Below, piece after piece: positions 1-64,000 of a stretch of 64,000 nucleotides of DNA. Position 1 is the stretch's first letter. Each line of letters opens with the position of its first letter. The notes under the pieces are model-generated. The model was not told the DNA's origin and did no database searches. It saw nothing but the letters and a program-made list of their open reading frames with translations. The position numbers were made by a program, and so were the translations under genes. The DNA is taken from contig NZ_RJWA01000004.1 of the NCBI RefSeq assembly GCF_003762835.1, positions 62,001-126,000 of the forward strand, given 5' to 3'. This stretch comes from Micromonospora sp. HM5-17. GTDB taxonomy: Bacteria > Actinomycetota > Actinomycetes > Mycobacteriales > Micromonosporaceae.

Positions 1-1
1 G

Positions 2-724
2 GCCACCCAGCGGGTGCTGCCCGAGGTGGACCGGGACATGGGCGCCTACACCGTCGCCCAGCTGCTCAAGCGCGGCCTGGACATCCGCCTCGACACCCGG
101 CTCGAGTCGTGCGTCGACGGCCTGGTCCGGCTCTCCGACGGGGACAGCTTCCGGGCCGACACGATCGTCTGGACGGCCGGGGTCAAGCCCTCGCCGATGC
201 TGGAGCACACCGACCTGCCCCGGGACGACCGCGGCCGCATCACCTGCCTGCCGACCCTCCAGGTGGTCCGGGACGGCACGGTCGTGGAGGGGGCGTGGAG
301 CGCCGGCGACTGCGCCGCGGTGCCGGACCTGACCAAGCCGCCCGGCAACTACTGCTCGCCGAGCGCGCAGCACGCGGTGCGGCAGGCGGTCCGGATGGCC
401 GACAACATCCGGGCGGTGATCCGGGGCCGTACCCCGGTCGAGTACCGGCACCGGCACGCCGGGAGCGTGGCCAGCCTCGGCCTGCACAAGGGCGTCGCCC
501 AGGTCTACGGGATCAAGCTCAAGGGGTTCCCGGCCTGGGTCATGCACCGGACGTACCACATGAGCCGGATCCCCTCGCTGAACCGCAAGGTCCGGGTGGT
601 GGTCGACTGGACCCTTGCCTTCTTCCTCCGCCGCGAGGTGGTGGCGCTCGGCCAGTTGCACGACCCGCGCGAGGAGTTCGTCGAGGCGAGTTCGGCCGTG
701 CCGGCCCGGACGGGGGAGCGCTAG
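2..724 (+). CDS. ndh: Type II NADH dehydrogenase (NDH-2), C-terminal part, cut by the window edge
   Basis: About 240 C-terminal residues of a type II NADH dehydrogenase, the non-proton-pumping flavoenzyme that passes electrons from NADH to menaquinone at the inner face of the membrane. The frame is already open at the left edge, so the N-terminal FAD- and NADH-binding folds lie outside. Visible are the late FAD-contacting motif AGDCAAVPD (from about nt 302), the GVKPSP strand before it, and the C-terminal tail with an aromatic/basic stretch (TYHMSRIPS, LAFFLRREVV) that in this family anchors the enzyme to the membrane. The frame ends in TAG at 722-724. A related FAD-dependent pyridine nucleotide oxidoreductase cannot be fully excluded without the N-terminus, but the tail fits NDH-2 well. 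Confidence 0.85.
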   Translation, partial: ATQRVLPEVDRDMGAYTVAQLLKRGLDIRLDTRLESCVDGLVRLSDGDSFRADTIVWTAGVKPSPMLEHTDLPRDDRGRITCLPTLQVVRDGTVVEGAWSAGDCAAVPDLTKPPGNYCSPSAQHAVRQAVRMADNIRAVIRGRTPVEYRHRHAGSVASLGLHKGVAQVYGIKLKGFPAWVMHRTYHMSRIPSLNRKVRVVVDWTLAFFLRREVVALGQLHDPREEFVEASSAVPARTGER

Positions 725-906
725 GAACTCCGGCGGGCACCCCCGTCCGGGGCACCGGGCGAGGCTGGGCAGGAATCGACCGGCGGCTCTGCGCCCCGCC
801 GCGTTCGCGGCCCCGAACCGCAGGTTGCCGCGCTGTCGCCGTCCTGGATATCCTTGCCCGTCTTCATCGGCGAACCCGGCTTGGTCCGCCCCGACGAGGA
901 GTCGAG

Positions 907-990
907 ATGTCCCGCAGTCGAATCGTCACCACCGCGAAGAGACCAGGCGAGCCGGCCACGGCCGAGCGCGACCCTCGCCCTGCGGCGTGA
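907..990 (+). CDS. 27-residue upstream reading frame coupled to the methyltransferase
   Basis: A short frame, ATG at 907 to TGA at 988-990, coding a basic 27-residue peptide (MSRSRIVTTAKRPGEP...). It has a good ribosome binding site, GAGGAG at 896-901, 5 nt from the ATG. Its stop overlaps the GTG start of the methyltransferase as GTGA (987-990). The methyltransferase GTG has no ribosome binding site of its own, so this frame could deliver ribosomes to it by termination-reinitiation. The other reading is that it is the true N-terminus of the methyltransferase, separated from it by a frameshift. I do not recognise the peptide. Confidence 0.4.
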   Translation: MSRSRIVTTAKRPGEPATAERDPRPAA

Positions 991-1724
991 GTGCCCGGAG
1001 TGACGCGCGGGCGCCGGCGACGCTCGAGGAGGCCACCGTCCTCCAGTCGGAGGTGTTGGAGGACCTGCGCACGGCGGTCAACTACACGAGGTGGCTCACC
1101 TCACTGACCGAGCCGTGGCTGGGGGACGACCCTCTGGAGATCGGCTCGGGGCTCGGTGACGCCGCCGCGCTCTGGGCGGCCGGTGGCCGTACGGTGACCG
1201 CCTCAGAGGCCGACCCGGGGCGGCTCGCCCAGCTCACCGAGCGGTTCGCCGGGCACCCCCGGGTCCGGGTGCGGGAACTGACCGTACCGATCCGGGAGAC
1301 CGCCAACTACTCCGCCGTGGTCGCGCTGAACGTGCTCGAACACATCGAGGACGACGTGGCGGCGTTGCGCGCGTTCGGCCGGCTGGTCCGGCCGGGCGGC
1401 CGGATCGTGCTGGTGGTGCCCGCGTTCGAGCAGGCGATGAGCAGGTTCGACCGGGAGATCGGCCACTTCCGTCGGTATCGGGTCAAGTCGATGGATGCGG
1501 CCCTGCGGGCGGCGGGGCTGCGGCCGCTCCGGGTGCACTACGTCAACTCGATCGGACTTCTCGGCTGGCTGCTGCTGGTCAAGGCGCTGGGCGGCAAACC
1601 GCGCGAGGGCATACCGCTGAGGATCTACGACCGCCTCTGCGTACCGGTGCTGCGCCGGGTCGAACGGCGGATCCCGGTGCCGTTCGGGCAGTCCGTGTTC
1701 GCCGTCGCGGAGACCCCCGGCTAG
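987..1724 (+). CDS. Class I SAM-dependent methyltransferase
   Basis: A 245-residue Rossmann-fold methyltransferase using S-adenosylmethionine; the substrate is unknown. Motif I is EIGSGLG at residues 51-57, followed by the acidic end of strand 2 (ASEADP) and by VVALNVLEHIEDD, typical of Methyltransf_11/23 enzymes, then LVRPGGRIVLVVPA. The C-terminal third (HFRRYRVKSMDAALRAAGL, then GLLGWLLLVKALGG) matches enzymes often found in glycan or cell-envelope contexts. GTG 987 is chosen because homology to the fold begins soon after it and it overlaps a short upstream frame as GTGA. It has no Shine-Dalgarno of its own. The next gene, convergent, is a GT-C-like membrane protein, compatible with an envelope role, but this is inference. 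Confidence 0.75.
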   Translation: MSARSDARAPATLEEATVLQSEVLEDLRTAVNYTRWLTSLTEPWLGDDPLEIGSGLGDAAALWAAGGRTVTASEADPGRLAQLTERFAGHPRVRVRELTVPIRETANYSAVVALNVLEHIEDDVAALRAFGRLVRPGGRIVLVVPAFEQAMSRFDREIGHFRRYRVKSMDAALRAAGLRPLRVHYVNSIGLLGWLLLVKALGGKPREGIPLRIYDRLCVPVLRRVERRIPVPFGQSVFAVAETPG

Positions 1725-1762
1725 CCGGCGCCGGGGCCGAGCGGCCCGCCGTGGCCGGGTTC

Positions 1763-1798
1763 CGGCGCGCCGACCGACCCGGGTCGGTCGGCGCGCCG
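1763..1798. terminator. 36-nt perfect palindrome between convergent genes
   Basis: Two 18-nt arms (CGGCGCGCCGACCGACCC and its reverse complement) meet with no spacer. The palindrome fills most of the 74 bp between the methyltransferase stop (1724) and the stop of the convergent membrane gene (1799). It probably terminates both transcripts. There is no T-run, as is usual in actinobacteria. Confidence 0.7.
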
Positions 1799-3673
1799 TC
1801 AGCCCACCCGCCAGATCCAGGCGTCGACGACGTGCTCACCGGGCCCGAACAGCGCCTCCAGGGTCTGCCGCAGCGCCGGCGCGTTGCGCTGCGTGTCGGC
1901 CAACACCAGACAGGAGGCTCCCCAGTACGCCACGTCCCGGGCCGCCTGTACGCGGTCGGCCTCGCTGACGTCGGGCGGCTGACCGGTGGTGGCAACCTTG
2001 TCGAGCAGCGCCGAGGTGGGTTGTTTGTAGGTGCCCAGCGACGCCTTGCCGTCGGCTCCGTACGGGCCGATGAAGAAGCCCTCCGGCAGTCGAAACTCGG
2101 CGTTGGCCGCGGCGGCCCAGCGCATGGTGGCCGGCTCCCGGGGGGTGGGCAGCGGCACCGGCACGAGCACCCCGTCGCCGGGGGCGCAGGTCCGCCAGTG
2201 TCCGCCGCTGATGAAGGCCGGCACCGGTTCGCGATCGGTGGTCGGCAGCGGAGCCGGTGCGATCGGTATCAGCGCGGCCGCGGTGGCGACCGGCACCACG
2301 ATCCGGGCGAGACCGGGTGACCGACGGGCCTGGTCCAGTGCCAGCACCAGCAGGGTGGCGATGAGCGGGATGAGCACCAGGGCGAAGCGCATCGGCAGCG
2401 CGCCCTCGATGACCGGCCGGTCCCGCAGCAGCTCGTACGGGGCCCAGATGCCGGTGCGCGTGCCGTTGACCAGGATCCGGGGGCCGAGCGAGAGCCAGGC
2501 GCAGACGACGCCGGTGAACACCAGCGCGACGACCAGCGGGCGCTGCCGCAGCCATCCGGCGAAGCCGGCGGCGACCAGCAACAGCGGCAGGCCGAGGAAG
2601 GTGTTGTACTCGGACGGTCCGGTGCTCAGCCGGGCCGCCTCCGGCGAGCCGGCGATGGAGAGCGGCGAGATCGCCGGATAACTCGCCAGGTCGGCCGAGA
2701 AGTGGTCGGGGCTGAAGGCCCCGTTCGGCACGCTCTGCGGGCCGTAGAACTGCGTCCAGAGCGGGTAGGCCAGCACCGCGGCGGCCAGGCCGCCGGCGAT
2801 CAGCAGGCCGAGGGCGAACCGGGGAAACACCTGCCGGGCGTACCGGGGGGCGGCCAGAGCGTAGCCGACCGTCATGAGGGCCAGCGCGGCGGCGGTCAGG
2901 AAGAGTACCTCCTCGCCCACGAACACCTGGGTGCTCACCAGGACGGCGAGGAGTACGGCCAGCCCGAGGAGCCGCCGCCGGGTGGCGGCCGGATCGGGCG
3001 ATCGCGTCGGGCCGCCGCCGGTTTCCGGGGTCGGACCGCCCGCGGCCAGCTGGACCATCCGAACGACGCACCAGACCAGCGCCGGCACGAGCCACTGGGC
3101 CGTCATGTGCGGATGGCTGTTGGACTGCGAGATCATTCCGGGGCCGAAGCCGCAGAAGGCCGCGCCGACCGCTGCCGGCAGCCAGTGGGCGCCGAGCGTC
3201 CGGGAGTAGACGAGGTACCAGCCGATCGCCGTCGCGGCCAGGTTGCCGGTGATCAGTACCGCGAACGTCGTGCCCGCCCCGAACAGCAGGGTGACCGGCG
3301 TCAGCAGCACGCCCGGCACGATCATCGTGGCGTTGGCCAGCATGTTAAACCCGTCCGGCACGTTGAGCCGATTGCTGACCAGTGCGAAGTCGCCCAGGAT
3401 GAAGCGGGCGTTGTTCGCCATGAACCACTCGATGAGGATCTGGTCGTCGGGGTTGAGCGACAGGGTCCGGTTGGTCGGGTCCAGCCACAGTCCGTTGGTG
3501 AGCCAGCCGGCCGCGGCCACGAAGAACAGGCAGATCCCTCCATCGAGTCGGTGTCGGCGGAGCGCCGCGACCCATCGGGTCCAGCGAGCCGAGGGTCGCG
3601 GGCGGTCGGTGTCGCTGTCCAGGGTGGCCGGGCCGGAGGCGGTGTCCTGTGCCGCGCGGGCTGTGCTGGTCAC
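1799..3673 (-). CDS. Polytopic membrane protein, GT-C glycosyltransferase-like
   Basis: A 624-residue membrane protein with an estimated 11-13 transmembrane helices. A cytoplasmic N-terminus of about 45 residues is followed by one helix and a first extracytoplasmic loop containing NPDDQ (Asp 76-77). An acidic pair at this place is the usual catalytic or metal site of GT-C glycosyltransferases, which use polyprenyl-phosphate sugars. The extracytoplasmic stretch near the C-terminus is soluble-looking. GTG 3673 is chosen because TAGGGT lies exactly 7 nt upstream on the minus strand, the spacing of a leaderless actinobacterial promoter; the open frame extends further upstream but that part covers the tRNA-Leu gene on the other strand. 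The acceptor and sugar are unknown. A general GT-C-like call is safer than a named enzyme. Confidence 0.65.
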   Translation of the reverse strand: MTSTARAAQDTASGPATLDSDTDRPRPSARWTRWVAALRRHRLDGGICLFFVAAAGWLTNGLWLDPTNRTLSLNPDDQILIEWFMANNARFILGDFALVSNRLNVPDGFNMLANATMIVPGVLLTPVTLLFGAGTTFAVLITGNLAATAIGWYLVYSRTLGAHWLPAAVGAAFCGFGPGMISQSNSHPHMTAQWLVPALVWCVVRMVQLAAGGPTPETGGGPTRSPDPAATRRRLLGLAVLLAVLVSTQVFVGEEVLFLTAAALALMTVGYALAAPRYARQVFPRFALGLLIAGGLAAAVLAYPLWTQFYGPQSVPNGAFSPDHFSADLASYPAISPLSIAGSPEAARLSTGPSEYNTFLGLPLLLVAAGFAGWLRQRPLVVALVFTGVVCAWLSLGPRILVNGTRTGIWAPYELLRDRPVIEGALPMRFALVLIPLIATLLVLALDQARRSPGLARIVVPVATAAALIPIAPAPLPTTDREPVPAFISGGHWRTCAPGDGVLVPVPLPTPREPATMRWAAAANAEFRLPEGFFIGPYGADGKASLGTYKQPTSALLDKVATTGQPPDVSEADRVQAARDVAYWGASCLVLADTQRNAPALRQTLEALFGPGEHVVDAWIWRVG

Positions 3674-3774
3674 GTCACCGACCCTAGCGTCGATCGCGCG
3701 ACTGGGCGCGCCCGGTCGGCGTTCACCCGCTACCGTGGCAGGCACCGGACGTCGACGGCGTCCGGTGCCGCCCA

Positions 3775-3855
3775 GCCCGGGTGGTGGAAAGGCAGACACG
3801 GCCGCCTTAAAAGCGGCTGCCGCAAGGCGTGCGGGTTCGAGCCCCGCCCCGGGCA
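3775..3855 (+). tRNA. tRNA-Leu(UAA)
   Basis: A class II tRNA gene of 81 nt. The 7-bp acceptor stem pairs GCCCGGG (3775-3781) with CCCGGGC (3848-3854), discriminator A at 3855. The anticodon stem GCCGC/GCGGC (3801-3805/3813-3817) closes loop CTTAAAA with anticodon TAA at 3808-3810. The long variable arm has stem GCC/GGC with loop GCAA (3818-3830). The T-arm is GCGGG-TTCGAGC-CCCGC (3831-3847). The body matches E. coli tRNA-Leu(UAA) closely from memory. CCA is not encoded. UUA is a rare codon in high-G+C actinomycetes, and its tRNA (bldA in Streptomyces) limits translation of developmental genes there; this gene would be the bldA equivalent. A TACCGT box at 3731-3736 may be its -10. Confidence 0.95.
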
Positions 3856-4138
3856 CGCAGCGCCCGCGTGGCTGCGCTCCCGCTCGCCGGCGGGATTGTG
3901 GTCCGCGATTCCGGTCACGGCGGGGACGAGCCGTGCCCAGGTTGGGCTCGCTGCCGACCCGAGCCCGGACGGGCGCCCCGCATCGGCGGTGAGCCCGGTT
4001 CCCGACCCGTGGCCCCCTTCCGTCCCCGGAGTCCCCTACCAGCCTGGGCGGTGGCGTCGATCTCCCCAATGTCGCCATTGACCGTTACCCTTGGTATGGC
4101 ACGGTCACCGTGTACCGACCCTCAGGAGGCTTGACAAA

Positions 4139-4948
4139 GTGAAGACGTCCAACCCGGTGCTGGCCCGACTCGGTCAGGCGGCCGAGCGGGAACGGGCCGC
4201 CGGGTACGCCCCGGCCGGCGCATACGGGCAGCCGTACCCGACCGCGGCGGGCTATCCGGCCGCGCCGCCCACCGTACAGCCGATGTCCATCGACGACGTC
4301 GTCGTCAAGACCGTCATGCTGCTCGGCATCACCGGGCTCACCGCGGCCGCCGCCTGGGTGCTGGTGCCGGACGCGCTTGTCGGAGCGGCCTGGATCGGCG
4401 CCGCCGTGGTCGGCCTCGTGCTCGGCCTGGTGATCTCGTTCATGCGGGTGGCGAACCCGGCGCTCGTGGTCGCGTACGCCGTCGTCGAGGGCGTCTTCGT
4501 CGGCATGGTCAGCAAGTTCTTCCAGGAGATCGCGGGCTACCAGGGCATCGTCCTGCAGGCCGTCATCGCGAGCTTCGGGATCTTCTTCCTGATGACCGCG
4601 CTGTACAAGTTCCGGGTCATCCGGGCCACCCCGAAGTTCGTTCGTGGCCTGCTCGCGGCGATGGTCGGCGTCTTCGCGGTCATGCTGATCAACTTCGTGC
4701 TCACCCTGACCACCGACATCGACACCGGCATCCGCAGCGGCGGTCCGGTGGCGATCGGGTTCAGCCTGATCTGCATCGTGATCGCGTCGCTCAGCTTCGT
4801 CCTCAGCTTCCACGAGGTCGAGGAGGGCGTGCGGATGGGCCTGCCGCAACGCTACGCGTGGAGCGCGGCGTTCGGCATCCTGGTCAGCCTGGTCTGGCTC
4901 TACATCGAGGTCCTGCGCCTGCTGAGCTACCTGCAGGGCGACGACTGA
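4139..4948 (+). CDS. Bax inhibitor-1/YccA family membrane protein, copy 1
   Basis: A 269-residue polytopic membrane protein of the Bax inhibitor-1 (BI-1, YccA/YetJ) superfamily, whose characterised members are pH-sensitive calcium leak channels or, in E. coli, FtsH-interacting proteins. About 35 Gly/Pro/Tyr-rich N-terminal residues precede seven hydrophobic segments beginning at DVVVKTVMLLGITGLTAAA. The family signature around the later helices includes LVISFMRVANPALVVAYAVVEGVFVG, and acidic residues (FHEVEEGVRMG) lie before the last helix. GTG 4139 is chosen because AGGAGG (4124-4129) sits 9 nt upstream; an earlier in-frame start is possible. It is followed by a strong hairpin and then a paralogue. 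The physiological role in actinobacteria is not established. Confidence 0.85.
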   Translation: MKTSNPVLARLGQAAERERAAGYAPAGAYGQPYPTAAGYPAAPPTVQPMSIDDVVVKTVMLLGITGLTAAAAWVLVPDALVGAAWIGAAVVGLVLGLVISFMRVANPALVVAYAVVEGVFVGMVSKFFQEIAGYQGIVLQAVIASFGIFFLMTALYKFRVIRATPKFVRGLLAAMVGVFAVMLINFVLTLTTDIDTGIRSGGPVAIGFSLICIVIASLSFVLSFHEVEEGVRMGLPQRYAWSAAFGILVSLVWLYIEVLRLLSYLQGDD

Positions 4949-4981
4949 CCCTGACCCGGTCGCCCGACCGAGGACCATCCG

Positions 4982-5012
4982 GACGCCCGCCCCGTTGCCG
5001 GGGGCGGGCGTC
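4982..5012 (+). terminator. Hairpin terminator after the first BI-1 gene
   Basis: A perfect 12-bp stem, GACGCCCGCCCC (4982-4993) against its complement (5001-5012), with a 7-nt loop. It stands 33 nt after the stop codon, separating the two tandem BI-1 genes into different transcripts. Confidence 0.7.
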
Positions 5013-5151
5013 GTCGTCTCTACCGGGCGATCTCGGGCGGGGACGGTGCGCGGCCCCGCCTCTGTCGCGACCCCGGCCGGCGGCTCCGGTTCTGGTGGCT
5101 GACGGGAACGAGGTTCCCGATGGACAAATGCCGCACTTGTTAACCTAAGCC

Positions 5152-5907
5152 GTGGAGAGTGCGAACCCGGTGCTCACCCGGCTGCCCGACACCGCCCGGG
5201 ACGAGCACCAACTCCTCGGCGCCGTGGGCGCGCGGGCGATGAGCGTCGACGACGTCGTGCCCCGTACCGGCGCCCTGCTGGTGCTGACCGGGATCGTCGG
5301 CGCGACCGCCTGGATGGCCGTTCCCGCCGGGTGGGCCGGGGTCGCGGCCCTCGGCTCGGCGCTCGCCGGCCTGGTGCTGGCCTTGGTGATCTCGGTGCGG
5401 CGGATCACCAACCCGGTACTGATCGGCGGGTACGCCGTGCTGCAGGGGATCCTGCTCGGCGTCGCCAGCCGGGGCTTCGAGGCGGTCTACCCCGGAATCG
5501 TGGTGCAGGCCGTGGTCGGCACCTTCGCCGTCTTCCTCGGCATGTCCCTCCTGTACGGCCTGCGGGTGCTCCGCGCCACCCCACGGTTCACCCGACTGGT
5601 GGTGGGCGCCCTGCTCGGGGTGGTGGTGCTGGGCCTGGTCAACCTGGCGATCTACCTGATCGCTGGCCGGCAGATCCTGGTGGTCTACAGCACCGGCAGC
5701 CGGGTCGGCTGGTTGCCGTACGTTTTCGCCCTGGTCTGCATCACGGTCGGCGCGTTGACCTTCATCCTCGACCTCGACCTGATCGAGCGGAGCGTCCAGG
5801 CCGGCCTTCCCACCCGGTACGCCTGGTACTGCGCCTTCGGCCTGCTGGTCGGCCTGGTCTTCCTCTACTGGCAGCTCCTCCGGCTGATCTCCTACGTCCG
5901 GCGCTGA
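5152..5907 (+). CDS. Bax inhibitor-1/YccA family membrane protein, copy 2
   Basis: A 251-residue paralogue of the gene just upstream, with the same opening (NPVLTRL versus NPVLARL), the same DDVV motif before helix 1, and seven hydrophobic segments. It lacks the longer Pro/Gly/Tyr-rich N-terminal spacer of copy 1 and keeps the acidic LDLDLIERSVQAG before the last helix. The GTG at 5152 has no ribosome binding site. TAACCT at 5141-5146 ends 5 nt before it, so the mRNA is probably leaderless, unlike copy 1, which has a good AGGAGG. The two copies are therefore likely expressed under different conditions. Function is as uncertain as for copy 1: calcium/proton leak or protease regulation are the known family activities. 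Confidence 0.85.
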   Translation: MESANPVLTRLPDTARDEHQLLGAVGARAMSVDDVVPRTGALLVLTGIVGATAWMAVPAGWAGVAALGSALAGLVLALVISVRRITNPVLIGGYAVLQGILLGVASRGFEAVYPGIVVQAVVGTFAVFLGMSLLYGLRVLRATPRFTRLVVGALLGVVVLGLVNLAIYLIAGRQILVVYSTGSRVGWLPYVFALVCITVGALTFILDLDLIERSVQAGLPTRYAWYCAFGLLVGLVFLYWQLLRLISYVRR

Positions 5908-6068
5908 GGAGACCCGGGACGTCGGCTTCGTCTGCCGAGCAGCTCCGGCCGGACGATGCCCCGTTTCCGCCGCCGCGCCGCCGTTCCCACGCCGGATCCG
6001 CGCGACCGGCCGCCGCTTCCGCACCGGATCCGCTCGACCGGGCCGACCGGGTCGTAGACTCGGCCGCG

Positions 6069-6410
6069 ATGATCCCCGCCGAGTCCGACCAGCCGGCCGC
6101 CGCGCTACGGCGCGAGGTCGACCTGCTGGTCAACCAGGTCGGCCACTGGACGGCACCCCGCTGGGCGACCCCGGCCCGTGCCGGTGGCGACCGCCGGGCC
6201 GACGTCGTACACCGGCTCGTGCAACTCCTCGCCGACCTCTGCGCCGACGCGGAGCGTCGGCCGCGTCGGGCCGTACCCCGGCTGGAGAACGACCTGGCCC
6301 TGCCCGACCAGCTTCGCGTGGTGACGGCCGACCTCCTCGCCGCGGATCCGCCGCCGGACATCCTCGCCGAGGCGGTCGACGCGGCCTCGGCGACCCGGGC
6401 GGCCCTGTAG
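6069..6410 (+). CDS. Conserved-looking hypothetical protein, helical, 113 residues
   Basis: A small soluble protein, predicted mainly helical, with no recognised domain. Hydrophobic heptad-like stretches are LRREVDLLVNQVGHW and DVVHRLVQLLADLCADAE, followed by PRLENDLALPDQLRVVTADLL. The composition and codon use are those of a real gene. ATG 6069 is supported by TAGACT (6055-6060) 8 nt upstream, a leaderless promoter arrangement. It is convergent with the thiolase gene, only 8 bp from its stop. I cannot assign a function. Confidence 0.65.
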   Translation: MIPAESDQPAAALRREVDLLVNQVGHWTAPRWATPARAGGDRRADVVHRLVQLLADLCADAERRPRRAVPRLENDLALPDQLRVVTADLLAADPPPDILAEAVDAASATRAAL

Positions 6411-6418
6411 CGCCGCGC

Positions 6419-7681
6419 TCAGCTCAGTCGTTCGAGGATCATCGCCATACCCTGGCCGCCTCCGACGCACATGGTCTCGAGTCCGATGGTCCGGTCGTGC
6501 CACTCGAGCGCGTTGAGCAGGGTGCCGGTGATCCGGGCCCCGGTCATACCGAACGGATGCCCGACCGCGATCGCGCCGCCCATCACGTTGAGCTTCTCCA
6601 GCGGCACGCCCAACTGGCGGTACGACGGGATCACCTGCGCGGCGAACGCCTCGTTGATCTCGACCAGGTCGACGTCGTCGATGGTCATGCCGGCACGACG
6701 CAGCGCCTGCCGGGAGGCCTCCACCGGACCGAGCCCCATGATCTCGGGGGACAGGGCGGTGACGCCGGTGGAGACGATCCGCGCGAGCGGGGTGATCCCG
6801 AGGTCCCGGGCCCGCGCCGCGCTCATCACGATCACCGCCGCCGCGCCGTCGTTCAGCGGGCAGCAGTTGCCGGCGGTGACCCGCCCGTCGGGCCGGAACA
6901 CCGGCTTGAGTGCGGCCACCCCGGCCAGGGTGACGCCGGATCGGGGTCCGTCGTCGGCGGTGACCACCTCTCCGGAGGGGACGGTGACCGGGGTGATCTC
7001 CCGGGCCCAGAAGCCGTCGGCGATCGCCTTCTCGGCCAGGTTCTGGCTGCGTACGCCGAACTCGTCCATCTCGGCCCGGCTGATGTCGTACGCCTGGGCG
7101 ACGTTCTCCGCGGTCTGCCCCATCGCCAGGTAGATGTCCGGCAGTTCGCCGTCCAGCCGCGGATCGTGCCAGTTCGGAGCGCCACCGGCGGCCCGCGTGG
7201 CGGAGCGGGCCCGGGCGGCGTCGAACCGGGGGTTTCGCCAGTCGCCACCGACCAACGCCTGCGCCTCCGGGGGCAGGCTGTCCGAGGTGCCGCGGACGGA
7301 CCGGGAGACGCACTCGACGCCGGCGGAGACGAAGACGTCGCCCTCGCCGGCCCGGATCGCGTGGAACGCCATCCGGGTGGTCTGGAGCGAGGAGGCGCAG
7401 TACCGGGTGACGGTGGCGCCGGGGACGGTGTCCAGTCCCAGCAGGGTCGCGACGACCCGGGCCATGTTGAAACCCTGCTCGCCGCCGGGCAGGCCGCAGC
7501 CGAGGTAGAGGTCGTCGATCTCGGTCGGGTCGAGCTGTGGCACCTTGTCGAGGGCGGCCCGGACGATGGTGGCCGCGAGGTCGTCGGGGCGTAGCTCCCG
7601 GAGGGATCCCTTGTGGGCGCGGCCGATCGGGGAGCGGGCGGTGGCGACGATGACGGCGTCGCGGGGGGACAGCGTCGACAT
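6419..7681 (-). CDS. Acetyl-CoA C-acyltransferase (thiolase)
   Basis: A 420-residue thiolase, which cleaves 3-ketoacyl-CoA to acyl-CoA and acetyl-CoA or runs the reverse condensation. The nucleophilic cysteine is C95 in VTRYCASSLQ. The histidine is in GHPFGMTGAR (H375) and the second, acid/base cysteine is in CVGGGQG (C405), so all three catalytic residues are present. Length is normal. From memory the counterpart in the same gene order of M. tuberculosis is FadA3 (Rv1074c). ATG 7681 is supported by TAACGT ending 6 nt upstream on the minus strand, a leaderless promoter. The gene is divergent from an NAD(P)H-binding protein; the 149-bp spacer also carries an operator-like palindrome (7798-7817). 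Degradative versus biosynthetic use cannot be told from the sequence. Confidence 0.9.
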   Translation of the reverse strand: MSTLSPRDAVIVATARSPIGRAHKGSLRELRPDDLAATIVRAALDKVPQLDPTEIDDLYLGCGLPGGEQGFNMARVVATLLGLDTVPGATVTRYCASSLQTTRMAFHAIRAGEGDVFVSAGVECVSRSVRGTSDSLPPEAQALVGGDWRNPRFDAARARSATRAAGGAPNWHDPRLDGELPDIYLAMGQTAENVAQAYDISRAEMDEFGVRSQNLAEKAIADGFWAREITPVTVPSGEVVTADDGPRSGVTLAGVAALKPVFRPDGRVTAGNCCPLNDGAAAVIVMSAARARDLGITPLARIVSTGVTALSPEIMGLGPVEASRQALRRAGMTIDDVDLVEINEAFAAQVIPSYRQLGVPLEKLNVMGGAIAVGHPFGMTGARITGTLLNALEWHDRTIGLETMCVGGGQGMAMILERLS

Positions 7682-7768
7682 GAACCAACGTTAACCCCGA
7701 CCCGCGGTCGGACAGTATGGGCGGCGACGCGGGACGGCCGCGCAAGCAGGCGGCGGGACAGCGCGGGC

Positions 7769-7796
7769 TTGACAGGTCGTGGGTGCTTACTACCCT
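7769..7796 (+). promoter_or_regulatory. Sigma-70-type promoter of the NAD(P)H-binding protein gene
   Basis: TTGACA (7769-7774) and TACCCT (7791-7796) are separated by 16 bp, a near-consensus housekeeping promoter. The expected transcription start falls inside the palindrome at 7798-7817. Confidence 0.65.
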
Positions 7797-7797
7797 G

Positions 7798-7817
7798 TGG
7801 TGAGTAAACACTCACCA
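7798..7817. promoter_or_regulatory. Operator-like palindrome at the transcription start
   Basis: TGGTGAGT-AAAC-ACTCACCA: perfect 8-bp arms with a 4-bp spacer, immediately downstream of the -10 box and 13 bp before the ATG at 7831. Size and position fit a TetR-family repressor site. No regulator gene lies beside it in the window. Confidence 0.6.
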
Positions 7818-7830
7818 ACTAGGAGGTGAG

Positions 7831-8505
7831 ATGCGGCTCACCGTCGTCGCGGCCACCGGTGGGATCGGTCGGCACGTGCTGAGCCAGGCCGTCGCCGCCG
7901 GTCACGACGTGACGGCGGTGGTACGGAACCCGGCGAAGCTGCCCGCCACCGACCGGCCCGTGCGTGTGGTGGCCGCCGACCTGGCCACCCCCGACCCGGC
8001 GGTGCTCGCCGACGCGGTCGCGGGCGCCGACGCCGTCATCTCCGGCCTCGGCCCCCGGTCGGGGGCGGAGGCCGGGGTGACCTCCCGGGGCACCGGGGCG
8101 ATCATCGCCGCGATGCGGGCCACCGGGGTGCGCCGGATCCTCGTCGTCAGCGCCGCCCCGGTCTCGACGGTGCCGTCACCCGGCCGCCCCCACCCACCCC
8201 GGCGCGATCCGGGCGAGGGATTCCTCATGCGGAACCTGCTCACGCCGGCCGTCAAACTCGTGCTTCGCCGGCAGTACGCCGACCTCGCGGTGATGGAGGA
8301 CATGCTCCGCGACAGCGGGCTCGACTGGACCGTGGTCCGACCACCCCGGCTCACCGATCGGCCGCTCACCGGGGTCTACCGGACGGCCTACGGACGGAAC
8401 CTGCGCCGGGGCGCCTTCGTGCCGCGGGCGGACGTCGCCCACTACCTGCTCCGCGCCGTCGACGAGCTCGGCTCGATCCGGCAGGCCGTGGGCATCGCCA
8501 CCTGA
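7831..8505 (+). CDS. NAD(P)H-binding (NmrA/SDR-like atypical) protein
   Basis: A 224-residue single-domain Rossmann protein. The dinucleotide motif is VVAATGGIGRHVL at the N-terminus (TGxxGxxG pattern). AVISGLGPRSG and RRILVVSAAPVST follow as strands 4 and 5, then the long insertion and LDWTVVRPPRLTDRP typical of NAD(P)H-binding NmrA-like epimerase/reductase families (PF13460). The catalytic YxxxK of classical SDRs is not evident, so it may be a redox sensor or an oxidoreductase of unknown substrate. ATG 7831 has AGGAGG at 7821-7826. A consensus promoter and a TetR-type palindrome precede it, which suggests that it is inducible. Such genes are commonly the target of a TetR regulator responding to small molecules, but none is adjacent here. 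Confidence 0.75.
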   Translation: MRLTVVAATGGIGRHVLSQAVAAGHDVTAVVRNPAKLPATDRPVRVVAADLATPDPAVLADAVAGADAVISGLGPRSGAEAGVTSRGTGAIIAAMRATGVRRILVVSAAPVSTVPSPGRPHPPRRDPGEGFLMRNLLTPAVKLVLRRQYADLAVMEDMLRDSGLDWTVVRPPRLTDRPLTGVYRTAYGRNLRRGAFVPRADVAHYLLRAVDELGSIRQAVGIAT

Positions 8506-8575
8506 TCCCGGCCCGGCGCCGTGGCCGTTCCCGCAGGCTGCCGGCGGTGGGGGACGGTGCGCGCGCCGGCCGTGG

Positions 8576-9409
8576 CTACGCCTGCCGGGTACCGGCGGCG
8601 GCCCGGGCGACCGCCGGGAGCAGGGCGTGCGCCCAGAGCCGGTAGCCGTCGGCGGAGGGGTGGTAGCCGTCGTGGCAGAGGGTCCCCGCGTCGGCCCTGA
8701 ACACCGCGCCGGTCTCCGCGGCGAGATCCACCACCGTGCCGCCGGCCTCGACGACCGCGACGGCCTGGGCCTGGGCGATCCGACGACCGAACCATCCGGC
8801 GAGCTGGCGCAGCGGCGGGGCGAAGGCCCGGACCGCGCCGAGGTCCGGACAGGTGCCGACCACGACCCGGACCCGGGCCGCCCGCAACCGTCGTACCGCC
8901 GTCCCCAGGTGGGCCGCCGCCTCACCCGGTCGCCGCAGCGTGACCACGTCGTTGGCGCCGATCAGGATCACCGCCACGTCCGGACGCTCGCCGAGCAGGG
9001 CCCGGGCCACCTGGGTGGCCAGGTCGGTGGAGCGCGAACCGGAGACCCCGACGCTGGAGAGCCAGACCTGGCGCTCGACCCGGGCCGGACCGGCGCCCTC
9101 CGACAGCAGTCGCGCGAGTTGCCCGCCGACGGTGTCCTCCACCCGGTCCACCCCCACGCCGAGCGCCGCGGAGTCGCCGAGCAGGACCAGCCGCAGCGGA
9201 GGCGCGCCGGTACGGCCGACCGTGGACCGCAGCGCCATGCCGAGTTCGGGTTGCGCGTACCGTCGGTTGCGAGCCACGAACGCCTCCCCGGCCAGCAGCG
9301 CGAGCCCGGCGACCGTACCGGCGAGCAGCGTGGCCGCGGCGGCGCGGACCACCCGGGTGCCCAGTGGCGGCCCGGACGGCACCGCTCCGGTCGTTCCCCG
9401 CTCCGTCAT
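8576..9409 (-). CDS. SGNH/GDSL-type hydrolase, membrane-anchored, second of a pair
   Basis: A 277-residue SGNH hydrolase with one N-terminal hydrophobic segment (residues about 18-45), so the catalytic domain is probably extracytoplasmic. Block I is VLLGDSAALG with catalytic Ser 80. The oxyanion glycine lies in VSSVGVSGSRST-like block II, block III is ILIGANDV, and the Asp-His pair is HDGYHPSADGY. Such enzymes deacylate or esterify lipids, carbohydrates or envelope polymers. The substrate here is unknown. ATG 9409 overlaps the stop of the upstream paralogue as ATGA (9406-9409), so the two are translationally coupled. From memory a single SGNH gene (Rv1075c) occupies this place in M. tuberculosis. 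Confidence 0.85.
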   Translation of the reverse strand: MTERGTTGAVPSGPPLGTRVVRAAAATLLAGTVAGLALLAGEAFVARNRRYAQPELGMALRSTVGRTGAPPLRLVLLGDSAALGVGVDRVEDTVGGQLARLLSEGAGPARVERQVWLSSVGVSGSRSTDLATQVARALLGERPDVAVILIGANDVVTLRRPGEAAAHLGTAVRRLRAARVRVVVGTCPDLGAVRAFAPPLRQLAGWFGRRIAQAQAVAVVEAGGTVVDLAAETGAVFRADAGTLCHDGYHPSADGYRLWAHALLPAVARAAAGTRQA

Positions 9410-10560
9410 GCCGGCTCCTCCACCGTGGACGCCGCCGCGCCATCCCGCCGCGCCGAAGGCTCCGAAGACGCGGTTCGCGACGCCGTACCGAGGTGCAGTG
9501 GGGGCGTCCCGCCCGGTGGTGCTGTCCGCTCCGCCGAGCCGGGCGCCGACTCTCCGGACCGCGCGTGGCCGAACCAGCCTCTCCTCCGGCGCAACTGCGC
9601 CCACCGCCCGCGCGGCCCGCGGTCGCGGCCACCGACCCGGATCCCGCGTACCTCCGTGCCGGCGTGCCGGGCAGCCTCGTGCGCCGCCTCCGGCAGCGAC
9701 CGTACGCCCCGGTCCCCGGCGAGCGCGGTCTGCCGCACCGGGCCGGCGCCGAGCGCGGCCAGGACCGTCGGCAGCATCGCGGCGGCGGCGACCGCGTAGC
9801 CCTCGGCGGACGGGTGGAAGTGATCCCAGGAGAACAACCGGGTGGGCTCGGCGGCGAACCGGGGACCGAGCAGGTCGCCCAGGGAGACCGTCCAGCCACC
9901 CGCCTCCACGACCGCGACGGTCTGTGCGGCGGCGAGCTGTCGGCTCCACCGGCGGGCCAGCCACCGCAGCGGCGGCTTGATCGGCTGGATCGCGCCGAGA
10001 TCGGGGCAGGTACCCACCACCACCTCGGTGCCGGCGGCGCGCAGCCGGCGTACCGCGTCGACGAGGTGTCGGACCGCGACCGGGATCGGGGTCCGGTTCG
10101 TCACGTCGTTGCCGCCGATCAGGATCACCGCCAGATCCGGACTGTGCTCCAGGGCGGCGTCGACCTGCGGACCCAGCCCCGCCGAGAGGCAACCCACCAC
10201 GGCGAACCGGTACAGCCGGACCGGCCGGCGCAGCCGTCGGGACACGCCGGTGGCCAGCAGCGCCCCGGGCGTCTCCCGGGGGCGGTGTACGCCGTACCCG
10301 GCGGCGGAGGAGTCGCCGAGGATCACCATCGTGATCGGCGTACCGGGGAACTTGGCGCCGTAGACGCCGTCCCCGCGCGGCGGCGGGGCCTCGGCGAGCG
10401 GAATCACCCGCCGGGCCTGTCGGGCCTGGGCGACCAGCAGTCCCGTCGTCGCCACGGTGCCGACCGCGGTCACGCCCACCCCGACGGCCGTCGCCTTCGC
10501 CACCTGACGGGCCACCCGCCACGGCGACCGGGTCCGTTGCACTGATTCGGCCGGACTCAT
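9406..10560 (-). CDS. SGNH/GDSL-type hydrolase with long C-terminal tail, first of a pair
   Basis: A 384-residue SGNH hydrolase related to the gene it overlaps. An N-terminal hydrophobic segment (about residues 23-45) is followed by block I VILGDSSAAGYG (Ser 84), block III ILIGGNDVTNR, and the Asp-His pair in WDHFHPSAEGY. About 110 residues after the catalytic domain are basic, low-complexity and probably disordered (RGPRGRWAQLRRRRG...), absent from the second copy. ATG 10560 is preferred over a GTG 21 nt upstream because the G-rich stretch GGCGGGGGG just before it can serve as ribosome binding site. Together with the next gene it forms a two-gene operon with ATGA overlap. Confidence 0.85.
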   Translation of the reverse strand: MSPAESVQRTRSPWRVARQVAKATAVGVGVTAVGTVATTGLLVAQARQARRVIPLAEAPPPRGDGVYGAKFPGTPITMVILGDSSAAGYGVHRPRETPGALLATGVSRRLRRPVRLYRFAVVGCLSAGLGPQVDAALEHSPDLAVILIGGNDVTNRTPIPVAVRHLVDAVRRLRAAGTEVVVGTCPDLGAIQPIKPPLRWLARRWSRQLAAAQTVAVVEAGGWTVSLGDLLGPRFAAEPTRLFSWDHFHPSAEGYAVAAAAMLPTVLAALGAGPVRQTALAGDRGVRSLPEAAHEAARHAGTEVRGIRVGGRDRGPRGRWAQLRRRRGWFGHARSGESAPGSAERTAPPGGTPPLHLGTASRTASSEPSARRDGAAASTVEEPA

Positions 10561-10793
10561 CAAGGGCCCCCCGCCTGTCACGCGTATTCCCGCGACCTTC
10601 GAGACTATCTCGGCTCCCTGGTCCCGCGCTGTCGGCGTTTCGCCGGATCGCGGGCCCGCCCGGTGGGCTCGGACCTCGGGCCCCGCGCGGTGGCCGCGTA
10701 CCGCGGGCCCGCGTGATGGGCCGGCTCCGTCACGCCGGGCGATGACTTGTCCGCGGATGCATCATGAATCCAGGCGAGGAGAGGGGCACCGAG

Positions 10794-11150
10794 ATGGTCA
10801 GGAAACTCACGCGTACCGCTGCATTCCGGGCACTGCTCCAGGCGCTGACCGTCGGCTCCCGGGGTGGCCCCTCCCTGGCGCGCCGGCTCGGCGCCCTGCC
10901 GCGGATGATCCGGGCGACCCTGCGCGGCGAGTACGACGGCGGCCTGCGGCTCCTGTTGATGTCGGCGGCCGTCGCCTACGTGGTCTCTCCGATCGACGTC
11001 ATGCCCGAGCTGATGACGCTGCTCTTCGGGCTCGCCGACGACGCGCTCGTGGTGGCCTGGCTCGCCGGGGCGGTGCTGGCCGAGACCGAGCGCTTCCTCG
11101 CCTGGGAGGCCCGGCGCGCCAGCGTCATCCCCGGCACGGTCGTGGGCTGA
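10794..11150 (+). CDS. YkvA/DUF1232 family small membrane protein
   Basis: A 118-residue protein with the DUF1232 (YkvA) signature AYVVSPIDVMPELMTLLFGLADDALVVAWLAG, in which SPIDxxPE followed by GxxDD defines the family. One or two hydrophobic helices make it likely membrane-associated. The biochemical function of the family is unknown. ATG 10794 is chosen because GAGGAGAGG lies about 9 nt upstream; an in-frame ATG at 10764 would lack this. It is followed by a G+C-rich spacer with a repeated GGCCCGGGCC (11196-11205 and 11222-11231) that could form a terminator. Confidence 0.75.
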   Translation: MVRKLTRTAAFRALLQALTVGSRGGPSLARRLGALPRMIRATLRGEYDGGLRLLLMSAAVAYVVSPIDVMPELMTLLFGLADDALVVAWLAGAVLAETERFLAWEARRASVIPGTVVG

Positions 11151-11379
11151 AGCCGTCGGCGTGGGCTGACACCCCGGCCGGGGCGGGCTGGCGCCGGCCC
11201 GGGCCGGGTCAGCGGCCGGGCGGCCCGGGCCGAGGGTCCCGGTCCCGTACCGGGCGTTGGGCACGTACGCTTGCTCTGACATCCGCCATCCGTCGCCCCG
11301 ACCGCGCACGCCCTGTCGCACCGACCGTGCTCGGGCCGCGTGCCGTCCGGCCGGCGAGCACCGAGAAGGGCACAACGAG

Positions 11380-12750
11380 GTGCGCTACTACGACAACGTC
11401 ATCGAGCTGATCGGCGACACGCCCCTGGTCCGGCTGCGCCGGGTGACCGAGGGGATCTCGGCGACCGTCCTGGCCAAGGTCGAGTACTTCAACCCGGGTG
11501 GCTCGGTCAAGGACCGGATCGCGCTGCGGATGGTCGAGGAGGCGGAGGCGGCCGGCCTGCTCCGGCCCGGCGCCACGATAGTCGAGCCGACCAGCGGCAA
11601 CACCGGGGTCGGGCTGGCGCTGGTGGCGCAGCTCAAGGGCTACCGCTGCATCTTCGTCTGCCCCGACAAGGTCAGCGAGGACAAGCAGAACGTGCTGCGG
11701 GCGTACGGCGCCGAGGTGGTGGTCTGCCCCACCGCGGTGGCTCCCGAGGACCCGCGGTCGTACTACAGCGTCTCGGACCGGCTGACCCGGGAGATCCCCG
11801 GCGCCTGGAAGCCGAACCAGTACGCCAACCCGGCCAACCCGCGCTCGCACTACGAGACCACCGGCCCGGAGATCTGGGACCAGACGGGCGGCAAGATCAC
11901 GCACTTCGTCGCCGGGGTCGGGACCGGGGGGACCATCTCCGGGACCGGGCGCTACCTCAAGGAGGTCTCCGGCGGCACGGTACGGATCATCGGGGCGGAC
12001 CCGGAGGGCTCGGTCTACTCGGGCGGGACCGGCCGGCCGTACCTGGTCGAGGGGGTCGGCGAGGACTTCTGGCCCGAGACGTACGACCGGACGATCTGCG
12101 ACGAGATCGTCAAGGTGTCGGACAAGACGTCGTTCGAGCTGACCCGGCGACTGGCCCGGGAGGAGGGACTGCTGGTCGGCGGCTCCTGCGGGATGGCGGT
12201 GGCCGCCGCGCTGAAGGTGGCCCGGGAGGCCGACCCCGAGGACGTCATCGTGGTGCTCCTGCCCGACGGCGGCCGGGGCTACCTCTCGAAGATCTTCAAC
12301 GACGACTGGATGGCCCGGTACGGCTTCATGGCGACCAGCGCCACCGAGCCGACGGTGGCGGACGTGCTGGCCAGCAAGCCCGGTGGGATTCCCGAGCTGG
12401 TCCACGTGCACCCGACCGAGACGGTCCGGGACGCGATCGACTACATGCGGGAGTACGGCGTCTCCCAGCTGCCGGTGCTGAAGGCGGAACCGCCGGTGGT
12501 GACGGGCGAGGTCGCCGGCTCGATCGCCGAACGGGACCTGCTGGACGCGCTCTTCACCGGCCAGGCCCAGCTGCACGACACCATCGAGCGGCACATGGGG
12601 CCGCCGCTGCCGATGATCGGTGGGGGCCAGCCGGTGAGCGAGGCGGTCGCGCTGCTGGAGAAGTCCGACGCCGCGCTGGTGCTGGTCGACGGCAAGCCGA
12701 AGGGCGTGCTCACCCGGCAGGATCTGCTCACCCACCTCAACTCCCGCTGA
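11380..12750 (+). CDS. cbs: Cystathionine beta-synthase
   Basis: A 456-residue PLP enzyme that condenses serine and homocysteine to cystathionine, the first step of reverse trans-sulphuration. The PLP lysine is K44 in NPGGSVKDRIAL. The substrate loop TSGNTGVGLA and the phosphate-binding glycine loop GVGTGGTISGTGRYL are both present. From about residue 335 there are two CBS domains (GIPELVHVHPTETVRDAI and the final HMGPPLPMIGGGQPVSEAV), the regulatory module that may sense nucleotides or SAM. Length matches the mycobacterial enzyme. GTG 11380 has only a modest ribosome binding site (GAAGG). TACGCT at 11266-11271 may be the -10. Together with metB 5 kb downstream it covers conversion between homocysteine and cysteine. 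Confidence 0.93.
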   Translation: MRYYDNVIELIGDTPLVRLRRVTEGISATVLAKVEYFNPGGSVKDRIALRMVEEAEAAGLLRPGATIVEPTSGNTGVGLALVAQLKGYRCIFVCPDKVSEDKQNVLRAYGAEVVVCPTAVAPEDPRSYYSVSDRLTREIPGAWKPNQYANPANPRSHYETTGPEIWDQTGGKITHFVAGVGTGGTISGTGRYLKEVSGGTVRIIGADPEGSVYSGGTGRPYLVEGVGEDFWPETYDRTICDEIVKVSDKTSFELTRRLAREEGLLVGGSCGMAVAAALKVAREADPEDVIVVLLPDGGRGYLSKIFNDDWMARYGFMATSATEPTVADVLASKPGGIPELVHVHPTETVRDAIDYMREYGVSQLPVLKAEPPVVTGEVAGSIAERDLLDALFTGQAQLHDTIERHMGPPLPMIGGGQPVSEAVALLEKSDAALVLVDGKPKGVLTRQDLLTHLNSR

Positions 12751-12810
12751 CCCGGTCGGAACGGGCGGGAACGCCTGCTTCGACCGGTTTCGGCGCCCGG
12801 TGCGGTGTCG

Positions 12811-13338
12811 TCAGGGCAGGTCGCGGACGTACCGGAGCTGCAAGGTCGAGGCCGGGCCGATCTCGCCCTGTCGTTCCCCACCGTCGGGGCGCCACCCGCC
12901 CCGGGCGTAGAACTCGCGTGCGCGGACGTTGTCGGCGAGGACCCAGAGCACGGCCCGCGGCCACCCCCGGGCGGACAGCTTCGCCAGCGCGTCGACCATC
13001 AGCGCCCGGCCCACGCCGCGGCCCTGCTCCGCCGGGTCAAGGTGGATCGCGTACAGCTCGCCGATCCCGAATCCCGCCGAGCCGGGCCCGCGGGGGTCGT
13101 GGGGGCCGAGGTACGTGAAACCGATCAGCCGTCCGGCCCGTTCCGCCACCGTCAGCAGGTGACTGTCCCGCTCGAACGACCAGCGCTCCCGCCAGTAGTC
13201 CGCCATCATGTCCCCGGAGACCGAGGCCAGGGCGTCGGCCGGCACGATCTCCCGGTACGCCGCGGCCCGCGAACGTTGGTGCAGGTCGCCGACGGCGGGC
13301 AGGTCATCGGCGACCGCCGGGCGCAGGGTGACCATCAT
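12811..13338 (-). CDS. GNAT family N-acetyltransferase
   Basis: A 175-residue GCN5-related acetyltransferase that transfers an acetyl group from acetyl-CoA to an unknown amine. The acetyl-CoA-binding motif A is [17 protein letters not shown] (Q/RxxGxG/A). Strand 4 (YLGPHDPRG...GELYAI) precedes it, and motif [14 protein letters not shown] follows. The start ATG overlaps the stop of rnz as ATGA (13335-13338), so the gene is the second in an rnz operon and probably translationally coupled. It is convergent with cbs, with a possible weak hairpin at 12752-12787 in the 60-bp gap. Confidence 0.82.
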
Positions 13339-14327
13339 TCGATCGTAGTCGCGCCGGCCTCCGTCGGGCCGTGCCCCGGGAGGCGGCGGGCGGGGACCGG
13401 CACCCGGATCAGGTCCTCCGCGAGGACGAGTTCGCCGTCGAACTCCGCGCGCGCCTCCTCCGTGAAGCGCTCGACCGCCGGCCGGCGCCCCGCCGATCCC
13501 GACCCCGGTGCGCCGTACCGCTGGGAGAAGTGGGTGAGGACGAGTCGTCGTACCCCGGACTCCGCCGCCACCCGCGCGGCCTGGCCGGCGGTCAGGTGCC
13601 CGACCTCGGCGGCGAGCGCGGCGTCCTCGGCGAGGAAGGTCGACTCGATCACCAGCAGGTCGGCCCGTTCCGCCAGCGCGAAGACCGCGTCGCAGAGCCC
13701 GGTGTCCATGACGAAGGCGAACCGCTGCCCGGGGCGGGGCGCGCTCACCTCGTCGAGGGTGACGCGGCGCCCGTCGACGTCGAGGTGGCCGGTGCGAATC
13801 AGCTCACCGACGGCGGGCCCGCGAATCCCGTACGCCGCCAGCCGCTCCGGCAGCATCCGCCGCTCGTCCGGCTCCACCAGCCGGTAGCCGTACGTCTCGA
13901 CGGGGTGCGCCAGACGGCGGGCCTCCAACCGGCCGGCCGAGGTCTCGAAGCTCTGCCCGTCCCGGGCCACCGGTAGCTCCCGTACCTCGGCCGTCTCCAC
14001 GAACGAGCTGGCGTACCGGAGCCGGTCGAAATACCGGCGGTCGGCGGCGGGGAAGTGGGTGTGGATGGGATGGGCGACCCGGTCCAGGGAGAGCCGTTGG
14101 ATCACCCCGGGCAGACCAAGGCAGTGATCGCCGTGGAAGTGGGTGACGCAGATCCGGGTCAGGTCGCTCGCCGCGACGCCGGCGGCGATCATCTGTCGCT
14201 GGGTGCCCTCGCCCGGGTCGAAGAGGAACACCTCCCGGTCCCACCGCAGGACGTAGCCGTTGTGGTTGCGGTGCCGGGTGGGCACCTGGCTCGCCGTGCC
14301 CAGCACCACCAGCTCGCGTACGGACAC
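13335..14327 (-). CDS. rnz: Ribonuclease Z
   Basis: A 330-residue metallo-beta-lactamase-fold endonuclease that removes the 3' trailer of tRNA precursors, needed where CCA is not encoded, as in the tRNA-Leu gene of this window. The zinc motif [13 protein letters not shown] (HxHxDH) is complete. Further ligands are in FVMDTGLCD and LTHFSQRYG (HST-like motif). The C-terminal 30 residues are basic and variable. The GTG at 14327 has GGGAG 7 nt upstream. The gene heads an operon with an acetyltransferase. About 200 nt upstream on the same strand is an unusual promoter plus extended Shine-Dalgarno mini-gene (14522-14621) that may be its leader. Confidence 0.92.
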
Positions 14328-14481
14328 GACGACGCTCCCGGGAAATGGTCGACCCCCGGGGTTCCCGCATGACGCTGGTCACGCAGGCGCCGACTGGACA
14401 AGGGCCGGCGCCCCGGGGGCCGGGTGGCTGACGTGGATTCGCCGTACCGCTGCCACACGGTCTCGACGATTTCTGGCACGT

Positions 14482-14500
14482 GCCCGCCGTACGGCGGACC
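14482..14500. repeat. Palindrome downstream of the mini-gene
   Basis: TCCGCCGTACGGCGGA is a 16-nt perfect palindrome within this interval, about 25 nt after the mini-gene stop on the minus strand. Between them is a small hairpin CTGTC-ctt-GACAG. They could attenuate transcription between the mini-gene and rnz. Confidence 0.4.
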
Positions 14501-14521
14501 CGAAACTGTCAAGGACAGCGG

Positions 14522-14560
14522 CTAGCGGACAGCCACCTCACGAGTCCTATCGCCATACAA
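14522..14560 (-). CDS. Mini-gene: 12-codon reading frame with extended Shine-Dalgarno
   Basis: TTG at 14560 opens a 12-codon frame (MYGDRTREVAVR, stop TAG at 14524-14522). The 15 nt at 14580-14566 on the minus strand, GAAAGGAGGTGGTCC, complement the 3' end of 16S rRNA over their whole length with a single G-U wobble. They end 5 nt before the TTG; the GGAGG core is 11 nt away. A second frame, ATG 14556, codes 15 residues (MAIGLVRWLSASRCP), reading past the first stop. Which frame is used is not certain. The gene sits about 195 nt upstream of rnz on the same strand and may be its leader. Confidence 0.5.
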   Translation of the reverse strand: MYGDRTREVAVR

Positions 14561-14592
14561 AGCCCGGACCACCTCCTTTCCCGTGTACGGCC

Positions 14593-14621
14593 ACGCTATC
14601 CACGGGGTAGGGCGGCGGCAA
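14593..14621 (-). promoter_or_regulatory. Promoter of the mini-gene upstream of rnz
   Basis: On the minus strand TTGCCG (14621-14616) and TAGCGT (14598-14593) are separated by 17 bp. The expected start, about 14586, would place the extended Shine-Dalgarno within some 5 nt of the mRNA 5' end. The remaining part of the 442-bp spacer, 14622-14769, shows nothing recognisable. Confidence 0.55.
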
Positions 14622-14769
14622 CGATTTTTGACCGCACGCCCGGGCGGGCCCGGGCGCCCGCGCCGGATTGGAGGCCGGGAGGCCCCGGCGGAGCCGGGCC
14701 GCACGGAGGTTTGCGGGACCCCGCCCCCCGGACACCCTGCCGGCGGGCCGGCAGCCGGTGCCGGCCCGA

Positions 14770-15432
14770 CTACGCGGACGTCCGGGCGACGCCGACCGGG
14801 CAGGTCATCCCGTTCGGGCCGTGGTTGCAGTAGCCGTACGGGTTCTTCGTCGGGGCCAGGTACTGCTGGTGGTAGTCCTCGGCGTAGTAGAACTCGCCGA
14901 GCCGGCCGATCTCCGTGGTGATCTCGCCGTACCCGGCCTTGGCGACGATCGGGGCGAAGGCCTCCCGGGACGCGCGGGCCGCTGCCAACTGCTCGTCCGT
15001 GGTCGCGTAGATCGTCGAGCGGTACTGCGTGCCCACGTCGTTGCCCTGCCGCATCCCCTGGGTCGGGTCGTGGTTCTCCCAGAAGACCTTGAGCAGGTCC
15101 TCGTAGTCGATCTTCGTCGGGTCGTAGACCACCTGCACGACCTCGGCGTGACCGGTCAGACCCGAGCAGACCTCCTCGTACGTCGGGTTCGGGGTGTATC
15201 CGCCCGCGTAGCCCACCGAGGTCGAGATCACCCCGGGCAGGGTCCAGAACAGCCGCTCGGCGCCCCAGAAACAACCCATGCCGAAGACGGCCACCTGCGC
15301 ACCCGCGGGCCACGGACCCTTCAGCGGGGTGCCGAGCACCTCGTGGCGGTCGGAGACCGGCATCGCGATCAGCCGGCCGGGCAGGGCCTGCTCGGGGGTG
15401 GGCAGTTCGGCCTTCATACGCCGTAGGAACAC
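14770..15432 (-). CDS. msrA: Peptide methionine sulfoxide reductase MsrA
   Basis: A 220-residue methionine-S-sulfoxide reductase, repairing oxidised methionine in proteins and free methionine. The catalytic motif GCFWG holds nucleophilic C54. The further family signatures [39 protein letters not shown] and [11 protein letters not shown] are all present. A C-terminal resolving cysteine lies in [15 protein letters not shown]. The enzyme is cytoplasmic. GTG 15432 has GAGGAG 7 nt upstream. The gene stands alone between the mini-gene/rnz region and a nuclease-like lipoprotein gene on the same strand. Confidence 0.93.
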
Positions 15433-15675
15433 GGTCGAACTCCTCTCGTACCTCTGCCCGGTGTAACGCGGCGCCGACCCCGTTCCTTACCCGGCGGCCG
15501 GCCTCGAACCCGCCGCCCCGCGATCCCGTAGCCATGACACTCCGGGCGCCCCGGCGAACTCCCCGGGTGCCGTGGCCCGGCCGGGTGATGCGCGCGCCCG
15601 CCGGGGATCCCGGCTCGGGCGGTCCGTCCGAATCCGGCCCATTCGGGACGTGCCGTCAGGACGGGCGCCGGGTGG

Positions 15676-17028
15676 TCAGGGCGTGTAGATGTGCTCGATG
15701 GTGGCGACCTGTCCACCCCTGATCACGAGGTGACTGAGCAGTCCGGGAAGATCACCGGCGGAGCGTTCGGCCGCTACCGCCGCCGCCCTCGTCAGCGGCA
15801 CCGTACACGGCTCCTGGGCGCAGGTGACGCCCGGGGTGAAGTAGAGCCTCGCCGTCGCGTCCGGGGCGAGCGGGAGGACCAGGTCCTCCCGCCCCCGGTT
15901 GCGGACGTAGTAGTCGTGGCACCACTCGGTGACCGGGTCGACCCCGTCCTCCGCACAGGCTCGGGCGATCGCCTCCGCACCCGTGAACACCTGCGCCGGG
16001 TCGAACGTCAGGGTCCCCGCCTCGGGGTCGACCCGGCGCACGTACCCGCTGATCCGGCCGTCCGCGACGATCGGCAACTCGCCCGCCGGACCGGTCCGCT
16101 CCAGGTGGAACTCGCCCCAGAGCATCCGGTGGTCCGAGCACGCCCTGCCGGCGCAGTCTCCGTCGGTGTCCTCCGCGTTGGCGCTCGCCCGCGGCGCGAA
16201 GTGGTCGTGGTCGGCGAAGAGGTAGTCGAACTTGGCGTCGGGCTGCTGGGAACGGGCCAGCGTTCCCTCGCCACCCCGGGCCAGGGTGCGGCAGTCGGGA
16301 TCCGCGCACATGTCGGCCTCGTACAGGAAACCGGATCCGGTGTCCGGCTCCAGGCCGCTCGGCACCCGGTCGCTGTAGAGCAGATCCATCTCCCGGTCGG
16401 TCGGCACGGCGTTGAAGTCGCCACCGAGGATCAGCGGCCCGGGCAGCGCCGCGTGCCAGGCGGCGAACGCCCTGCCGACCCCGGGTGCCTCCTCGGCCGA
16501 GGTGTGCACGACACACGCCTTGAGGCCCGGCTGGCCGCTCCAGCGTACGCAGCCGGTGCCGAACCGCGCGCCGGTGTCCGGCGGCACCATCGGCACCGCG
16601 GGTCCGACCGTCAGGATCGCCTTGCCGTAGCCCCGGTGCCCCTGGTCGGCCGCGGCGGTCCGCGGCGCCGGGCAGTTCCGCTGCGCCCCGTCGTCCGCCA
16701 CCGTGGCCACCGTCATCGGATGACGTTCGCCGAGCAGGTGGGCCAGCTCGTCCACCTGCGTGCCGCAGATCTCCTGCAGGAGCACGATGTGCGGGCGTTC
16801 GGCGGCGATCCGCTCGGCCAGGACGTCCACGAACCGCCACCGGTCGCCGTCGACGTGGGCGGCGCCCTCGGCGTCGCGGAGCAGCCCCCGGGCGTTGTAG
16901 GTCAGCACCTTCACCGTGCCCACCGATGCGGGCGGCTCCGGCGGCTCGGCCCCGTCGCACCCGGTCGGTGCCAGGACAGCAGATGTGACCAGTAGCGCGC
17001 CCAGTATCCGACTAGTTGACCGATTCAT
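15676..17028 (-). CDS. Endonuclease/exonuclease/phosphatase-fold lipoprotein
   Basis: A 450-residue secreted protein. The N-terminus has a lipoprotein signal peptide with lipobox cysteine C24 (APTGC). The EEP fold follows: KVLTYNARG (metal-binding Asn), IVLLQEICG (catalytic Glu), LILGGDFNAVPTDRE (Asp-Asn pair), and FDYLFADHDHF...CSDHRMLWG (terminal Asp-His). All catalytic positions of Mg-dependent DNase I/sphingomyelinase-like enzymes are present, so it is probably active outside the cell on a phosphodiester. DNA, lipid or another substrate cannot be told apart. The last 130 residues form a second, probably beta-rich region with cysteine pairs. ATG 17028 has GGGGGAGG 6 nt upstream. Confidence 0.8.
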   Translation of the reverse strand: MNRSTSRILGALLVTSAVLAPTGCDGAEPPEPPASVGTVKVLTYNARGLLRDAEGAAHVDGDRWRFVDVLAERIAAERPHIVLLQEICGTQVDELAHLLGERHPMTVATVADDGAQRNCPAPRTAAADQGHRGYGKAILTVGPAVPMVPPDTGARFGTGCVRWSGQPGLKACVVHTSAEEAPGVGRAFAAWHAALPGPLILGGDFNAVPTDREMDLLYSDRVPSGLEPDTGSGFLYEADMCADPDCRTLARGGEGTLARSQQPDAKFDYLFADHDHFAPRASANAEDTDGDCAGRACSDHRMLWGEFHLERTGPAGELPIVADGRISGYVRRVDPEAGTLTFDPAQVFTGAEAIARACAEDGVDPVTEWCHDYYVRNRGREDLVLPLAPDATARLYFTPGVTCAQEPCTVPLTRAAAVAAERSAGDLPGLLSHLVIRGGQVATIEHIYTP

Positions 17029-17137
17029 GCCCTACCTCCCCCGTCTCGGCACACGACCCTAGTGGCGGTGGGCAAGGGGAGGCCGGCGACGGGTGTCCGC
17101 GTGCTCACCGCTGGGCGGGCGCGCCCGGGCGGGCCGG

Positions 17138-17551
17138 TCATCCGAGCGCGGCGGCGATCCGGTCGGCGTACGACCGGGCCTCCTCGTCCGAGGCGTACCG
17201 GGTGCGGGGCCAGAAGAAGCCCCGCAGGCCGTCGCCCCTGGTCCGGGGTACCACGTGGGTGTGCAGGTGCGGGACGGACTGGGAGACCCGGTTGTTGACC
17301 GCCACGAAGGTCCCGCCCGCGCCGAGCCCGGCCGGCACGGCCACGGCGAGCCGCTGGACCAGGGCGGCGTATCCCGGCAGGTCGGCGGCGGGCAGATCGC
17401 CCAGGGTCTCGACGTGGTCCCGGGGCACCACCAGCACGTGCCCCTTGAACACCGGCCGGGTGTCGAGGAACGCCACCCCGGCCGGAGTGTCGACCACCCG
17501 GAACGCCGGCACCGAACCCGCCACGATGCCGCAGAAGACGCAGGCCGCCAT
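17138..17551 (-). CDS. HIT family protein (histidine triad nucleotide hydrolase)
   Basis: A 137-residue HIT-fold protein with the histidine triad HLHTHVVP near the C-terminus and the N-terminal CVFCGIVAG metal-binding cysteine pair. HVLVVPRDHVETLGDL is the conserved middle segment. Members hydrolyse nucleoside phosphoramidates or dinucleotides; the exact substrate is unknown. ATG 17551 is just 24 bp from the divergent metB ATG. TAGTCT on the minus strand ends exactly 7 nt before it, so translation probably begins at the mRNA 5' end. Confidence 0.88.
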   Translation of the reverse strand: MAACVFCGIVAGSVPAFRVVDTPAGVAFLDTRPVFKGHVLVVPRDHVETLGDLPAADLPGYAALVQRLAVAVPAGLGAGGTFVAVNNRVSQSVPHLHTHVVPRTRGDGLRGFFWPRTRYASDEEARSYADRIAAALG

Positions 17552-17558
17552 CAGGGAA

Positions 17559-17568
17559 AGACTAGCCT
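17559..17568. promoter_or_regulatory. Overlapping divergent leaderless -10 boxes
   Basis: The 24-bp gap between the HIT and metB start codons holds TAGCCT on the plus strand (17563-17568), 7 nt before metB, and TAGTCT on the minus strand (17564-17559), 7 nt before the HIT gene. The two boxes share the bases TA at 17563-17564, so RNA polymerase cannot occupy both at once. Confidence 0.7.
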
Positions 17569-17575
17569 CACAGAA

Positions 17576-18718
17576 ATGAGTCACGGCTTCGAGACACTTG
17601 CCATCCACGCCGGCCAGGAGCCGGAGGCCCGGACCGGCGCGGTGGTGCCACCGATATTCCAGACCAGCACGTACGCGCAGAACGCCGTCGGCGACCCACG
17701 GCTCGGCTACGAGTACAGCCGCTCGGGTAACCCGACCCGGGACGCGCTCCAGGAGTGCCTCGCCGCGCTGGAGGGTGGGCAGGTCGGGCTGACCTTCGCC
17801 AGCGGCCTGGCCGCCGAGGACGCGGTCCTGCGGACGGTCTGCCGGCCGGGCGACCACGTGGTGATCCCGGACGACGCGTACGGCGGGACGTACCGGCTCT
17901 TCGCCCGCGTGGCACAGCGCTGGGGGGTCTCCTGGACTCCGGCCCGGATCTCCGACCTCGACGCCGTCCGGGCAGCGCTCCGCCCCGGCCAGACGAAGAT
18001 CATCTGGGCGGAGACCCCGACCAACCCGCTGCTCGGCATCGCCGACCTCGCCGGGCTGGCCACGCTCGCCCACGACGTGGACGCGCTGCTCGTGGTCGAC
18101 AACACCTTCGCCTCGCCGTACCTCCAACAGCCGATCGCGCACGGCGCGGACATCGTCGTTCACTCCACCACCAAGTACGTCGGCGGTCATTCCGACGTGG
18201 TCGGTGGCGCCCTGGTCACCGCCAGCACCGCGCTCGGCGAGGAACTCCGCTACCACCAGAACGCGATGGGGGCGGTCAACGGGCCGTTCGACGCCTGGCT
18301 CACCCTGCGCGGGGTCAAGACCCTCGGCGTCCGGATGGACCGGCACTGCGACAACGCCGAGCGGATCGCGGAGTACCTCAGCAAACACCCGGCGGTCGCC
18401 CAGGTCCTCTACCCGGGGTTGCCGGACCATCCGGGGCATGAGATCGCCGCCAAGCAGATGCGGCGGTTCGGCGGCATGATCTCGTTCCGGGCCGCCGGGG
18501 GCGAGGAGCACGCGGTACAGATCTGCAACCGGGCGAAACTCTTCGTCCTCGCCGAGTCACTCGGCGGCGTCGAGTCGCTGATCGAGCACCCGGCCCGGAT
18601 GACGCACGCAAGTGCTGCCGGCTCGGCGCTTGAAGTTCCCGCCGATCTCGTGCGACTGTCTGTCGGCATCGAGACCGCCGACGACCTACTCGCGGACCTG
18701 GAGCAGGCGCTCGGCTGA
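17576..18718 (+). CDS. metB: Cystathionine gamma-synthase / gamma-lyase
   Basis: A 380-residue PLP enzyme of the Cys/Met metabolism family. The PLP lysine is K200 in VVHSTTKYVGGHSD. The cofactor loop YSRSGNPTRD, the ring-stacking tyrosine region (DDAYGGTYRLF) and the substrate-binding SLGGVESLIEHPA near the C-terminus are all canonical. It either makes cystathionine from an O-acylhomoserine and cysteine (MetB) or cleaves it. Gamma-synthase and gamma-lyase are hard to separate by sequence. With cbs in the same block, both directions of trans-sulphuration are covered. ATG 17576 is supported by the leaderless TAGCCT box 7 nt upstream. Confidence 0.9.
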   Translation: MSHGFETLAIHAGQEPEARTGAVVPPIFQTSTYAQNAVGDPRLGYEYSRSGNPTRDALQECLAALEGGQVGLTFASGLAAEDAVLRTVCRPGDHVVIPDDAYGGTYRLFARVAQRWGVSWTPARISDLDAVRAALRPGQTKIIWAETPTNPLLGIADLAGLATLAHDVDALLVVDNTFASPYLQQPIAHGADIVVHSTTKYVGGHSDVVGGALVTASTALGEELRYHQNAMGAVNGPFDAWLTLRGVKTLGVRMDRHCDNAERIAEYLSKHPAVAQVLYPGLPDHPGHEIAAKQMRRFGGMISFRAAGGEEHAVQICNRAKLFVLAESLGGVESLIEHPARMTHASAAGSALEVPADLVRLSVGIETADDLLADLEQALG

Positions 18719-18848
18719 CCGCCGCCGGAGCCGTACGGTCCCGGGGCGGACCGCGTGGGATGGCGCGGTTCGGCCCGGCCGTAGGGCAGGGTGGGAGCTG
18801 GCCCGCCCGCTCGGGCGGCGCTGCGGAGAAGCCGATGGGGAGGTGGCC

Positions 18849-20243
18849 GTGCAGGAGATGATGCCGACCTGGGTTGGCGCGACCGCGAAGCAGATCGCCC
18901 GAGCGGTCCGTCGGGGTGACACCTCCGCCACCCAGGTGGTGGCGGATCACCTCGAGCACGTCGCGCGGGCAGATCGCGACGTCGCCGCGTTCCGGGCGGT
19001 GCGTGGCGGCGAGGCGATCGTCGAGGCGGAGAAGGTCGACGAGCAGGACGATCTGGCGAACCTGCCGCTGGCCGGTGTGCCGGTGGCGATCAAGGAGAAC
19101 ACCGCGGTGGCCGGGTTGCCGACCTGGAACGGGTCGGAAGCCGTGCGTACCCCGGTCGCCGAGACCGACCACGAGGTGGTCCGGCGGTTACGCGGGGCCG
19201 GTGCGATCATCCTCGGGGCGACCCGGATGCCCGAGCTCGGACTCTTCGCCACCACCGACGACGGGACGGCGGTGACCCGCAACCCGTGGCGGCCGGACCG
19301 CACCCCGGGCGGCTCGTCCGGCGGAGCCGCCGCCGCGGTCGCCTCCGGCATGGTGCCGATCGCCCAGGGCAACGACGGCCTCGGCTCGGTCCGGATCCCG
19401 GCCGCCTGCTGCGGCCTGGTCGGGCTCAAGCCCGGTCGGGGTGTGGTGCCGTGCCAGCTTCCTGCCGACGACTGGTTCGGCCTCGCCGAACACGGCATCC
19501 TCGCCACCACCGTGGCCGACGCCGCCGTGGGGTTCGCGGTCCTGGCCGGCCGGCGCCCGGAGAAGCTGGTCCCACCGGAGCGGCTGCGGGTCGCCGTCTC
19601 GCTCCGGTCGCCGGTCGCCGGCGTCCGCCCCGATCCGCCGAACCGGGACGCGGTGGCGGCCGGCGCCCGGCTGCTGGCGGCGGCGGGCCACGACACGGTC
19701 AGCGTGGATCCGGTCTATTCGACCTCGCTCGGGATCCGGGGGATCGCCACCTGGCTCGCCTGCGCCACCCGCGCCGTCGAGGAGGCCGGCGTCGACCGGA
19801 GCGGGTTGCAGCGGCGCAGCCGTCGCCACGTGGCGCTGGGCGCCTGGGCGCAACGGCGTGGCCTGGTCCGGGAACAGGACCGGGTTGCCTGGCGGGAACG
19901 CTCGATCGCCTTCTTCGCCGACCACTCGGTGGACCTGCTGCTCACCCCGGCTCTGGCCAGCGTCCCGCCCCCGGCGGTCGCCTGGTCGCGCCGGTCCTGG
20001 CAGGCGAACCTGCTGGCCTGCATCCGGTACGCCCCGTACGCGGCACCGTGGAACGTCGCCGGTCTGCCGGCGCTGGTGGTGCCGGTCGGGCTCCGTCCGG
20101 ACGGACTGCCGGTCGGAGTCCAGCTCGTCGGTCCGCCCGGATCGGAGCTGCTGCTGCTCGGGGTCGCCGGCCAGTTCGAGCTGGCCGCGCCGTGGCAGCG
20201 GCACGCGCCGGGCTTTCCCCGGGTGCCGACCCGGACGAGCTGA
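18849..20243 (+). CDS. Amidase (amidase signature family)
   Basis: A 464-residue amidase-signature hydrolase that cleaves a carboxamide of unknown identity. The Ser-cisSer-Lys triad is visible: Lys 82 in PVAIKENTAV, cis-Ser about 156 in the Gly/Ser-rich TPGGSSGGA, and nucleophilic Ser 180 in GLGSVRIPAACCG. The family usually reads GGSIRIPA, so the glycine before is altered but the serine is kept. The C-terminus APWNVAGLPALVVPVG is typical. The start is uncertain: GTG 18849 has GGGGAGG 5 nt upstream, while GTG 18843 and ATG 18858 are alternatives. It is interposed between metB and ilvA; GatA is unlikely because gatB/gatC are absent. Confidence 0.83.
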   Translation: MQEMMPTWVGATAKQIARAVRRGDTSATQVVADHLEHVARADRDVAAFRAVRGGEAIVEAEKVDEQDDLANLPLAGVPVAIKENTAVAGLPTWNGSEAVRTPVAETDHEVVRRLRGAGAIILGATRMPELGLFATTDDGTAVTRNPWRPDRTPGGSSGGAAAAVASGMVPIAQGNDGLGSVRIPAACCGLVGLKPGRGVVPCQLPADDWFGLAEHGILATTVADAAVGFAVLAGRRPEKLVPPERLRVAVSLRSPVAGVRPDPPNRDAVAAGARLLAAAGHDTVSVDPVYSTSLGIRGIATWLACATRAVEEAGVDRSGLQRRSRRHVALGAWAQRRGLVREQDRVAWRERSIAFFADHSVDLLLTPALASVPPPAVAWSRRSWQANLLACIRYAPYAAPWNVAGLPALVVPVGLRPDGLPVGVQLVGPPGSELLLLGVAGQFELAAPWQRHAPGFPRVPTRTS

Positions 20244-20252
20244 GCGGGCGGA

Positions 20253-20294
20253 GCCGGCGTCCCGAGCATTCCGCCCGCCGCTCGGGACGCCGGC
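20253..20294 (+). terminator. 15-bp perfect hairpin after the amidase gene
   Basis: GCCGGCGTCCCGAGC (20253-20267) pairs perfectly with 20280-20294 across a 12-nt loop, 10 nt after the stop codon. It is a strong stem without a T-run. Confidence 0.75.
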
Positions 20295-20446
20295 CCGGCG
20301 TCCGTGCCGTCGGGCCGGCGGGCCGCCCGGCTGTCGACGCGTCCCGTTCGGGGCAGGCCGGCCGAGGCGTTCGCGGCGGGTGGCTGTCGGTTCGTCCGTC
20401 CACTATGGTGGTCGCCCTCATCGAGGCCCAGGAGATACGGGGAACC

Positions 20447-21286
20447 ATGCGTTGCCACACCTGTGACACCGAGATTCCGACCGGCAGATCCGACTGCCCC
20501 ACCTGCTACACGCCGGCCGGTCAGCCGGCGGTGCTGCCCGACGTCCGTACCTATTCGGTGCGTGGTCTCGGCCTGGCCGCCGGCGGTGCCGTCGCGGTGG
20601 CGCTGCTGGCCGACGCGGCGCTGCTGCTGCTGTGGCCGCTGGCCGGCGCCCGACTGATCCGGTCCACGCAGTCCAGCGTCGACGGCGACCCGATCGAGGC
20701 CCTGGCCGTGGAGAGCCGGCTGGACGCGGTGGAGGGCCTGCTGAGCCTCGTGCAGCTCGGCACCCGGCTGGCGGCGATCGCGCTGGTCATCGTCTGGTTC
20801 TACCGGGCCCGGGCGAACCTCGACGCGTTCGCCGGCTCGGTGCCCGAACTGCGTACCGGCTGGGCGATCGGGGGTTGGTTCGTGCCGTTCGCCAACCTCG
20901 TCATCCCGTTCAGGGTGATGGCCGACATCGCCCGGGCCAGCCTGTTCCGGAACAGCACCCCGCGGCTCGTCTGGGTCTGGTGGCTGCCGTTCCTCGTCTA
21001 CTACTGGGGCGGCCAGGCCGTCTACCGGTACGACCTGTGGCAGTACGACGAGCTGCCGTTGCTGTTGACCGCCAAGGACTTCGCCACCTGGGTCGAGTAC
21101 TACGAGCAGGCGCTGGTCCGGAACCTGCCGATCCTGGCCGCCGGGGTGCTGGCGGCGGTGGTGTTCATCCTGCTCGTCGTCCGGGTCTCCCGGGCGCAGC
21201 ACGCCCGGATGGCGCGGGGCACCCAGACCGGGCCTGTGATGCCCGGCATGGCGATGCCGGCGACGTGGCCCGCCCCCCAGGAGTGA
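20447..21286 (+). CDS. DUF4328 membrane protein with N-terminal zinc ribbon
   Basis: A 279-residue protein. Its first 25 residues hold two CxxC knuckles (MRCHTCDTEIP...DCPTCYTPAG), a zinc ribbon, followed by five or six hydrophobic helices with the DUF4328 pattern: WFYRARANLDAFAG, TGWAIGGWFVPFANLVIPFRVMADIARAS, and VWVWWLPFLVYYWGG. No enzymatic residues are known for the family and its function is undetermined. ATG 20447 has AGGAGA upstream, and TATGGT at 20404-20409 is a good -10. It ends 16 bp before ilvA, so the two may be cotranscribed. Confidence 0.75.
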   Translation: MRCHTCDTEIPTGRSDCPTCYTPAGQPAVLPDVRTYSVRGLGLAAGGAVAVALLADAALLLLWPLAGARLIRSTQSSVDGDPIEALAVESRLDAVEGLLSLVQLGTRLAAIALVIVWFYRARANLDAFAGSVPELRTGWAIGGWFVPFANLVIPFRVMADIARASLFRNSTPRLVWVWWLPFLVYYWGGQAVYRYDLWQYDELPLLLTAKDFATWVEYYEQALVRNLPILAAGVLAAVVFILLVVRVSRAQHARMARGTQTGPVMPGMAMPATWPAPQE

Positions 21287-21302
21287 TGCGACGATCGGGG
21301 GC

Positions 21303-22523
21303 ATGACGGAGCTGGTCGGACTCGCCGAGGTCACCGCGGCGCGGGAACTGCTTGCCGACGTCGTCCGGACCACTCCGCTGGAGCCGTCCCGGCCGCTGAC
21401 GGCCGCGCTCGGCGGGCCGGTCTGGCTCAAGGGCGAGCACGTGCAGCGGGCCGGGTCGTACAAGGTCCGCGGGGCGTACGTCCGGATCGCCCGGCTCTCC
21501 GCGGCCGAGCGGGAGCGGGGTGTGGTGGCCGCGAGCGCCGGCAACCACGCCCAGGGGGTGGCGCTCGCGGCCGGGTTGCTCGGCGCCGCCGCCACGGTCT
21601 TCATGCCGACCGGCGCGCCACTCCCGAAGGTCGCGGCCACCAAGGGGTACGGCGCCCGGGTCGAACTGGTCGGTGCCACCGTCGACGAGTCGCTGGAGGC
21701 GGCGCAGGAGTTCGCCGAGCGGACCGGGGCGGTCTTCATCCACCCGTTCGACCACCCCGACGTGATCGCCGGGCAGGGCACCGTGGCGCTGGAGATCCTG
21801 GAGCAGTGCCCCGAGGTCCGCACCATCGTCGCCGGGGTCGGGGGCGGTGGGCTCATCTCCGGAATCGCGGTGGCCGCGAAGGCGCTGCGCCCGGAGGTCC
21901 GGGTGATCGGGGTCCAGGCGGCCGGGGCGGCGGCGTTCCCACCCTCGCTCGCCGCCGGCGCTCCGGTGCGGCTGCCGACGTACGCGACGATCGCCGACGG
22001 CATCGCGGTCGGTCGGCCCGGCGAACTCACCTTCGCGCACGTGAGCAAACTGGTCGACGATGTCGTCACCGTCTCGGACGAGGAGATCTCCCGTGCGCTG
22101 CTGATGCTGCTGGAGCGCGGCAAGCAGGTGGTGGAGCCGGCCGGTGCCGCCGCCGTCGCCGCGCTGATGGCCGGTACGGTGCCGGTCGAGCCGCCGGTGG
22201 TGGCGGTGCTCTCCGGCGGCAACATCGACCCGCTGCTGATGCTGCGGCTCATCGAGCACGGGCTGGCGTCGGCCGGGCGGTTCCTTCGGATCACCGTGCG
22301 CTGTGCCGACCGGCCCGGGCAGCTGGCCTCGCTGCTCGGCCTGATCGCCGAGCACCGGGGCAACGTGGTCGACGTCGTGCACCAGCGGCACAACCCGCAC
22401 CTGCGGCTCGGCGAGGTGGAGGTGGCGCTCTCGGTGGAGACCCGGGGCGCGGAGCACTCCGACCGACTGATCGGCGCTCTTCGCGGCAGCGGCTATCAGG
22501 TCGACGTCGCCCCGCCGGGCTGA
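21303..22523 (+). CDS. ilvA: Threonine ammonia-lyase (threonine dehydratase)
   Basis: A 406-residue PLP enzyme that deaminates threonine to 2-oxobutyrate, feeding isoleucine synthesis. The PLP lysine is K54 in RAGSYKVRGAY. SAGNHAQGVA and the glycine loop VAGVGGGGLISG are canonical, and SGGNIDPLL closes the catalytic domain. The last 75 residues form one ACT-like domain (FLRITVRCADRPGQLASLLGLIAEHRGNVVDV), the single-ACT type rather than the double domain of E. coli IlvA. A catabolic or serine-active variant is possible. It is convergent with greA, with a bidirectional hairpin between them. Confidence 0.9.
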   Translation: MTELVGLAEVTAARELLADVVRTTPLEPSRPLTAALGGPVWLKGEHVQRAGSYKVRGAYVRIARLSAAERERGVVAASAGNHAQGVALAAGLLGAAATVFMPTGAPLPKVAATKGYGARVELVGATVDESLEAAQEFAERTGAVFIHPFDHPDVIAGQGTVALEILEQCPEVRTIVAGVGGGGLISGIAVAAKALRPEVRVIGVQAAGAAAFPPSLAAGAPVRLPTYATIADGIAVGRPGELTFAHVSKLVDDVVTVSDEEISRALLMLLERGKQVVEPAGAAAVAALMAGTVPVEPPVVAVLSGGNIDPLLMLRLIEHGLASAGRFLRITVRCADRPGQLASLLGLIAEHRGNVVDVVHQRHNPHLRLGEVEVALSVETRGAEHSDRLIGALRGSGYQVDVAPPG

Positions 22524-22557
22524 GGCGCCCTGACCGGGCCTGGGTGGCCACAACGAC

Positions 22558-22589
22558 AGCGCCCAGCCGGCCGAAGCCGGCTGAGCGCT
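22558..22589. terminator. Bidirectional hairpin between ilvA and greA
   Basis: An AGCCGGC/GCCGGCT stem around a CGAA tetraloop (22565-22582) is extended by outer arms AGCGC (22558-22562) and GCGCT (22585-22589), with a 2-nt internal loop on each side. It lies in the 91-bp gap between convergent stops. Confidence 0.75.
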
Positions 22590-22614
22590 CACGTCTGTTC
22601 GCCGAGGTGGGAGA

Positions 22615-23112
22615 TCAGCCGCTGTACGGCTCGAAACGGACCACCGTGACCTTGATCTCGGCACCGCTGGGCGCGGTGTAGGTCACGGTCTGGCCGGGCC
22701 GGGCACCGAGGATGGACTTGCCGAGGGCGGACTCCGGGCTGTAGACGGTCAAGTCCGTGGTGGCGGCGATCTCCCGGGAACCGAGCAGGAAGGTCTCCGT
22801 GTCGTCGGTGTCGTCGTCGAAGTGGATCGTGACGACGCAGCCGGGCGCGACCACGTCCGCGGCGGGCGCCTCGCCGACCTTGGCCGTGCGGAGCAGCTCC
22901 TGGAGCTGCCGGATCCGGGCCTCCTGCTTGCCCTGTTCCTCTCGGGCGGCGTGGTAGCCGCCGTTCTCCCTGAGGTCCCCCTCTTCACGCCGGGCGTTGA
23001 TCTCTGCGGCGATGACCGGCCGAGCGGCGATCAGCTCGTTGAGCTCCGCCTGCAGCCGGTCGTAGGCCTCCTGGGACAGCCAGGTGGCCGCCTCGCGGTC
23101 GGTCGTGGACAC
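22615..23112 (-). CDS. greA: Transcription elongation factor GreA
   Basis: A 165-residue Gre factor that enters the RNA polymerase secondary channel and stimulates cleavage of backtracked transcripts. The N-terminal coiled coil carries the acidic tip [16 protein letters not shown], where the family has D/E-L-x-E-N-x-E-Y; the second acidic residue is glycine here (NGGY). The C-terminal FKBP-like domain is [24 protein letters not shown]. The GTG at 23112 follows GAGGAG. A direct repeat GGTAA-ctt-GGTAA lies about 45 nt upstream on the minus strand. GreA at this place matches mycobacterial gene order from memory (Rv1080c). Confidence 0.92.
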
Positions 23113-23386
23113 AGATGATCTCCTCGGGTACTCGTAGGCGGACAGGGACGAATTACCAAGTTACCAGTGGACTACGCACCGGACGGCACGTCATTTTTCG
23201 CCGTCCGTGATCCCGGGCGGGGTGCGGCGACGGCGGGACGCACTTCCCGGCGTACCTCGGAAGCCGGCGATGCCGGTCCGGTTTGGCCATTGTCGTAGTA
23301 GTCTGTGTGGTTTGGTGCTCGGCCCGCTCAGCCCGGCCGCTCGGTCAGCCGCGGGCCTGGTCAGTGCGCGAGGCAGCCCGGCCCGG

Positions 23387-23821
23387 TCAGTTCGCCGGAC
23401 GGCAGCGGAGCACCTCGCCGAGGATCGGGCGGGCGGTGGTGGCGAGCCGGTGTCGGACCGTCACGTGCCGCTGCCCCGGCCCGGCGACCACCCGGACCTC
23501 CTCGTGGCCGACCTCGACGCCGTCCTTCGAGCGGGCGCGGAGCAGACAGACCGCGGCCCCGCCCTCGGGCACGGTGACCTGGAAGTCGATCACCACCTGC
23601 GAATCGGTGATCTCGGTGTAGGTGATCACCTGGGCGTCGTAGCTCGGGTCGCCGTACTGCCGGTAGAGCCGGAACGAGACGACCACCATCACCGCGATCA
23701 GCACGGCCGCCAGCAGCGCCGGAATCCAGGGGCGTCGCCGTCGGGCCGCGCGTCGGCGGCCGTACCGCCCGGGTGGGAAGACCGGGGCGGCAGGTGCGGA
23801 TGTGGTGGGCGTCTCGGGCAC
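23387..23821 (-). CDS. DUF4307 single-pass membrane protein
   Basis: A 144-residue protein. The basic Pro-rich N-terminus ([18 protein letters not shown]) precedes one transmembrane helix ([21 protein letters not shown]), then an extracytoplasmic beta-rich domain with [30 protein letters not shown]. This is the DUF4307 pattern; from memory the counterpart at the same place in M. tuberculosis is Rv1081c. Function is unknown. GTG 23821 is chosen because AGGAG lies 10 nt upstream; an ATG at 23878 would place a purine stretch directly against the start. It is divergent from mca. Confidence 0.75.
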
Positions 23822-24053
23822 CGGTGGCGATCTCCTACGGGCGATGGCGGCGGCGTCGGCAACAATGGGTAGGTCCATCTTCTCAGCCGACGGCCCGGTG
23901 GGTCGGGCCAGGCCGGGGCCGGACGGCTCGGGCCGCAGCCCCGGTCGGCGCCGGGCGGGGCACGCCCGGCAGGTCAGGGAGAGCGACAGACGACGGAGAC
24001 GGCGGTCCGGCGCGGGGCCGGACCCGGTCAGGTACGACGAGGGAGCACCGGAG

Positions 24054-24935
24054 TTGGCAGAGCAGCTACGGCTGATGGCCGTGCACGCCCATCCCGACGA
24101 CGAGTCAAGCAAGGGCGCGGCCACCATGGCCAAGTACGTCGCCGAGGGCGTACAGGTTCTCGTCGTCACCTGCACCGGAGGTGAACGGGGCAGCGTCCTG
24201 AACCCGAAGATGGACCGGCCGGAGGTCTGGGCCAACATCGCCGAGATCCGCCGGGCCGAGATGGACGCGGCCCGGGCCATCCTCGGTGTCGACCAGGCCT
24301 GGCTGGGTTTCGTCGACTCGGGGCTGCCGGAGGGGGACCCGCTTCCGCCGCTGCCCGAGGGGTGCTTCGCGTTGCAGGACGTCGAGGTCGCCGCCGAGCC
24401 GCTCGTCCGGCTGATGCGGGAGTTTCGGCCGCACGTGGTGACCACGTACGACGAGGAGGGCGGCTACCCCCACCCCGACCACATCATGTGCCACAAGATC
24501 AGCGTGGCCGCCTTCGACGCGGCGGGTGACGCCACGCGCTACCCGGAGGCCGGGCCGCCGTGGCAGCCGCTGAAGCTCTACTACGACATCGGCTTCTCCA
24601 AGTCCAAGATCACGGCGCTGCACGAGGCGGTTCTCGCCACCGGCAAGGAGTCGCCGTACGCGGAGTGGCTGCAGCGCTGGGAGGACCGGCCGGACAAGGG
24701 GCCGCGGATCACCACCCGGATCGAGTGCGCGCAGTACTTCCCGGTTCGGGACGACGCGCTGCGCGCGCACGCGACCCAGATCGACCCGGACGGCTTCTTC
24801 TTCCAGGTGCCGATGGAGGTGCAGCAGCGCGCCTGGCCGACGGAGGACTTCGAGCTGGCCCGTTCGCTGGTGGAGAGTCCGCTGCCCGAATCGGACCTCT
24901 TCGCCGGTATCCGCGGCACCGCCCATGCCCGCTGA
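24054..24935 (+). CDS. mca: Mycothiol S-conjugate amidase
   Basis: A 293-residue zinc amidase of the LmbE/PIG-L fold that cleaves mycothiol S-conjugates of toxins and antibiotics into a mercapturic acid and glucosaminyl-inositol. The zinc motif AHPDD is at residues 12-16 and the third ligand is in [21 protein letters not shown] and [12 protein letters not shown] are diagnostic for Mca over MshB. The start is a TTG at 24054, read from GAGGGAG 8 nt upstream; it restores the short N-terminal strand ([16 protein letters not shown]) seen in family members, whereas the first ATG would truncate it. The gene itself marks the organism as a mycothiol producer. Confidence 0.93.
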
Positions 24936-24987
24936 GGCGGATTAGGCGTACCGTGGGGGTCACGTCCCGCATCGGAGGATTCCAGTC

Positions 24988-25290
24988 ATGCTGACCGCTG
25001 CACAGGTGCTCGCGGCGAACAACTTCGGGGACACCCGGGCCGGTGGGCTGGCCGGCCCGATGGGTCTCTTCCTGATCGTCCTCCTGGCTATCGCCACGGT
25101 CCTGCTGATCCGTAACATGAATGCCCGACTCCGCCGACTGCCCGATCGCTTCCCCCACCAGGGCGCCGGCGAGCCGGACGGGGTGGCCCCGATGGCTTCC
25201 GCTGCCGGCGAAACGGCCGGCGTGGAGGAATCTCGTGGAAACGCTCCCAAAGGCTCTGACCAGGGCAGGAAGAGCCAGATCGCGCCATGA
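24988..25290 (+). CDS. Small single-pass membrane protein, Rv1083-like
   Basis: A 100-residue protein with one transmembrane helix (GPMGLFLIVLLAIATVLLI) followed by NMNARLRRLPDRF and a hydrophilic tail. From memory, a small protein of this build follows mca in mycobacteria (Rv1083). Function is unknown. ATG 24988 has GGAGG 8-9 nt upstream, and TACCGT at about 24949 may be a -10. In the ancestral order the next gene should be the YyaL-type protein, which is found only 4.6 kb away. Confidence 0.65.
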   Translation: MLTAAQVLAANNFGDTRAGGLAGPMGLFLIVLLAIATVLLIRNMNARLRRLPDRFPHQGAGEPDGVAPMASAAGETAGVEESRGNAPKGSDQGRKSQIAP

Positions 25291-25343
25291 TTCACGCTAA
25301 TCCGACGCGGCGCCCCCTGTTGCGCTCAATCGGATTGGCTTAG

Positions 25344-25387
25344 CCTTCCGCCGGGGGACCAAAAGTCCCCGCACCGTGCGCGGAAGG
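25344..25387 (+). promoter_or_regulatory. Folded element upstream of the c-di-GMP gene
   Basis: CCTTCCGC (25344-25351) pairs with GCGGAAGG (25380-25387). Inside, GGGGAC (25354-25359) pairs with GTCCCC (25365-25370) around a CAAAA loop, and GCA/TGC (25371-25379) can form a small third arm. A TAGCCT box at 25341-25346 would start transcription just inside it. It may be a 5' RNA structure, or the inner palindrome may be a protein site: GGGAC-N5-GTCCC resembles the DosR/DevR box, which has a 4-nt spacer. Confidence 0.45.
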
Positions 25388-25472
25388 GGGCGCCGATGAT
25401 CATCCGACCCGACGCCCGGCGTACCGTGTCGGCCGGTGTCGCACGGCGGCGTACGGCGAACGGCGGCGATCC

Positions 25473-28178
25473 GTGACCAGCGCCCGGCGTACCGGTCGTC
25501 TCCTCACCTCGCTCGGTATCGCCCTGGCACCCCGCCCGGTGCTCGTCCTCACTCTCGGCCTTCTGGCCGTCGCACTGGTCGTCGCGCTCGCCGGCCTCGC
25601 GGTTCCCGCGACACTGCCGCCGGACGACCCCTTCTCCCCGCTGGCCCGGTTCGGCACCGCCGTCGGCGTGCTGGCGGTCGCCCAGCTCTTCCGGCTGCGC
25701 TTCCGGGTCGGCACCGGGCTGGTCAACGTCTCCTGGGGCGAGGCGGCCCTCGTCGTCGGCCTCTACCTCGTGCCACCCGGCTGGATGCCGGCCGCCGCCC
25801 TGCTCGGCGTCGGCCTGGCCTGGGCGCTCCTGGCGGTCTTCGCCGATCGTCGTTCCGGCCTCGAGGTCCTGCACACCACCGGCGCGCTGACCGTCGCCGT
25901 CGCCGTCGGCACCCTCGTCACCACCCGACTGGCGACTCCGTTCGCCGCGGCCCCGACGCTCCCGCTGGTCGCCGCCCTGGTCACCGGCGCGCTGGCGTAC
26001 CTGCTGGTCGCCACCGGGATCGCCGGCGTCACCCTCGCGCTGCGACCGGCCTGCCGGGCGGGCCCGATCCTGCTTCACGCCCTGCGTGGCAAGCTGCTGA
26101 TGTTCGTCGGCAACGTCCTGGTCGGACTCGGCGTGGTGGCGGTCGTCGAGTCCGACCCGCGCTGGTTGCTCCTGCTGCCCCCGGTGCTCTGGCTGCTCCA
26201 GCAGACGTACAGCCACCGGATCCGCGCCGACGACGAGCGCCGGACGTGGCGGGCGCTCGCCGAGGCCACCGGGGCGCTCAATCAGCTTGACGCACACGCG
26301 GTGGCGACGGCCGGGGTGAGCGGTCCCCTCAGCTTCCTCGGCGCCGAACGGGTCGAACTCGACGTACGCCGCGCCGACGGGCAGTGGCGTCGCTATGCCG
26401 GGGAGCCCGGACAGCCGGTGGTCCATCGCGACCTGTCCGAAGCGGAACGGGTCGGCCGAGGCTCGCGGACCGGCGCCCGGGCCCGCCGGACCGCCGGGGC
26501 GTCCGGCCGGGGCGGCCCGCCGTTCGACGCCACCGGCGGCTACGCCGACGGGGACATCGCGGCCGACCAGCTCCCGATCGGGGAGAGCGCGGTCGGCGAC
26601 CCTGGGTCGCCGGCGGCACGGTCCGATCACGACCTGACCCGATCGCTGGCGGTCGGCGGGGCGGAGGTCGGCGAGCTGCGGGTCCGGCTACCCCGCGCGA
26701 CGCTGCCGAGCCAGCGGGAGCAGGACGCCCTGTCGGCGTTCGGTGACGCGTTGGCAGCCGCGCTACACGACGCGGCGACCCACCAGGAACTGCAGGAGGT
26801 GACCGCCCGGTCATCGTACGAGGCGGTGCACGACAGCCTGACGAACCTCGTCAACCGGGCGGCGCTGCTCAGCCGGGGCGACCACGCCCTGCACCAGCTC
26901 GCCCACGACCACCCGGTGGCGTTGCTGCTGCTCGACATCGACCAGTTCAAGGAGGTGAACGACACCCTCGGGCACGCGGCCGGCGACGAGCTGCTGCGGG
27001 TGACCGCGCAGCGGCTGATGGCGATGACCCGCCCCGGCGAACTGCTCGGCCGCCTCGGTGGCGACGAGTTCGCGCTCCTCATCCCGTCTCCCACGGTGCT
27101 CGGCGGGTCGGCCGGCGAGCGCTCGCCGATGCCGCAGGTCCTGCGCCGGGCACGGGAGATCGTCGAACGGCTCGCCGCCCCGTTGGAGGTCGCCGGGGTG
27201 CGGATGTCGGTCGAGGTCTCGGTCGGGGTGGTGGTCGCCGGCGCCGGTACGGCGGACATGACGGAGCTGCTGCGCCGGGCCGACATCGCGATGTACCAGG
27301 CGAAGCAGGGCGGCGGGAGCGTGGCGCCGTACGACAGTGCCCGGGACGCGTCCAGCACCGACAAGCTCGCCCTCCTCGCCGAGCTGCGGGAGGCGCTCGG
27401 CGTGGACGACCAGCTCGTCCTGGCGCTGCAACCCGCCGTCGACCTCGCCACCGGCGCGCCGACCGGGGTGGAGGCGCTGATCCGGTGGCGACACCCCCGC
27501 CGGGGCCGGCTCAACCCGGCCGACTTCGTCCGGGCGATCGAGGAGAGCGAACTGCTCGGCGCCTTCACCCGGTACGTCGTCGACAAGGCGCTCGGGATCG
27601 CCGCCGACTGGGCGCGGCACGGTCTCGACGTACCGATCTCGATCAACCTGTCGGCACGCAGCCTGCTCGATCCCCGGCTGCCGGCCGAGGTGGCGGAGTC
27701 GCTGCGGCGGCACCAGGTGCCGCCGCACCGACTGGTGCTGGAGATCACCGAGACGGTGGTGATGAGCGAGCTGGAGGTCATCGACGAGGTGCTTGCCGCG
27801 CTGCGCCAGATGGGGGTGCAGATCGCGGTCGACGACTTCGGCACCGGCTTCTCCTCGCTGACCTTCCTCACCCGGGTCTCCGTGGACGAACTCAAGGTCG
27901 ACCGGTCGTTCGTGATGAAGATGGCGGAGTCACCGGAGGCCGCGGCGATCGTCCGGACCACCGTGGACCTTGGCCGGGAACTGGGGCTGCGGGTGGTGGC
28001 CGAGGGAGTGGAGACCGCCGACCAGCGGGCCGCCCTGGCCGAGCTGGGCTGTACGGCGGCCCAGGGCTACCACTTCTTCCGGCCGATGCCCTCGGACAAG
28101 ATCGTGGCGGTGCTCCGTTCGCTGTTCGACTCCGCCCATGCCCGGATCCTGCCCCTGCGCGCCGACGGCGCCTCCTGA
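25473..28178 (+). CDS. Membrane-bound GGDEF-EAL c-di-GMP cyclase/phosphodiesterase
   Basis: A 901-residue protein. Residues 1 to about 260 hold some eight hydrophobic helices (a membrane sensor). A poorly conserved GAF-like region and low-complexity linker follow to about residue 445, then GGDEF and EAL domains. The cyclase signature is intact (LGGDEFALL), with HDSLTNLVNRAALL and LLLDIDQFKEVND before it. The inhibitory RxxD site is RPGE, so product inhibition may be weak. The phosphodiesterase residues are all present: GVEALIRWRHP, NLSARSL, LEITETVV, DDFGTGFSSL, KVDRS and EGVET. Both activities are therefore possible. GTG 25473 lacks a clear ribosome binding site. The gene breaks a conserved neighbourhood (mca, small membrane gene, yyaL-like). 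Confidence 0.88.
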   Translation: MTSARRTGRLLTSLGIALAPRPVLVLTLGLLAVALVVALAGLAVPATLPPDDPFSPLARFGTAVGVLAVAQLFRLRFRVGTGLVNVSWGEAALVVGLYLVPPGWMPAAALLGVGLAWALLAVFADRRSGLEVLHTTGALTVAVAVGTLVTTRLATPFAAAPTLPLVAALVTGALAYLLVATGIAGVTLALRPACRAGPILLHALRGKLLMFVGNVLVGLGVVAVVESDPRWLLLLPPVLWLLQQTYSHRIRADDERRTWRALAEATGALNQLDAHAVATAGVSGPLSFLGAERVELDVRRADGQWRRYAGEPGQPVVHRDLSEAERVGRGSRTGARARRTAGASGRGGPPFDATGGYADGDIAADQLPIGESAVGDPGSPAARSDHDLTRSLAVGGAEVGELRVRLPRATLPSQREQDALSAFGDALAAALHDAATHQELQEVTARSSYEAVHDSLTNLVNRAALLSRGDHALHQLAHDHPVALLLLDIDQFKEVNDTLGHAAGDELLRVTAQRLMAMTRPGELLGRLGGDEFALLIPSPTVLGGSAGERSPMPQVLRRAREIVERLAAPLEVAGVRMSVEVSVGVVVAGAGTADMTELLRRADIAMYQAKQGGGSVAPYDSARDASSTDKLALLAELREALGVDDQLVLALQPAVDLATGAPTGVEALIRWRHPRRGRLNPADFVRAIEESELLGAFTRYVVDKALGIAADWARHGLDVPISINLSARSLLDPRLPAEVAESLRRHQVPPHRLVLEITETVVMSELEVIDEVLAALRQMGVQIAVDDFGTGFSSLTFLTRVSVDELKVDRSFVMKMAESPEAAAIVRTTVDLGRELGLRVVAEGVETADQRAALAELGCTAAQGYHFFRPMPSDKIVAVLRSLFDSAHARILPLRADGAS

Positions 28179-28246
28179 CGACCTGGTCCTCGGCGGTCGA
28201 CGCACCGGGCCGGCTGATCGATCCCGGCCGGGAAGGTCGAGGTGCG

Positions 28247-28621
28247 GTGACGCGGGAGGTCTGGGCCGCGAGTTGGTTTTTTGATGGGATTGTGAGCCAT
28301 GCGGGAAGCTCGACGATTCGAGTGATCCTTCGCGACAAGAGTCCAGAGACTCGTGAGCGTGTGCTCGCGATATCTGCCGACGCGGGGTGCACTTGGGAGT
28401 TCAGCACCCCCGACTTCCACTTTGCTGTGGACGTTCCGAAGTCGGTCAACTATGGATCACTTCGCGTCATCCTCCTTCAGCTGATCTCCGATGGTGCGAT
28501 TGAGGTGGAGGAGGCGTTCATAGCCGAACATCATGGCCGGCAGATTGATTCGTGGCACCGAGCCTCTTCAACACCTGTCGCTCGCGTCGTCCGAGTCAAT
28601 CGCGGTCGACGCGATGGATGA
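28247..28621 (+). pseudogene. DUF4265-like fragment, N-terminally shortened, lower G+C
   Basis: A 124-codon frame from GTG 28247 (GGAAGG 10 nt upstream). HAGSSTIRVIL, DAGCTWEFS, HFAVDVPKSVNYGSLRVIL and IEVEEAFIAEHH resemble the second half of DUF4265 proteins. The usual first half (a beta domain ending in a GDVV motif) is missing, so it looks like a remnant, although a short intact gene is possible. Base composition stands out: the line 28321-28380 has 34 G+C in 60 (57 percent), far below its neighbours. Its 3' end overlaps the convergent HxlR gene by 54 bp. Probably acquired by transfer. Confidence 0.5.
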
Positions 28622-29044
28622 CCCGGGCCCCGAGGGTTCGGCCAACTCGTACGCCCGCCGTGCCGCGGCCGCTTCGTCGTACGCGGCACGGGCTTCGTCG
28701 ATCTCGTCCATATGCTCCAGGGCCCAGTTCATCAGGGTCCACGCGGTCTCCAGCAACGTCAGCCCGAGCGGGGTCAGTTCGTAGTCGACCCGTGGCGGCA
28801 CAACCGGGTGCACCGTACGGCTGACCAGACCATCGCGTTCCAGCCCACGCAGTGTGGCGGTCAGCACCCGCTGGCTGATGCCGGGGATGGCGTTCTTCAA
28901 CTCCGTGAAACGGCGGGAATGGTGCCCCAGCTCGCTGATCACGGTCAGCGACCACTTGTCACCGACCCGGTCCAGGACTTCCCGGATGCGGCAGGCGGCG
29001 GAGTCCCGGGCGGAAAGCGTCTTCGACATCCTGCTCGCGACCAC
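28568..29044 (-). CDS. HxlR-family winged-helix transcriptional regulator
   Basis: A 158-residue HxlR regulator. C18 (AACRIREVLDRVGDKW) sits where redox-sensing members such as YodB and HypR have their reactive cysteine, although CPV is not kept. The winged helix runs through FTELKNAIPGISQRVLTATLRGLERDGLVSR and ends in VDYELTPLG. It is usually an autorepressor controlling a divergent enzyme gene, here the LUD-domain gene. GTG 29044 is chosen for GGAGG 5 nt upstream; ATG 29029 is the alternative. Its 3' end runs 54 bp into a lower-G+C fragment on the other strand, whose last codons it may have acquired. Confidence 0.85.
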   Translation of the reverse strand: MVASRMSKTLSARDSAACRIREVLDRVGDKWSLTVISELGHHSRRFTELKNAIPGISQRVLTATLRGLERDGLVSRTVHPVVPPRVDYELTPLGLTLLETAWTLMNWALEHMDEIDEARAAYDEAAAARRAYELAEPSGPGSSIASTAIDSDDASDRC

Positions 29045-29045
29045 G

Positions 29046-29061
29046 GTGACCTCCAGGTAAC
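29046..29061. promoter_or_regulatory. Candidate HxlR operator between the divergent genes
   Basis: GTGACCT-cc-AGGTAAC: an inverted repeat with one mismatch, overlapping the ribosome binding site of the HxlR gene. A second half-site GGTTACC is at 29101-29107, 51 bp before the LUD gene. Both carry a GTTACC core. Confidence 0.4.
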
Positions 29062-29157
29062 TGAGGCAGAAAAATGTGCCGTCTTCCGGACCCCCTCCAT
29101 GGTTACCCAGAATCGATCTGTCTACCAGACAAGACCGATAGGAAAGAGGGGATTATC

Positions 29158-29772
29158 GTGACCCTTGACGAGTCTTTCGCCGTCCCGGCGGACTCCGCGC
29201 GGCTGGAGCGCGCGGCGCAGGCCCTGCGGAGCAACGGGTACCACGTCCACGTGGTGGACACCGGGGAAGAGGCCCGCAAGCTGGTGACCGACCTGGTGCC
29301 ACGGGACCAGAGCGTCTTCACCGCGACCAGCGAGACGTTGCGGTTGAGCGGGATCGCCGCCGACCTGGACGAGTCCGGCGACTTCCGATCCGTACGCGCG
29401 AACGCCGGTGAACCGTCCGGCGACGCGTACGACCAGATCCGCCTCGGCGCCACCCCGGACGTCGTCGTCGGCAGCGTGCACGCGGTCACCGAGGAGGGGC
29501 AACTGGTCGTCGGTTCGGCCAGCGGCAGCCAGCTCGCGCCGTACGCGTCGGGTGCCCGGAGGGCGATCTGGGTGGTGGGTGCGCAGAAGGTGGTGCCGGA
29601 CCTGGAGACGGGGCTACGGCGAATCCGCACCTACAGCCTTCCGAAGGAGCACCAGCGACTCCGGCGGCGGTACGGCCAGTCGTCGTTCCTCGGCCGAATC
29701 CTGATCCTGGAACGGGAAGCCTTCCCCGATCGGGGAACCGTGATCCTGGTCCGTGAGGCCATCGGTTTCTAG
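29158..29772 (+). CDS. LUD-domain protein (LutC/DUF162-like)
   Basis: A 204-residue protein of the LUD superfamily, whose members take part in lactate utilisation (LutC, LutB) or stand alone with unknown function. The pattern is visible in [46 protein letters not shown] and [13 protein letters not shown]. No LutA or LutB partner is present, so a lactate role is doubtful and a stress or detoxification role under the adjacent HxlR regulator is as likely. GTG 29158 has GAGGGGA about 6 nt upstream. Confidence 0.75.
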
Positions 29773-29837
29773 CGTCGGGCCGCGCCCCAGGGCCGCCAGT
29801 GTGCCGCGGCAGGGCCGCCGGTACGGGAAGCGCCGGC

Positions 29838-29873
29838 GCTGCCGAGCGGTTATGGCTGCCGAGCGGTTATGGT
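29838..29873 (+). promoter_or_regulatory. 17-bp tandem repeat duplicating a -10 box
   Basis: GCTGCCGAGCGGTTATG occurs twice head to tail (29838-29854 and 29855-29871) plus one further G. Each copy ends in the -10-like TTATGG. The second gives TATGGT (29868-29873), 6 nt before the GTG of the downstream gene, a leaderless promoter; the first would start transcription 17 nt earlier. Confidence 0.6.
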
Positions 29874-29879
29874 CGTCGG

Positions 29880-31880
<2,001 letters not shown>

Positions 31881-31892
31881 GCTGGCGCCGCT

Positions 31893-33068
31893 ATGGATCC
31901 CCGTACCGGTCTCCCCGTCGTCGGCATGGTGGGGGCGGGTCAGCTCGCCCGGATGACCCACCAGGCCGCGATCTCCCTCGGCCAGTCGCTCCGCGTCCTG
32001 GCGCTCGACGCCGCCGACAGCGCCGCGCTGGTCGCCTCCGACGTCCGGATCGGCCACCACGCCGACCTGGCCGCGCTGCGGGAGTTCGCCGACGGCTGCG
32101 ACGTGGTCACCTTCGACCACGAGCACGTGCCGAACGAGCACGTCCGGGCGTTGGCCGAGGCCGGGGTGACGATCTATCCCCCGGCCGACGCGCTGCGGTA
32201 CGCCCAGGACAAGCGGGCGATGCGGGAGCGGCTGACCGAGCTGGGCGTCCCGGTGCCGCGCTGGCGGCCGGTGGCCAACCCGGCCGAGCTGGTCGAGTTC
32301 GCCGAGCAGACGGGGTGGCCGGTGATCCTGAAGGCGGCCCGGGGCGGCTACGACGGGCGCGGGGTGTGGCGGGTCGACGGCCCGGTCGAGGCCGCCGGCC
32401 TGGTCGACCGGCTGCTTGCCGCGCACACCGAGCTGATCGTCGAGGAGCGGGTACCACTGCGCCGGGAACTCGCCGTCCAGGTGGCGCGCTCGCCGTTCGG
32501 GCAGGTGGCGGCGTACCCGGTGGTGGAGACCGTGCAGCGCGAGGGGATCTGTGTGGAGGTGCTGGCCCCGGCGCCGCGGCTGCCGGAGGCGCTGGCGCTC
32601 CGGGCCCAGCAGCTCGGGATCGACCTGGCCGCCGCGCTCGGCGTGGTCGGCCTGCTGTCGGTGGAGCTGTTCGAGGTGACCGGCTCCGACGGCGAGCCGA
32701 CGCTGGTGGTGAACGAGCTGGCGATGCGGCCGCACAACTCCGGGCACTGGACGATCGAGGGGGCCCGGACCTCGCAGTTCGAGCAGCACCTGCGGGCGGT
32801 CCTGGACTACCCGATGGGGGACACGACGCTGACCGCCCCGGTGGTGGTGATGGCGAACGTACTCGGCGGCCCCGAGGGCGGGATGTCGATCGACGAGCGG
32901 CTGCACCACCTCTTCGCCGACGATCCCGGGGCCAGGGTCCACCTCTACGGGAAGCAGTCCCGGCCCGGTCGGAAGATCGGCCACGTCACCGTGCTCGGCG
33001 ACGATCTGGAGAAGGTACGCGAGCGGGCCGCCCGGGCGGCTCGGTGGTTGCGGGAGGGACACGCGTGA
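31893..33068 (+). CDS. purK: N5-carboxyaminoimidazole ribonucleotide synthase PurK
   Basis: A 391-residue ATP-grasp enzyme that carboxylates AIR to N5-CAIR using ATP and bicarbonate in purine synthesis. The N-terminal [11 protein letters not shown] pre-ATP fold, [22 protein letters not shown] (ATP-grasp) and [15 protein letters not shown] (Mg/ATP binding, ending in the family-typical NSGHW) are all present. It overlaps purE by GTGA (33065-33068), so the two consecutive steps are translationally coupled. TAGGCT at 31878-31883, which includes the stop codon of the preceding gene, lies 9 nt before the ATG and may be its own -10. Confidence 0.95.
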
Positions 33069-33571
33069 CCGAGTCGGCGCCCCCGGTCGGGCTGATCATG
33101 GGCAGTGACTCGGACTGGGCCACCATGCGGGCCGCGGCCGAGGCGCTCGACGAGTTCGAGGTCGGGTACGAGGTGCGGGTCATCTCGGCGCACCGCACCC
33201 CGGTGACGATGATCGAGTACGCGCGCGCCGCCGCCGGCCGGGGCATCCGGGTGATCATCGCCGGCGCCGGCGGCGCCGCGGCCCTCCCCGGCATGGTCGC
33301 CTCGGCGACCCCGCTACCGGTGATCGGCGTTCCGGTCCCGCTGAAGCACCTGGACGGGATGGACTCGCTCCTCTCGATCGTGCAGATGCCGGCCGGCATT
33401 CCGGTCGCCACCGTGGCGATCGGCGGTGCCCGCAACGCCGGCCTGCTCGCGGTCCGCATTCTGGCCGCCTCCGACCCGCGGCTGCGGGAGCGGATGGTGG
33501 CGTTCCAGGCCGACCTGGAGGAGCTGGTCGAGCGGAAGGACGCCGCGCTGCGCGCCACCCTCGGGGGGTAG
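33065..33571 (+). CDS. purE: N5-carboxyaminoimidazole ribonucleotide mutase PurE
   Basis: A 168-residue class I PurE that moves the carboxyl group of N5-CAIR to give CAIR, the step after PurK. The signature is clear: [12 protein letters not shown] (phosphate and Ser/Asp active site), VISAHRTP (catalytic His), [16 protein letters not shown], and [22 protein letters not shown]. The GTG 33065 start overlaps the purK stop by 4 nt. In mycobacteria purK-purE are followed by fadE25, from memory; here a 5-kb membrane protein gene, ugd and a sigma-factor pair lie between. Confidence 0.95.
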
Positions 33572-33644
33572 CCGCGGGGCGGGCCGGTACGCCGGCTGGC
33601 GTGCGTCCGCGCGGCGGCCGGGCCCGCGGCCGGTGGTGCTCCGG

Positions 33645-36600
33645 TCAGCGCATGCCGCGGACGGCCCGGAGCCGTTCCTGGGTCCGCCGCCGGTTCTCGT
33701 TGCTGGCCCCGAACGCCAACAGCAGGACCCCGACCGGGATCAGCACCAGCCACGGCCCGAAGCTGAACAGCACGCGCAGCGTGGCGAGGGCGGTCACCAC
33801 CGCCCCGATGATCACCGGTGCCTGCTGGCGCCGGTACGAGCCGAAGATCAACGTCGCCACCCCACCGAGCAGCAGGAGCACCTGCCGCAGCGCGCTGTCG
33901 TCCCCGGTCAGCAGGATCGCCAGGGTGGGCAGGAACGCCGCCACCAGCGCCGGGCCGTACGCGTACCAGCTGCTCAGCTCGGCGCGGTGCCGCAGCTCCA
34001 GCAGCCCCACCAGGAGCGCGAGCAGCGCGAACGGCAGGGTGTACGCCTCCGGCAGCGCGACGTCGGCCAGCGCCATCAGCAGCCACCAGGCGACGATCTC
34101 GCAGCCCACCGCCGCCCAGAAGAGGGTGCGGCGTTCCGCCGTGCTCCGGTAGGGCCGGGTGGCGGCTATCCCGAGCACCGCCCCCCAGCCGGCGAGCAGC
34201 GCGGCGATGTGCCGGGGCGAGTCGTACGCCAGCGCGGCGGCGATGAGCGCGGCCGCGTACCCGCTCCACTCCACCGTGGTCGCCTCGCGCAGCGCCTCGA
34301 GGTGGCGGAGCCGGGGCAGTGTCGACGAGACCAGCAGCAGGACCGCGCCGACCGCGAGTACCCCGAACGCGGACCACGCCGGGGCAAGCCCGAGAACCAG
34401 CCCGACGGTGAAGACGAAGACCTGCGCCATCACCGAGGCGAAGAGCCAGCCCAGGATGCGGGCGTACTGGGTGCGCCCGCCGAGTGCCGCGACCGCGCCG
34501 ACCCCGACCGCGGCGCCGAGGGTGAAGAGCGTGAGTTCCCGGGTGGCGAGGGCGCCGGCCAGCCCGGCTCCGCCCGCGACGAGACCGATCACGAAGACCA
34601 GGACGCGGGTCAGCCGCAGTGACCGGGCCAGCTCGGCGTCGGGCGGCGGCGGGGTCAGGGCGAGCCCGAGCATCGCCAGGGTGAAGACCCCGAGCGCGGC
34701 CAGCGTGCTGTTCGGCCAGCCCAGGCCGAGCGAGATCGGGGTGATGAGCAGGGTGATCGCCGCCCCGGGCAGCACCACCGGCACCGCCCGAGCCGTCCGC
34801 CCGCCGCTGAGGCCGGTCGCGGCCAGCCCGGCCGCGATGGTCAGCAGCAACGCCGCCAGGACGTTGCCGCCGTTCCCCGCACCGCTCTGCGGGCCGGCCA
34901 GTGCGGCGGGTGGCCCGGCCCAGATCCGCTCCAGCGTCTGGTACGGCTCGACCAGTGCCTCGGTCAGCGGCGGGGCGAGCGCGGCCACGGCCAGCACGGT
35001 CGGTACGACGGCGGCGAGCATCGCCCCGACGGCGGGGCTGACCGCCCAGCGACCGCCCGGCTGCGGCTCGGGGAGTCGACGCGGCCCGCCGAACATCACC
35101 GACCAGCGCCGGATCGGCTCCCGCAGCGGGGACGGGGCCGGGGTGACCGCCCGGACCAGTGCGGCGAGGACCCCGAGCAGGACGGCCGCGGCGGCGTAGA
35201 CGCCCCACTGCAGGTGGGTGAGGAGCGCGGCGAGTGCCGCCGAGGTGGCGCCCCCGGCGATCCCCACCGAGGCGTACGGCAGGTACTGCGGGACCTGGCG
35301 GCGGACCAGAGCCACCACCGCGACGCCGAGGCTCGCCCCGGCGAGGGTGGCGAGGACGACCGTCTCGGCCGGCCGGCCGAGCGCGGCGCAGAGTGAGGCG
35401 AGCGATCCGGCGAACGCGAGGAGCCCTCCGCCGGCGGCGAGCCCACCAACTTGGGCGGTCTGTGCCGGCATCGTCAGCGGCCCGCTGTCGTCGGCCGGCC
35501 CGGCGAGTCGCCCGACCACCCGGGCGAGGGTGGCGACGACGAACCCGATCAGCGCGATCATCCCGAGCGCGGCCGCCGTGGTCCAGGGCCGGACCAGGCT
35601 CGCGCCCGCCGCGTGCAGGGCGACGACGCCGGCGACCGCGGCCCGGGCCAGACCGGCTCGCGGATCGGCGGCGACGACGGCGCTCACGCCGTATCCGGTG
35701 GCGACCGCGCCGCCGACCACGATCGGCGACCACCAGGGCAGGCCGAGCGCCGCCGGAGCGCTGATGGTGGCGAGCCCGACGCAGGCGGCGGCCACGTCGT
35801 ACGCCCAGGGGCGCGGCAGCGCGATCGCGGCGGCGCCGGCCAGCAGCACCAGGGCGAGCGGCGCCTGCCAGCCGCTGCCCTCCACGGACCAGCTCGCGAG
35901 GTCGGCCGCCCAGAGCCGGCCGGGGGTGGCGAGCGCCTGGAGCCCACCGGGGACCGCGGTGTATCCGGCGATCAGCGCGACGACCCCGCCGCAGCAGGCC
36001 ATGCCGAGAACGGGGCCACGCCGCCACTCGGCGGGCATCGCCCGGATGCCGGCGGCCACCACGAGGATGACGAAGGCGGCGGCGGCGAGTTCGGCGCCGT
36101 CGGCGAGGATCCCGGCGATCCGGGCCAGGGTCCCGACCAGGGCGGCGGTGGCCGCCGCGGCGGCGATGTCGGAGCCGTCGAGCAGCCGGTCGGCGCGTCG
36201 TCCGGTGTCGATCGCCGGGGCGAGCACCAGCAGAACCGCGCCGACCAACAGCAGCGTCCCCACCGCGGCGTCGGCGAGGGTCGCCCCGGGCGCGGCGAAC
36301 GCCGCCGCGGTGACCGCGAGCGCGCCCAGCCCGGTGCCGACGGCGAGCGGCATGCTGATCAGCCGCTGCGACACCTGGGTGATCGCCGCGTAGCAGAGCA
36401 CGGCGCAGACCGCGAGGAAGCTGGCGGCCAGCACCGGCTCGGTGGCCTCGCGGGCCGAGGCGGGGGTCGGGGTCGGATCCGTCGGGACGGTGGCGGCGAC
36501 GAACGCGGCGACCGCACCGGGGAAGGCGAACGCGACGCCGCCCGCCCCCCAGTCGCCGACCAGTCCGGCCCACCGGCCCAGGGGCGCGGTCCGGAAGGTT

Positions 36601-38681
36601 GGGGCGACCGCCACCACCACCCCGGCGATGGACAGGGCGAGGAGTACCGCGGCGGTGAGGCCGGGACGGGTCACCGCCATCGCGGCCCCGGCCAGGCCGA
36701 TCACGGTTGCGGTGACGGCGTGGGTGAGCGCGGCCCGCCGGGTGTTGGCGGTCAGCCCGGCCAGCCCGACGCCGATCGCGACCAGCACCGGTGGCCACGG
36801 TGCCGCCACCCAACCCACGCCGAACGAGGCCGGGGCCGCCAGCGCGGTCAGGGCGGCGCCGACGACGGCGAACTCGCGGCGTACCTCGGGCGGAGAGGCG
36901 AGGACGGCTGCGACGGTGAGCAGGAGCGCGCTCGTGGCGAGCTGCCAGGTCGTCGCGCTGACCCCGGCATCCAGCGTGGCCGGGTACCGGGCGAGGTCTG
37001 CCTCCCAGACCGGCAGGGCGGCCCGGATCGGGGCGAGTGCGGCGCGCAGGGCGCCGCCCGCCACGACCGCCCCGATGATCACCAGGGCGGCGGCCGAGGC
37101 GAGCTGCGGTCCGCGCCGGGCCTCCTCCGGCACCGCGCGTACCCCGACACCGGTCGTGGCGATGACGACGGCGATCACGACCAGGGCCTGGCCGGGCAGG
37201 GCGACGGCGGCGATCCGGCCGGCGGCGCCGATCACGGCCAGGGTCAGCACGGCGGCGGCGACCTCCGGCAGCGGCGGTCGGCGCAGGGTCAGCGCGCCGA
37301 CCAGCCCGGTGACCGCGGCCAGCAGCAGCGTGACGCCGGCACGGATCGCGGCCGGCACGGTGTCGGCGGTCACCAGGGCGCTGACCGAGAAGACGGTGGC
37401 CACCGCGAAGGCCAGGCCGTGGAGCGTCCAGGTCAACTCCCGTACCCAGGGGGTGGGGCGGGTGCCGAATCCTCGGCCCCGGATCCACCACCCCGGCCGC
37501 TCGGGCTCCAGGTCGGGCTGGAGGACGGCGTCGTCCTCCTCCGCGTACGTCTCGGGCCGCTCCGGGCCGCGCCCGGGCCGTCGGAGTGGGTTAGCGCCCT
37601 GGCCGGTGTCGGGGTCGAGGCTCGGGTCGCCGGCGCCGTCGCGCGGTCCGGCCCCGGCTGGGCGGGTGGGTTGCCGGGGCACCACCCCGGGCACGGTGCC
37701 GAGGCGGAGCCGGGCGGCCGTACCGGTCAACCGCCCGTCGTCGGTGAAGAGCTGGCTGAGGTAGAGGTTGCCGAGGGCGACCACGATCAGCACCACCGCC
37801 CACCCGACCGGCCCGGCGACCCAGTCGTAGGCGGCCAGCGGGAGGATCGGCTGGACGGCGAGGACCGCCGCGTACCGGGGCGCGGTCAGCTCGGTCGCCC
37901 GGGCGTACGCCCCGGCGACGACGGCGGTGAGCAGGAACGTCAGCCCCGCGAAGAGCGAGCCGGGGAGGCCGCTGCCGCCGAGCTGGTCGACCGCCCAGAG
38001 CGCGTACCCGACGAGGGGCACGAGGAGCAGGCCGACGGCGGCGACGGTCTCGGCCGTGGCGGTGAGATTGCGTCGGGCGATCCGGGGCGGGGCGGCCAGC
38101 GTCACCGCGGTCGCCAGCAGCAGGATCGCGACCCGGCTGAGGTCGTCCAGCGAGCTGATCGCCACGGCGGCGAAGACCACCGCCGCGACGCCGAGCACCA
38201 GCGCGCCGAGGCTGAGCAGGATGTTCTGGACCTCGCGCGTCGACGCCTCGGGCCGGGCCGCCGGACCCGGGTCCCAGGTCGGCTCCGCCCCGGCCGGGGG
38301 TGGCGGTGGGGGCGGGGGAACGGTGCGGTCGTGGTCGCCGCCGGTCGGCTGCCTCGGCACCCGGGGCGGCGCGGTGCCGGGAGCGGCGGTCGGCGGTCGC
38401 CGGTCCGGCCGGCGGCGCAGTACCCGGCGTGGCTTGGTGGTCTGCTTGCGTCGCTGGGCGGCGTGGGTCAGGATGTCGCGCTGGAAGAGGGCCGCCTGCA
38501 TCTGGGAGGCGATCGTTTTCTGTTCGTTGGCGATCGCCGCCTCGCGGATCTTCATCTCCGCGATCGCCCGTTCGAGCCGGGCCAGCTCCTCCGCCCACCG
38601 GTCCTGATCGGCCCCGCAGTACGGGCACTCGGGCGCCGCCTCGAACTTTCGGCCACACGAGGAGCACTGGTACGTACTCAC
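33645..38681 (-). CDS. Giant polytopic membrane protein, SCO7613 type
   Basis: A 1678-residue protein. The N-terminal zinc ribbon [20 protein letters not shown] holds two CxxC pairs. A charged coiled coil follows (about residues 28-80, [22 protein letters not shown]), then a proline-rich linker with a run of eight prolines. From about residue 150 to the end the sequence is almost wholly hydrophobic Ala/Val/Leu/Gly helices, an estimated 40 or more transmembrane segments in repeated blocks. It fits proteins annotated as SCO7613 C-terminal domain membrane proteins in actinomycetes, of unknown function. No transport or catalytic motif is visible. GTG 38681 has GGGAGGGGG 5 nt upstream. It is convergent with purE. 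Confidence 0.75.
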
Positions 38682-38800
38682 GGCACCCCCTCCCGCCGGC
38701 CGAGGCCGCGTCCCGGGCTCTCTAGGAAGCATGCCCAAGCCGGGCAGGCGTTGAACAGCCCCCGATCGCGTGCCTGTCCGGCTGAGGGAATCCTAAGTGG

Positions 38801-38832
38801 CCGGCCGTGGACGACACGGTGTCCACGGCCGG
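38801..38832 (-). terminator. 12-bp perfect hairpin after ugd
   Basis: CCGGCCGTGGAC (38801-38812) pairs with 38821-38832 around an 8-nt loop. It lies 66 bp beyond the ugd stop and about 120 bp upstream of the membrane protein gene, isolating the two transcripts. Confidence 0.7.
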
Positions 38833-38897
38833 AGAGTCGGCGCCGAATTTATGGTCGTCGTCGGAACGAGCCTCGTCCGAGGACGAGTGGTGCGGGT

Positions 38898-40331
38898 TCA
38901 GGCGGGGGGTCGGCCCATGCCCCGGTACTGCCAGCCGGCCTGCGTCCACAGTGCCGGATCGAGACAGTTGCGGCCGTCGACGATGCGGCGGCCGGCGACC
39001 AGCTCGCCCAGGGCGACCGGGTCGGCGTTGCGGAAGTCCGCCCACTCGGTGAGGACGCAGACCAGGTCGGCGTCGCGGACGGCGTCGACCATGCTCGGTT
39101 CGTACGTCAGCTCGGGCCGCTCCCGCCGGGCGTTCTCCATCCCCTGCGGGTCGTAGACGTGGACGTCGGCGCCGGCCTTGTGCAGGGCGGCGGCGACGGC
39201 GAGGGAGGGGGCGTCCCGGACGTCGTCGGAGTTGGGCTTGAAGGTGGCGCCGAGCACCGCGATCCGGGTGCCGGAGAGGTCGGGGCCGGCCGGGCCGTAC
39301 CGACGGCCGAGCAGCTCGGCGGCGAGCTGGAGTACCCGGGTGCGGCGGCGCAGGTTGATCAGGTCGACCTCGTGCAGGAACCGCAGCGCCTCGCCGGCGC
39401 CGAGTTCCTGGGCGCGGGCCTGGAACGCCCGGATGTCCTTGGGTAGGCAGCCACCGCCAAAGCCGATGCCGGCCTGGAGGAAGCGGTTGCCGATCCGGGG
39501 GTCGTAGCCGATCGCCCGGGCGAGCTGGGTGACGTCGGCACCGGCCACCTCACAGACCTCGGCCATCGCGTTGATGAAAGAGATCTTGGTGGCGAGGAAG
39601 GCGTTCGCGGCGACCTTGACCAGCTCGGCGGTGGCGAAGTCGGTCACCACCAGCGGCACCTCGCGGTCCTCGGTGGCGGCCAGGTCGAAGACGCCCTTGT
39701 GCGCGGCGTAGAGCATGCCGTTGGCCCACTCGCTCTTGACCCCGACCACGATCCGGTTGGGTCGGAGCACGTCCTCGACGGCGAACCCCTCCTGGAGGAA
39801 CTCCGGGCTCCAGGCGACCTCGACCCCGAGGTCGGGGGCGGCGTGCTTGCCGACCAGCTGCTCGATCCACTCGGCCGTGCCGACCGGCACCGTGGACTTG
39901 CCGACGATCAGGGCCTTGCGGGTGAGGTGCTGGGAGAGCCCGGTCACCGCGGCCTCGACGTACGACAGGTCGGCGCCCATCCCGTCGGCCCGCTGCGGCG
40001 TGCCAACACAGATGAAGTGGACGTCGCCGAACTCCGCCGTCTCGGCGATGTCGGTGCTGAACCGGAGGCGACCGACCGCCAGGTTGCGTTTGAGCAGTTC
40101 GTCCAGGCCGGGCTCGTGGAACGGAACCTCACCGCCGGCCAGCTTGGCGATCTTCTCGGCGTCGATGTCGAAGCCGATCACCTCGTAGCCCAGTTCCGCG
40201 AAACAGATGGCGTACGTCGCGCCGAGGTAACCGGTGCCGAGGAAGGTCAGTCGCGGGCGGGAGGCGCCGGAGGGCGGGGTCACCGCGGGGATGGCCGGTA
40301 TGGGCTGGGTGCTCGGGTACGGAATCGTCAC
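38898..40331 (-). CDS. ugd: UDP-glucose 6-dehydrogenase
   Basis: A 477-residue enzyme that oxidises UDP-glucose to UDP-glucuronate in two NAD-dependent steps. The NAD motif is FLGTGYLGATYA (Gly 32, 34 and 37). FICVGTP, GKSTVPVGTAEW and SPEFLQEGFAVED follow. Catalytic Lys is in LVKVAANAF (about 239) and the thioester Cys is C295 in GFGGGCLPKD. TFKPNSDDVRDAPS is in the C-terminal domain. An extra Pro-rich N-terminus of about 27 residues is present. GTG 40331 has GGAG 8 nt upstream. UDP-glucuronate feeds surface polysaccharide, probably with the manC and GT4 genes 10 kb further on. A UDP-sugar dehydrogenase of another specificity is possible. Confidence 0.9.
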   Translation of the reverse strand: MTIPYPSTQPIPAIPAVTPPSGASRPRLTFLGTGYLGATYAICFAELGYEVIGFDIDAEKIAKLAGGEVPFHEPGLDELLKRNLAVGRLRFSTDIAETAEFGDVHFICVGTPQRADGMGADLSYVEAAVTGLSQHLTRKALIVGKSTVPVGTAEWIEQLVGKHAAPDLGVEVAWSPEFLQEGFAVEDVLRPNRIVVGVKSEWANGMLYAAHKGVFDLAATEDREVPLVVTDFATAELVKVAANAFLATKISFINAMAEVCEVAGADVTQLARAIGYDPRIGNRFLQAGIGFGGGCLPKDIRAFQARAQELGAGEALRFLHEVDLINLRRRTRVLQLAAELLGRRYGPAGPDLSGTRIAVLGATFKPNSDDVRDAPSLAVAAALHKAGADVHVYDPQGMENARRERPELTYEPSMVDAVRDADLVCVLTEWADFRNADPVALGELVAGRRIVDGRNCLDPALWTQAGWQYRGMGRPPA

Positions 40332-40854
40332 GCCTGTTTCTCCGCTCGCGCTCAGCGGCGCTACGTTGCGTCGCGGTCGGGAGTTCGACGCCACCGGGAC
40401 AGCGCCGATGTCGGACATTGTGGGCCTTGTACACCTCTTTGTCGCGCCTGCCTCGTCGGCGAGTCGGCCGCCGGCGCGCGAGCGACGACAAGCGCTGAGC
40501 CTACGCGGCGTCCGCCTGCTGGTACACGTACGGTCGGCATCTTCACAGCGGGCACCGTGCCGGGTGCGCGGCGTCCGGTGTGCCCCACGAGCTGGTGTCG
40601 CCTTCACCGGATCGCCCCGCCGACCAAGGCCCAGAATGCCGGAAATATAGGTTTATGGGTTTTCTGCCACCTTCACCCCCGGCCCTGAGCAGCTCCGTTG
40701 CACGTCGTCGGCTGACGGTTCCGGGGTTCTCCCTGATCACCTCTCCGAAACCCCCGAACCCGAAGACCCCGAGAAAACCACTCAACCCCACCGGCCGCGA
40801 GCGCGTCTACCCCGCGTCCGATCGACGACGTGAGGCGGGCGAGATGGAGGTGGC
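40332..40854. other. 523-bp spacer between divergent ugd and sigma factor genes
   Basis: No gene is supportable here; the open frames lack family features. A lower-G+C patch at about 40641-40662 (GGAAATATAGGTTTATGGGT) contains TAGGTT (40648-40653), a possible -10 for the sigma-factor operon. Just before the sigma gene, 40745-40790, short C-rich units (CCGAAACCCC, CCGAACCCG, CCGAAGACCCCG) repeat loosely. I see no clear operator. Confidence 0.4.
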
Positions 40855-41388
40855 GTGGGATCACGCGAGGAGGCCGAACAGTTCCAGCTGTTCGTCCGGC
40901 AACAGTGGGGGCCGTTGCTCCGGACGGCGTACCTGCTGACCGGCGACCGGACAACGGCCGAGGATTTGGTGCAGTCGGCGCTGGAGAAGACCCATCGGCG
41001 GTGGGATCGGATCCTGCGGCGGGACGCACCCGAGATCTACGTACGTCGGGTGATGATCAACACCGCCACCTCCTGGTGGCGGCGACGCCGACCGCTCGAG
41101 GTGCCGCTGCTCGCCTCGGACGTCGCGGCGGCGCCGGACCCGTACGCCCAGGTGGAGCAGCGGCAGCAGCTCGTCGCGGCGCTGCGGCAGCTGCCGCCCC
41201 GGACCCAGGCGGTCCTCGTGCTGCGGTACCTGGAAGACCGGAGCGAGGCGGAGGCCGCCCGCATCCTCGGGTGCTCGATCGGCTCCGTGAAGAGCCAGGC
41301 GTCGCGGGGCCTGGCCCGGCTGCGCGCCCAGTTCGTCGCGGAGGCCAGCTATTCACCAGCCCTACGGCTCAAGGGGGAACCGGCATGA
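40855..41388 (+). CDS. SigE-family RNA polymerase sigma factor (ECF type)
   Basis: A 177-residue sigma factor with only regions 2 and 4. Region 2 reads FVRQQWGPLLRTAYLLTGDRTTAEDLVQSALEKTHRRW, with APEIYVRRVMINTATSWWRRRR in 2.3/2.4, the pattern of the actinobacterial SigE-like family. Region 4 is LRQLPPRTQAVLVLRYLEDRSEAEAARILGCSIGSVKSQASRGLARLR, the -35-binding helix-turn-helix. GTG 40855 has GGAGG only 4 nt upstream. Its stop overlaps the next start as ATGA (41385-41388), and that gene is a likely membrane-bound partner. The signal it answers is unknown. Confidence 0.88.
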   Translation: MGSREEAEQFQLFVRQQWGPLLRTAYLLTGDRTTAEDLVQSALEKTHRRWDRILRRDAPEIYVRRVMINTATSWWRRRRPLEVPLLASDVAAAPDPYAQVEQRQQLVAALRQLPPRTQAVLVLRYLEDRSEAEAARILGCSIGSVKSQASRGLARLRAQFVAEASYSPALRLKGEPA

Positions 41389-42809
41389 CACAGGACGCTG
41401 TCGAGTCGACGTTGAAAGGCACCCTCTGCCAGGTGGCGGACGCGGTGGGCGTACCCGAGGATCCGTGGCCGGGCTTCGTCCGGGCCGAGAGCCGGCATCG
41501 GCGGACCCGGCGAATCCGGACCGCCGTCGCCGCCGGTGTGGTGGCGGCGCTCGTCGGGGTCCAGACCAACGTCGTCCCGCTGCCGGGCTGGGCGCCCGGG
41601 GTCGCGGTCGCCTCGCCGGCCCTGGCGTGGGCCGACGCCCCGCCCAGAGGCTCGCTCGTCCATGACCGGGTCTGGCTGGACGGCCTACGGGAGTGGATCG
41701 GCAGCGGCGAGCTCAGGGAGGAATGGGAAACGTCGAGGGGCCTCTGGAAGGTCGGCGACTCGAAGCGGATCCGGGTGCTCTACGCCGACGAGGTGCCGGG
41801 GCACCGGGTGGTGCTGGCTGTCGTCCCATATCGGCTCGGGCTGCTCACCCAGTGGATCCTGAGCTGGTACGTCGGCCCGGCCGGTGCCACACCCGACCAG
41901 ATGCACCCCGCCAGGGCCGAGAAACTCGGTGAATCGGTGACGGCGCTGCAGCACGGAACGTGGCAGGAGGGCGGGTTCGCGGTGGTGGTCGGGCCGGCCG
42001 ACGCCACCGTGACGATCAGCGGCGACCACCGCTACACCCCGGCCGGCCGGCTGGAGTACCGGCAACTCGCCACGTCGGGTGACGCCGGGGTCGGGGTGGC
42101 GGCGCTGCCCCCCGGGCGCGTTCCGCCGTCGGTCGTCGCCGAGGTCCGGCGGGGCGACGAGGTGCTCTATCAGGGCGAGGTGTTCGGTAGCTGGTCCGGG
42201 CCGGCCCCGCAGCCCGAGCTGGTGGAGGAGATCGAGGCGCTGCTGCCCGCCGCGGTTCGGGACAGCCGGGGACCAGCCGTGGACCCGGCGGTCCTGGCGG
42301 GCTTCGTCCGCGTGGCGCTCGAGAACAGCCTGCTGCCGGCGGCCGGGACCACGGTGCGGGTGCGCTGGACCGGCACGGTGAACGATCAGCCCGCCGCGCT
42401 GATCACCGTGCAGCCGACCGGTGGCGGAGTCATCGCGTACGCCATGCACGGCACCGCACACCTCAGCCGGATGGACCTGCGCCTCCTGGTGCCGGCCGAG
42501 GGTGCCGACCGGCGACCCTTCGGGTGGCGACTGCGTGCCGAGGGCGGCGACGACCGGACCGACCAGGTGGTGGTGGTGACCCCGCCCGGCACGGCCACCG
42601 CGTCGGTGACGATCGGTGCCGGGCCCGAGGTCCCGGTGGCGCTGGACCCGTCGGGCGCGGGCCGGACGACGGTGCCGACGGACCAGCCCGCGACGGTGAC
42701 GGCGTACGCCGCCGACGGGTCGGTGGTGGGGCGTACCCCGATCCCGCTCTTCGAGGACAACATCTCAAGCCCTCCCGGTGCCAACCCCGAGAGCCGCGTC
42801 GTGGAGTGA
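41385..42809 (+). CDS. Membrane-anchored protein coupled to the sigma factor (putative anti-sigma)
   Basis: A 474-residue protein. A 45-residue cytoplasmic N-terminus with a helical segment ([36 protein letters not shown]) precedes one transmembrane helix ([21 protein letters not shown]). About 400 extracytoplasmic residues follow, beta-rich, of unrecognised fold. This topology and the 4-nt ATGA overlap with a sigma-factor gene fit an anti-sigma factor, but no zinc-binding HxxxCxxC motif is present, so that role is inference. The ectodomain would be the sensor. Similar sigma-coupled genes are frequent in Micromonosporaceae. Confidence 0.65.
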
Positions 42810-42814
42810 CGACG

Positions 42815-42858
42815 CGGGGTGGCGGGCCGTCCGAGGACGAGGGCGGTCCGCCACCCCG
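42815..42858 (+). terminator. Hairpin after the sigma operon
   Basis: CGGGGTGGCGG (42815-42825) pairs perfectly with CCGCCACCCCG (42848-42858). The 22-nt loop can itself fold partly. It begins 6 nt after the stop codon. Confidence 0.6.
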
Positions 42859-42934
42859 GGCCGGTTCTGTCTTCCCGGGTTTGGTTACCGACGGGTATGG
42901 TTCGGGTGAGCCGGCAACGACGGGGAGGGTCGCG

Positions 42935-44104
42935 ATGAGCAGTGGCTCGGTCTTCGACGCGTACCAGGTGTCCGAGGAGCACGAGGCGATCCGGGCGGCC
43001 GTCCGGGAGGTCTGCGACGCGAAGGTCGCGCCGTACGCGGCCGAGGCGGACGAGACCGGCGAGTTCCCGAAGCAGTCGTACGAGGCGCTGCGGGCCGCCG
43101 ACTTCCACGCCCCGCACATCCCCGAGGAGTACGGCGGTGCCGGCGCCGACGCCCTCGCCACCGCGATCGTGATCGAGGAGGTCGCCCGGGTCTGTGCCGC
43201 CTCCAGCCTCATCCCGGCGGTGAACAAGCTCGGCACCATGCCACTGCTGCTCGCCGGCTCCGCGGAGCTGAAGCAGCGCTACCTGCCCCCGGTGGCCCGC
43301 GGCGAGGCGATGTTCTCCTACTGCCTCTCCGAACCCGAGGCGGGCAGCGACGCGGCCTCGATGACCACGCGGGCCCGGCGGGACGGGGACCACTACGTGC
43401 TGAACGGCGTCAAGCGCTGGATCACCAACGCCGGCGTCTCCGAGTACTACACGGTCTTCGCGGTGACCGATCCGGAGGCGCGGACCCGCGGCATCTCCGC
43501 CTTCGTGGTCGAGAAGTCCGATCCGGGGGTCAGCTTCGGGGCGCCGGAGAAGAAGCTCGGGATCAAGGGCTCCCCGACCCGCGAGGTCTACCTCGACGAC
43601 GTCCGGATCCCGGCGGACCGGGTGATCGGCGCCCCCGGCACCGGCTTCGCGACCGCGATGCGGACCCTGGACCACACCCGGGTCACCATCGCCGCGCAGG
43701 CGGTCGGCATCGCCCAGGGCGCGCTCGACTACGCCATCGGGTACGTCAAGGAGCGCCGACAGTTCGGCCGGCCGGTCGCCGACTTCCAGGGCGTCCAGTT
43801 CATGCTCGCCGAGATGGGGATGAAGCTGGAGGCGGCCCGCCAGCTGACGTACGCGGCGGCCGGGCGGTCGGAGCGCGGCGACGCCGACCTGACCTACTTC
43901 GGGGCGGCGGCGAAGTGCTTCGCCTCCGACGTCGCCATGCAGATCACCACCGACGCGGTCCAACTGCTCGGCGGGTACGGCTACACCCGGGACTACCCGG
44001 TCGAGCGGATGATGCGGGACGCCAAGATCACCCAGATCTACGAGGGCACCAACCAGGTGCAGCGGATCGTGATGGCCCGCCAGCTCCTCAGGGACGGCAG
44101 GTGA
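42935..44104 (+). CDS. Acyl-CoA dehydrogenase (FadE25-like)
   Basis: A 389-residue FAD enzyme that introduces the alpha,beta double bond in acyl-CoA. Family motifs: [21 protein letters not shown] (FAD binding), [17 protein letters not shown], the [19 protein letters not shown] loop, [23 protein letters not shown], and [19 protein letters not shown], where Glu 370 is the catalytic base. From memory, M. tuberculosis fadE25 lies next to purE and purK, as this gene once would have. Short- or branched-chain substrates are likely but not proven. ATG 42935 has GGGGAGGG 5-6 nt upstream; TATGGT at 42896-42901 is a good -10. Confidence 0.92.
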
Positions 44105-44107
44105 GCT

Positions 44108-44148
44108 GACCCGGTCGGCGCGTCGCGCGACGCGACGCACACCGGGTC
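44108..44148. terminator. Nested hairpin after the acyl-CoA dehydrogenase gene
   Basis: Outer arms GACCCGGT (44108-44115) and ACCGGGTC (44141-44148) enclose a 16-nt perfect palindrome CGCGTCGC/GCGACGCG (44119-44134). It lies between convergent genes. Confidence 0.65.
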
Positions 44149-44221
44149 GCGGCCATTCCGGCCGAACCGGTGCTCCGAAGCCAGACGTGGCGCGACGCCC
44201 GCGCCCGACGCCTCGCGACGC

Positions 44222-45127
44222 TCAGCGGTCGCCGAGCCGCCGGGTCGCCTCCTCCGTGCCGTCGTCGGGCCGTCCCGCGAACGAGGTCGTCTCGTCGGCG
44301 TAAGAGGTGACCGTGGGCGCCGCCCCGGTCGAATTCTCGGCGGTCGCCTGCCGTGGCGCGGGCGGGGCGAAGGCCGGCGGCAGCGGCGCCGGGATCGGCG
44401 GTGTGCTGCCGGGCGCGGACGTCGGCTGCCCCGGCAGGCCGGCGGGCGTACCGGCAGGCGTGGGGTACGGAGTGGCGGCCGGGGCGTTCGGCGTCGGTGT
44501 GGCCGGGCCGTAGGCGGCGGGACCGAAGTTCGGCGGCGCGGTGGGGCTGTGGCTCGGCGTGGCGGCGGGACCGAAGTTCGGCGGGTAGGCCGGCGTGCCC
44601 CCGGTGCCGTACTGTCCCGGCGCGGAGGGCTGGCCGCCGGGCGGGAACGGGGTGCCCGCCCCGCCGGCGGAACCGGGGGCCGGGAAGGACGGATAGCCGG
44701 GCCGACCCGCCGCGGATCCGGTCCCGGCCGGCCGAGGACTCCGCCAGCGGTGCGGGTTGAGCAGGGTGGCCAGCATCGTGATCGCCAGCAGCACGGACGT
44801 CTCGCCGAGCGGCGCGGTGAGCGCGAACTCGGTGCCGAGGAAGGAACGCGGCAGGAGGTCGACCAGCGACCCGAAGCCCAGCACGGCCCACGCCGTCACC
44901 GCCAGGTAGCCCAGCCCGACGATCGCCGGGCCGACCGGGGAGATCCGCGGGACCAGGAGCGCGGCGGCCAGCAGACCCGCCACGGCGAGCAGGACGAAGC
45001 CGAGGGCGCTCTGGCCGAACGCCTCCCGGGCGATTCCCTTGTTGAGACGCACCACCCCGATCCCGGTCAGGATCCACAGCAGCGGCGCGATGATCAGCCC
45101 CAGGAGCAGCGATCCAAGGTGACGCAC
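44222..45127 (-). CDS. Membrane protein with proline-rich C-terminal tail (copy 1 of a pair)
   Basis: A 301-residue protein. Four or five hydrophobic helices fill residues 1 to about 135, starting VRHLGSLLLGLIIAPLLWILTGIG. The remaining 165 residues are Pro/Gly/Ala/Thr-rich, low-complexity and probably disordered (PPNFGPAATPSHSPTAPPNFGPA). It resembles the next gene (MRHLWSFLAGLVAAPLTCVLVALG) in its first helix and in the SPxGPxVxGL motif. Function unknown. GTG 45127 is chosen for GAGGAGG 6 nt upstream. No partner suggests its role. Confidence 0.6.
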   Translation of the reverse strand: MRHLGSLLLGLIIAPLLWILTGIGVVRLNKGIAREAFGQSALGFVLLAVAGLLAAALLVPRISPVGPAIVGLGYLAVTAWAVLGFGSLVDLLPRSFLGTEFALTAPLGETSVLLAITMLATLLNPHRWRSPRPAGTGSAAGRPGYPSFPAPGSAGGAGTPFPPGGQPSAPGQYGTGGTPAYPPNFGPAATPSHSPTAPPNFGPAAYGPATPTPNAPAATPYPTPAGTPAGLPGQPTSAPGSTPPIPAPLPPAFAPPAPRQATAENSTGAAPTVTSYADETTSFAGRPDDGTEEATRRLGDR

Positions 45128-45234
45128 GTCCAACCTCCTCAGCCGGTCGCCTCCTGGCACCGTAACCGCAAACGGCAAGACGGGCATCGTTGTCCGGGTC
45201 CGGGGCGGGTCGCCGGACGACCCGCCCGGGATCC

Positions 45235-45912
45235 TCAGCCTGCCGTTTCCTCGCCGGCCGCGTCGTCCCGTTTGGTGCTGCTACGGGGCGGCCCGGACCA
45301 CGGCGAACCGGTTTTTCCGACCTCCCGACGCGGCAGCGGCGGCAGCGGCTCCGTGTCCGGCTCGGGATAGCCCAGCGACGGCGGCTTGGTGTCGTGGTCG
45401 ACCGGGGCGGTCAGCGCGGACCAGTCGGTCAGGGTCGGCTCCTCGGTGTCGGAGGACGCGGCCGGGGCCGGCGCCGCGGCGGCCGGGCGGGGCCAACGGC
45501 GCCACCGCTGCCCGCTGAAGGTCGCCATCAGCAGCATCACGCCGATGAGGAACGTCGTGCCGTTGTCCAGGATCCGCAGCAGCGGCAGTGGGTCGCCGAA
45601 CACCTTCCAGTCGGTCGGCACCACGTCCCGTACGTCGAACGGCTCGACGAAGAGCCCGACGTACGGGCCGGCGAGCAGCAGACCGGCGACCAGTGGGCCG
45701 AGCGGGGAGACCCGCAGGGTCCCCAGCAGACCGAGCACGATGCCCGCGGCCGCGAGGTAGACGGCCCCCTGGATCAGGTTGGCCGTGTTGTACGTGCCGA
45801 GTTCCACCCATCGGGCGACGGTGCTGGCTGATCCGTCCTGACCGAGCGCGACCAGGACACAGGTGAGCGGCGCCGCCACCAGCCCGGCGAGGAAGCTCCA
45901 GAGATGTCGCAT
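45235..45912 (-). CDS. Membrane protein (copy 2 of a pair)
   Basis: A 225-residue protein with four hydrophobic helices (residues 1 to about 135) and a hydrophilic Pro-rich tail. The first helix and the RVSPLGPLVAGLLLAGPYVGLF segment parallel the downstream gene (RISPVGPAIVGLGYLAV), so the two look like paralogues in tandem. Function unknown. ATG 45912 is supported by TACGGT ending 6 nt upstream on the minus strand, a leaderless start, whereas the paralogue uses a strong ribosome binding site. Confidence 0.6.
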   Translation of the reverse strand: MRHLWSFLAGLVAAPLTCVLVALGQDGSASTVARWVELGTYNTANLIQGAVYLAAAGIVLGLLGTLRVSPLGPLVAGLLLAGPYVGLFVEPFDVRDVVPTDWKVFGDPLPLLRILDNGTTFLIGVMLLMATFSGQRWRRWPRPAAAAPAPAASSDTEEPTLTDWSALTAPVDHDTKPPSLGYPEPDTEPLPPLPRREVGKTGSPWSGPPRSSTKRDDAAGEETAG

Positions 45913-46152
45913 CCGCGCACCGTACCGCCTCGCCCGGCACCGGTCAGCCGGTGGAGTACGGCTTCGGGCGAACCTTGCGGGCAGTTACCACCGTGGATCG
46001 CTGGGTGATCACGAACGGGACGGCGTCTCCGCCGGTCGCGCCGCTCGCCCTGGTGCTGCCGGCCGGCGGCGCCGCCGGTTCCGGGTGCGGGGGGAGTGTT
46101 CGACGCCACGCGGAACGGCGAGGTCGGCGGGTCTCGCCGTACCGTTGCCGCT

Positions 46153-46692
46153 ATGACCAAGCCCTCCGTCCCGCCGCTGGTTGGCAGGCCGACCTCGTAC
46201 TCGCGGGTGACGTTGAGCCGGATCATGACGGCGGTCGACGTCAACCTCTACGGCACGGTCCACGGCGGTGTGCTGATGAAGTTCGTCGACGACGTGGCCG
46301 GGGCGGCGGCGGCCCGGCACTCCGGCGGCACGGCGGTGACCGCGGCGATCGACGAGATCGTCTTCGCCGAGCCGGTCCGGGTGGGCGACCTGGTGCACGC
46401 GCACGCCCAGGTCAACTGGACCGGCCAGACCTCGATGGAGGTGGGGGTCCGGGTGGTCGCCGAGCGCTGGGACAGCGCCGACGAGGCGCCGGTCGAGGTG
46501 GCCACGGCGTACCTGGTCTTCGTCGGCGTGGACGCGGCCGGCAGGCCGCGCCCGGTTCCCCCGGTGCTGCCGGAGACGTCGGAGGACAAGCGGCGCTTCC
46601 GGGAGGCCGAGATCCGCCGGGAGCACCGGCTGGCCCGACGCCGGGCGATCCAGGCCCACCGCGGCGCCGGGGAGTCCCCGGTGGCCGGCTGA
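46153..46692 (+). CDS. Acyl-CoA thioesterase (hotdog fold)
   Basis: A 179-residue hotdog-fold thioesterase of the YciA/BACH type, which hydrolyses acyl-CoA to free acid and CoA. The signature is VDVNLYGTVHGGVLMKFVDDVAGAAAARHSGG (N and HGG active region) followed by VTAAIDEIVFAEPVRVGDLVHAHAQVNWTGQTSMEVGVRV. The catalytic Asp is probably in KFVDDVAG. The C-terminal 35 residues are charged and helical. ATG 46153 is supported by TACCGT 7 nt upstream. It lies before an acetoacetyl-CoA ligase and near the acyl-CoA dehydrogenase, so a lipid or branched-chain acid role is plausible. Confidence 0.85.
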   Translation: MTKPSVPPLVGRPTSYSRVTLSRIMTAVDVNLYGTVHGGVLMKFVDDVAGAAAARHSGGTAVTAAIDEIVFAEPVRVGDLVHAHAQVNWTGQTSMEVGVRVVAERWDSADEAPVEVATAYLVFVGVDAAGRPRPVPPVLPETSEDKRRFREAEIRREHRLARRRAIQAHRGAGESPVAG

Positions 46693-46865
46693 CCGGGTGC
46701 CGGCCGGAGGGGCGGTGAAGGTGCCACCAGCCCTCGGCGCCACCGGGCGACCGTGGGTCCGGCCACGCGTCCCGCACCCCTGGTACGCGAAATGACGGCT
46801 CGGGTACGGCAGGATGGCGGTGAACCCAGCACACCGGCGTGCTGGCCGAGGGGAGGAGCTTCGGC

Positions 46866-48878
46866 ATGGGTGGTGAGGTGCTCTGGACGCCGCCGGCCGA
46901 CGTGCGTGACCGGTCCCGGATCGGCTCCTACCTGCGGTGGCTGCGGGACCACCGCGGGCTCGACGTCGCCGACTACGCCGCGCTGTGGCAGTGGTCGGTG
47001 ACCGACCTCGACGCCTTCTGGCGGTCGATCTGGGACTTCTTCGAGGTCCGGGCGTACGCCGAGCCGAGCGTGGCGCTGGCCGACCCCCGGATGCCCGGAG
47101 CCCGCTGGTTTCCCGGGGCGACCCTGAACTACGCCGAGCACGTGCTGCGGATGCCCGGGGTCGGTGACGACCAGCCGATGGTGATCGCGTACAGCCAGAC
47201 CCGGGAGCCGGTCACCCTGACCGCCGCCGACCTGCGCGACCAGGTACGCCGGGTCCGTGCCGGCCTGGTCCGGCTCGGCGTCGGCACCGGGGACCGGGTC
47301 GCGGCGTACGCGCCGAACATCCCCGAGACGCTGGTGCTGATGCTCGCCACCGTCAGCCTCGGCGCCATCTTCTCCTCCTGCGCACCCGAGTTCGGCACCC
47401 GTAGCGTTCTCGACCGGTGGCGACAGATCGAACCGTCGGTGCTGGTCGCCGTCGACGGCTACCGGTACGGGGACAAGACGATCGACCGCCGGGCCGAGGT
47501 GGCGGAGCTGGGGGCGGCGCTGCCGTCGGTCCGGCACACCGTGATGCTGCCCTATCTGGAGCCGGACGCCACGCCACCGGCCGGGGCGCTGGGCTGGGCG
47601 GAGCTGGCCGCCGAAGCCGCCGAACCGCTGACCTTCACACCGGTGCCCTTCGACCACCCGCTCTACGTGCTCTACTCCTCGGGCACCACCGGCCTGCCGA
47701 AGCCGATCGTGCACGGGCACGGCGGCATCCTGCTCGAACACCTCAAGATGCTCGCCCTGCACCACGACCTCGGCCCCGGCGACCGGTTCTTCTGGTTCAC
47801 CACCACCGGCTGGATGATGTGGAACTACCTGGCCTCCGGGCCGGCCGTCGGGGCGGCGATCGTGCTCTTCGACGGCAACCCGGCCGTCCGGGCCGAACCG
47901 GGCCGGCCGGCCGAGCCGGACCTCGGCACCCTGTGGCGGCTGGCGGCCGAGACCGGCACGACGTACTTCGGCACCTCGGCGCCGTTCCTGCTGGCCTGCC
48001 GGAAGGCCGGGCTGCGCCCGGCGGAGCGGTACGACCTCTCCGCGCTGCGCGGGGTCGGCTCGACCGGTGCGCCGCTGCCGGCCGAGGGCTTCCGCTGGGT
48101 GTACGACGCGGTCGGCCGCGACCTGCGTCTGGACTCGCTCTCCGGCGGCACCGACGTCTGCACCGGTTTCGTCGGCGGGGTGCCGCTGCTGCCCGTGGTG
48201 GCGGGCGAGATCACCTGCCGCTGCCTCGGTGCCCGGGTGGAGGCGCGCTCGGCAGACGGCGCTCCACTCGTCGACCAGCTTGGCGAGCTGGTCCTCGCCG
48301 CGCCGATGCCGAGCATGCCGGCGGGGTTCTGGAACGACCCGGATGGGCGCCGCTACCGGGAGGCGTACTTCGACGTCTTTCCGGGGGTGTGGCGGCACGG
48401 CGACTGGATCACGATCTCCGAGCGGGGAAGCTGCGTGATCACCGGCCGGTCGGACGCCACCCTGAACCGGGGCGGGGTGCGGCTCGGCACGGCCGAGTTC
48501 TACTCGGTGGTGGAGGGGCTGCCGGAGGTGGTCGACTCCCTCGTCGTCCACCTCGAGGACAGCGAGGGCGGCGCCGGGGAGCTGCTGCTCTTCGTGGTCC
48601 TCGCCGAAGGGCTGGAGCTGGACGAGGCGCTGCGGTCGAAGATCGTGCGCGCGCTGCGGACCGCGCTGTCGCCCCGGCACGTACCGGACGAGATCCACCA
48701 GGTCGGTGCGGTGCCCCGGACCCTGTCGGCGAAGAAGCTGGAGGTGCCGGTGAAGAAGATTCTCGCCGGGGCGCCGGTGGAGTCGGCCGCCGCGACCGGG
48801 GCGTTGGCGAACCCGGAGTCGCTGGCCGCCTTCGCCCGCCTCGCCCGGCAGCGGCGCCAGCCCGAGCCGGCGGCGTGA
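46866..48878 (+). CDS. Acetoacetyl-CoA synthetase (acetoacetate-CoA ligase)
   Basis: A 670-residue ANL-superfamily ligase that activates acetoacetate to acetoacetyl-CoA through an adenylate. The length and the N-terminal cap (YAALWQWSVTDLDAFWRSIWDFFEV, ARWFPGATLNYAEHVL) are diagnostic for this family over acetyl-CoA synthetase. The P-loop is LYSSGTTGLPKPI (from about residue 267). A later motif is FWFTTTGWMMWN. The catalytic lysine region near the end is RTLSAKKLEVPVKKIL. ATG 46866 has GGGAGGAG 6 nt upstream. It is convergent with the TIGR03089 gene and the two stop codons touch without an intervening base. Confidence 0.9.
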   Translation: MGGEVLWTPPADVRDRSRIGSYLRWLRDHRGLDVADYAALWQWSVTDLDAFWRSIWDFFEVRAYAEPSVALADPRMPGARWFPGATLNYAEHVLRMPGVGDDQPMVIAYSQTREPVTLTAADLRDQVRRVRAGLVRLGVGTGDRVAAYAPNIPETLVLMLATVSLGAIFSSCAPEFGTRSVLDRWRQIEPSVLVAVDGYRYGDKTIDRRAEVAELGAALPSVRHTVMLPYLEPDATPPAGALGWAELAAEAAEPLTFTPVPFDHPLYVLYSSGTTGLPKPIVHGHGGILLEHLKMLALHHDLGPGDRFFWFTTTGWMMWNYLASGPAVGAAIVLFDGNPAVRAEPGRPAEPDLGTLWRLAAETGTTYFGTSAPFLLACRKAGLRPAERYDLSALRGVGSTGAPLPAEGFRWVYDAVGRDLRLDSLSGGTDVCTGFVGGVPLLPVVAGEITCRCLGARVEARSADGAPLVDQLGELVLAAPMPSMPAGFWNDPDGRRYREAYFDVFPGVWRHGDWITISERGSCVITGRSDATLNRGGVRLGTAEFYSVVEGLPEVVDSLVVHLEDSEGGAGELLLFVVLAEGLELDEALRSKIVRALRTALSPRHVPDEIHQVGAVPRTLSAKKLEVPVKKILAGAPVESAAATGALANPESLAAFARLARQRRQPEPAA

Positions 48879-49571
48879 TCACGCCAGCTCGACGGTCACC
48901 TTCTCGGTCGTGACCCGGGCGGGGCGCTTCGCCGGGTCGAGGTGGCCGCAGAGCACCACGCTGGCCCCGGCGGCCAGCGGGGCGAGCAGCCAGTCGACCG
49001 GGTCGGGGTGCCGGGCCGCGTCGACCAGTACCCGGTCGCCCGCGCCGATCCCCAGCTCCGCCGCGCGTCGGGCCGCCCGGCCAACCAGCTCCGCGTCCTG
49101 CGGTCCGCCCGCCGGGTCCGGCGTGAAGTGGTCGCCGTGGCCGCGTACCTCGACCACGTAGTCGGCGTACCCGGCCGGGACGTCGCGCAGCGGCGCGGCG
49201 AGCGGGGCGAGCGCGAGGGCGTACCGCTCGCCGGCCGGCCAGGCCGCGGCCTCGCCGATCCGGTCGGCGGCGGCGAAGAGCACCTCCACCGGCCCGGCCG
49301 TCCCGGTGCGCACCTCGGCCCCGGCCGACCAGCAGCCGAGCAGGACGGCGGCGGTCTGCCAGTGCGGCGGGAGCAGGACGCCGACCGGATCGCCCGGGGC
49401 CAGACCGGCCGCGTCGACCAAGAGGTTGGCGGTCTTGGCGACCCAGTTCGCCAGGGTCGCCCCGGAGAGTTCGGCACGGTCGCCGCTCGCGTCGTCGTAC
49501 CAGGTCAGCAGCGGCCGGGTCGGGTCGGTCGCGACCGCGGCGGCGAAGAGCTGGGCAAGGTTGTCGGCCAT
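48879..49571 (-). CDS. TIGR03089 family protein
   Basis: A 230-residue protein resembling the N-terminal third of AMP-forming ligases (LLTWYDDASGDRAELSGATLANWVAKTANLLVDAAGLAPGDPVGVLLPPHWQTAAVLLGCWSAGAEV), but the P-loop and the catalytic C-terminal domain are absent. This matches the TIGR03089 family, from memory found beside cell-wall sugar genes in actinobacteria (Rv3268 in M. tuberculosis). It probably cannot make adenylates and may bind a partner or ligand. ATG 49571 is supported by TATCGT 8 nt upstream, a leaderless start. Function unknown. Confidence 0.82.
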   Translation of the reverse strand: MADNLAQLFAAAVATDPTRPLLTWYDDASGDRAELSGATLANWVAKTANLLVDAAGLAPGDPVGVLLPPHWQTAAVLLGCWSAGAEVRTGTAGPVEVLFAAADRIGEAAAWPAGERYALALAPLAAPLRDVPAGYADYVVEVRGHGDHFTPDPAGGPQDAELVGRAARRAAELGIGAGDRVLVDAARHPDPVDWLLAPLAAGASVVLCGHLDPAKRPARVTTEKVTVELA

Positions 49572-49810
49572 CGCCCGCGACGATACCGATCGGGGCGGCG
49601 CCGCGACGGCGGGGTGGGCCCGGCGCGCAGGGGGTGTCTCGGCCTCCGGGGCGACCCTCGGTCACTTCGAACGTCACCCTCGGTCATCGATGATCACAGT
49701 CATCGGAAAGACAGTTGCCGGACGGGTCGCCGTCGTCGCGCCGCGCCTGGCGCGGCGTAGGCTTGGAGCGAGTGTTTTTCCCCACAACGTGTCAACCGAG
49801 GAGTCGCCAA

Positions 49811-50956
49811 GTGACCGCCGGTCGTCCGCCCCGCGTGCTCATTGACGCCACCAGCGTCCCCGCAGACAGGGGCGGCGTGGGTAGATACGTTGACGGCCTG
49901 CTCGGCGCCCTGGGTAAGGCGATCGGGTCGAGCCTGGAGCTGGCCGTGGTTGCGCTGCGTACCGACGTCGAGCGGTACTCTCGCATGTTGCCGGGCGCCG
50001 AGGTGATCGCGGCGCCGGCGGCCGTGGCGCACCGGCCGGCCCGGCTCGCCTGGGAGCAGACGGGGCTGCCGCTGCTCGCCCAGCAGATCGGTGCGCACGT
50101 GCTCCACTCGCCGTTCTACACCTGTCCGCTTCGGGCGGGTTGTCCGGTGACGGTGACGGTGCACGATGCCACGTTCTTCACCGAGCCCGAACACTACGAC
50201 AAGTCGCGTCGCACCTTTTTCCGCAGTGCGATCAAGACCTCGCTGCGCCGGGCCGACCGGGTGATCGTGCCGAGCAAGGCGACCCGGGACGAGCTGATCC
50301 GGCTGCTCGACGCCGACCCGACCCGCATCGACGTGGCGTACCACGGGGTCGACCCGGCGGCGTTCCACGCCCCCAGCGACGAGGAGAAGGCCCGGGTTCG
50401 GGCTCGGCTCGGCCTGGGCGGACACAGCTACGTGGCGTTTCTCGGCGCCAAGGAGCCGCGCAAGAACGTGCCGAACCTGATCCGGGGCTGGGCGCTGGCG
50501 GTCAAGGACCGCCCCGACCCGCCGGCCCTGGTGATCGCCGGTGGCCAGGGCCATGACGACGAGATCGACCGCGCGGTCGCCGACGTCCCGGCCCACCTGC
50601 GGCTCCTCCGGCCCGGCTACCTCCGCTACACCGACCTGCCCGGCTTCCTGGGCGGCGCACTGGTCGCCGCCTATCCGTCGTACGGCGAGGGCTTCGGCCT
50701 GCCGATCCTGGAGGCGATGGCCTGCGCCGCACCGGTCCTCACCACGCCCCGACTGTCGCTGCCCGAGGTCGGCGGCGACGCGGTCGCGTACACCAGTGAG
50801 GACCCGGAGCAGATCGCGGCGGATCTCGGCGCCCTGCTGGACGACGAGTCGCGTCGGCTCGCGCTGGCGAAGGCGGGCTTCGACCGAGCCAAGGAGTTCA
50901 CCTGGGAGTCGAGCGCCGAGGTGCACCTGGCGGCCTGGAGCCGGGCCCGGGTCTGA
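49811..50956 (+). CDS. Glycosyltransferase family 4 (GT-B fold)
   Basis: A 381-residue retaining glycosyltransferase. The N-terminal half carries RVLIDATSVPADRGGVGRYVDGLLGAL, HVLHSPFYTCPL and VTVHDATFFTEPEHYDK; the C-terminal half carries FLGAKEPRKNVPNLIRGW and SYGEGFGLPILEAMACAAPVL, the GT4 E-x7-E nucleotide-sugar motif. Related enzymes transfer mannose or another hexose in surface glycan synthesis. The adjacent mannose-1-phosphate guanylyltransferase gene makes GDP-mannose the likeliest donor, by inference. GTG 49811 has GAGGAG 7 nt upstream; TAGGCT at 49758-49763 may be the -10. Confidence 0.85.
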   Translation: MTAGRPPRVLIDATSVPADRGGVGRYVDGLLGALGKAIGSSLELAVVALRTDVERYSRMLPGAEVIAAPAAVAHRPARLAWEQTGLPLLAQQIGAHVLHSPFYTCPLRAGCPVTVTVHDATFFTEPEHYDKSRRTFFRSAIKTSLRRADRVIVPSKATRDELIRLLDADPTRIDVAYHGVDPAAFHAPSDEEKARVRARLGLGGHSYVAFLGAKEPRKNVPNLIRGWALAVKDRPDPPALVIAGGQGHDDEIDRAVADVPAHLRLLRPGYLRYTDLPGFLGGALVAAYPSYGEGFGLPILEAMACAAPVLTTPRLSLPEVGGDAVAYTSEDPEQIAADLGALLDDESRRLALAKAGFDRAKEFTWESSAEVHLAAWSRARV

Positions 50957-50999
50957 CCGCCCGCGTCCCGGGCGTTCGACCGACACGACCGGTACGGCC

Positions 51000-51033
51000 A
51001 ATTACTGTTGGTAATTATCCAATGTCTTATAGT
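51000..51033 (+). promoter_or_regulatory. AT-rich promoter of manC with a palindrome over its -35 region
   Basis: TATAGT (51028-51033) is a near-consensus -10. The 17-bp palindrome AATTAC-tgttg-GTAATT (51000-51016) covers the place of the -35 box, with CTGTTG at 51005-51010 and a 17-bp spacer. The low G+C content is unusual here. It may be an operator. Confidence 0.5.
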
Positions 51034-51080
51034 GATGAGACGAGAGGTGACCGGGCGCGCCCGTCCGGCATGATGTGCTG

Positions 51081-52181
51081 ATGCTCTTTGCCGTAATCCC
51101 AGCCGGCGGCAGCGGGACCCGTCTGTGGCCGCTGTCCCGCGCCGGTCATCCCAAGTTCCTGCATCCGCTCACCGGCACCGAGTCCTCGCTGCTCCAGGCC
51201 ACCGTGGCCCGGCTCGCCCCGCTGACCACACCGGACCGGACCCTGGTGGTGACCGGCGCCGCCCACGCGGCCGCCGTGGCCCGGCAGCTGACCAGCCTGC
51301 CCGAGGAGAACATCCTCGTCGAGCCCTCGCCTCGGGACTCCTGCGCGGCGATCGCCCTGGCCGCCGCCGTGATCGCCACCCGCGAACCGCAGGCCGTGAT
51401 GGGCTCGTTCGCCGCCGACCACCTGATCCGGGACCCGCAGACCTGGGTCGGAACCGTCCGGGAGGCGGTTGCCGGTGCCGAGCAGGGCCTGCTGATGACG
51501 GTGGGGATCACTCCGACCCGCCCCGAGACCGGGTACGGCTACCTCCAGTGCGGCGAGCTGCTCGGCACGGGCCCGCTGCGCCGGGTCGAGGAGTTCAAGG
51601 AGAAGCCGCCGGCCGAGGTCGCGCAGGAGTACCTCCGATCCGGTCGGCACCTGTGGAACGCGAGCATGTTCGTCTGGCGGGTCGACGTCTTCCTCGCGGA
51701 ACTGGCCCGGCAGCAGCCCACCCTGCACGCCGGGGTGACCACGATCGCGGACGCCTGGGACACCCCCGAACGGGAGAACGTCCTGGGCAGCGTCTGGCCG
51801 ACCCTGCCCAGGATCTCCGTCGACTACGCGGTGATGGAGGGAGCGGCCGCCGCCGGTCGGGTCGCCACCGTGCCCGGCGACTTCGGCTGGAACGACGTCG
51901 GCGACTTCGACACCCTCGGTGACGTCCTCGCCCCCGACGGGGCGAGGAACGTCGTGCTCGGCGGCGGCCCGGCCGAGTCGAAGCCGGGTGTGCTGCTGCG
52001 GGACAGCACGGGACTGGTCGTGGTGCCCCACTCCGGCCGGCTCGTGGCCGCGCTCGGGGTGCGGGACCTGATCGTGGTGGACACTCCGGACGCACTTCTG
52101 GTCTGCCCCCGCGACCGCGCGCAGGACGTCAAGAAGCTCGTCGACGAGCTCAGGGAGCGGGGCGAAGAGCGCTACGTCTGA
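51081..52181 (+). CDS. manC: Mannose-1-phosphate guanylyltransferase
   Basis: A 366-residue nucleotidyltransferase that makes GDP-mannose from GTP and mannose-1-phosphate. The N-terminal PAGGSGTRLWPLSRAGHPKFLHPL is the signature loop with the catalytic lysine. Further family motifs are LVEPSPRDSCAAIALAAAVIA, VMGSFAADHLI, TGYGYLQCGE, EFKEKPPAE, WNASMFVWRVDVFL and SVDYAVMEGA with DFGWNDVGDFDTL. The isomerase domain of long bifunctional ManC proteins is absent. A GTG two codons earlier (51075) is the alternative start; neither has a clear Shine-Dalgarno. Its last 32 bp overlap the convergent Nudix gene. Confidence 0.92.
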   Translation: MLFAVIPAGGSGTRLWPLSRAGHPKFLHPLTGTESSLLQATVARLAPLTTPDRTLVVTGAAHAAAVARQLTSLPEENILVEPSPRDSCAAIALAAAVIATREPQAVMGSFAADHLIRDPQTWVGTVREAVAGAEQGLLMTVGITPTRPETGYGYLQCGELLGTGPLRRVEEFKEKPPAEVAQEYLRSGRHLWNASMFVWRVDVFLAELARQQPTLHAGVTTIADAWDTPERENVLGSVWPTLPRISVDYAVMEGAAAAGRVATVPGDFGWNDVGDFDTLGDVLAPDGARNVVLGGGPAESKPGVLLRDSTGLVVVPHSGRLVAALGVRDLIVVDTPDALLVCPRDRAQDVKKLVDELRERGEERYV

Positions 52182-52716
52182 ACGCGGCCAGCGCCGGAGC
52201 CACGAGCTGCTCGGTGGCGTCGAGCAGCTCCCCGGGCAGGCCGTCGGGCGGGAACCAGCCGAGCCGGATGGACTCGGCGCTGACCCGTTCGACCGCCCCG
52301 GGTGGGGCCACGGCGGCGAACCGTACGTCGTGGTGCAGGGAGCCGCCGTGGCAGGAGACCGAGTGGATGTCCAGGTCGATCGGGACCGGGTCGAGCCACA
52401 ACCCGTCGATCCCGGACTCCTCGGTCGCCTCGCGCAGCGCCGCCCCGGCCAGGGTGGGGTCGGTCGGTTCGCAGTGCCCGCCGAGCTGTGCCCAGCGGCG
52501 GAACTTCCCGTGCAGGCAGAGCAGCACCCGGCTCCCGGTCGCGTCCACCACGAGCGTGCTCGCGGTGATGTGTCCGGGGCGGTGTGCCCGGGTCATCGCG
52601 ACCGGGCCGTCGGCGAGCAGTCGAAGGGTCCGGTCCCGCGCCTCGGCCGCCCGGGGCGTCGGGGGCTGCCAGGCGGTGAGCACGGCCACCGCGTCGGAGT
52701 GGAGGGCGTCCAGCAC
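52150..52716 (-). CDS. Nudix hydrolase
   Basis: A 188-residue Nudix protein. The Nudix box is GGHCEP...REATEESGI, with one residue more than the standard spacing, a variant seen in related NUDIX proteins from memory. The first 60 residues form a helical extension. VDATGSRVLLCLHGKFRRWAQLGGH leads into the box, and RLGWFPPDGLPGE follows. It would hydrolyse a nucleoside diphosphate linked to an unknown group, possibly clearing nucleotide sugars. The start is uncertain: GTG 52716 is used although its Shine-Dalgarno (GGAGG) is about 17 nt away. The 3' end overlaps manC by 32 bp. Confidence 0.75.
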   Translation of the reverse strand: MLDALHSDAVAVLTAWQPPTPRAAEARDRTLRLLADGPVAMTRAHRPGHITASTLVVDATGSRVLLCLHGKFRRWAQLGGHCEPTDPTLAGAALREATEESGIDGLWLDPVPIDLDIHSVSCHGGSLHHDVRFAAVAPPGAVERVSAESIRLGWFPPDGLPGELLDATEQLVAPALAAFRRSALRPAP

Positions 52717-53007
52717 GGCGACCAGCCTAGGCGAGCCTCCGCAGCATGATCGGTGTGCCGCGCCCGCCGCGTACGGGCGGATCGGCGCGGCGGCCGACGG
52801 TGGGGCGGTGGCGCGGGCCGTCGGGCACAGCGACGGCCCGGACGGCGACCTCCGCGGATGAAGGGCCGCGGACCCTCGTGGCCACCGTCCGGGCGGCGCT
52901 TTCCTCCCCAGCCCCCGGCATGCCACCCGGGCCAGGTGCGGCGCGCAGACGCCGGTGACCCGGTATCGGCACAGTGAGCATGCCGACTCGGCGTACGGCC
53001 CGTCGAG

Positions 53008-53031
53008 GTCTTTCAGCTCAGGCTGAAAGAC
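53008..53031. promoter_or_regulatory. 24-bp palindromic operator upstream of the DUF5937 regulator
   Basis: GTCTTTCAGC-tcag-GCTGAAAGAC: perfect 10-bp arms. It overlaps the expected -35 region of a promoter with -10 TAGAGT at 53052-53057, 73 bp before the ATG of the regulator gene, which suggests autoregulation. The rest of the 387-bp spacer (52717-53007) shows nothing else. Confidence 0.65.
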
Positions 53032-53103
53032 GCAGGTAGATGCGATCCGGGTAGAGTCGACTGGTTGCCGGGGACCGATCCGGTGACTCGGGAGTGCGCT
53101 GCC

Positions 53104-54120
53104 ATGCTGCGGATCGTCTTCTCCAGCGAGGACATCGCCCGGACCCGCGTCGCCCCTGCCGCCGACCAGGTCTGGGAGCTGGTGCTCAGCCTGCATCTGC
53201 TGCAGGGCCGCAGCCGGGACCCGGTGATGGCGGGCTGGCGGCGGGACGTGGCCGGCGGGCTGCGCCGGGACAGTCAGCCCCACGAATTGCGGCTGCTCTT
53301 CGCGCTGAACCCGCCCCGCGGCTACTTTCCCGACTTCCTCACCCCCTACGACAGCCGGTACGGCCTCGCCGCCGGCCTGGACGCCATACGCGCCACCCCG
53401 ATCGCGTCGTTGCGGCGGGACCTGTCCGTGCTCGCCGCGGAGAACCCGCTACCGCTGCCCAGCTCCGCCGCCGCGTTGGCCCGCGGCGACGTGGAGACGC
53501 TGCGGCAGCTCACCGACTCGATGCGGCTCTACCAGGAGACGGCGATCGCGCCGTACTGGGAGCGGATCCAGTCCGCGGTGGAGGCGGACCGGAACCGGCG
53601 GGCACGGGCACTGCTCGACGGCGGGGCGGAGGGGCTGCTGGCCAGCCTCCGGCCGGCGGCCCGGTGGAACTCCGGGGTCCTGGAGGTGCCGGACTATCCG
53701 GTCGAGCGCGAGCTCCACCTGGAGGGCCGGGGACTGCTGCTGGTTCCGTCGTTCTTCTGCGCCCAGATTCCGGTCACCCTGCTCGATCCGGAGCTGCCGC
53801 CGGTGCTGGTCTATCCCGTCGACCGGCTGGGTGGGCTGGTCCCGGCGCCCGGCGAGGTCGCCGGCCGCCGGCCGGCGACCCGGGGGAACGGGCGGGCGGC
53901 GCTGGCCGCGCTGCTCGGCCGAACCCGGGCCAGCGTGCTGGAAGCGGTCGCCGACGGCTGTTCCACCGGGGAGCTGGCCCGTCGGCTGCACATCTCCGCG
54001 GCCGCGGCGAGCCAGCACACCGCCGTACTGCGCAACGCCGGGCTGCTGGTCAGCCACCGGGACCGCAACACGGTGCTGCACACCCTGACCCCGCTCGGGC
54101 GGGCGATGCTCGACGCCTGA
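53104..54120 (+). CDS. ArsR/DUF5937-type winged-helix transcriptional regulator
   Basis: A 338-residue regulator. The N-terminal region (LRIVFSSEDIARTRVAPAADQVWELVLSLHLLQ) matches DUF5937 proteins of actinomycetes. The C-terminal ArsR-like helix-turn-helix is at residues about 275-335: RASVLEAVADGCSTGELARRLHISAAAASQHTAVLRNAGLLVSHRDRN. The ligand and targets are unknown; ArsR-type metal-binding cysteines are absent. ATG 53104 is preceded by a perfect 24-bp palindrome at 53008-53031, a likely autoregulatory site. A strong bidirectional hairpin follows before fbiB. Confidence 0.8.
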   Translation: MLRIVFSSEDIARTRVAPAADQVWELVLSLHLLQGRSRDPVMAGWRRDVAGGLRRDSQPHELRLLFALNPPRGYFPDFLTPYDSRYGLAAGLDAIRATPIASLRRDLSVLAAENPLPLPSSAAALARGDVETLRQLTDSMRLYQETAIAPYWERIQSAVEADRNRRARALLDGGAEGLLASLRPAARWNSGVLEVPDYPVERELHLEGRGLLLVPSFFCAQIPVTLLDPELPPVLVYPVDRLGGLVPAPGEVAGRRPATRGNGRAALAALLGRTRASVLEAVADGCSTGELARRLHISAAAASQHTAVLRNAGLLVSHRDRNTVLHTLTPLGRAMLDA

Positions 54121-54193
54121 GCCGCCCCGGTCCCAGCGCCGGGCTTCCGGCCGAACCGGACGTGTCGACTACCGGCGCACGCGTCCCGGCGGC

Positions 54194-54226
54194 CCCGGGC
54201 ACCACGCACGCGCCGTGGTGCCCGGG
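54194..54226. terminator. 13-bp perfect hairpin between convergent genes
   Basis: CCCGGGCACCACG (54194-54206) pairs with CGTGGTGCCCGGG (54214-54226) around a 7-nt loop, in the 196-bp gap between the DUF5937 regulator and fbiB. Confidence 0.75.
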
Positions 54227-54316
54227 CGCGCCGGGTGATCAGTGGTGGCCGTATCCCGCCCCATCGGTCCGTAGGCCGTCGCCGTCGCGACGCCGGCCCG
54301 ATCCGGTGCGCGGGCC

Positions 54317-55495
54317 TCAGACCGATGTCGTCGCCGCCTCGCCGGCGACAACCAGGAGGACCGCCCCGACGACGCCGTCGGGTGCCGGCCGAACGGTGGA
54401 ACCGAGCCCCTCGGCGGCGAGTGCGGCGCGGAGCCGGTGCAGGTCGGCGCCGAACCTGATCAGCGCCGCCGGTTCCGGCTCGGCGTCCGGCGGCCGGCAG
54501 TCGAGCAGGGCCGCCCCGGCGGGCAGGTCGGTGTCGAGCTCGGCGCGTACCCGCTCGTCGGTGACCGGGGCGAAGCGGGTGCCGGGCGCGACGGCCCCGG
54601 CCACGGTGTCGATCGCCCGGGCCAGCGTCGTGGAGTCGACGGTCGCCGGCGTAGACCCGGACTCCGTCGGGCCCGGCGGAGTCCGGTCGAGGGTTCCGGG
54701 CACCGGCCAGGGGGGCGGCGGCGCCGATTCGCCGAGCGTGGCGGCGGCCCGCAAACCCTCCGCCCGGGCCTCGGCGGTACCCAGTGAGAAGAGGTCGTGC
54801 GCGGCGTCCCGGACTAGGGTCGGCACCACGCCGTCGCCGTCCGAGGGGTCCGGCGCGGTGAGGTAGCCCCGGATCACCGCGACCGGGACCTGGTCGCACT
54901 TGCCCTTCACCAGTTCGCCGGCCCCGGCCAGCTCGTCCACCACCGCCATCTGGGTGATGGCCAGCCGGTTGCCGTACGGGTCGACCTGGCCGCGATGGTC
55001 CCGCAGCGCCGGCATGCCGGCGACCCCGAGCGCCACGTCGGTGAGCCCGTTGCGCCACGGCCGGCCCATGGTGTCCGAGATGATCACCGCGACGTCGGCG
55101 CCGTGCCGCTCCCGCAGCGCGGCCCGTAGCGCTCGGGCAGAGGCGTCCGGGTCCTTCGGCAGCAGCACCAGCCGGGACCGGTCCACATTGGAGGCGTCGA
55201 CCCCGGCCGAGGCCATCACGAAGCCGTGGTGGGTCTGCACGATCCGGGTCGAACCCCGCCGGGCGACCGGGCGGGCGGTCTCCGCGGCCAGGACCTCGGC
55301 CCGCGCCGCCTCCCGCTCCGGGCCGTCGACCGGTACGTCGACCAGCCGCCCCTCCGCCTTCGACACGATCTTGCTGGTCACCACCAGTACGTCGCCGTCG
55401 CGCAGCCATGGTGCGGCGGTGGCGATCAGCGCCGCCAGATCGTCGCCCTCGGTGACGTCCCCGATACCGAGGACCGGCAACACCTCGAGTTTCAC
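54317..55495 (-). CDS. fbiB: Coenzyme F420-0:L-glutamate ligase (FbiB/CofE type) with short C-terminal tail
   Basis: A 392-residue protein. Residues 1 to about 245 form the CofE domain that adds gamma-linked glutamates to F420-0 using GTP: VLVVTSKIVSKAEGR, IISDTMGRPWRNGLTDVALGVAGMPALRDHRGQVDPYGNRL, and DELAGAGELVKGK. Mycobacterial FbiB is about 448 residues and carries a nitroreductase-like C-terminal domain that reduces dehydro-F420-0. Here only about 145 residues follow, beginning with a Pro-rich linker. LHRLRAALAAEGLGSTV and PDGVVGAVLLVV may be residual nitroreductase strands, but the usual RRSVR opening is missing. GTG 55495 begins 1 nt after the fbiA stop, so the genes are cotranscribed. 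Confidence 0.88.
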   Translation of the reverse strand: MKLEVLPVLGIGDVTEGDDLAALIATAAPWLRDGDVLVVTSKIVSKAEGRLVDVPVDGPEREAARAEVLAAETARPVARRGSTRIVQTHHGFVMASAGVDASNVDRSRLVLLPKDPDASARALRAALRERHGADVAVIISDTMGRPWRNGLTDVALGVAGMPALRDHRGQVDPYGNRLAITQMAVVDELAGAGELVKGKCDQVPVAVIRGYLTAPDPSDGDGVVPTLVRDAAHDLFSLGTAEARAEGLRAAATLGESAPPPPWPVPGTLDRTPPGPTESGSTPATVDSTTLARAIDTVAGAVAPGTRFAPVTDERVRAELDTDLPAGAALLDCRPPDAEPEPAALIRFGADLHRLRAALAAEGLGSTVRPAPDGVVGAVLLVVAGEAATTSV

Positions 55496-55496
55496 C

Positions 55497-56471
55497 TCAG
55501 CTCCCCCGACTCTCCAAGGCCAGCTCGACCGCGCTGCGCACCATGGTCGCCGTCGCCGCCTCGTCGGTCATCCACAGCGGTACGGCGCGCACGGTCACCC
55601 CCGGCACCTCGGTCCCGGCATCGGCGGTGTCGACCAGCCAGCCGTCCAGCAGCCCGTCGGCGGAGCGGGCGCCGTACAGGCCGCCGACCCCGGCGGCGGT
55701 GCACGGCACCCCGAGGACGGCGAGGCAGCGGTCCGCCATGCCGCGGACCGGAGCGCCCCCGATGATCGGCGACACCCCGACCACCGAAGCCCGGTTGCCG
55801 GTCAGGGCATCCCGCAGCCCGGGTACGGCGAGGATCGGCGCGATGCTCACCACCGGGTTGCTCGGCGCGAGCAGGACGACGTCCGCGGCGGCGAGCGCGT
55901 CCCGCACCCCGGCGGCCGGCTTGGCGGCCTCGGCGCCGACGAAGACGAAGCGGTGGCTGGGGAGTGTGCCCCGGTGGCGTACCCACCACTCCTGGAAGTG
56001 GATCGCCCGGCGGGATTCCGGCGCGTCGGGGTCGCTCACCACGACGTGGGTTTCCAACCGGTCGTCGGTGGCGGGGAGCAGCCGTATCCCCGGCTGCCAG
56101 CGGGCGCAGAGCGCCTCGGTCACGGCGGAGAGGGGATAGCCGGCGTTGAGCATGGTGGTCCGGACCAGGTGGGTCGCCACGTCCCGGTCACCGAGCCCGA
56201 ACCAGGTCGGCTCCGCGCCGTACGCCGCCAACTCCTCCTTGACCGTCCAGGTCTCGCCGGCCCGACCCCAGCCACGTTCCGGATCTGCGCCGCCGCCCAG
56301 TGTGTACATGACGCTGTCCAGGTCAGGGCAGATCTTCAGACCGTGCATGATCACGTCGTCGCCGACGTTGACCACCGCGGTCACCTCGGCGCCTGCCTCC
56401 CGGGCATACGCACGGACACCGGTGAGGAAGCGGGCTCCGCCGATTCCCCCGGTCAACACCACGATGCGCAT
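55497..56471 (-). CDS. fbiA: 2-phospho-L-lactate/phosphoenolpyruvyl transferase of F420 synthesis
   Basis: A 324-residue CofD/FbiA transferase that joins the phosphoenolpyruvyl- or phospholactyl-guanosine group to Fo, giving (dehydro-)F420-0. The N-terminal VLTGGIGGARFLTGVRA and VNVGDDVIMHGLKICPDLDSVMYTL are diagnostic, as are GLGDRDVATHLVRTTMLNAGYPLS, LLAPSNPVVSIAPIL and GVSPIIGGAPVRGMADRCL. Length is typical. ATG 56471; fbiB follows after a single base, forming the fbiAB operon known in mycobacteria (Rv3261-Rv3262, from memory). It is divergent from a membrane protein gene. Confidence 0.94.
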   Translation of the reverse strand: MRIVVLTGGIGGARFLTGVRAYAREAGAEVTAVVNVGDDVIMHGLKICPDLDSVMYTLGGGADPERGWGRAGETWTVKEELAAYGAEPTWFGLGDRDVATHLVRTTMLNAGYPLSAVTEALCARWQPGIRLLPATDDRLETHVVVSDPDAPESRRAIHFQEWWVRHRGTLPSHRFVFVGAEAAKPAAGVRDALAAADVVLLAPSNPVVSIAPILAVPGLRDALTGNRASVVGVSPIIGGAPVRGMADRCLAVLGVPCTAAGVGGLYGARSADGLLDGWLVDTADAGTEVPGVTVRAVPLWMTDEAATATMVRSAVELALESRGS

Positions 56472-56577
56472 GCCACACATCCTCGCCCATCCGCTCGTCG
56501 CAGGCGGCGGGCGGGTTGGCCGACTAGGCTCAGGCGTCGCGACTGTCCGTACCGTCTGAATCGTCTGAGGGAGAGCC

Positions 56578-57528
56578 GTGACCAACCAGCCCGGGCCCGC
56601 GCCGACCGGGGCACCACAGGCCAGTCAGATCGTTCAACCGTTCCGTGAGCTGATCGCGCTGGTGCTTCTCGGCGCGAACGCCCTCTTCCTGTTCAGCGCG
56701 CTTATCAACCTCTTCTTCGGGTGGCCCGGATCGCAGTTCGACGACCGGGCCCAGAGCTCGTTCTACGACTTCGCCGGCCTGGAAGCGACCCTGCTCCCGC
56801 TGCTCGCCGCCCTGCTCGTCACGCTGCTTCCGCCGGTGGCGCCCCGGGCCCGCCTGATCACCCAGGTGGCGCTCGGTGAGTACGCCGCCTCCGTGCTCTT
56901 CGGCTGGATCACGCTGCTCGCCGGCTTCTTCGGCCGGTTGGCCGAGGCGCAGTTCCAGGACGCGTTCACCTCGGTGCTGGAGCAGGCCGCCAGCATGGCG
57001 ATCCTGGCGGTCGGGGCGCTCCTGGTCTACCAGTTGTGGCGGGTCCACTTCGCCGCGCCGAAGCCCGCGCCACAGCCGGGCGTCTACGGCAATCCGCAGC
57101 AGCCCTACGGACAGCACCCGCCGTACGGTCAGCCGGGCCAGCCGGGGCCGTACGGCCAGCCGGGCGGGGCGTTCCCGGGACAGCCGTACGTCCCCGGTCA
57201 GCCGCAGCCCGGCTACCCGGCCGCCGGCTATCCGCAGGGTCCGGGCGAGGCGGCCGGCTACGGGCAGCCGAGCTACGGCAACCCCGGGTTCGCCGCCCCG
57301 ACCTCGGCGCCGCCGAGTCCCGTCGCGTCGTCGGGGGCGTCGCCGGCGTCCGGCGCACCGGGCGGTCCCGTCACCCCGGACGAGGAGCCCGGGCCCACCC
57401 GGGTGATCTCGCCACGGAGCGGCGGCTCGGAGACGGTCGAGCCGACCCAGCGGATCAACCCGGCGAGCCAGCAGCCGTCGGCGGGTTCGCCACCGCCGCC
57501 GTCCGGTCTGGAGGGTGGTCAGGGGTGA
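56578..57528 (+). CDS. Membrane protein with long Pro/Gly/Tyr-rich tail
   Basis: A 316-residue protein. Four hydrophobic helices lie in residues about 20-155 ([77 protein letters not shown]). The C-terminal 160 residues are Pro/Gly/Gln/Tyr-rich with repeats of the type PYGQPGQPG, probably disordered and cytoplasmic. Function unknown. GTG 56578 has GGGAGAG nearby and TAGGCT at 56525-56530 as a possible -10. It lies between fbiA and fbiC, but nothing in it suggests a role in F420. Confidence 0.6.
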
Positions 57529-57637
57529 GGCCGGTGGCCTCGCGCGGTGCCGGATGTGACAGTTGACACGGCGGGTCTCCGGTCACAGTGGGTCCGTCGG
57601 GCGCAGGGCGGTGGGGCGTACGGCCTAGGCTGCACGA

Positions 57638-60298
57638 GTGGCAGATCGGAGTGACGTCGCGCCGACCACCGCCAGCCTGCGCCGGGCCCTGCGCCGGGCG
57701 GCGGAGGGGCGTGCCCTCGACCAGGACGAGGCGACCGTGTTGCTCGCCGCGCGCGGCGAGTTTCTCGACGAACTCCTGGCGATCGCCGGGCGGCTGCGGG
57801 ACGCCGGGCTGGAGGACGCCGGCAGACCCGGGGTCGTCACCTTCTCCAAGAAGGTCTTCATCCCCCTCACCCGGCTGTGCCGGGACCGCTGCCACTACTG
57901 CACGTTCGCGACGGTGCCGCACCGGCTCCCCGCCGCCTTCCTCGAACGGGACGAGGTGCTGGCGATCGCCGCCGCGGGCGCGGCCCAGGGGTGCAAGGAG
58001 GCGCTCTTCACCCTCGGTGACCGACCCGAGGCGCGGTGGCCCCAGGCCCGGCGGTGGTTGACCGAGCGGGGGTACGACTCCACCCTCGACTACCTGCGGG
58101 CCTGCGCGATCGCCGTACTCGAGGAGACCGGCCTGCTGCCGCACCTCAACCCCGGGGTGCTCTCCTGGGCGGAGCTCCAGCGGCTCAAGCCGGTGGCGCC
58201 GAGCATGGGGATGATGCTGGAGACCACCGCCACCCGGCTCTGGTCGGAGCCGGGTGGCCCGCACTACGGGTCGCCGGACAAGGAACCGGCGGTCCGGCTG
58301 CGGGTTCTCGCCGACGCCGGTCGCGTCGGTGTCCCCTTCACCACCGGCATCCTGATCGGGATCGGCGAGACCCGCGCCGAGCGGGTCGACGCGCTCTTCG
58401 CGATCCGGCGCAGCGCCCGGGAGTACGGCCACATCCAGGAAGTCATCGTGCAGAACTTCCGGGCCAAGCCCGACACGGCGATGCGCGGCATGCCCGACGC
58501 CGAGCTGCACGACCTCGCCGCGACCGTGGCGGTGGCCCGGATCCTGCTCGGGCCGGCGGCCCGGATCCAGGCACCGCCGAACCTGATCGAGGGCGAGTAC
58601 GATCTCCTGCTCCGCGCCGGCATCGACGACTGGGGCGGCGTGTCGCCGGTGACCCCGGACCACGTGAACCCGGAGCGCCCTTGGCCGCACCTGGACGAGC
58701 TGGCGGCCCGGACGGCCGCCGCCGGCTTCACGCTGCGCGAGCGCCTCACCATCTATCCCGAGTACGTCCGCCGGGGCGAGCCCTGGCTCGACCCCCGGTT
58801 GGCGGCGCACGTGGCCGCCCTGGCCGACCCGGCCACCGGACTCGCCCGGGCCGAGGCCCGCCCGGTCGGACGGCCGTGGCAGGAGCCGGACGACGTCTTC
58901 GTCCCGGGCGGTCGGATCGACCTGCACGCCAGCATCGACACCATCGGCCGGACCGGAGACCGACGCGGGGACTTCGACCACGTCTACGGCGACTGGGCCG
59001 AGGTTGGTGCCCGGGTGGCGTCGGCCCGGGAGTCGGTGGCGGGCCCCGCCGACCCGGCCACGGCACCGGCCGTCGCCTCCGGCTCGGCTCCCCACTCCGG
59101 CGCCGGCTCGGCTCCGGGCTCCGGCTCCGGGGCCGCGTCCGGCGCTGTCGCGATCCCGGGTTCGGCCGCCGGGTCCGGCTCCGGTCGGCTCGACAGCGAC
59201 CTGCGCGCTGGGCTGCGGCTGGCGGTCGAGGACCCGGCCGCGCTGTTGGAGCCCCGGCACGAGGCGGCGGCGCTGGCCCTGTTCGCCGCCGACGGGGCGG
59301 CCCTGGACGAGCTGTGTCGGATCGCCGACGACGTCCGTCGCGCGGCGGTCGGCGACGACGTGACGTACGTCGTCAACCGCAACATCAACTTCTCCAACGT
59401 CTGCTACGTCGGGTGCCGGTTCTGCGCCTTCGCCCAGCGGGAGCGAGACGCCGACGCCTACCGGCTCTCGGTGGAGCAGGTCGCCGAGCGGGCGGCGGAG
59501 GCGTGGGCGGCCGGCGCGACCGAGGTCTGCATGCAGGGCGGCATCGATCCGAAGCTGCCGGTCACCGCGTACGCCGATCTGGTGCGGGCGGTCAAGGCCC
59601 GGGTGCCCGGTATGCACGTGCACGCGTACTCTCCGATGGAGATCGTCACCGGTGCGGCCAAGGCCGGCGTGTCGATCCGGGACTGGCTGACCGAGCTACG
59701 GGACGCCGGCCTGGACACCATCCCCGGGACCGCCGCCGAGATCCTCGACGACGAGGTGCGCTGGGTCCTGACCAAGGGCAAGCTGCCGGCCGCCACCTGG
59801 GTCGAGGTGGTCACCACCGCGCACGAGCTGGGGATTCGCTCCAGCTCCACGATGATGTACGGCCACGTCGACCATCCGCGACAGTGGCTGGCCCACTTCC
59901 GGGTCCTGGCCGGGATCCAGGACCGGACCGGTGGCTTCACCGAGTTCGTGGCGTTGCCGTTCGTCCACACCAACGCCCCGATCTACCTCGCCGGTATCGC
60001 CCGGCCCGGTCCCACCTGGCGGGAGAACCGTGTCGTGCACGCGATGGCCCGGCTGTTGCTGCACGGACGGATCGCCAACATCCAGTGCTCCTGGGTCAAG
60101 CTCGGCGACGCGGGCGCGGCCGAACTGCTCCGCGGCGGCTGCAACGACCTGGGCGGGACGCTGATGGAGGAGACCATCTCCCGGATGGCGGGCTCGGGCC
60201 ACGGCTCGGCGCGGACGGTGGCCCAGCTGGAACGGATCGCGGCGGCGGCGGGCCGACCGGCCCGCCGGCGGACCACCGTGTACGAACGCGTCGGCTGA
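57638..60298 (+). CDS. fbiC: FO synthase (CofG-CofH fusion)
   Basis: An 886-residue bifunctional radical-SAM enzyme making the deazaflavin Fo, precursor of F420, from tyrosine and 5-amino-6-ribitylamino-uracil. The N-terminal CofG half binds a 4Fe-4S cluster through C81, C85 and C88 ([11 protein letters not shown]). The C-terminal CofH half binds another through C589, C593 and C596 ([12 protein letters not shown]). A low-complexity Gly/Ser/Ala linker of about 55 residues (nt 59030-59190) joins them. GTG 57638 is supported by TAGGCT (57626-57631) 6 nt upstream, a leaderless start. In mycobacteria fbiC lies far from fbiAB, from memory; here they are about 1.2 kb apart. Confidence 0.96.
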
Positions 60299-60499
60299 GC
60301 TGTCCGGTCGGAGGTTGCCAGCATGCCGGTCGATCGGTCGGCCAGGCGACACGCCGACGTCGCCACGCCGATTTCCGACCCAACTCGCCGGGCGCGCGTT
60401 ACCCGCACCGGGTCTGAATCGATAGGCCCGGGTGCGAGACCGCGATGACTCGACAGTCGTCCGGGCACGCGGAGGGTGGCTCCACTTAGCAGGTTCGGC

Positions 60500-60529
60500 T
60501 TGACGACGCACGTATAACACGCGTGTAAT
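60500..60529 (+). promoter_or_regulatory. Candidate whiB promoter with a palindrome over its -10 region
   Basis: TTGACG (60500-60505) and TGTAAT (60524-60529) are 18 bp apart. The palindrome ACACGCGTGT (60517-60526) overlaps the -10 side and might bind a regulator. The remaining 346-bp spacer after fbiC (60299-60499 and 60530-60636) shows nothing else. Confidence 0.5.
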
Positions 60530-60644
60530 TTCAGTGGGGTTGTCCGTACGGAGCGCACCAAATCGCTACCGGGCGGACAAACACGCCTTCCGCGTGGGGG
60601 GTTGCGCCGGCTGCCATGCCGGTGCGCGAGAAGGAGGCAACTGG

Positions 60645-60902
60645 ATGGACGGCCGACTCGAGGTGGCCGACCTACTCGGCAACGCTCCGGAGTGGCAAGA
60701 GCGCGCGCTGTGCTCGCAGACCGACCCGGAGGCGTTCTTTCCCGAGAAGGGCGGTTCCACCCGCGAGGCGAAGCGAATCTGCTCCCGCTGCGAGGTCAAG
60801 GCCGAGTGCCTGGAGTACGCGCTCGGACACGACGAACGGTTCGGCATCTGGGGCGGACTGTCCGAACGCGAACGGCGCAAGCTGAAGCGTCGGGTCGCCT
60901 GA
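60645..60902 (+). CDS. whiB: WhiB-family iron-sulfur transcriptional regulator (WhiB2/WhmD type)
   Basis: An 85-residue Wbl protein. The four cluster cysteines are C23, C46, C49 and C55 (ALCSQTD and RICSRCEVKAECLEYAL). GIWGG at 67-71 is the turn that contacts sigma factor region 4, and the C-terminus ERRKLKRRVA is the basic DNA-binding tail. WhiB controls sporulation septation in Streptomyces and WhmD/WhiB2 division in mycobacteria; position next to fbiAB and the zincin/DUF3499 pair matches whiB2 from memory (Rv3260c). ATG 60645 has AAGGAGG 7 nt upstream. Confidence 0.92.
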   Translation: MDGRLEVADLLGNAPEWQERALCSQTDPEAFFPEKGGSTREAKRICSRCEVKAECLEYALGHDERFGIWGGLSERERRKLKRRVA

Positions 60903-60911
60903 GCGGGCGAC

Positions 60912-60940
60912 GACCCGGGCGGTTGGGGGCCGCCCGGGTC
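60912..60940. terminator. 11-bp perfect hairpin after whiB
   Basis: GACCCGGGCGG (60912-60922) pairs with CCGCCCGGGTC (60930-60940) around loop TTGGGGG, 9 nt after the whiB stop. Confidence 0.75.
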
Positions 60941-61096
60941 CGGCGCCGGCCCGGGCCCGCGAGGGGGCGCGGCCGGGCGGCGACCGCCGGAGCGCCGGGA
61001 GACCCGCGGGTGAGCGGCTGCGGGACATCGAGCCCGGCGCGACACCCACCACGGCCGGTCGTCACCCCGCCGCCGGACGAACCCGCCACGCGACGG

Positions 61097-61552
61097 TCAG
61101 GCCAGTTCGTCCGGATCGATGCCGAGCAGGTTAGCCACCTGCTCGATGATCACGTCGTGTACCAGGTCGGCGAGATCCTCGCGGTCGATGGCCCGGAACT
61201 CCAGGGGCCGGCGGTAGAGCACGATCCTCGGCGGCACCTCCTGCCGCCCGGGTCGGCCGGGCAGGAGCCGGGCGAGCGGAACCTCCCCGTCCTCCAGGAC
61301 ATCCGAGTCGTACACGTTCAGCTCCGGCGGGACGTCCTCGACCGCGAACTCGACGCCCGCCAGTTCCTTCGCGAACCGCCGTTCGAGGGTCTCCACCGTG
61401 TCCAGCACAAGATCGTCGAAGATCTCGGACTTGGTCCGGGCGAGCGGCACGGTGGCCGGGACCAGGCGCCCGCGCAGGCCGCGCCCGTGCCGATCACGGC
61501 GGGCCCGGCGCCCGTTGCCCGGGCGGCGGTTCTCCGGACTGGTCATCTGCAC
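61097..61552 (-). CDS. Metallopeptidase-family (zincin-1) protein with altered metal motif
   Basis: A 151-residue protein of the family annotated as metallopeptidase (PF06262-like; counterpart Rv3259 from memory). A basic N-terminal 35 residues precede FDDLVLDTVETLERRFAKELAGVEFAVEDVPP and the conserved IVLYRRPLEFRAI. Where the family has HEIAHHFG-like zinc residues, this protein reads IEQVANLLGI (E137, Q138, N141), so the HExxH metal site appears lost by direct alignment of the flanking residues. It may be a non-catalytic binding protein. ATG 61552. It is convergent with whiB and divergent from the DUF3499 gene. Confidence 0.78.
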   Translation of the reverse strand: MQMTSPENRRPGNGRRARRDRHGRGLRGRLVPATVPLARTKSEIFDDLVLDTVETLERRFAKELAGVEFAVEDVPPELNVYDSDVLEDGEVPLARLLPGRPGRQEVPPRIVLYRRPLEFRAIDREDLADLVHDVIIEQVANLLGIDPDELA

Positions 61553-61832
61553 CCCGCTTCACTCGTGGCGGGCGTCCCGCCCACCCACGACAGGGTAGCC
61601 CCGGGTCGGACGGCGCCGACCGGCGGATTCGGCCGTGTCGGGAAGCGGCGCGCCGCAGTTCCGGCGCCCGGGGGGCGGGAGGCGTCGACCGGTCCGCCAA
61701 CGCCGGGGCGGCGCCCCCGGCCGCAGGCCCGCGGGCCCCGCCACGCCGGCTTCCCGAACTGTGATCACACTTACCGGCGTGTCGCAGGCCCAAGAGCGGT
61801 CCCGGAGCCGGTATTGGAGATACCGTGCCGCC

Positions 61833-62204
61833 GTGAGGTCACCACGGCGTTGCTCCCGCAACGGCTGCCCCCGACAAGCCGTCGCCACGCTGACCTATGT
61901 CTATAACGAGTCGACCGCGGTGGTCGGTCCCCTCGCCGCCTTCGCCGAGCCGCACACGTACGACCTCTGCGAGCCGCACGCCCGGAACCTGACGGCTCCG
62001 CGGGGTTGGGAGGTGGTCCGGCACGAGGGCGAGTTCGAGCCCCCGCCCCCGACCACCGACGACCTCGTGGCGCTCGCCGAGGCGGTCCGCGAGGCGGCCC
62101 GCCCGGCGCCGCCCCGGCCACCGGAGAGCGCGGAGACCGACCCGCACGCCGGGCCCCAGACCGGCCGGCGTGGCCACCTTCGGGTCATCCCGCCGAGCTA
62201 CTAG
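61833..62204 (+). CDS. DUF3499 family protein
   Basis: A 123-residue protein with the DUF3499 pattern: RRCSRNGCPRQAVATLTYVYNESTAVVGPLA, then EPHTYDLCEPHARNLTAPRGWEVVR. C7, C12, C46 and H49 are placed to bind a zinc ion. The C-terminal half is acidic and Pro-rich. Function unknown; conserved beside whiB2 and the zincin-like gene in mycobacteria from memory (Rv3258c). GTG 61833 is used because the family homology begins there; a GGAGA lies 11 nt upstream. Confidence 0.85.
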   Translation: MRSPRRCSRNGCPRQAVATLTYVYNESTAVVGPLAAFAEPHTYDLCEPHARNLTAPRGWEVVRHEGEFEPPPPTTDDLVALAEAVREAARPAPPRPPESAETDPHAGPQTGRRGHLRVIPPSY

Positions 62205-62227
62205 CGCTCCGGCTGCTCTCGTCGCGC

Positions 62228-62251
62228 CCGGGGCAGTGAGGGCTGCCCCGG
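62228..62251 (+). terminator. 9-bp perfect hairpin after the DUF3499 gene
   Basis: CCGGGGCAG (62228-62236) pairs with CTGCCCCGG (62243-62251) around a 6-nt loop, 24 nt after the stop. The remaining spacer to potD, 62252-62470, shows nothing recognisable. Confidence 0.65.
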
Positions 62252-62484
62252 CGCCTGCTGGGGTACGCCCCATTCGCCCCGATTCGCCGCGGTAGCCTCG
62301 TCGCGTCCCACCGCCCGGCCCGGCCGACCGGCGTCCCGGTGGCCGCCGTCACGCCGATACCCGTTCGGGGATCCCCCGGGGTACATGCCACTATCTCCAC
62401 CTGATCGGATCTCCCGCGACGCCTCCGGCCAGCGGGCCGACTCGCGTACCCACCCCGTCGGCACGACCTGCGAGGAGCCGCCCC

Positions 62485-63675
62485 ATGCGTACCCGTCCCC
62501 GCCCCCTGCCGCCGCTGCCCCGGCGCACCCTGCTCCGCGGGGTGGCCGGCTCGGCGGCGCTGCTGGCCACCGGCGCCCTCCTCGGCTGCGGGACGAGGGG
62601 CGCCCGGCAGACCGCGGCGAGCTGCGTCAGCGAGGACCTCTCCGGCACGGAGAAGAAGCTCGTCTTCTCCAACTGGCCCCAGTATCTCGACGTGGCCGAG
62701 GACGACGCGTCGAGACGACCCACCCTGGAGGCGTTCCAGGCCCGCAGCGGCATCCAGGTGACGTACACCGAGGACATCAACGACAACAACGAGTTCTTCG
62801 GCAAGATTCGGCCCCAGCTCGCCGCGTGCGAGCCGATCGGCCGGGACATCATCGTGCTCAGCGACTGGATGGCGGCCCGGATGATCGGGCTCGGCTGGGT
62901 TCAGCGCCTCGACCCGGCCCGGATCCCGAACGTCGGCCGGAACCTGCTGCCCTCGCTGCGCGACCGGGGGTACGACCGGGACAACGTCTTCGCCATTCCG
63001 TGGCAGTGCGGCCTGGCGGGGCTCGCGTACAACGGGAAGGTGGCCAAGGAGGTCCGCACCGTCGACGAACTGCTCACCCGTCCCGACCTGAAGGGTCGGG
63101 TGACCGTGCTCAGCGAGATGCGCGACACGATCGGGCTGATCCTGGCGGCGAACGGGCACGACCCGTCGAACTTCACCGCGGCGCAGTTCGACGAGGCGCT
63201 GGCCACGCTCAAGCGGGCCGTCGACAGTGGACAGATCCGGCGCTTCACCGGCAACGACTACGCCCCGGAGCTGGCCAGGGGCGACATCGCCGCCTGCTTC
63301 GCCTGGTCGGGCGACGTCATCCAGCTCGCCGCCGAGGACGAGCGGATCCGGTTCGTGGCGCCGGAGTCGGGGGCGATGCTCTACTCCGACGACATGCTGG
63401 TGCCGAACCGGGCGACCCACCGGGCGCACGCCGAGGCGCTCATGGACTACTACTACGAGCCGGCGGTCGCCGCCCAGCTCGCGGCGTACGTCAACTACAT
63501 CTGCCCCGTGCAGGGCGCCCAGGCCGAGATGGAGAAGATCGCCCCGGAGCTGGCGAACAACCCGTTGATCTTCCCGGACGAGGCGCTACAGGCCCGGTCG
63601 AAGATGTTCATGACGCTCAGCGAGGCGCAGGAACGCGAGTACGAGTCGAAGTTCCAGCAGGTCATGGGGGGTTAG
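62485..63675 (+). CDS. potD: Polyamine-type ABC transporter substrate-binding lipoprotein
   Basis: A 396-residue extracytoplasmic solute-binding protein of the spermidine/putrescine (PotD/PotF) family. A twin arginine (RR 13-14) precedes a hydrophobic segment with lipobox GALLGC (lipid-bearing C35), so it is a lipoprotein, perhaps exported by Tat. Family features include [12 protein letters not shown] (the W/Y that stack on the polyamine), [39 protein letters not shown], and [14 protein letters not shown]. The actual ligand may be another cation or amino acid. ATG 62485 has GAGGAG 7 nt upstream. The ATPase gene starts 3 nt after its stop, so it begins a potDA... operon. Confidence 0.88.
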
Positions 63676-63677
63676 CG

Positions 63678-64000
63678 GTGGAGAGTGCGCAGCCGGGGGC
63701 GCGCCTGCGCCTGATCGAGCTGACCAAGCGGTTCGGCGGCGTCACCGCCGTGGACCAGCTCGACCTGACCGTGGCGGCGGGGACGTACTTCGCCCTGCTC
63801 GGGCCGTCGGGCTGCGGCAAGACCACCACGCTGCGGATGGTGGCCGGACTGGAGGAACCCACCCGGGGCCGGATCCTCCTCGACGAGGAGGAGATCACCG
63901 AGCTGCGGCCGTACCGGCGGCCGGTGAACACCGTCTTCCAGAGCTACGCGCTCTTCCCCCACCTGGACGTCTTCGAGAACGTCGCGTTCGGGCTGCGCCG
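63678..64000 (+). CDS. potA: ABC transporter ATP-binding protein (PotA type), cut by the window edge
   Basis: The first 107 codons of an ABC ATPase, open to the right edge. Walker A is GPSGCGKTT at residues 42-50, and the Q-loop region is [24 protein letters not shown], typical of polyamine/iron/sugar importer ATPases (PotA, FbpC, MalK). Walker B, the signature motif and the regulatory C-terminal domain lie outside the window. GTG 63678 starts 3 nt after the potD stop. The companion permease genes are expected just beyond the window. Confidence 0.88.

Follow-up and report, generated by a model that had tools for sequence, protein, structure and literature searches.

A conserved complement of the 16S rRNA tail and a conserved mini-ORF in the Rfam small RNA family RF02471 suggest a possible ribosome trap

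A site in Micromonospora sp. HM5-17 that was initially annotated as an undescribed mini-gene (positions 14522-14621) forms the 5' end of a structured RNA, some 240 nt in length, from the Rfam family RF02471 (Ms_IGR-5, "Actinobacteria sRNA"). The window, by which we mean the whole 64,000-nt stretch of DNA that was analysed (all coordinates count from its first base), gives a cmscan match to this family at 14344..14586 on the minus strand that scores 85.6 bits (E 1.6e-17) against a cut-off of 45. The match covers positions 1-184 of the 184 in the model and is not cut off, and it is the only RF02471 match in the genome at E ≤ 0.001. Membership is near certain; the RNA is therefore not an undescribed element, and it is much longer than the mini-gene that had been proposed. 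What sequence comparison adds to the RF02471 entry is a conserved putative mini-ORF, a complement of the complete 16S rRNA tail, and relatives in other phyla.

The RNA has been seen before in several actinobacteria. It is listed as a small RNA with RNA-seq support in S. lividans (PMC8079986), a study of S. avermitilis reports it as the transcription unit of a small RNA (PMC8780764), and its homologues in M. abscessus and M. smegmatis carry ribosome-protected reads (PMC4974804). We found no description of a function, a frame or a 16S pairing for RF02471 in the open-licence literature. Identity with scr3559 was considered and rejected; that transcript is described as a 6S-like RNA.

Among the 396 genomes sampled from the phylum, RF02471 matches 70 at E ≤ 0.001 and 35 above its cut-off. 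R1, a model of the 5' module built after comparing 70 loci, matches 165 of the 396 at E ≤ 0.01, or 141 when the 24 matches weaker than 1e-5 are left out. A pattern scan of genome contigs gave at least 119 stretches, and R1 confirmed 76 of the first 80 and 39 of the 39 others. We dropped three loci that have no R1 match at the patterned site (L128, L147, L149), one that reached only 15.9 bits (L162), as well as the additional weak match in each of L111, L146 and L179. The resulting 275 loci contain 270 that are distinct over the first 120 nt, and 268 without L276 and L278, whose stop geometry does not fit. Counts over 157 loci exclude the 119 pattern-scan loci because the pattern fixed GGAGGTGGTCC; these 157 were found with models trained on the motif and were filtered for GG[AG]GG[TA] and G[AG]GGT.

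The family extends beyond Actinomycetota (phyla are named here as in the titles of the records). Copies were read in MAGs titled Zixibacteria, Sumerlaeota (an occurrence that consists of one MAG), Bryobacterales and Deltaproteobacteria, in further Acidobacteriota and Zixibacteria, and in genomes from the phyla of a "Deltaproteobacteria" MAG and a "Nitrospirae" MAG. At E ≤ 0.001, R1 matches 33 of 149 genomes in the phylum to which the Bryobacterales MAG belongs, and R2 matches 38 of 98 in the phylum of the Zixibacteria MAG, 35 of them at 1e-7 or better. At E ≤ 1e-4, R2 matches 7 of 198 genomes in the phylum of genome G400 and 4 of 148 in that of genome G552; three loci in each are convincing by eye (L380, L381 and L382; L317, L388 and L389), and the remaining matches other than L387 look like chance. 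The copies outside Actinomycetota have their own promoter-like sequence and ORF, most have a partner for the helix P1 described below, and several have a terminator. The RF02471 cut-off is reached in 3 of 20 loci scanned (L281, L341 and L388), 19 of the 20 being from outside Actinomycetota. The 16S-tail complement and the frame have been kept across at least five phyla, or six with the single Sumerlaeota assembly.

The complement of the 16S rRNA 3' tail (Shine-Dalgarno 1, hereafter SD 1) is 18 nt long when G-U pairs are allowed and lies at 14564..14581 on the minus strand. The near-complete complement reported initially is thus present, its 15 nt (GAAAGGAGGTGGTCC, 14566-14580, minus strand) being extended to 18 in the G-U-inclusive run. 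The sequence GAAAGGAGGTGRTCC occurs once without mismatch in the 64-kb window, and the three other matches each have 3 mismatches, where 2.8 matches with at most 3 mismatches are expected by chance. The pairing partner is real, since the two 16S genes found in the genome (L374 and L367) both end in GGATCACCTCCTTTCT. These copies, L367 and L374, differ near the 3' end (GGGTGG versus GGCTGG), so one of them is a variant copy. With the host's 16S tail the RNA can form 18 nt of pairing, whereas the 47 predicted gene starts of the window reach 3-9 nt; these starts were taken as the first ATG or GTG of long ORFs, so that some true Shine-Dalgarno sequences may be missed. The predicted duplex energy is -34.3 kcal/mol, compared with -11.6 for AAGGAGGU.

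This complement is well kept in the relatives. Continuous pairing of at least 15 nt is found in 144 of the 157 model-found loci, the four outer G of GGAGG are invariant in all 157, and the Shine-Dalgarno filter cost no locus. Departures from the Watson-Crick complement number 279 in these loci, and 237 of them are wobble-compatible, with the G-U pair kept; 144 of the 237 fall at one position, where helix P2 (below) also asks for G, and without that position 93 of 134 are wobble-compatible. Since transitions are the commonest mutations, the wobble figure cannot by itself serve as proof. Shorter runs occur in 13 loci: 11 from Acidobacteriota, L015, and L254, whose run of 6 results from misanchoring by the locus filter. 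In the 11 (of 30) Acidobacteriota loci pairing extends over only 10-13 nt, and in ten of these the run lies beside a base that is inserted or altered after GGAGG. A search of 15 genomes located the 16S tail itself in 7, namely five Actinomycetota, the Sumerlaeota MAG and one genome from the Zixibacteria phylum. The three Acidobacteriota among the 15 gave no tail, so the complement is assumed for Acidobacteriota. In L028, L055 and L064 an anti-Shine-Dalgarno-like copy (for example GGATCACCTCC or GGACCACCTCC) follows the ORF and could mask SD 1.

GGAGG-type Shine-Dalgarno sequences are common in general, and it might be supposed that this one is long by chance. Its length compared with those before the 47 gene starts, and its retention together with a frame and a covarying helix in several phyla, make that explanation scarcely credible, and we regard it as refuted by conservation.

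SD 1 is followed by a mini-ORF of 12 codons, called from frame conservation, that starts with TTG and encodes (M)YGDRTREVAVR before a TAG stop (14522..14560, minus strand). It contains an internal GAGGTG (14534..14539, minus strand), a possible second Shine-Dalgarno sequence (SD 2), and the stop begins 15 nt after the first base of this hexamer, which is found in 151 of 157 relatives. Both short frames that had been proposed, this one and an ATG frame of 15 codons from 14556 on the minus strand (MAIGLVRWLSASRCP-stop), are present. The TTG frame is conserved and the ATG frame is not: no earlier in-frame stop occurs in any of the 268 loci, whereas the other two frames have a stop before the internal Shine-Dalgarno sequence in 180 and 150 of them, and the ATG frame was rejected on that count. 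The stop (TAG in 213 loci, TGA in 41, TAA in 14) lies 15 nt (255 loci) or 14 nt (13 loci) after the start of the internal G[AG]GGT in 268 of the 270 distinct loci, and the distance between the two Shine-Dalgarno sequences takes 22 values across the 268.

The start is placed in a similar way by the relatives. When an open frame is required, an in-frame start-like codon lies 6-13 nt after GGAGG in 262 of 268 loci, against 0 and 15 in the other frames; when it is not required, ATG, GTG or TTG at 6-14 nt is in frame in 233 of 268, against 16 and 10, all these counts taking each sequence as independent of kinship. The 262 comprise 229 with ATG, GTG or TTG and 33 with only CTG, ATC, ATT or ATA, and the remaining 6 loci have no start candidate at a spacing of 6-13. 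ORF length is 12-15 codons in 238 of the 262 and ranges from 10 to 22. The only start candidate is ATT in L041, L042 and L045, ATC in L034, L046 and L052, and CTG in L050. Such weak starts could conceivably mark a sensor class.

Might the RNA simply be the messenger of a functional micropeptide ending in Glu-Val-x-x-x, its strong signals serving merely for good translation? Glu-Val stands at codons -5/-4 in all 255 loci of the 15-nt type, and 3 of these use another Val codon (L286 reads GAG GTT), so a role for the peptide is possible in that group. In addition, two Tsukamurella loci (L126 and L154) are seemingly reduced, in that P1 and the 3' part were not seen and a hairpin follows soon after, and they keep the Shine-Dalgarno sequence, the frame and EVAAA. 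Against this, the 13 loci of the 14-nt group read GAGGU in a shifted frame and encode an unrelated peptide while keeping GAGGU, the stop and the open frame, which indicates that frame, stop and spacing are kept more than the peptide. Codons -2 and -3 and the N-terminal part also vary, and Glu is encoded by GAG in 255 of 255 loci although GAA would serve equally, an invariance that is partly a product of the locus filter, which demanded G[AG]GGT. We consider the micropeptide explanation quite unlikely.

The putative promoter lies where it had been proposed. A -35 box TTGCCG (14616..14621) and a -10 box TAGCGT (14593..14598), 17 nt apart, can be read directly on the minus strand. An automatic scan of 14250-14700 called no consensus sigma-70 promoter, and our call rests on position and on the relatives: TTG occurs 16-19 nt before TAnnnT in 49 of 157 (1 of 157 once the upstream DNA is shuffled), and TAnnnT is found near the -10 position in 86 of 157 (63 of 127 and 23 of 30). 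The initial annotation had staked its proposal on conservation of the pairing region, the promoter and the mini-frame in related genomes; the pairing region and the TTG frame prove to be strongly conserved, and the promoter is recognisable in the 49 relatives just mentioned. At the other end of the RNA, the scan of 14250-14700 found no U-tract terminator, and none follows the 3' hairpin. No more than 52 of 157 loci have TTTT within 260 nt after the stop; such a terminator is thus no general feature of the family, and the view of the RNA as "stand-alone" therefore rests on gene order and on the S. avermitilis report.

Three helices and a 3' hairpin, all on the minus strand, organize the RNA. 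P1 joins the extreme 5' end (CACG, 14582..14585) to the bases before the internal GAGGTG (CGTG, 14539..14542), an arrangement seen in the 5' module of 70 loci and in the predicted minimum-energy fold. Its cells are paired in 97.3% of cases in an alignment of 66 distinct sequences and in 85.1% in one of 140. Two-sided changes affect 71 cells, a value reached by 0 of 500 shuffles of the 66-sequence set, and the measures behave in the same way in the 140-sequence set. In either alignment two of the five measures of covariation are not above the shuffles: the number of pairs with two-sided change was reached by 500 and 476 of 500 shuffles, and that of further pair types by 273 and 101 of 500. P2 (GGTCC at 14566..14570, overlapping the 16S complement, with GGACT at 14543..14547) is part of the predicted fold and is paired in 80.6% (66 sequences) and 73.6% (140 sequences) of cells; it has no two-sided change in the 66-sequence alignment and hardly any overall, and so is weakly supported.

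P3 is a long-range helix in which the ORF segment GGUGxxxxx (GGTGGCTG, 14530..14537, inside the end of the ORF) pairs with bases immediately before the 3' hairpin (CAGCCACC, 14423..14430). The locus's own partner region beats permuted versions of itself in 131 of 156 cases and sequences of equal G+C in 128 of 156, comparisons that do not model kinship, and a helix over all 9 positions (bulge of at most 2) can form in 111 of 157 loci, a number that falls to 45 of 157 when the downstream DNA is shuffled. L381 and L382 differ by a compensatory change, GGTGGTGAC with GTCACCACC in the one and GGTGGTGTC with GACACCACC in the other. The 3' hairpin (14350..14422) has a 12-bp stem formed by 14411-14422 with 14350-14361 and is found both in the predicted fold and in the Rfam structure, whose structure line is without P1 or P3 as found here even though the match is full-length and above the curated cut-off. 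The unconstrained minimum-energy fold of the RNA in the window contains P1, P2, P3 and the 3' hairpin (z -3.24), and P3 and the 3' hairpin coexist in it. In the one Zixibacteria RNA that was folded, P3 appears and P1 does not. The 3' hairpin loop, judged by eye in many loci, is often GUCC or GGUCC, like the 5' strand of P2 (in the window, GTCC at 14396-14399 lies in the loop region), and the GGACC strand could switch partners.

So stable a fold would also suit an ordinary trans-acting antisense sRNA that uses some other seed and in which ribosome binding affects only stability. The small-RNA transcription unit described in S. avermitilis (PMC8780764), the single RF02471 match in the genome, and an AATCC segment (14435..14439, minus strand) that recurs as an AATCC-like motif in 132 of 157 relatives (by a loose pattern and without a control) are in keeping with this idea. 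Outside the helices no stretch is better conserved than the 16S complement, a fact that speaks against a different seed, and we hold the antisense explanation to be unlikely. As regards a dual-function sRNA, both coding and regulatory, what bears on a translated ORF is the conserved frame and the ribosome-protected reads on the mycobacterial homologues.

The downstream neighbour of the RNA, which is not part of the element, is a 330-aa ORF with an HFHGDH motif (13335..14327, minus strand) that we provisionally take to be rnz-like from this motif and from the name given to it initially. This ORF has the orientation of the RNA and starts 16 nt past the match, and the intervening DNA gave no U-tract terminator. 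The RNA could accordingly be imagined as a cis-acting leader that uses P3 and the 3' hairpin to make reading of the downstream gene (here rnz) depend on whether the mini-ORF is translated. Leader-peptide attenuators have such a design, with a short ORF that overlaps a long-range helix before a hairpin, and the RNA in the window likewise has a conserved short ORF before a hairpin. The family differs from them in having no conserved same-strand gene downstream: in 293 loci the first large downstream ORF is on the strand of the RNA in 130, on the opposite strand in 137, and not called in 26, by a simple and crude ORF caller whose calls for L104 and L192 look spurious by eye. The downstream neighbours that we examined differ between lineages. 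Presumably rnz-like proteins follow in L016, L178, L189 and L204, which are 4 of the 7 actinobacterial loci translated; others among the 17 downstream ORFs translated in all we take, by eye, to be nitroreductase-, HemL-, ThiG- or xanthine dehydrogenase-like. Since the two orientations are about equally frequent, a stalling leader of rnz, as the initial annotation had suggested among other roles, is not the general role of the family; the rnz-like gene here and in the 4 of 7 loci makes a local link possible. Further points against a leader are terminator-like ends, judged by eye in several lineages although TTTT is infrequent as noted above, and the coexistence of P3 with the 3' hairpin in the predicted fold. 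As an explanation of the RNA we regard the cis-acting leader as improbable. Elsewhere in the window ARAGORN places a tRNA-Leu (taa) at 3775-3856 and a tRNA-Gly (ccc) at 60866-60961, the latter absent among the Rfam matches.

By comparison, then, the 16S complement, the frame, the stop spacing, P1 and P3 are conserved and no neighbour is fixed; P1, as predicted, holds the complement in a loop, and the end of the ORF lies in the long-range P3. Complement and frame were retained whereas the neighbours and the greater part of the peptide changed, which suggests the ribosome as the partner of the RNA. A ribosome-trap or sponge reading, both of which had been proposed initially, appears to fit best, and the best model is that of a mini-mRNA that captures 30S subunits as a trap or sensor, to which we would give somewhat less than an even chance. 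According to this model a 30S subunit would dock on the exposed, looped-out complement, with far more pairing than with an ordinary mRNA, and would then translate the mini-ORF and open P3. In an initiation complex the Shine-Dalgarno sequence usually stands some 8 nt 5' of the codon in the P site. With a ribosome at the stop codon the internal GAGG would have that same position, about 8 nt before the P-site codon, so that the ribosome might be held there. The RNA could thereby act as a ribosome sink or as a gauge of free 30S subunits, and no specific downstream gene or peptide would be needed. Work by Komarova from 2002 is said to have found extended Shine-Dalgarno sequences inhibitory in E. 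coli.

In its most extended form, which we put forward only tentatively, the proposal is that the RNA is a widespread decoy, a 30S counterpart of 6S RNA that traps subunits with the whole tail complement, leads them through a mini-ORF whose stop SD 2 keeps in register, and thereby senses or buffers free ribosomes. Such a decoy would possibly shift translation towards leaderless mRNAs. If 30S capture or sensing is true, ribosomes in bacteria would have a regulatory RNA of their own, as RNA polymerase has in 6S RNA, and the deletion of one gene would allow one to ask how a cell measures its free ribosomes.

6S RNA and Ms1 (PMC9130861, PMC4191392) share with this model the idea of a core machine of the cell being occupied by a structured RNA; they bind RNA polymerase, whereas the ribosome is the predicted partner here, and no sequence relation is claimed. 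The rpsU mRNA of Flavobacteria (PMC10931766) also has an unusually extended Shine-Dalgarno sequence that reads the state of the 30S subunit, but it is an ordinary ribosomal-protein mRNA that is regulated through bS21. A lack of bS21 as the reason for tolerating a long duplex was rejected. The 36 Actinomycetota tested, whether they carry the RNA or not, all gave no match to the protein (PF01165), and neither did the RNA-bearing genome G552. Among Acidobacteriota and Zixibacteria it was found in every genome tested, 18 of 18 with the RNA and 17 of 17 others; bS21 therefore does not explain the RF02471 family. Finally, the extended Shine-Dalgarno sequences of Staphylococcus aureus (PMC13009471) resemble the RNA in forming helices longer than those of E. 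coli and in their association with small ORFs and non-canonical starts, and differ in that they are motifs spread over many mRNAs and do not make up a single conserved RNA.

Pseudomonadota homologues were sought and rejected: 16 of 249 genomes match at E ≤ 0.001, none above 23.1 bits, and the ten matches that we read were judged by eye to be chance or an alphaproteobacterial look-alike. In the four look-alike loci that were scanned, no Rfam family besides tRNA was found. Under the decoy proposal, a separate RNA of the same design may have evolved in Alphaproteobacteria. Units of the same design but with little similarity are seen in genomes of the Pseudomonadota sample, at L322, L325, L326, L328, L329, L330, L331 and L333, where they start at about position 1501 of the strand as read and consist of CGAAAGGAGGTGATCC or GGTCC, then GTG or ATG with a short frame, and then a terminator-like end; in L326 and L328 that short frame is MSYTKRCHLAGIAR.
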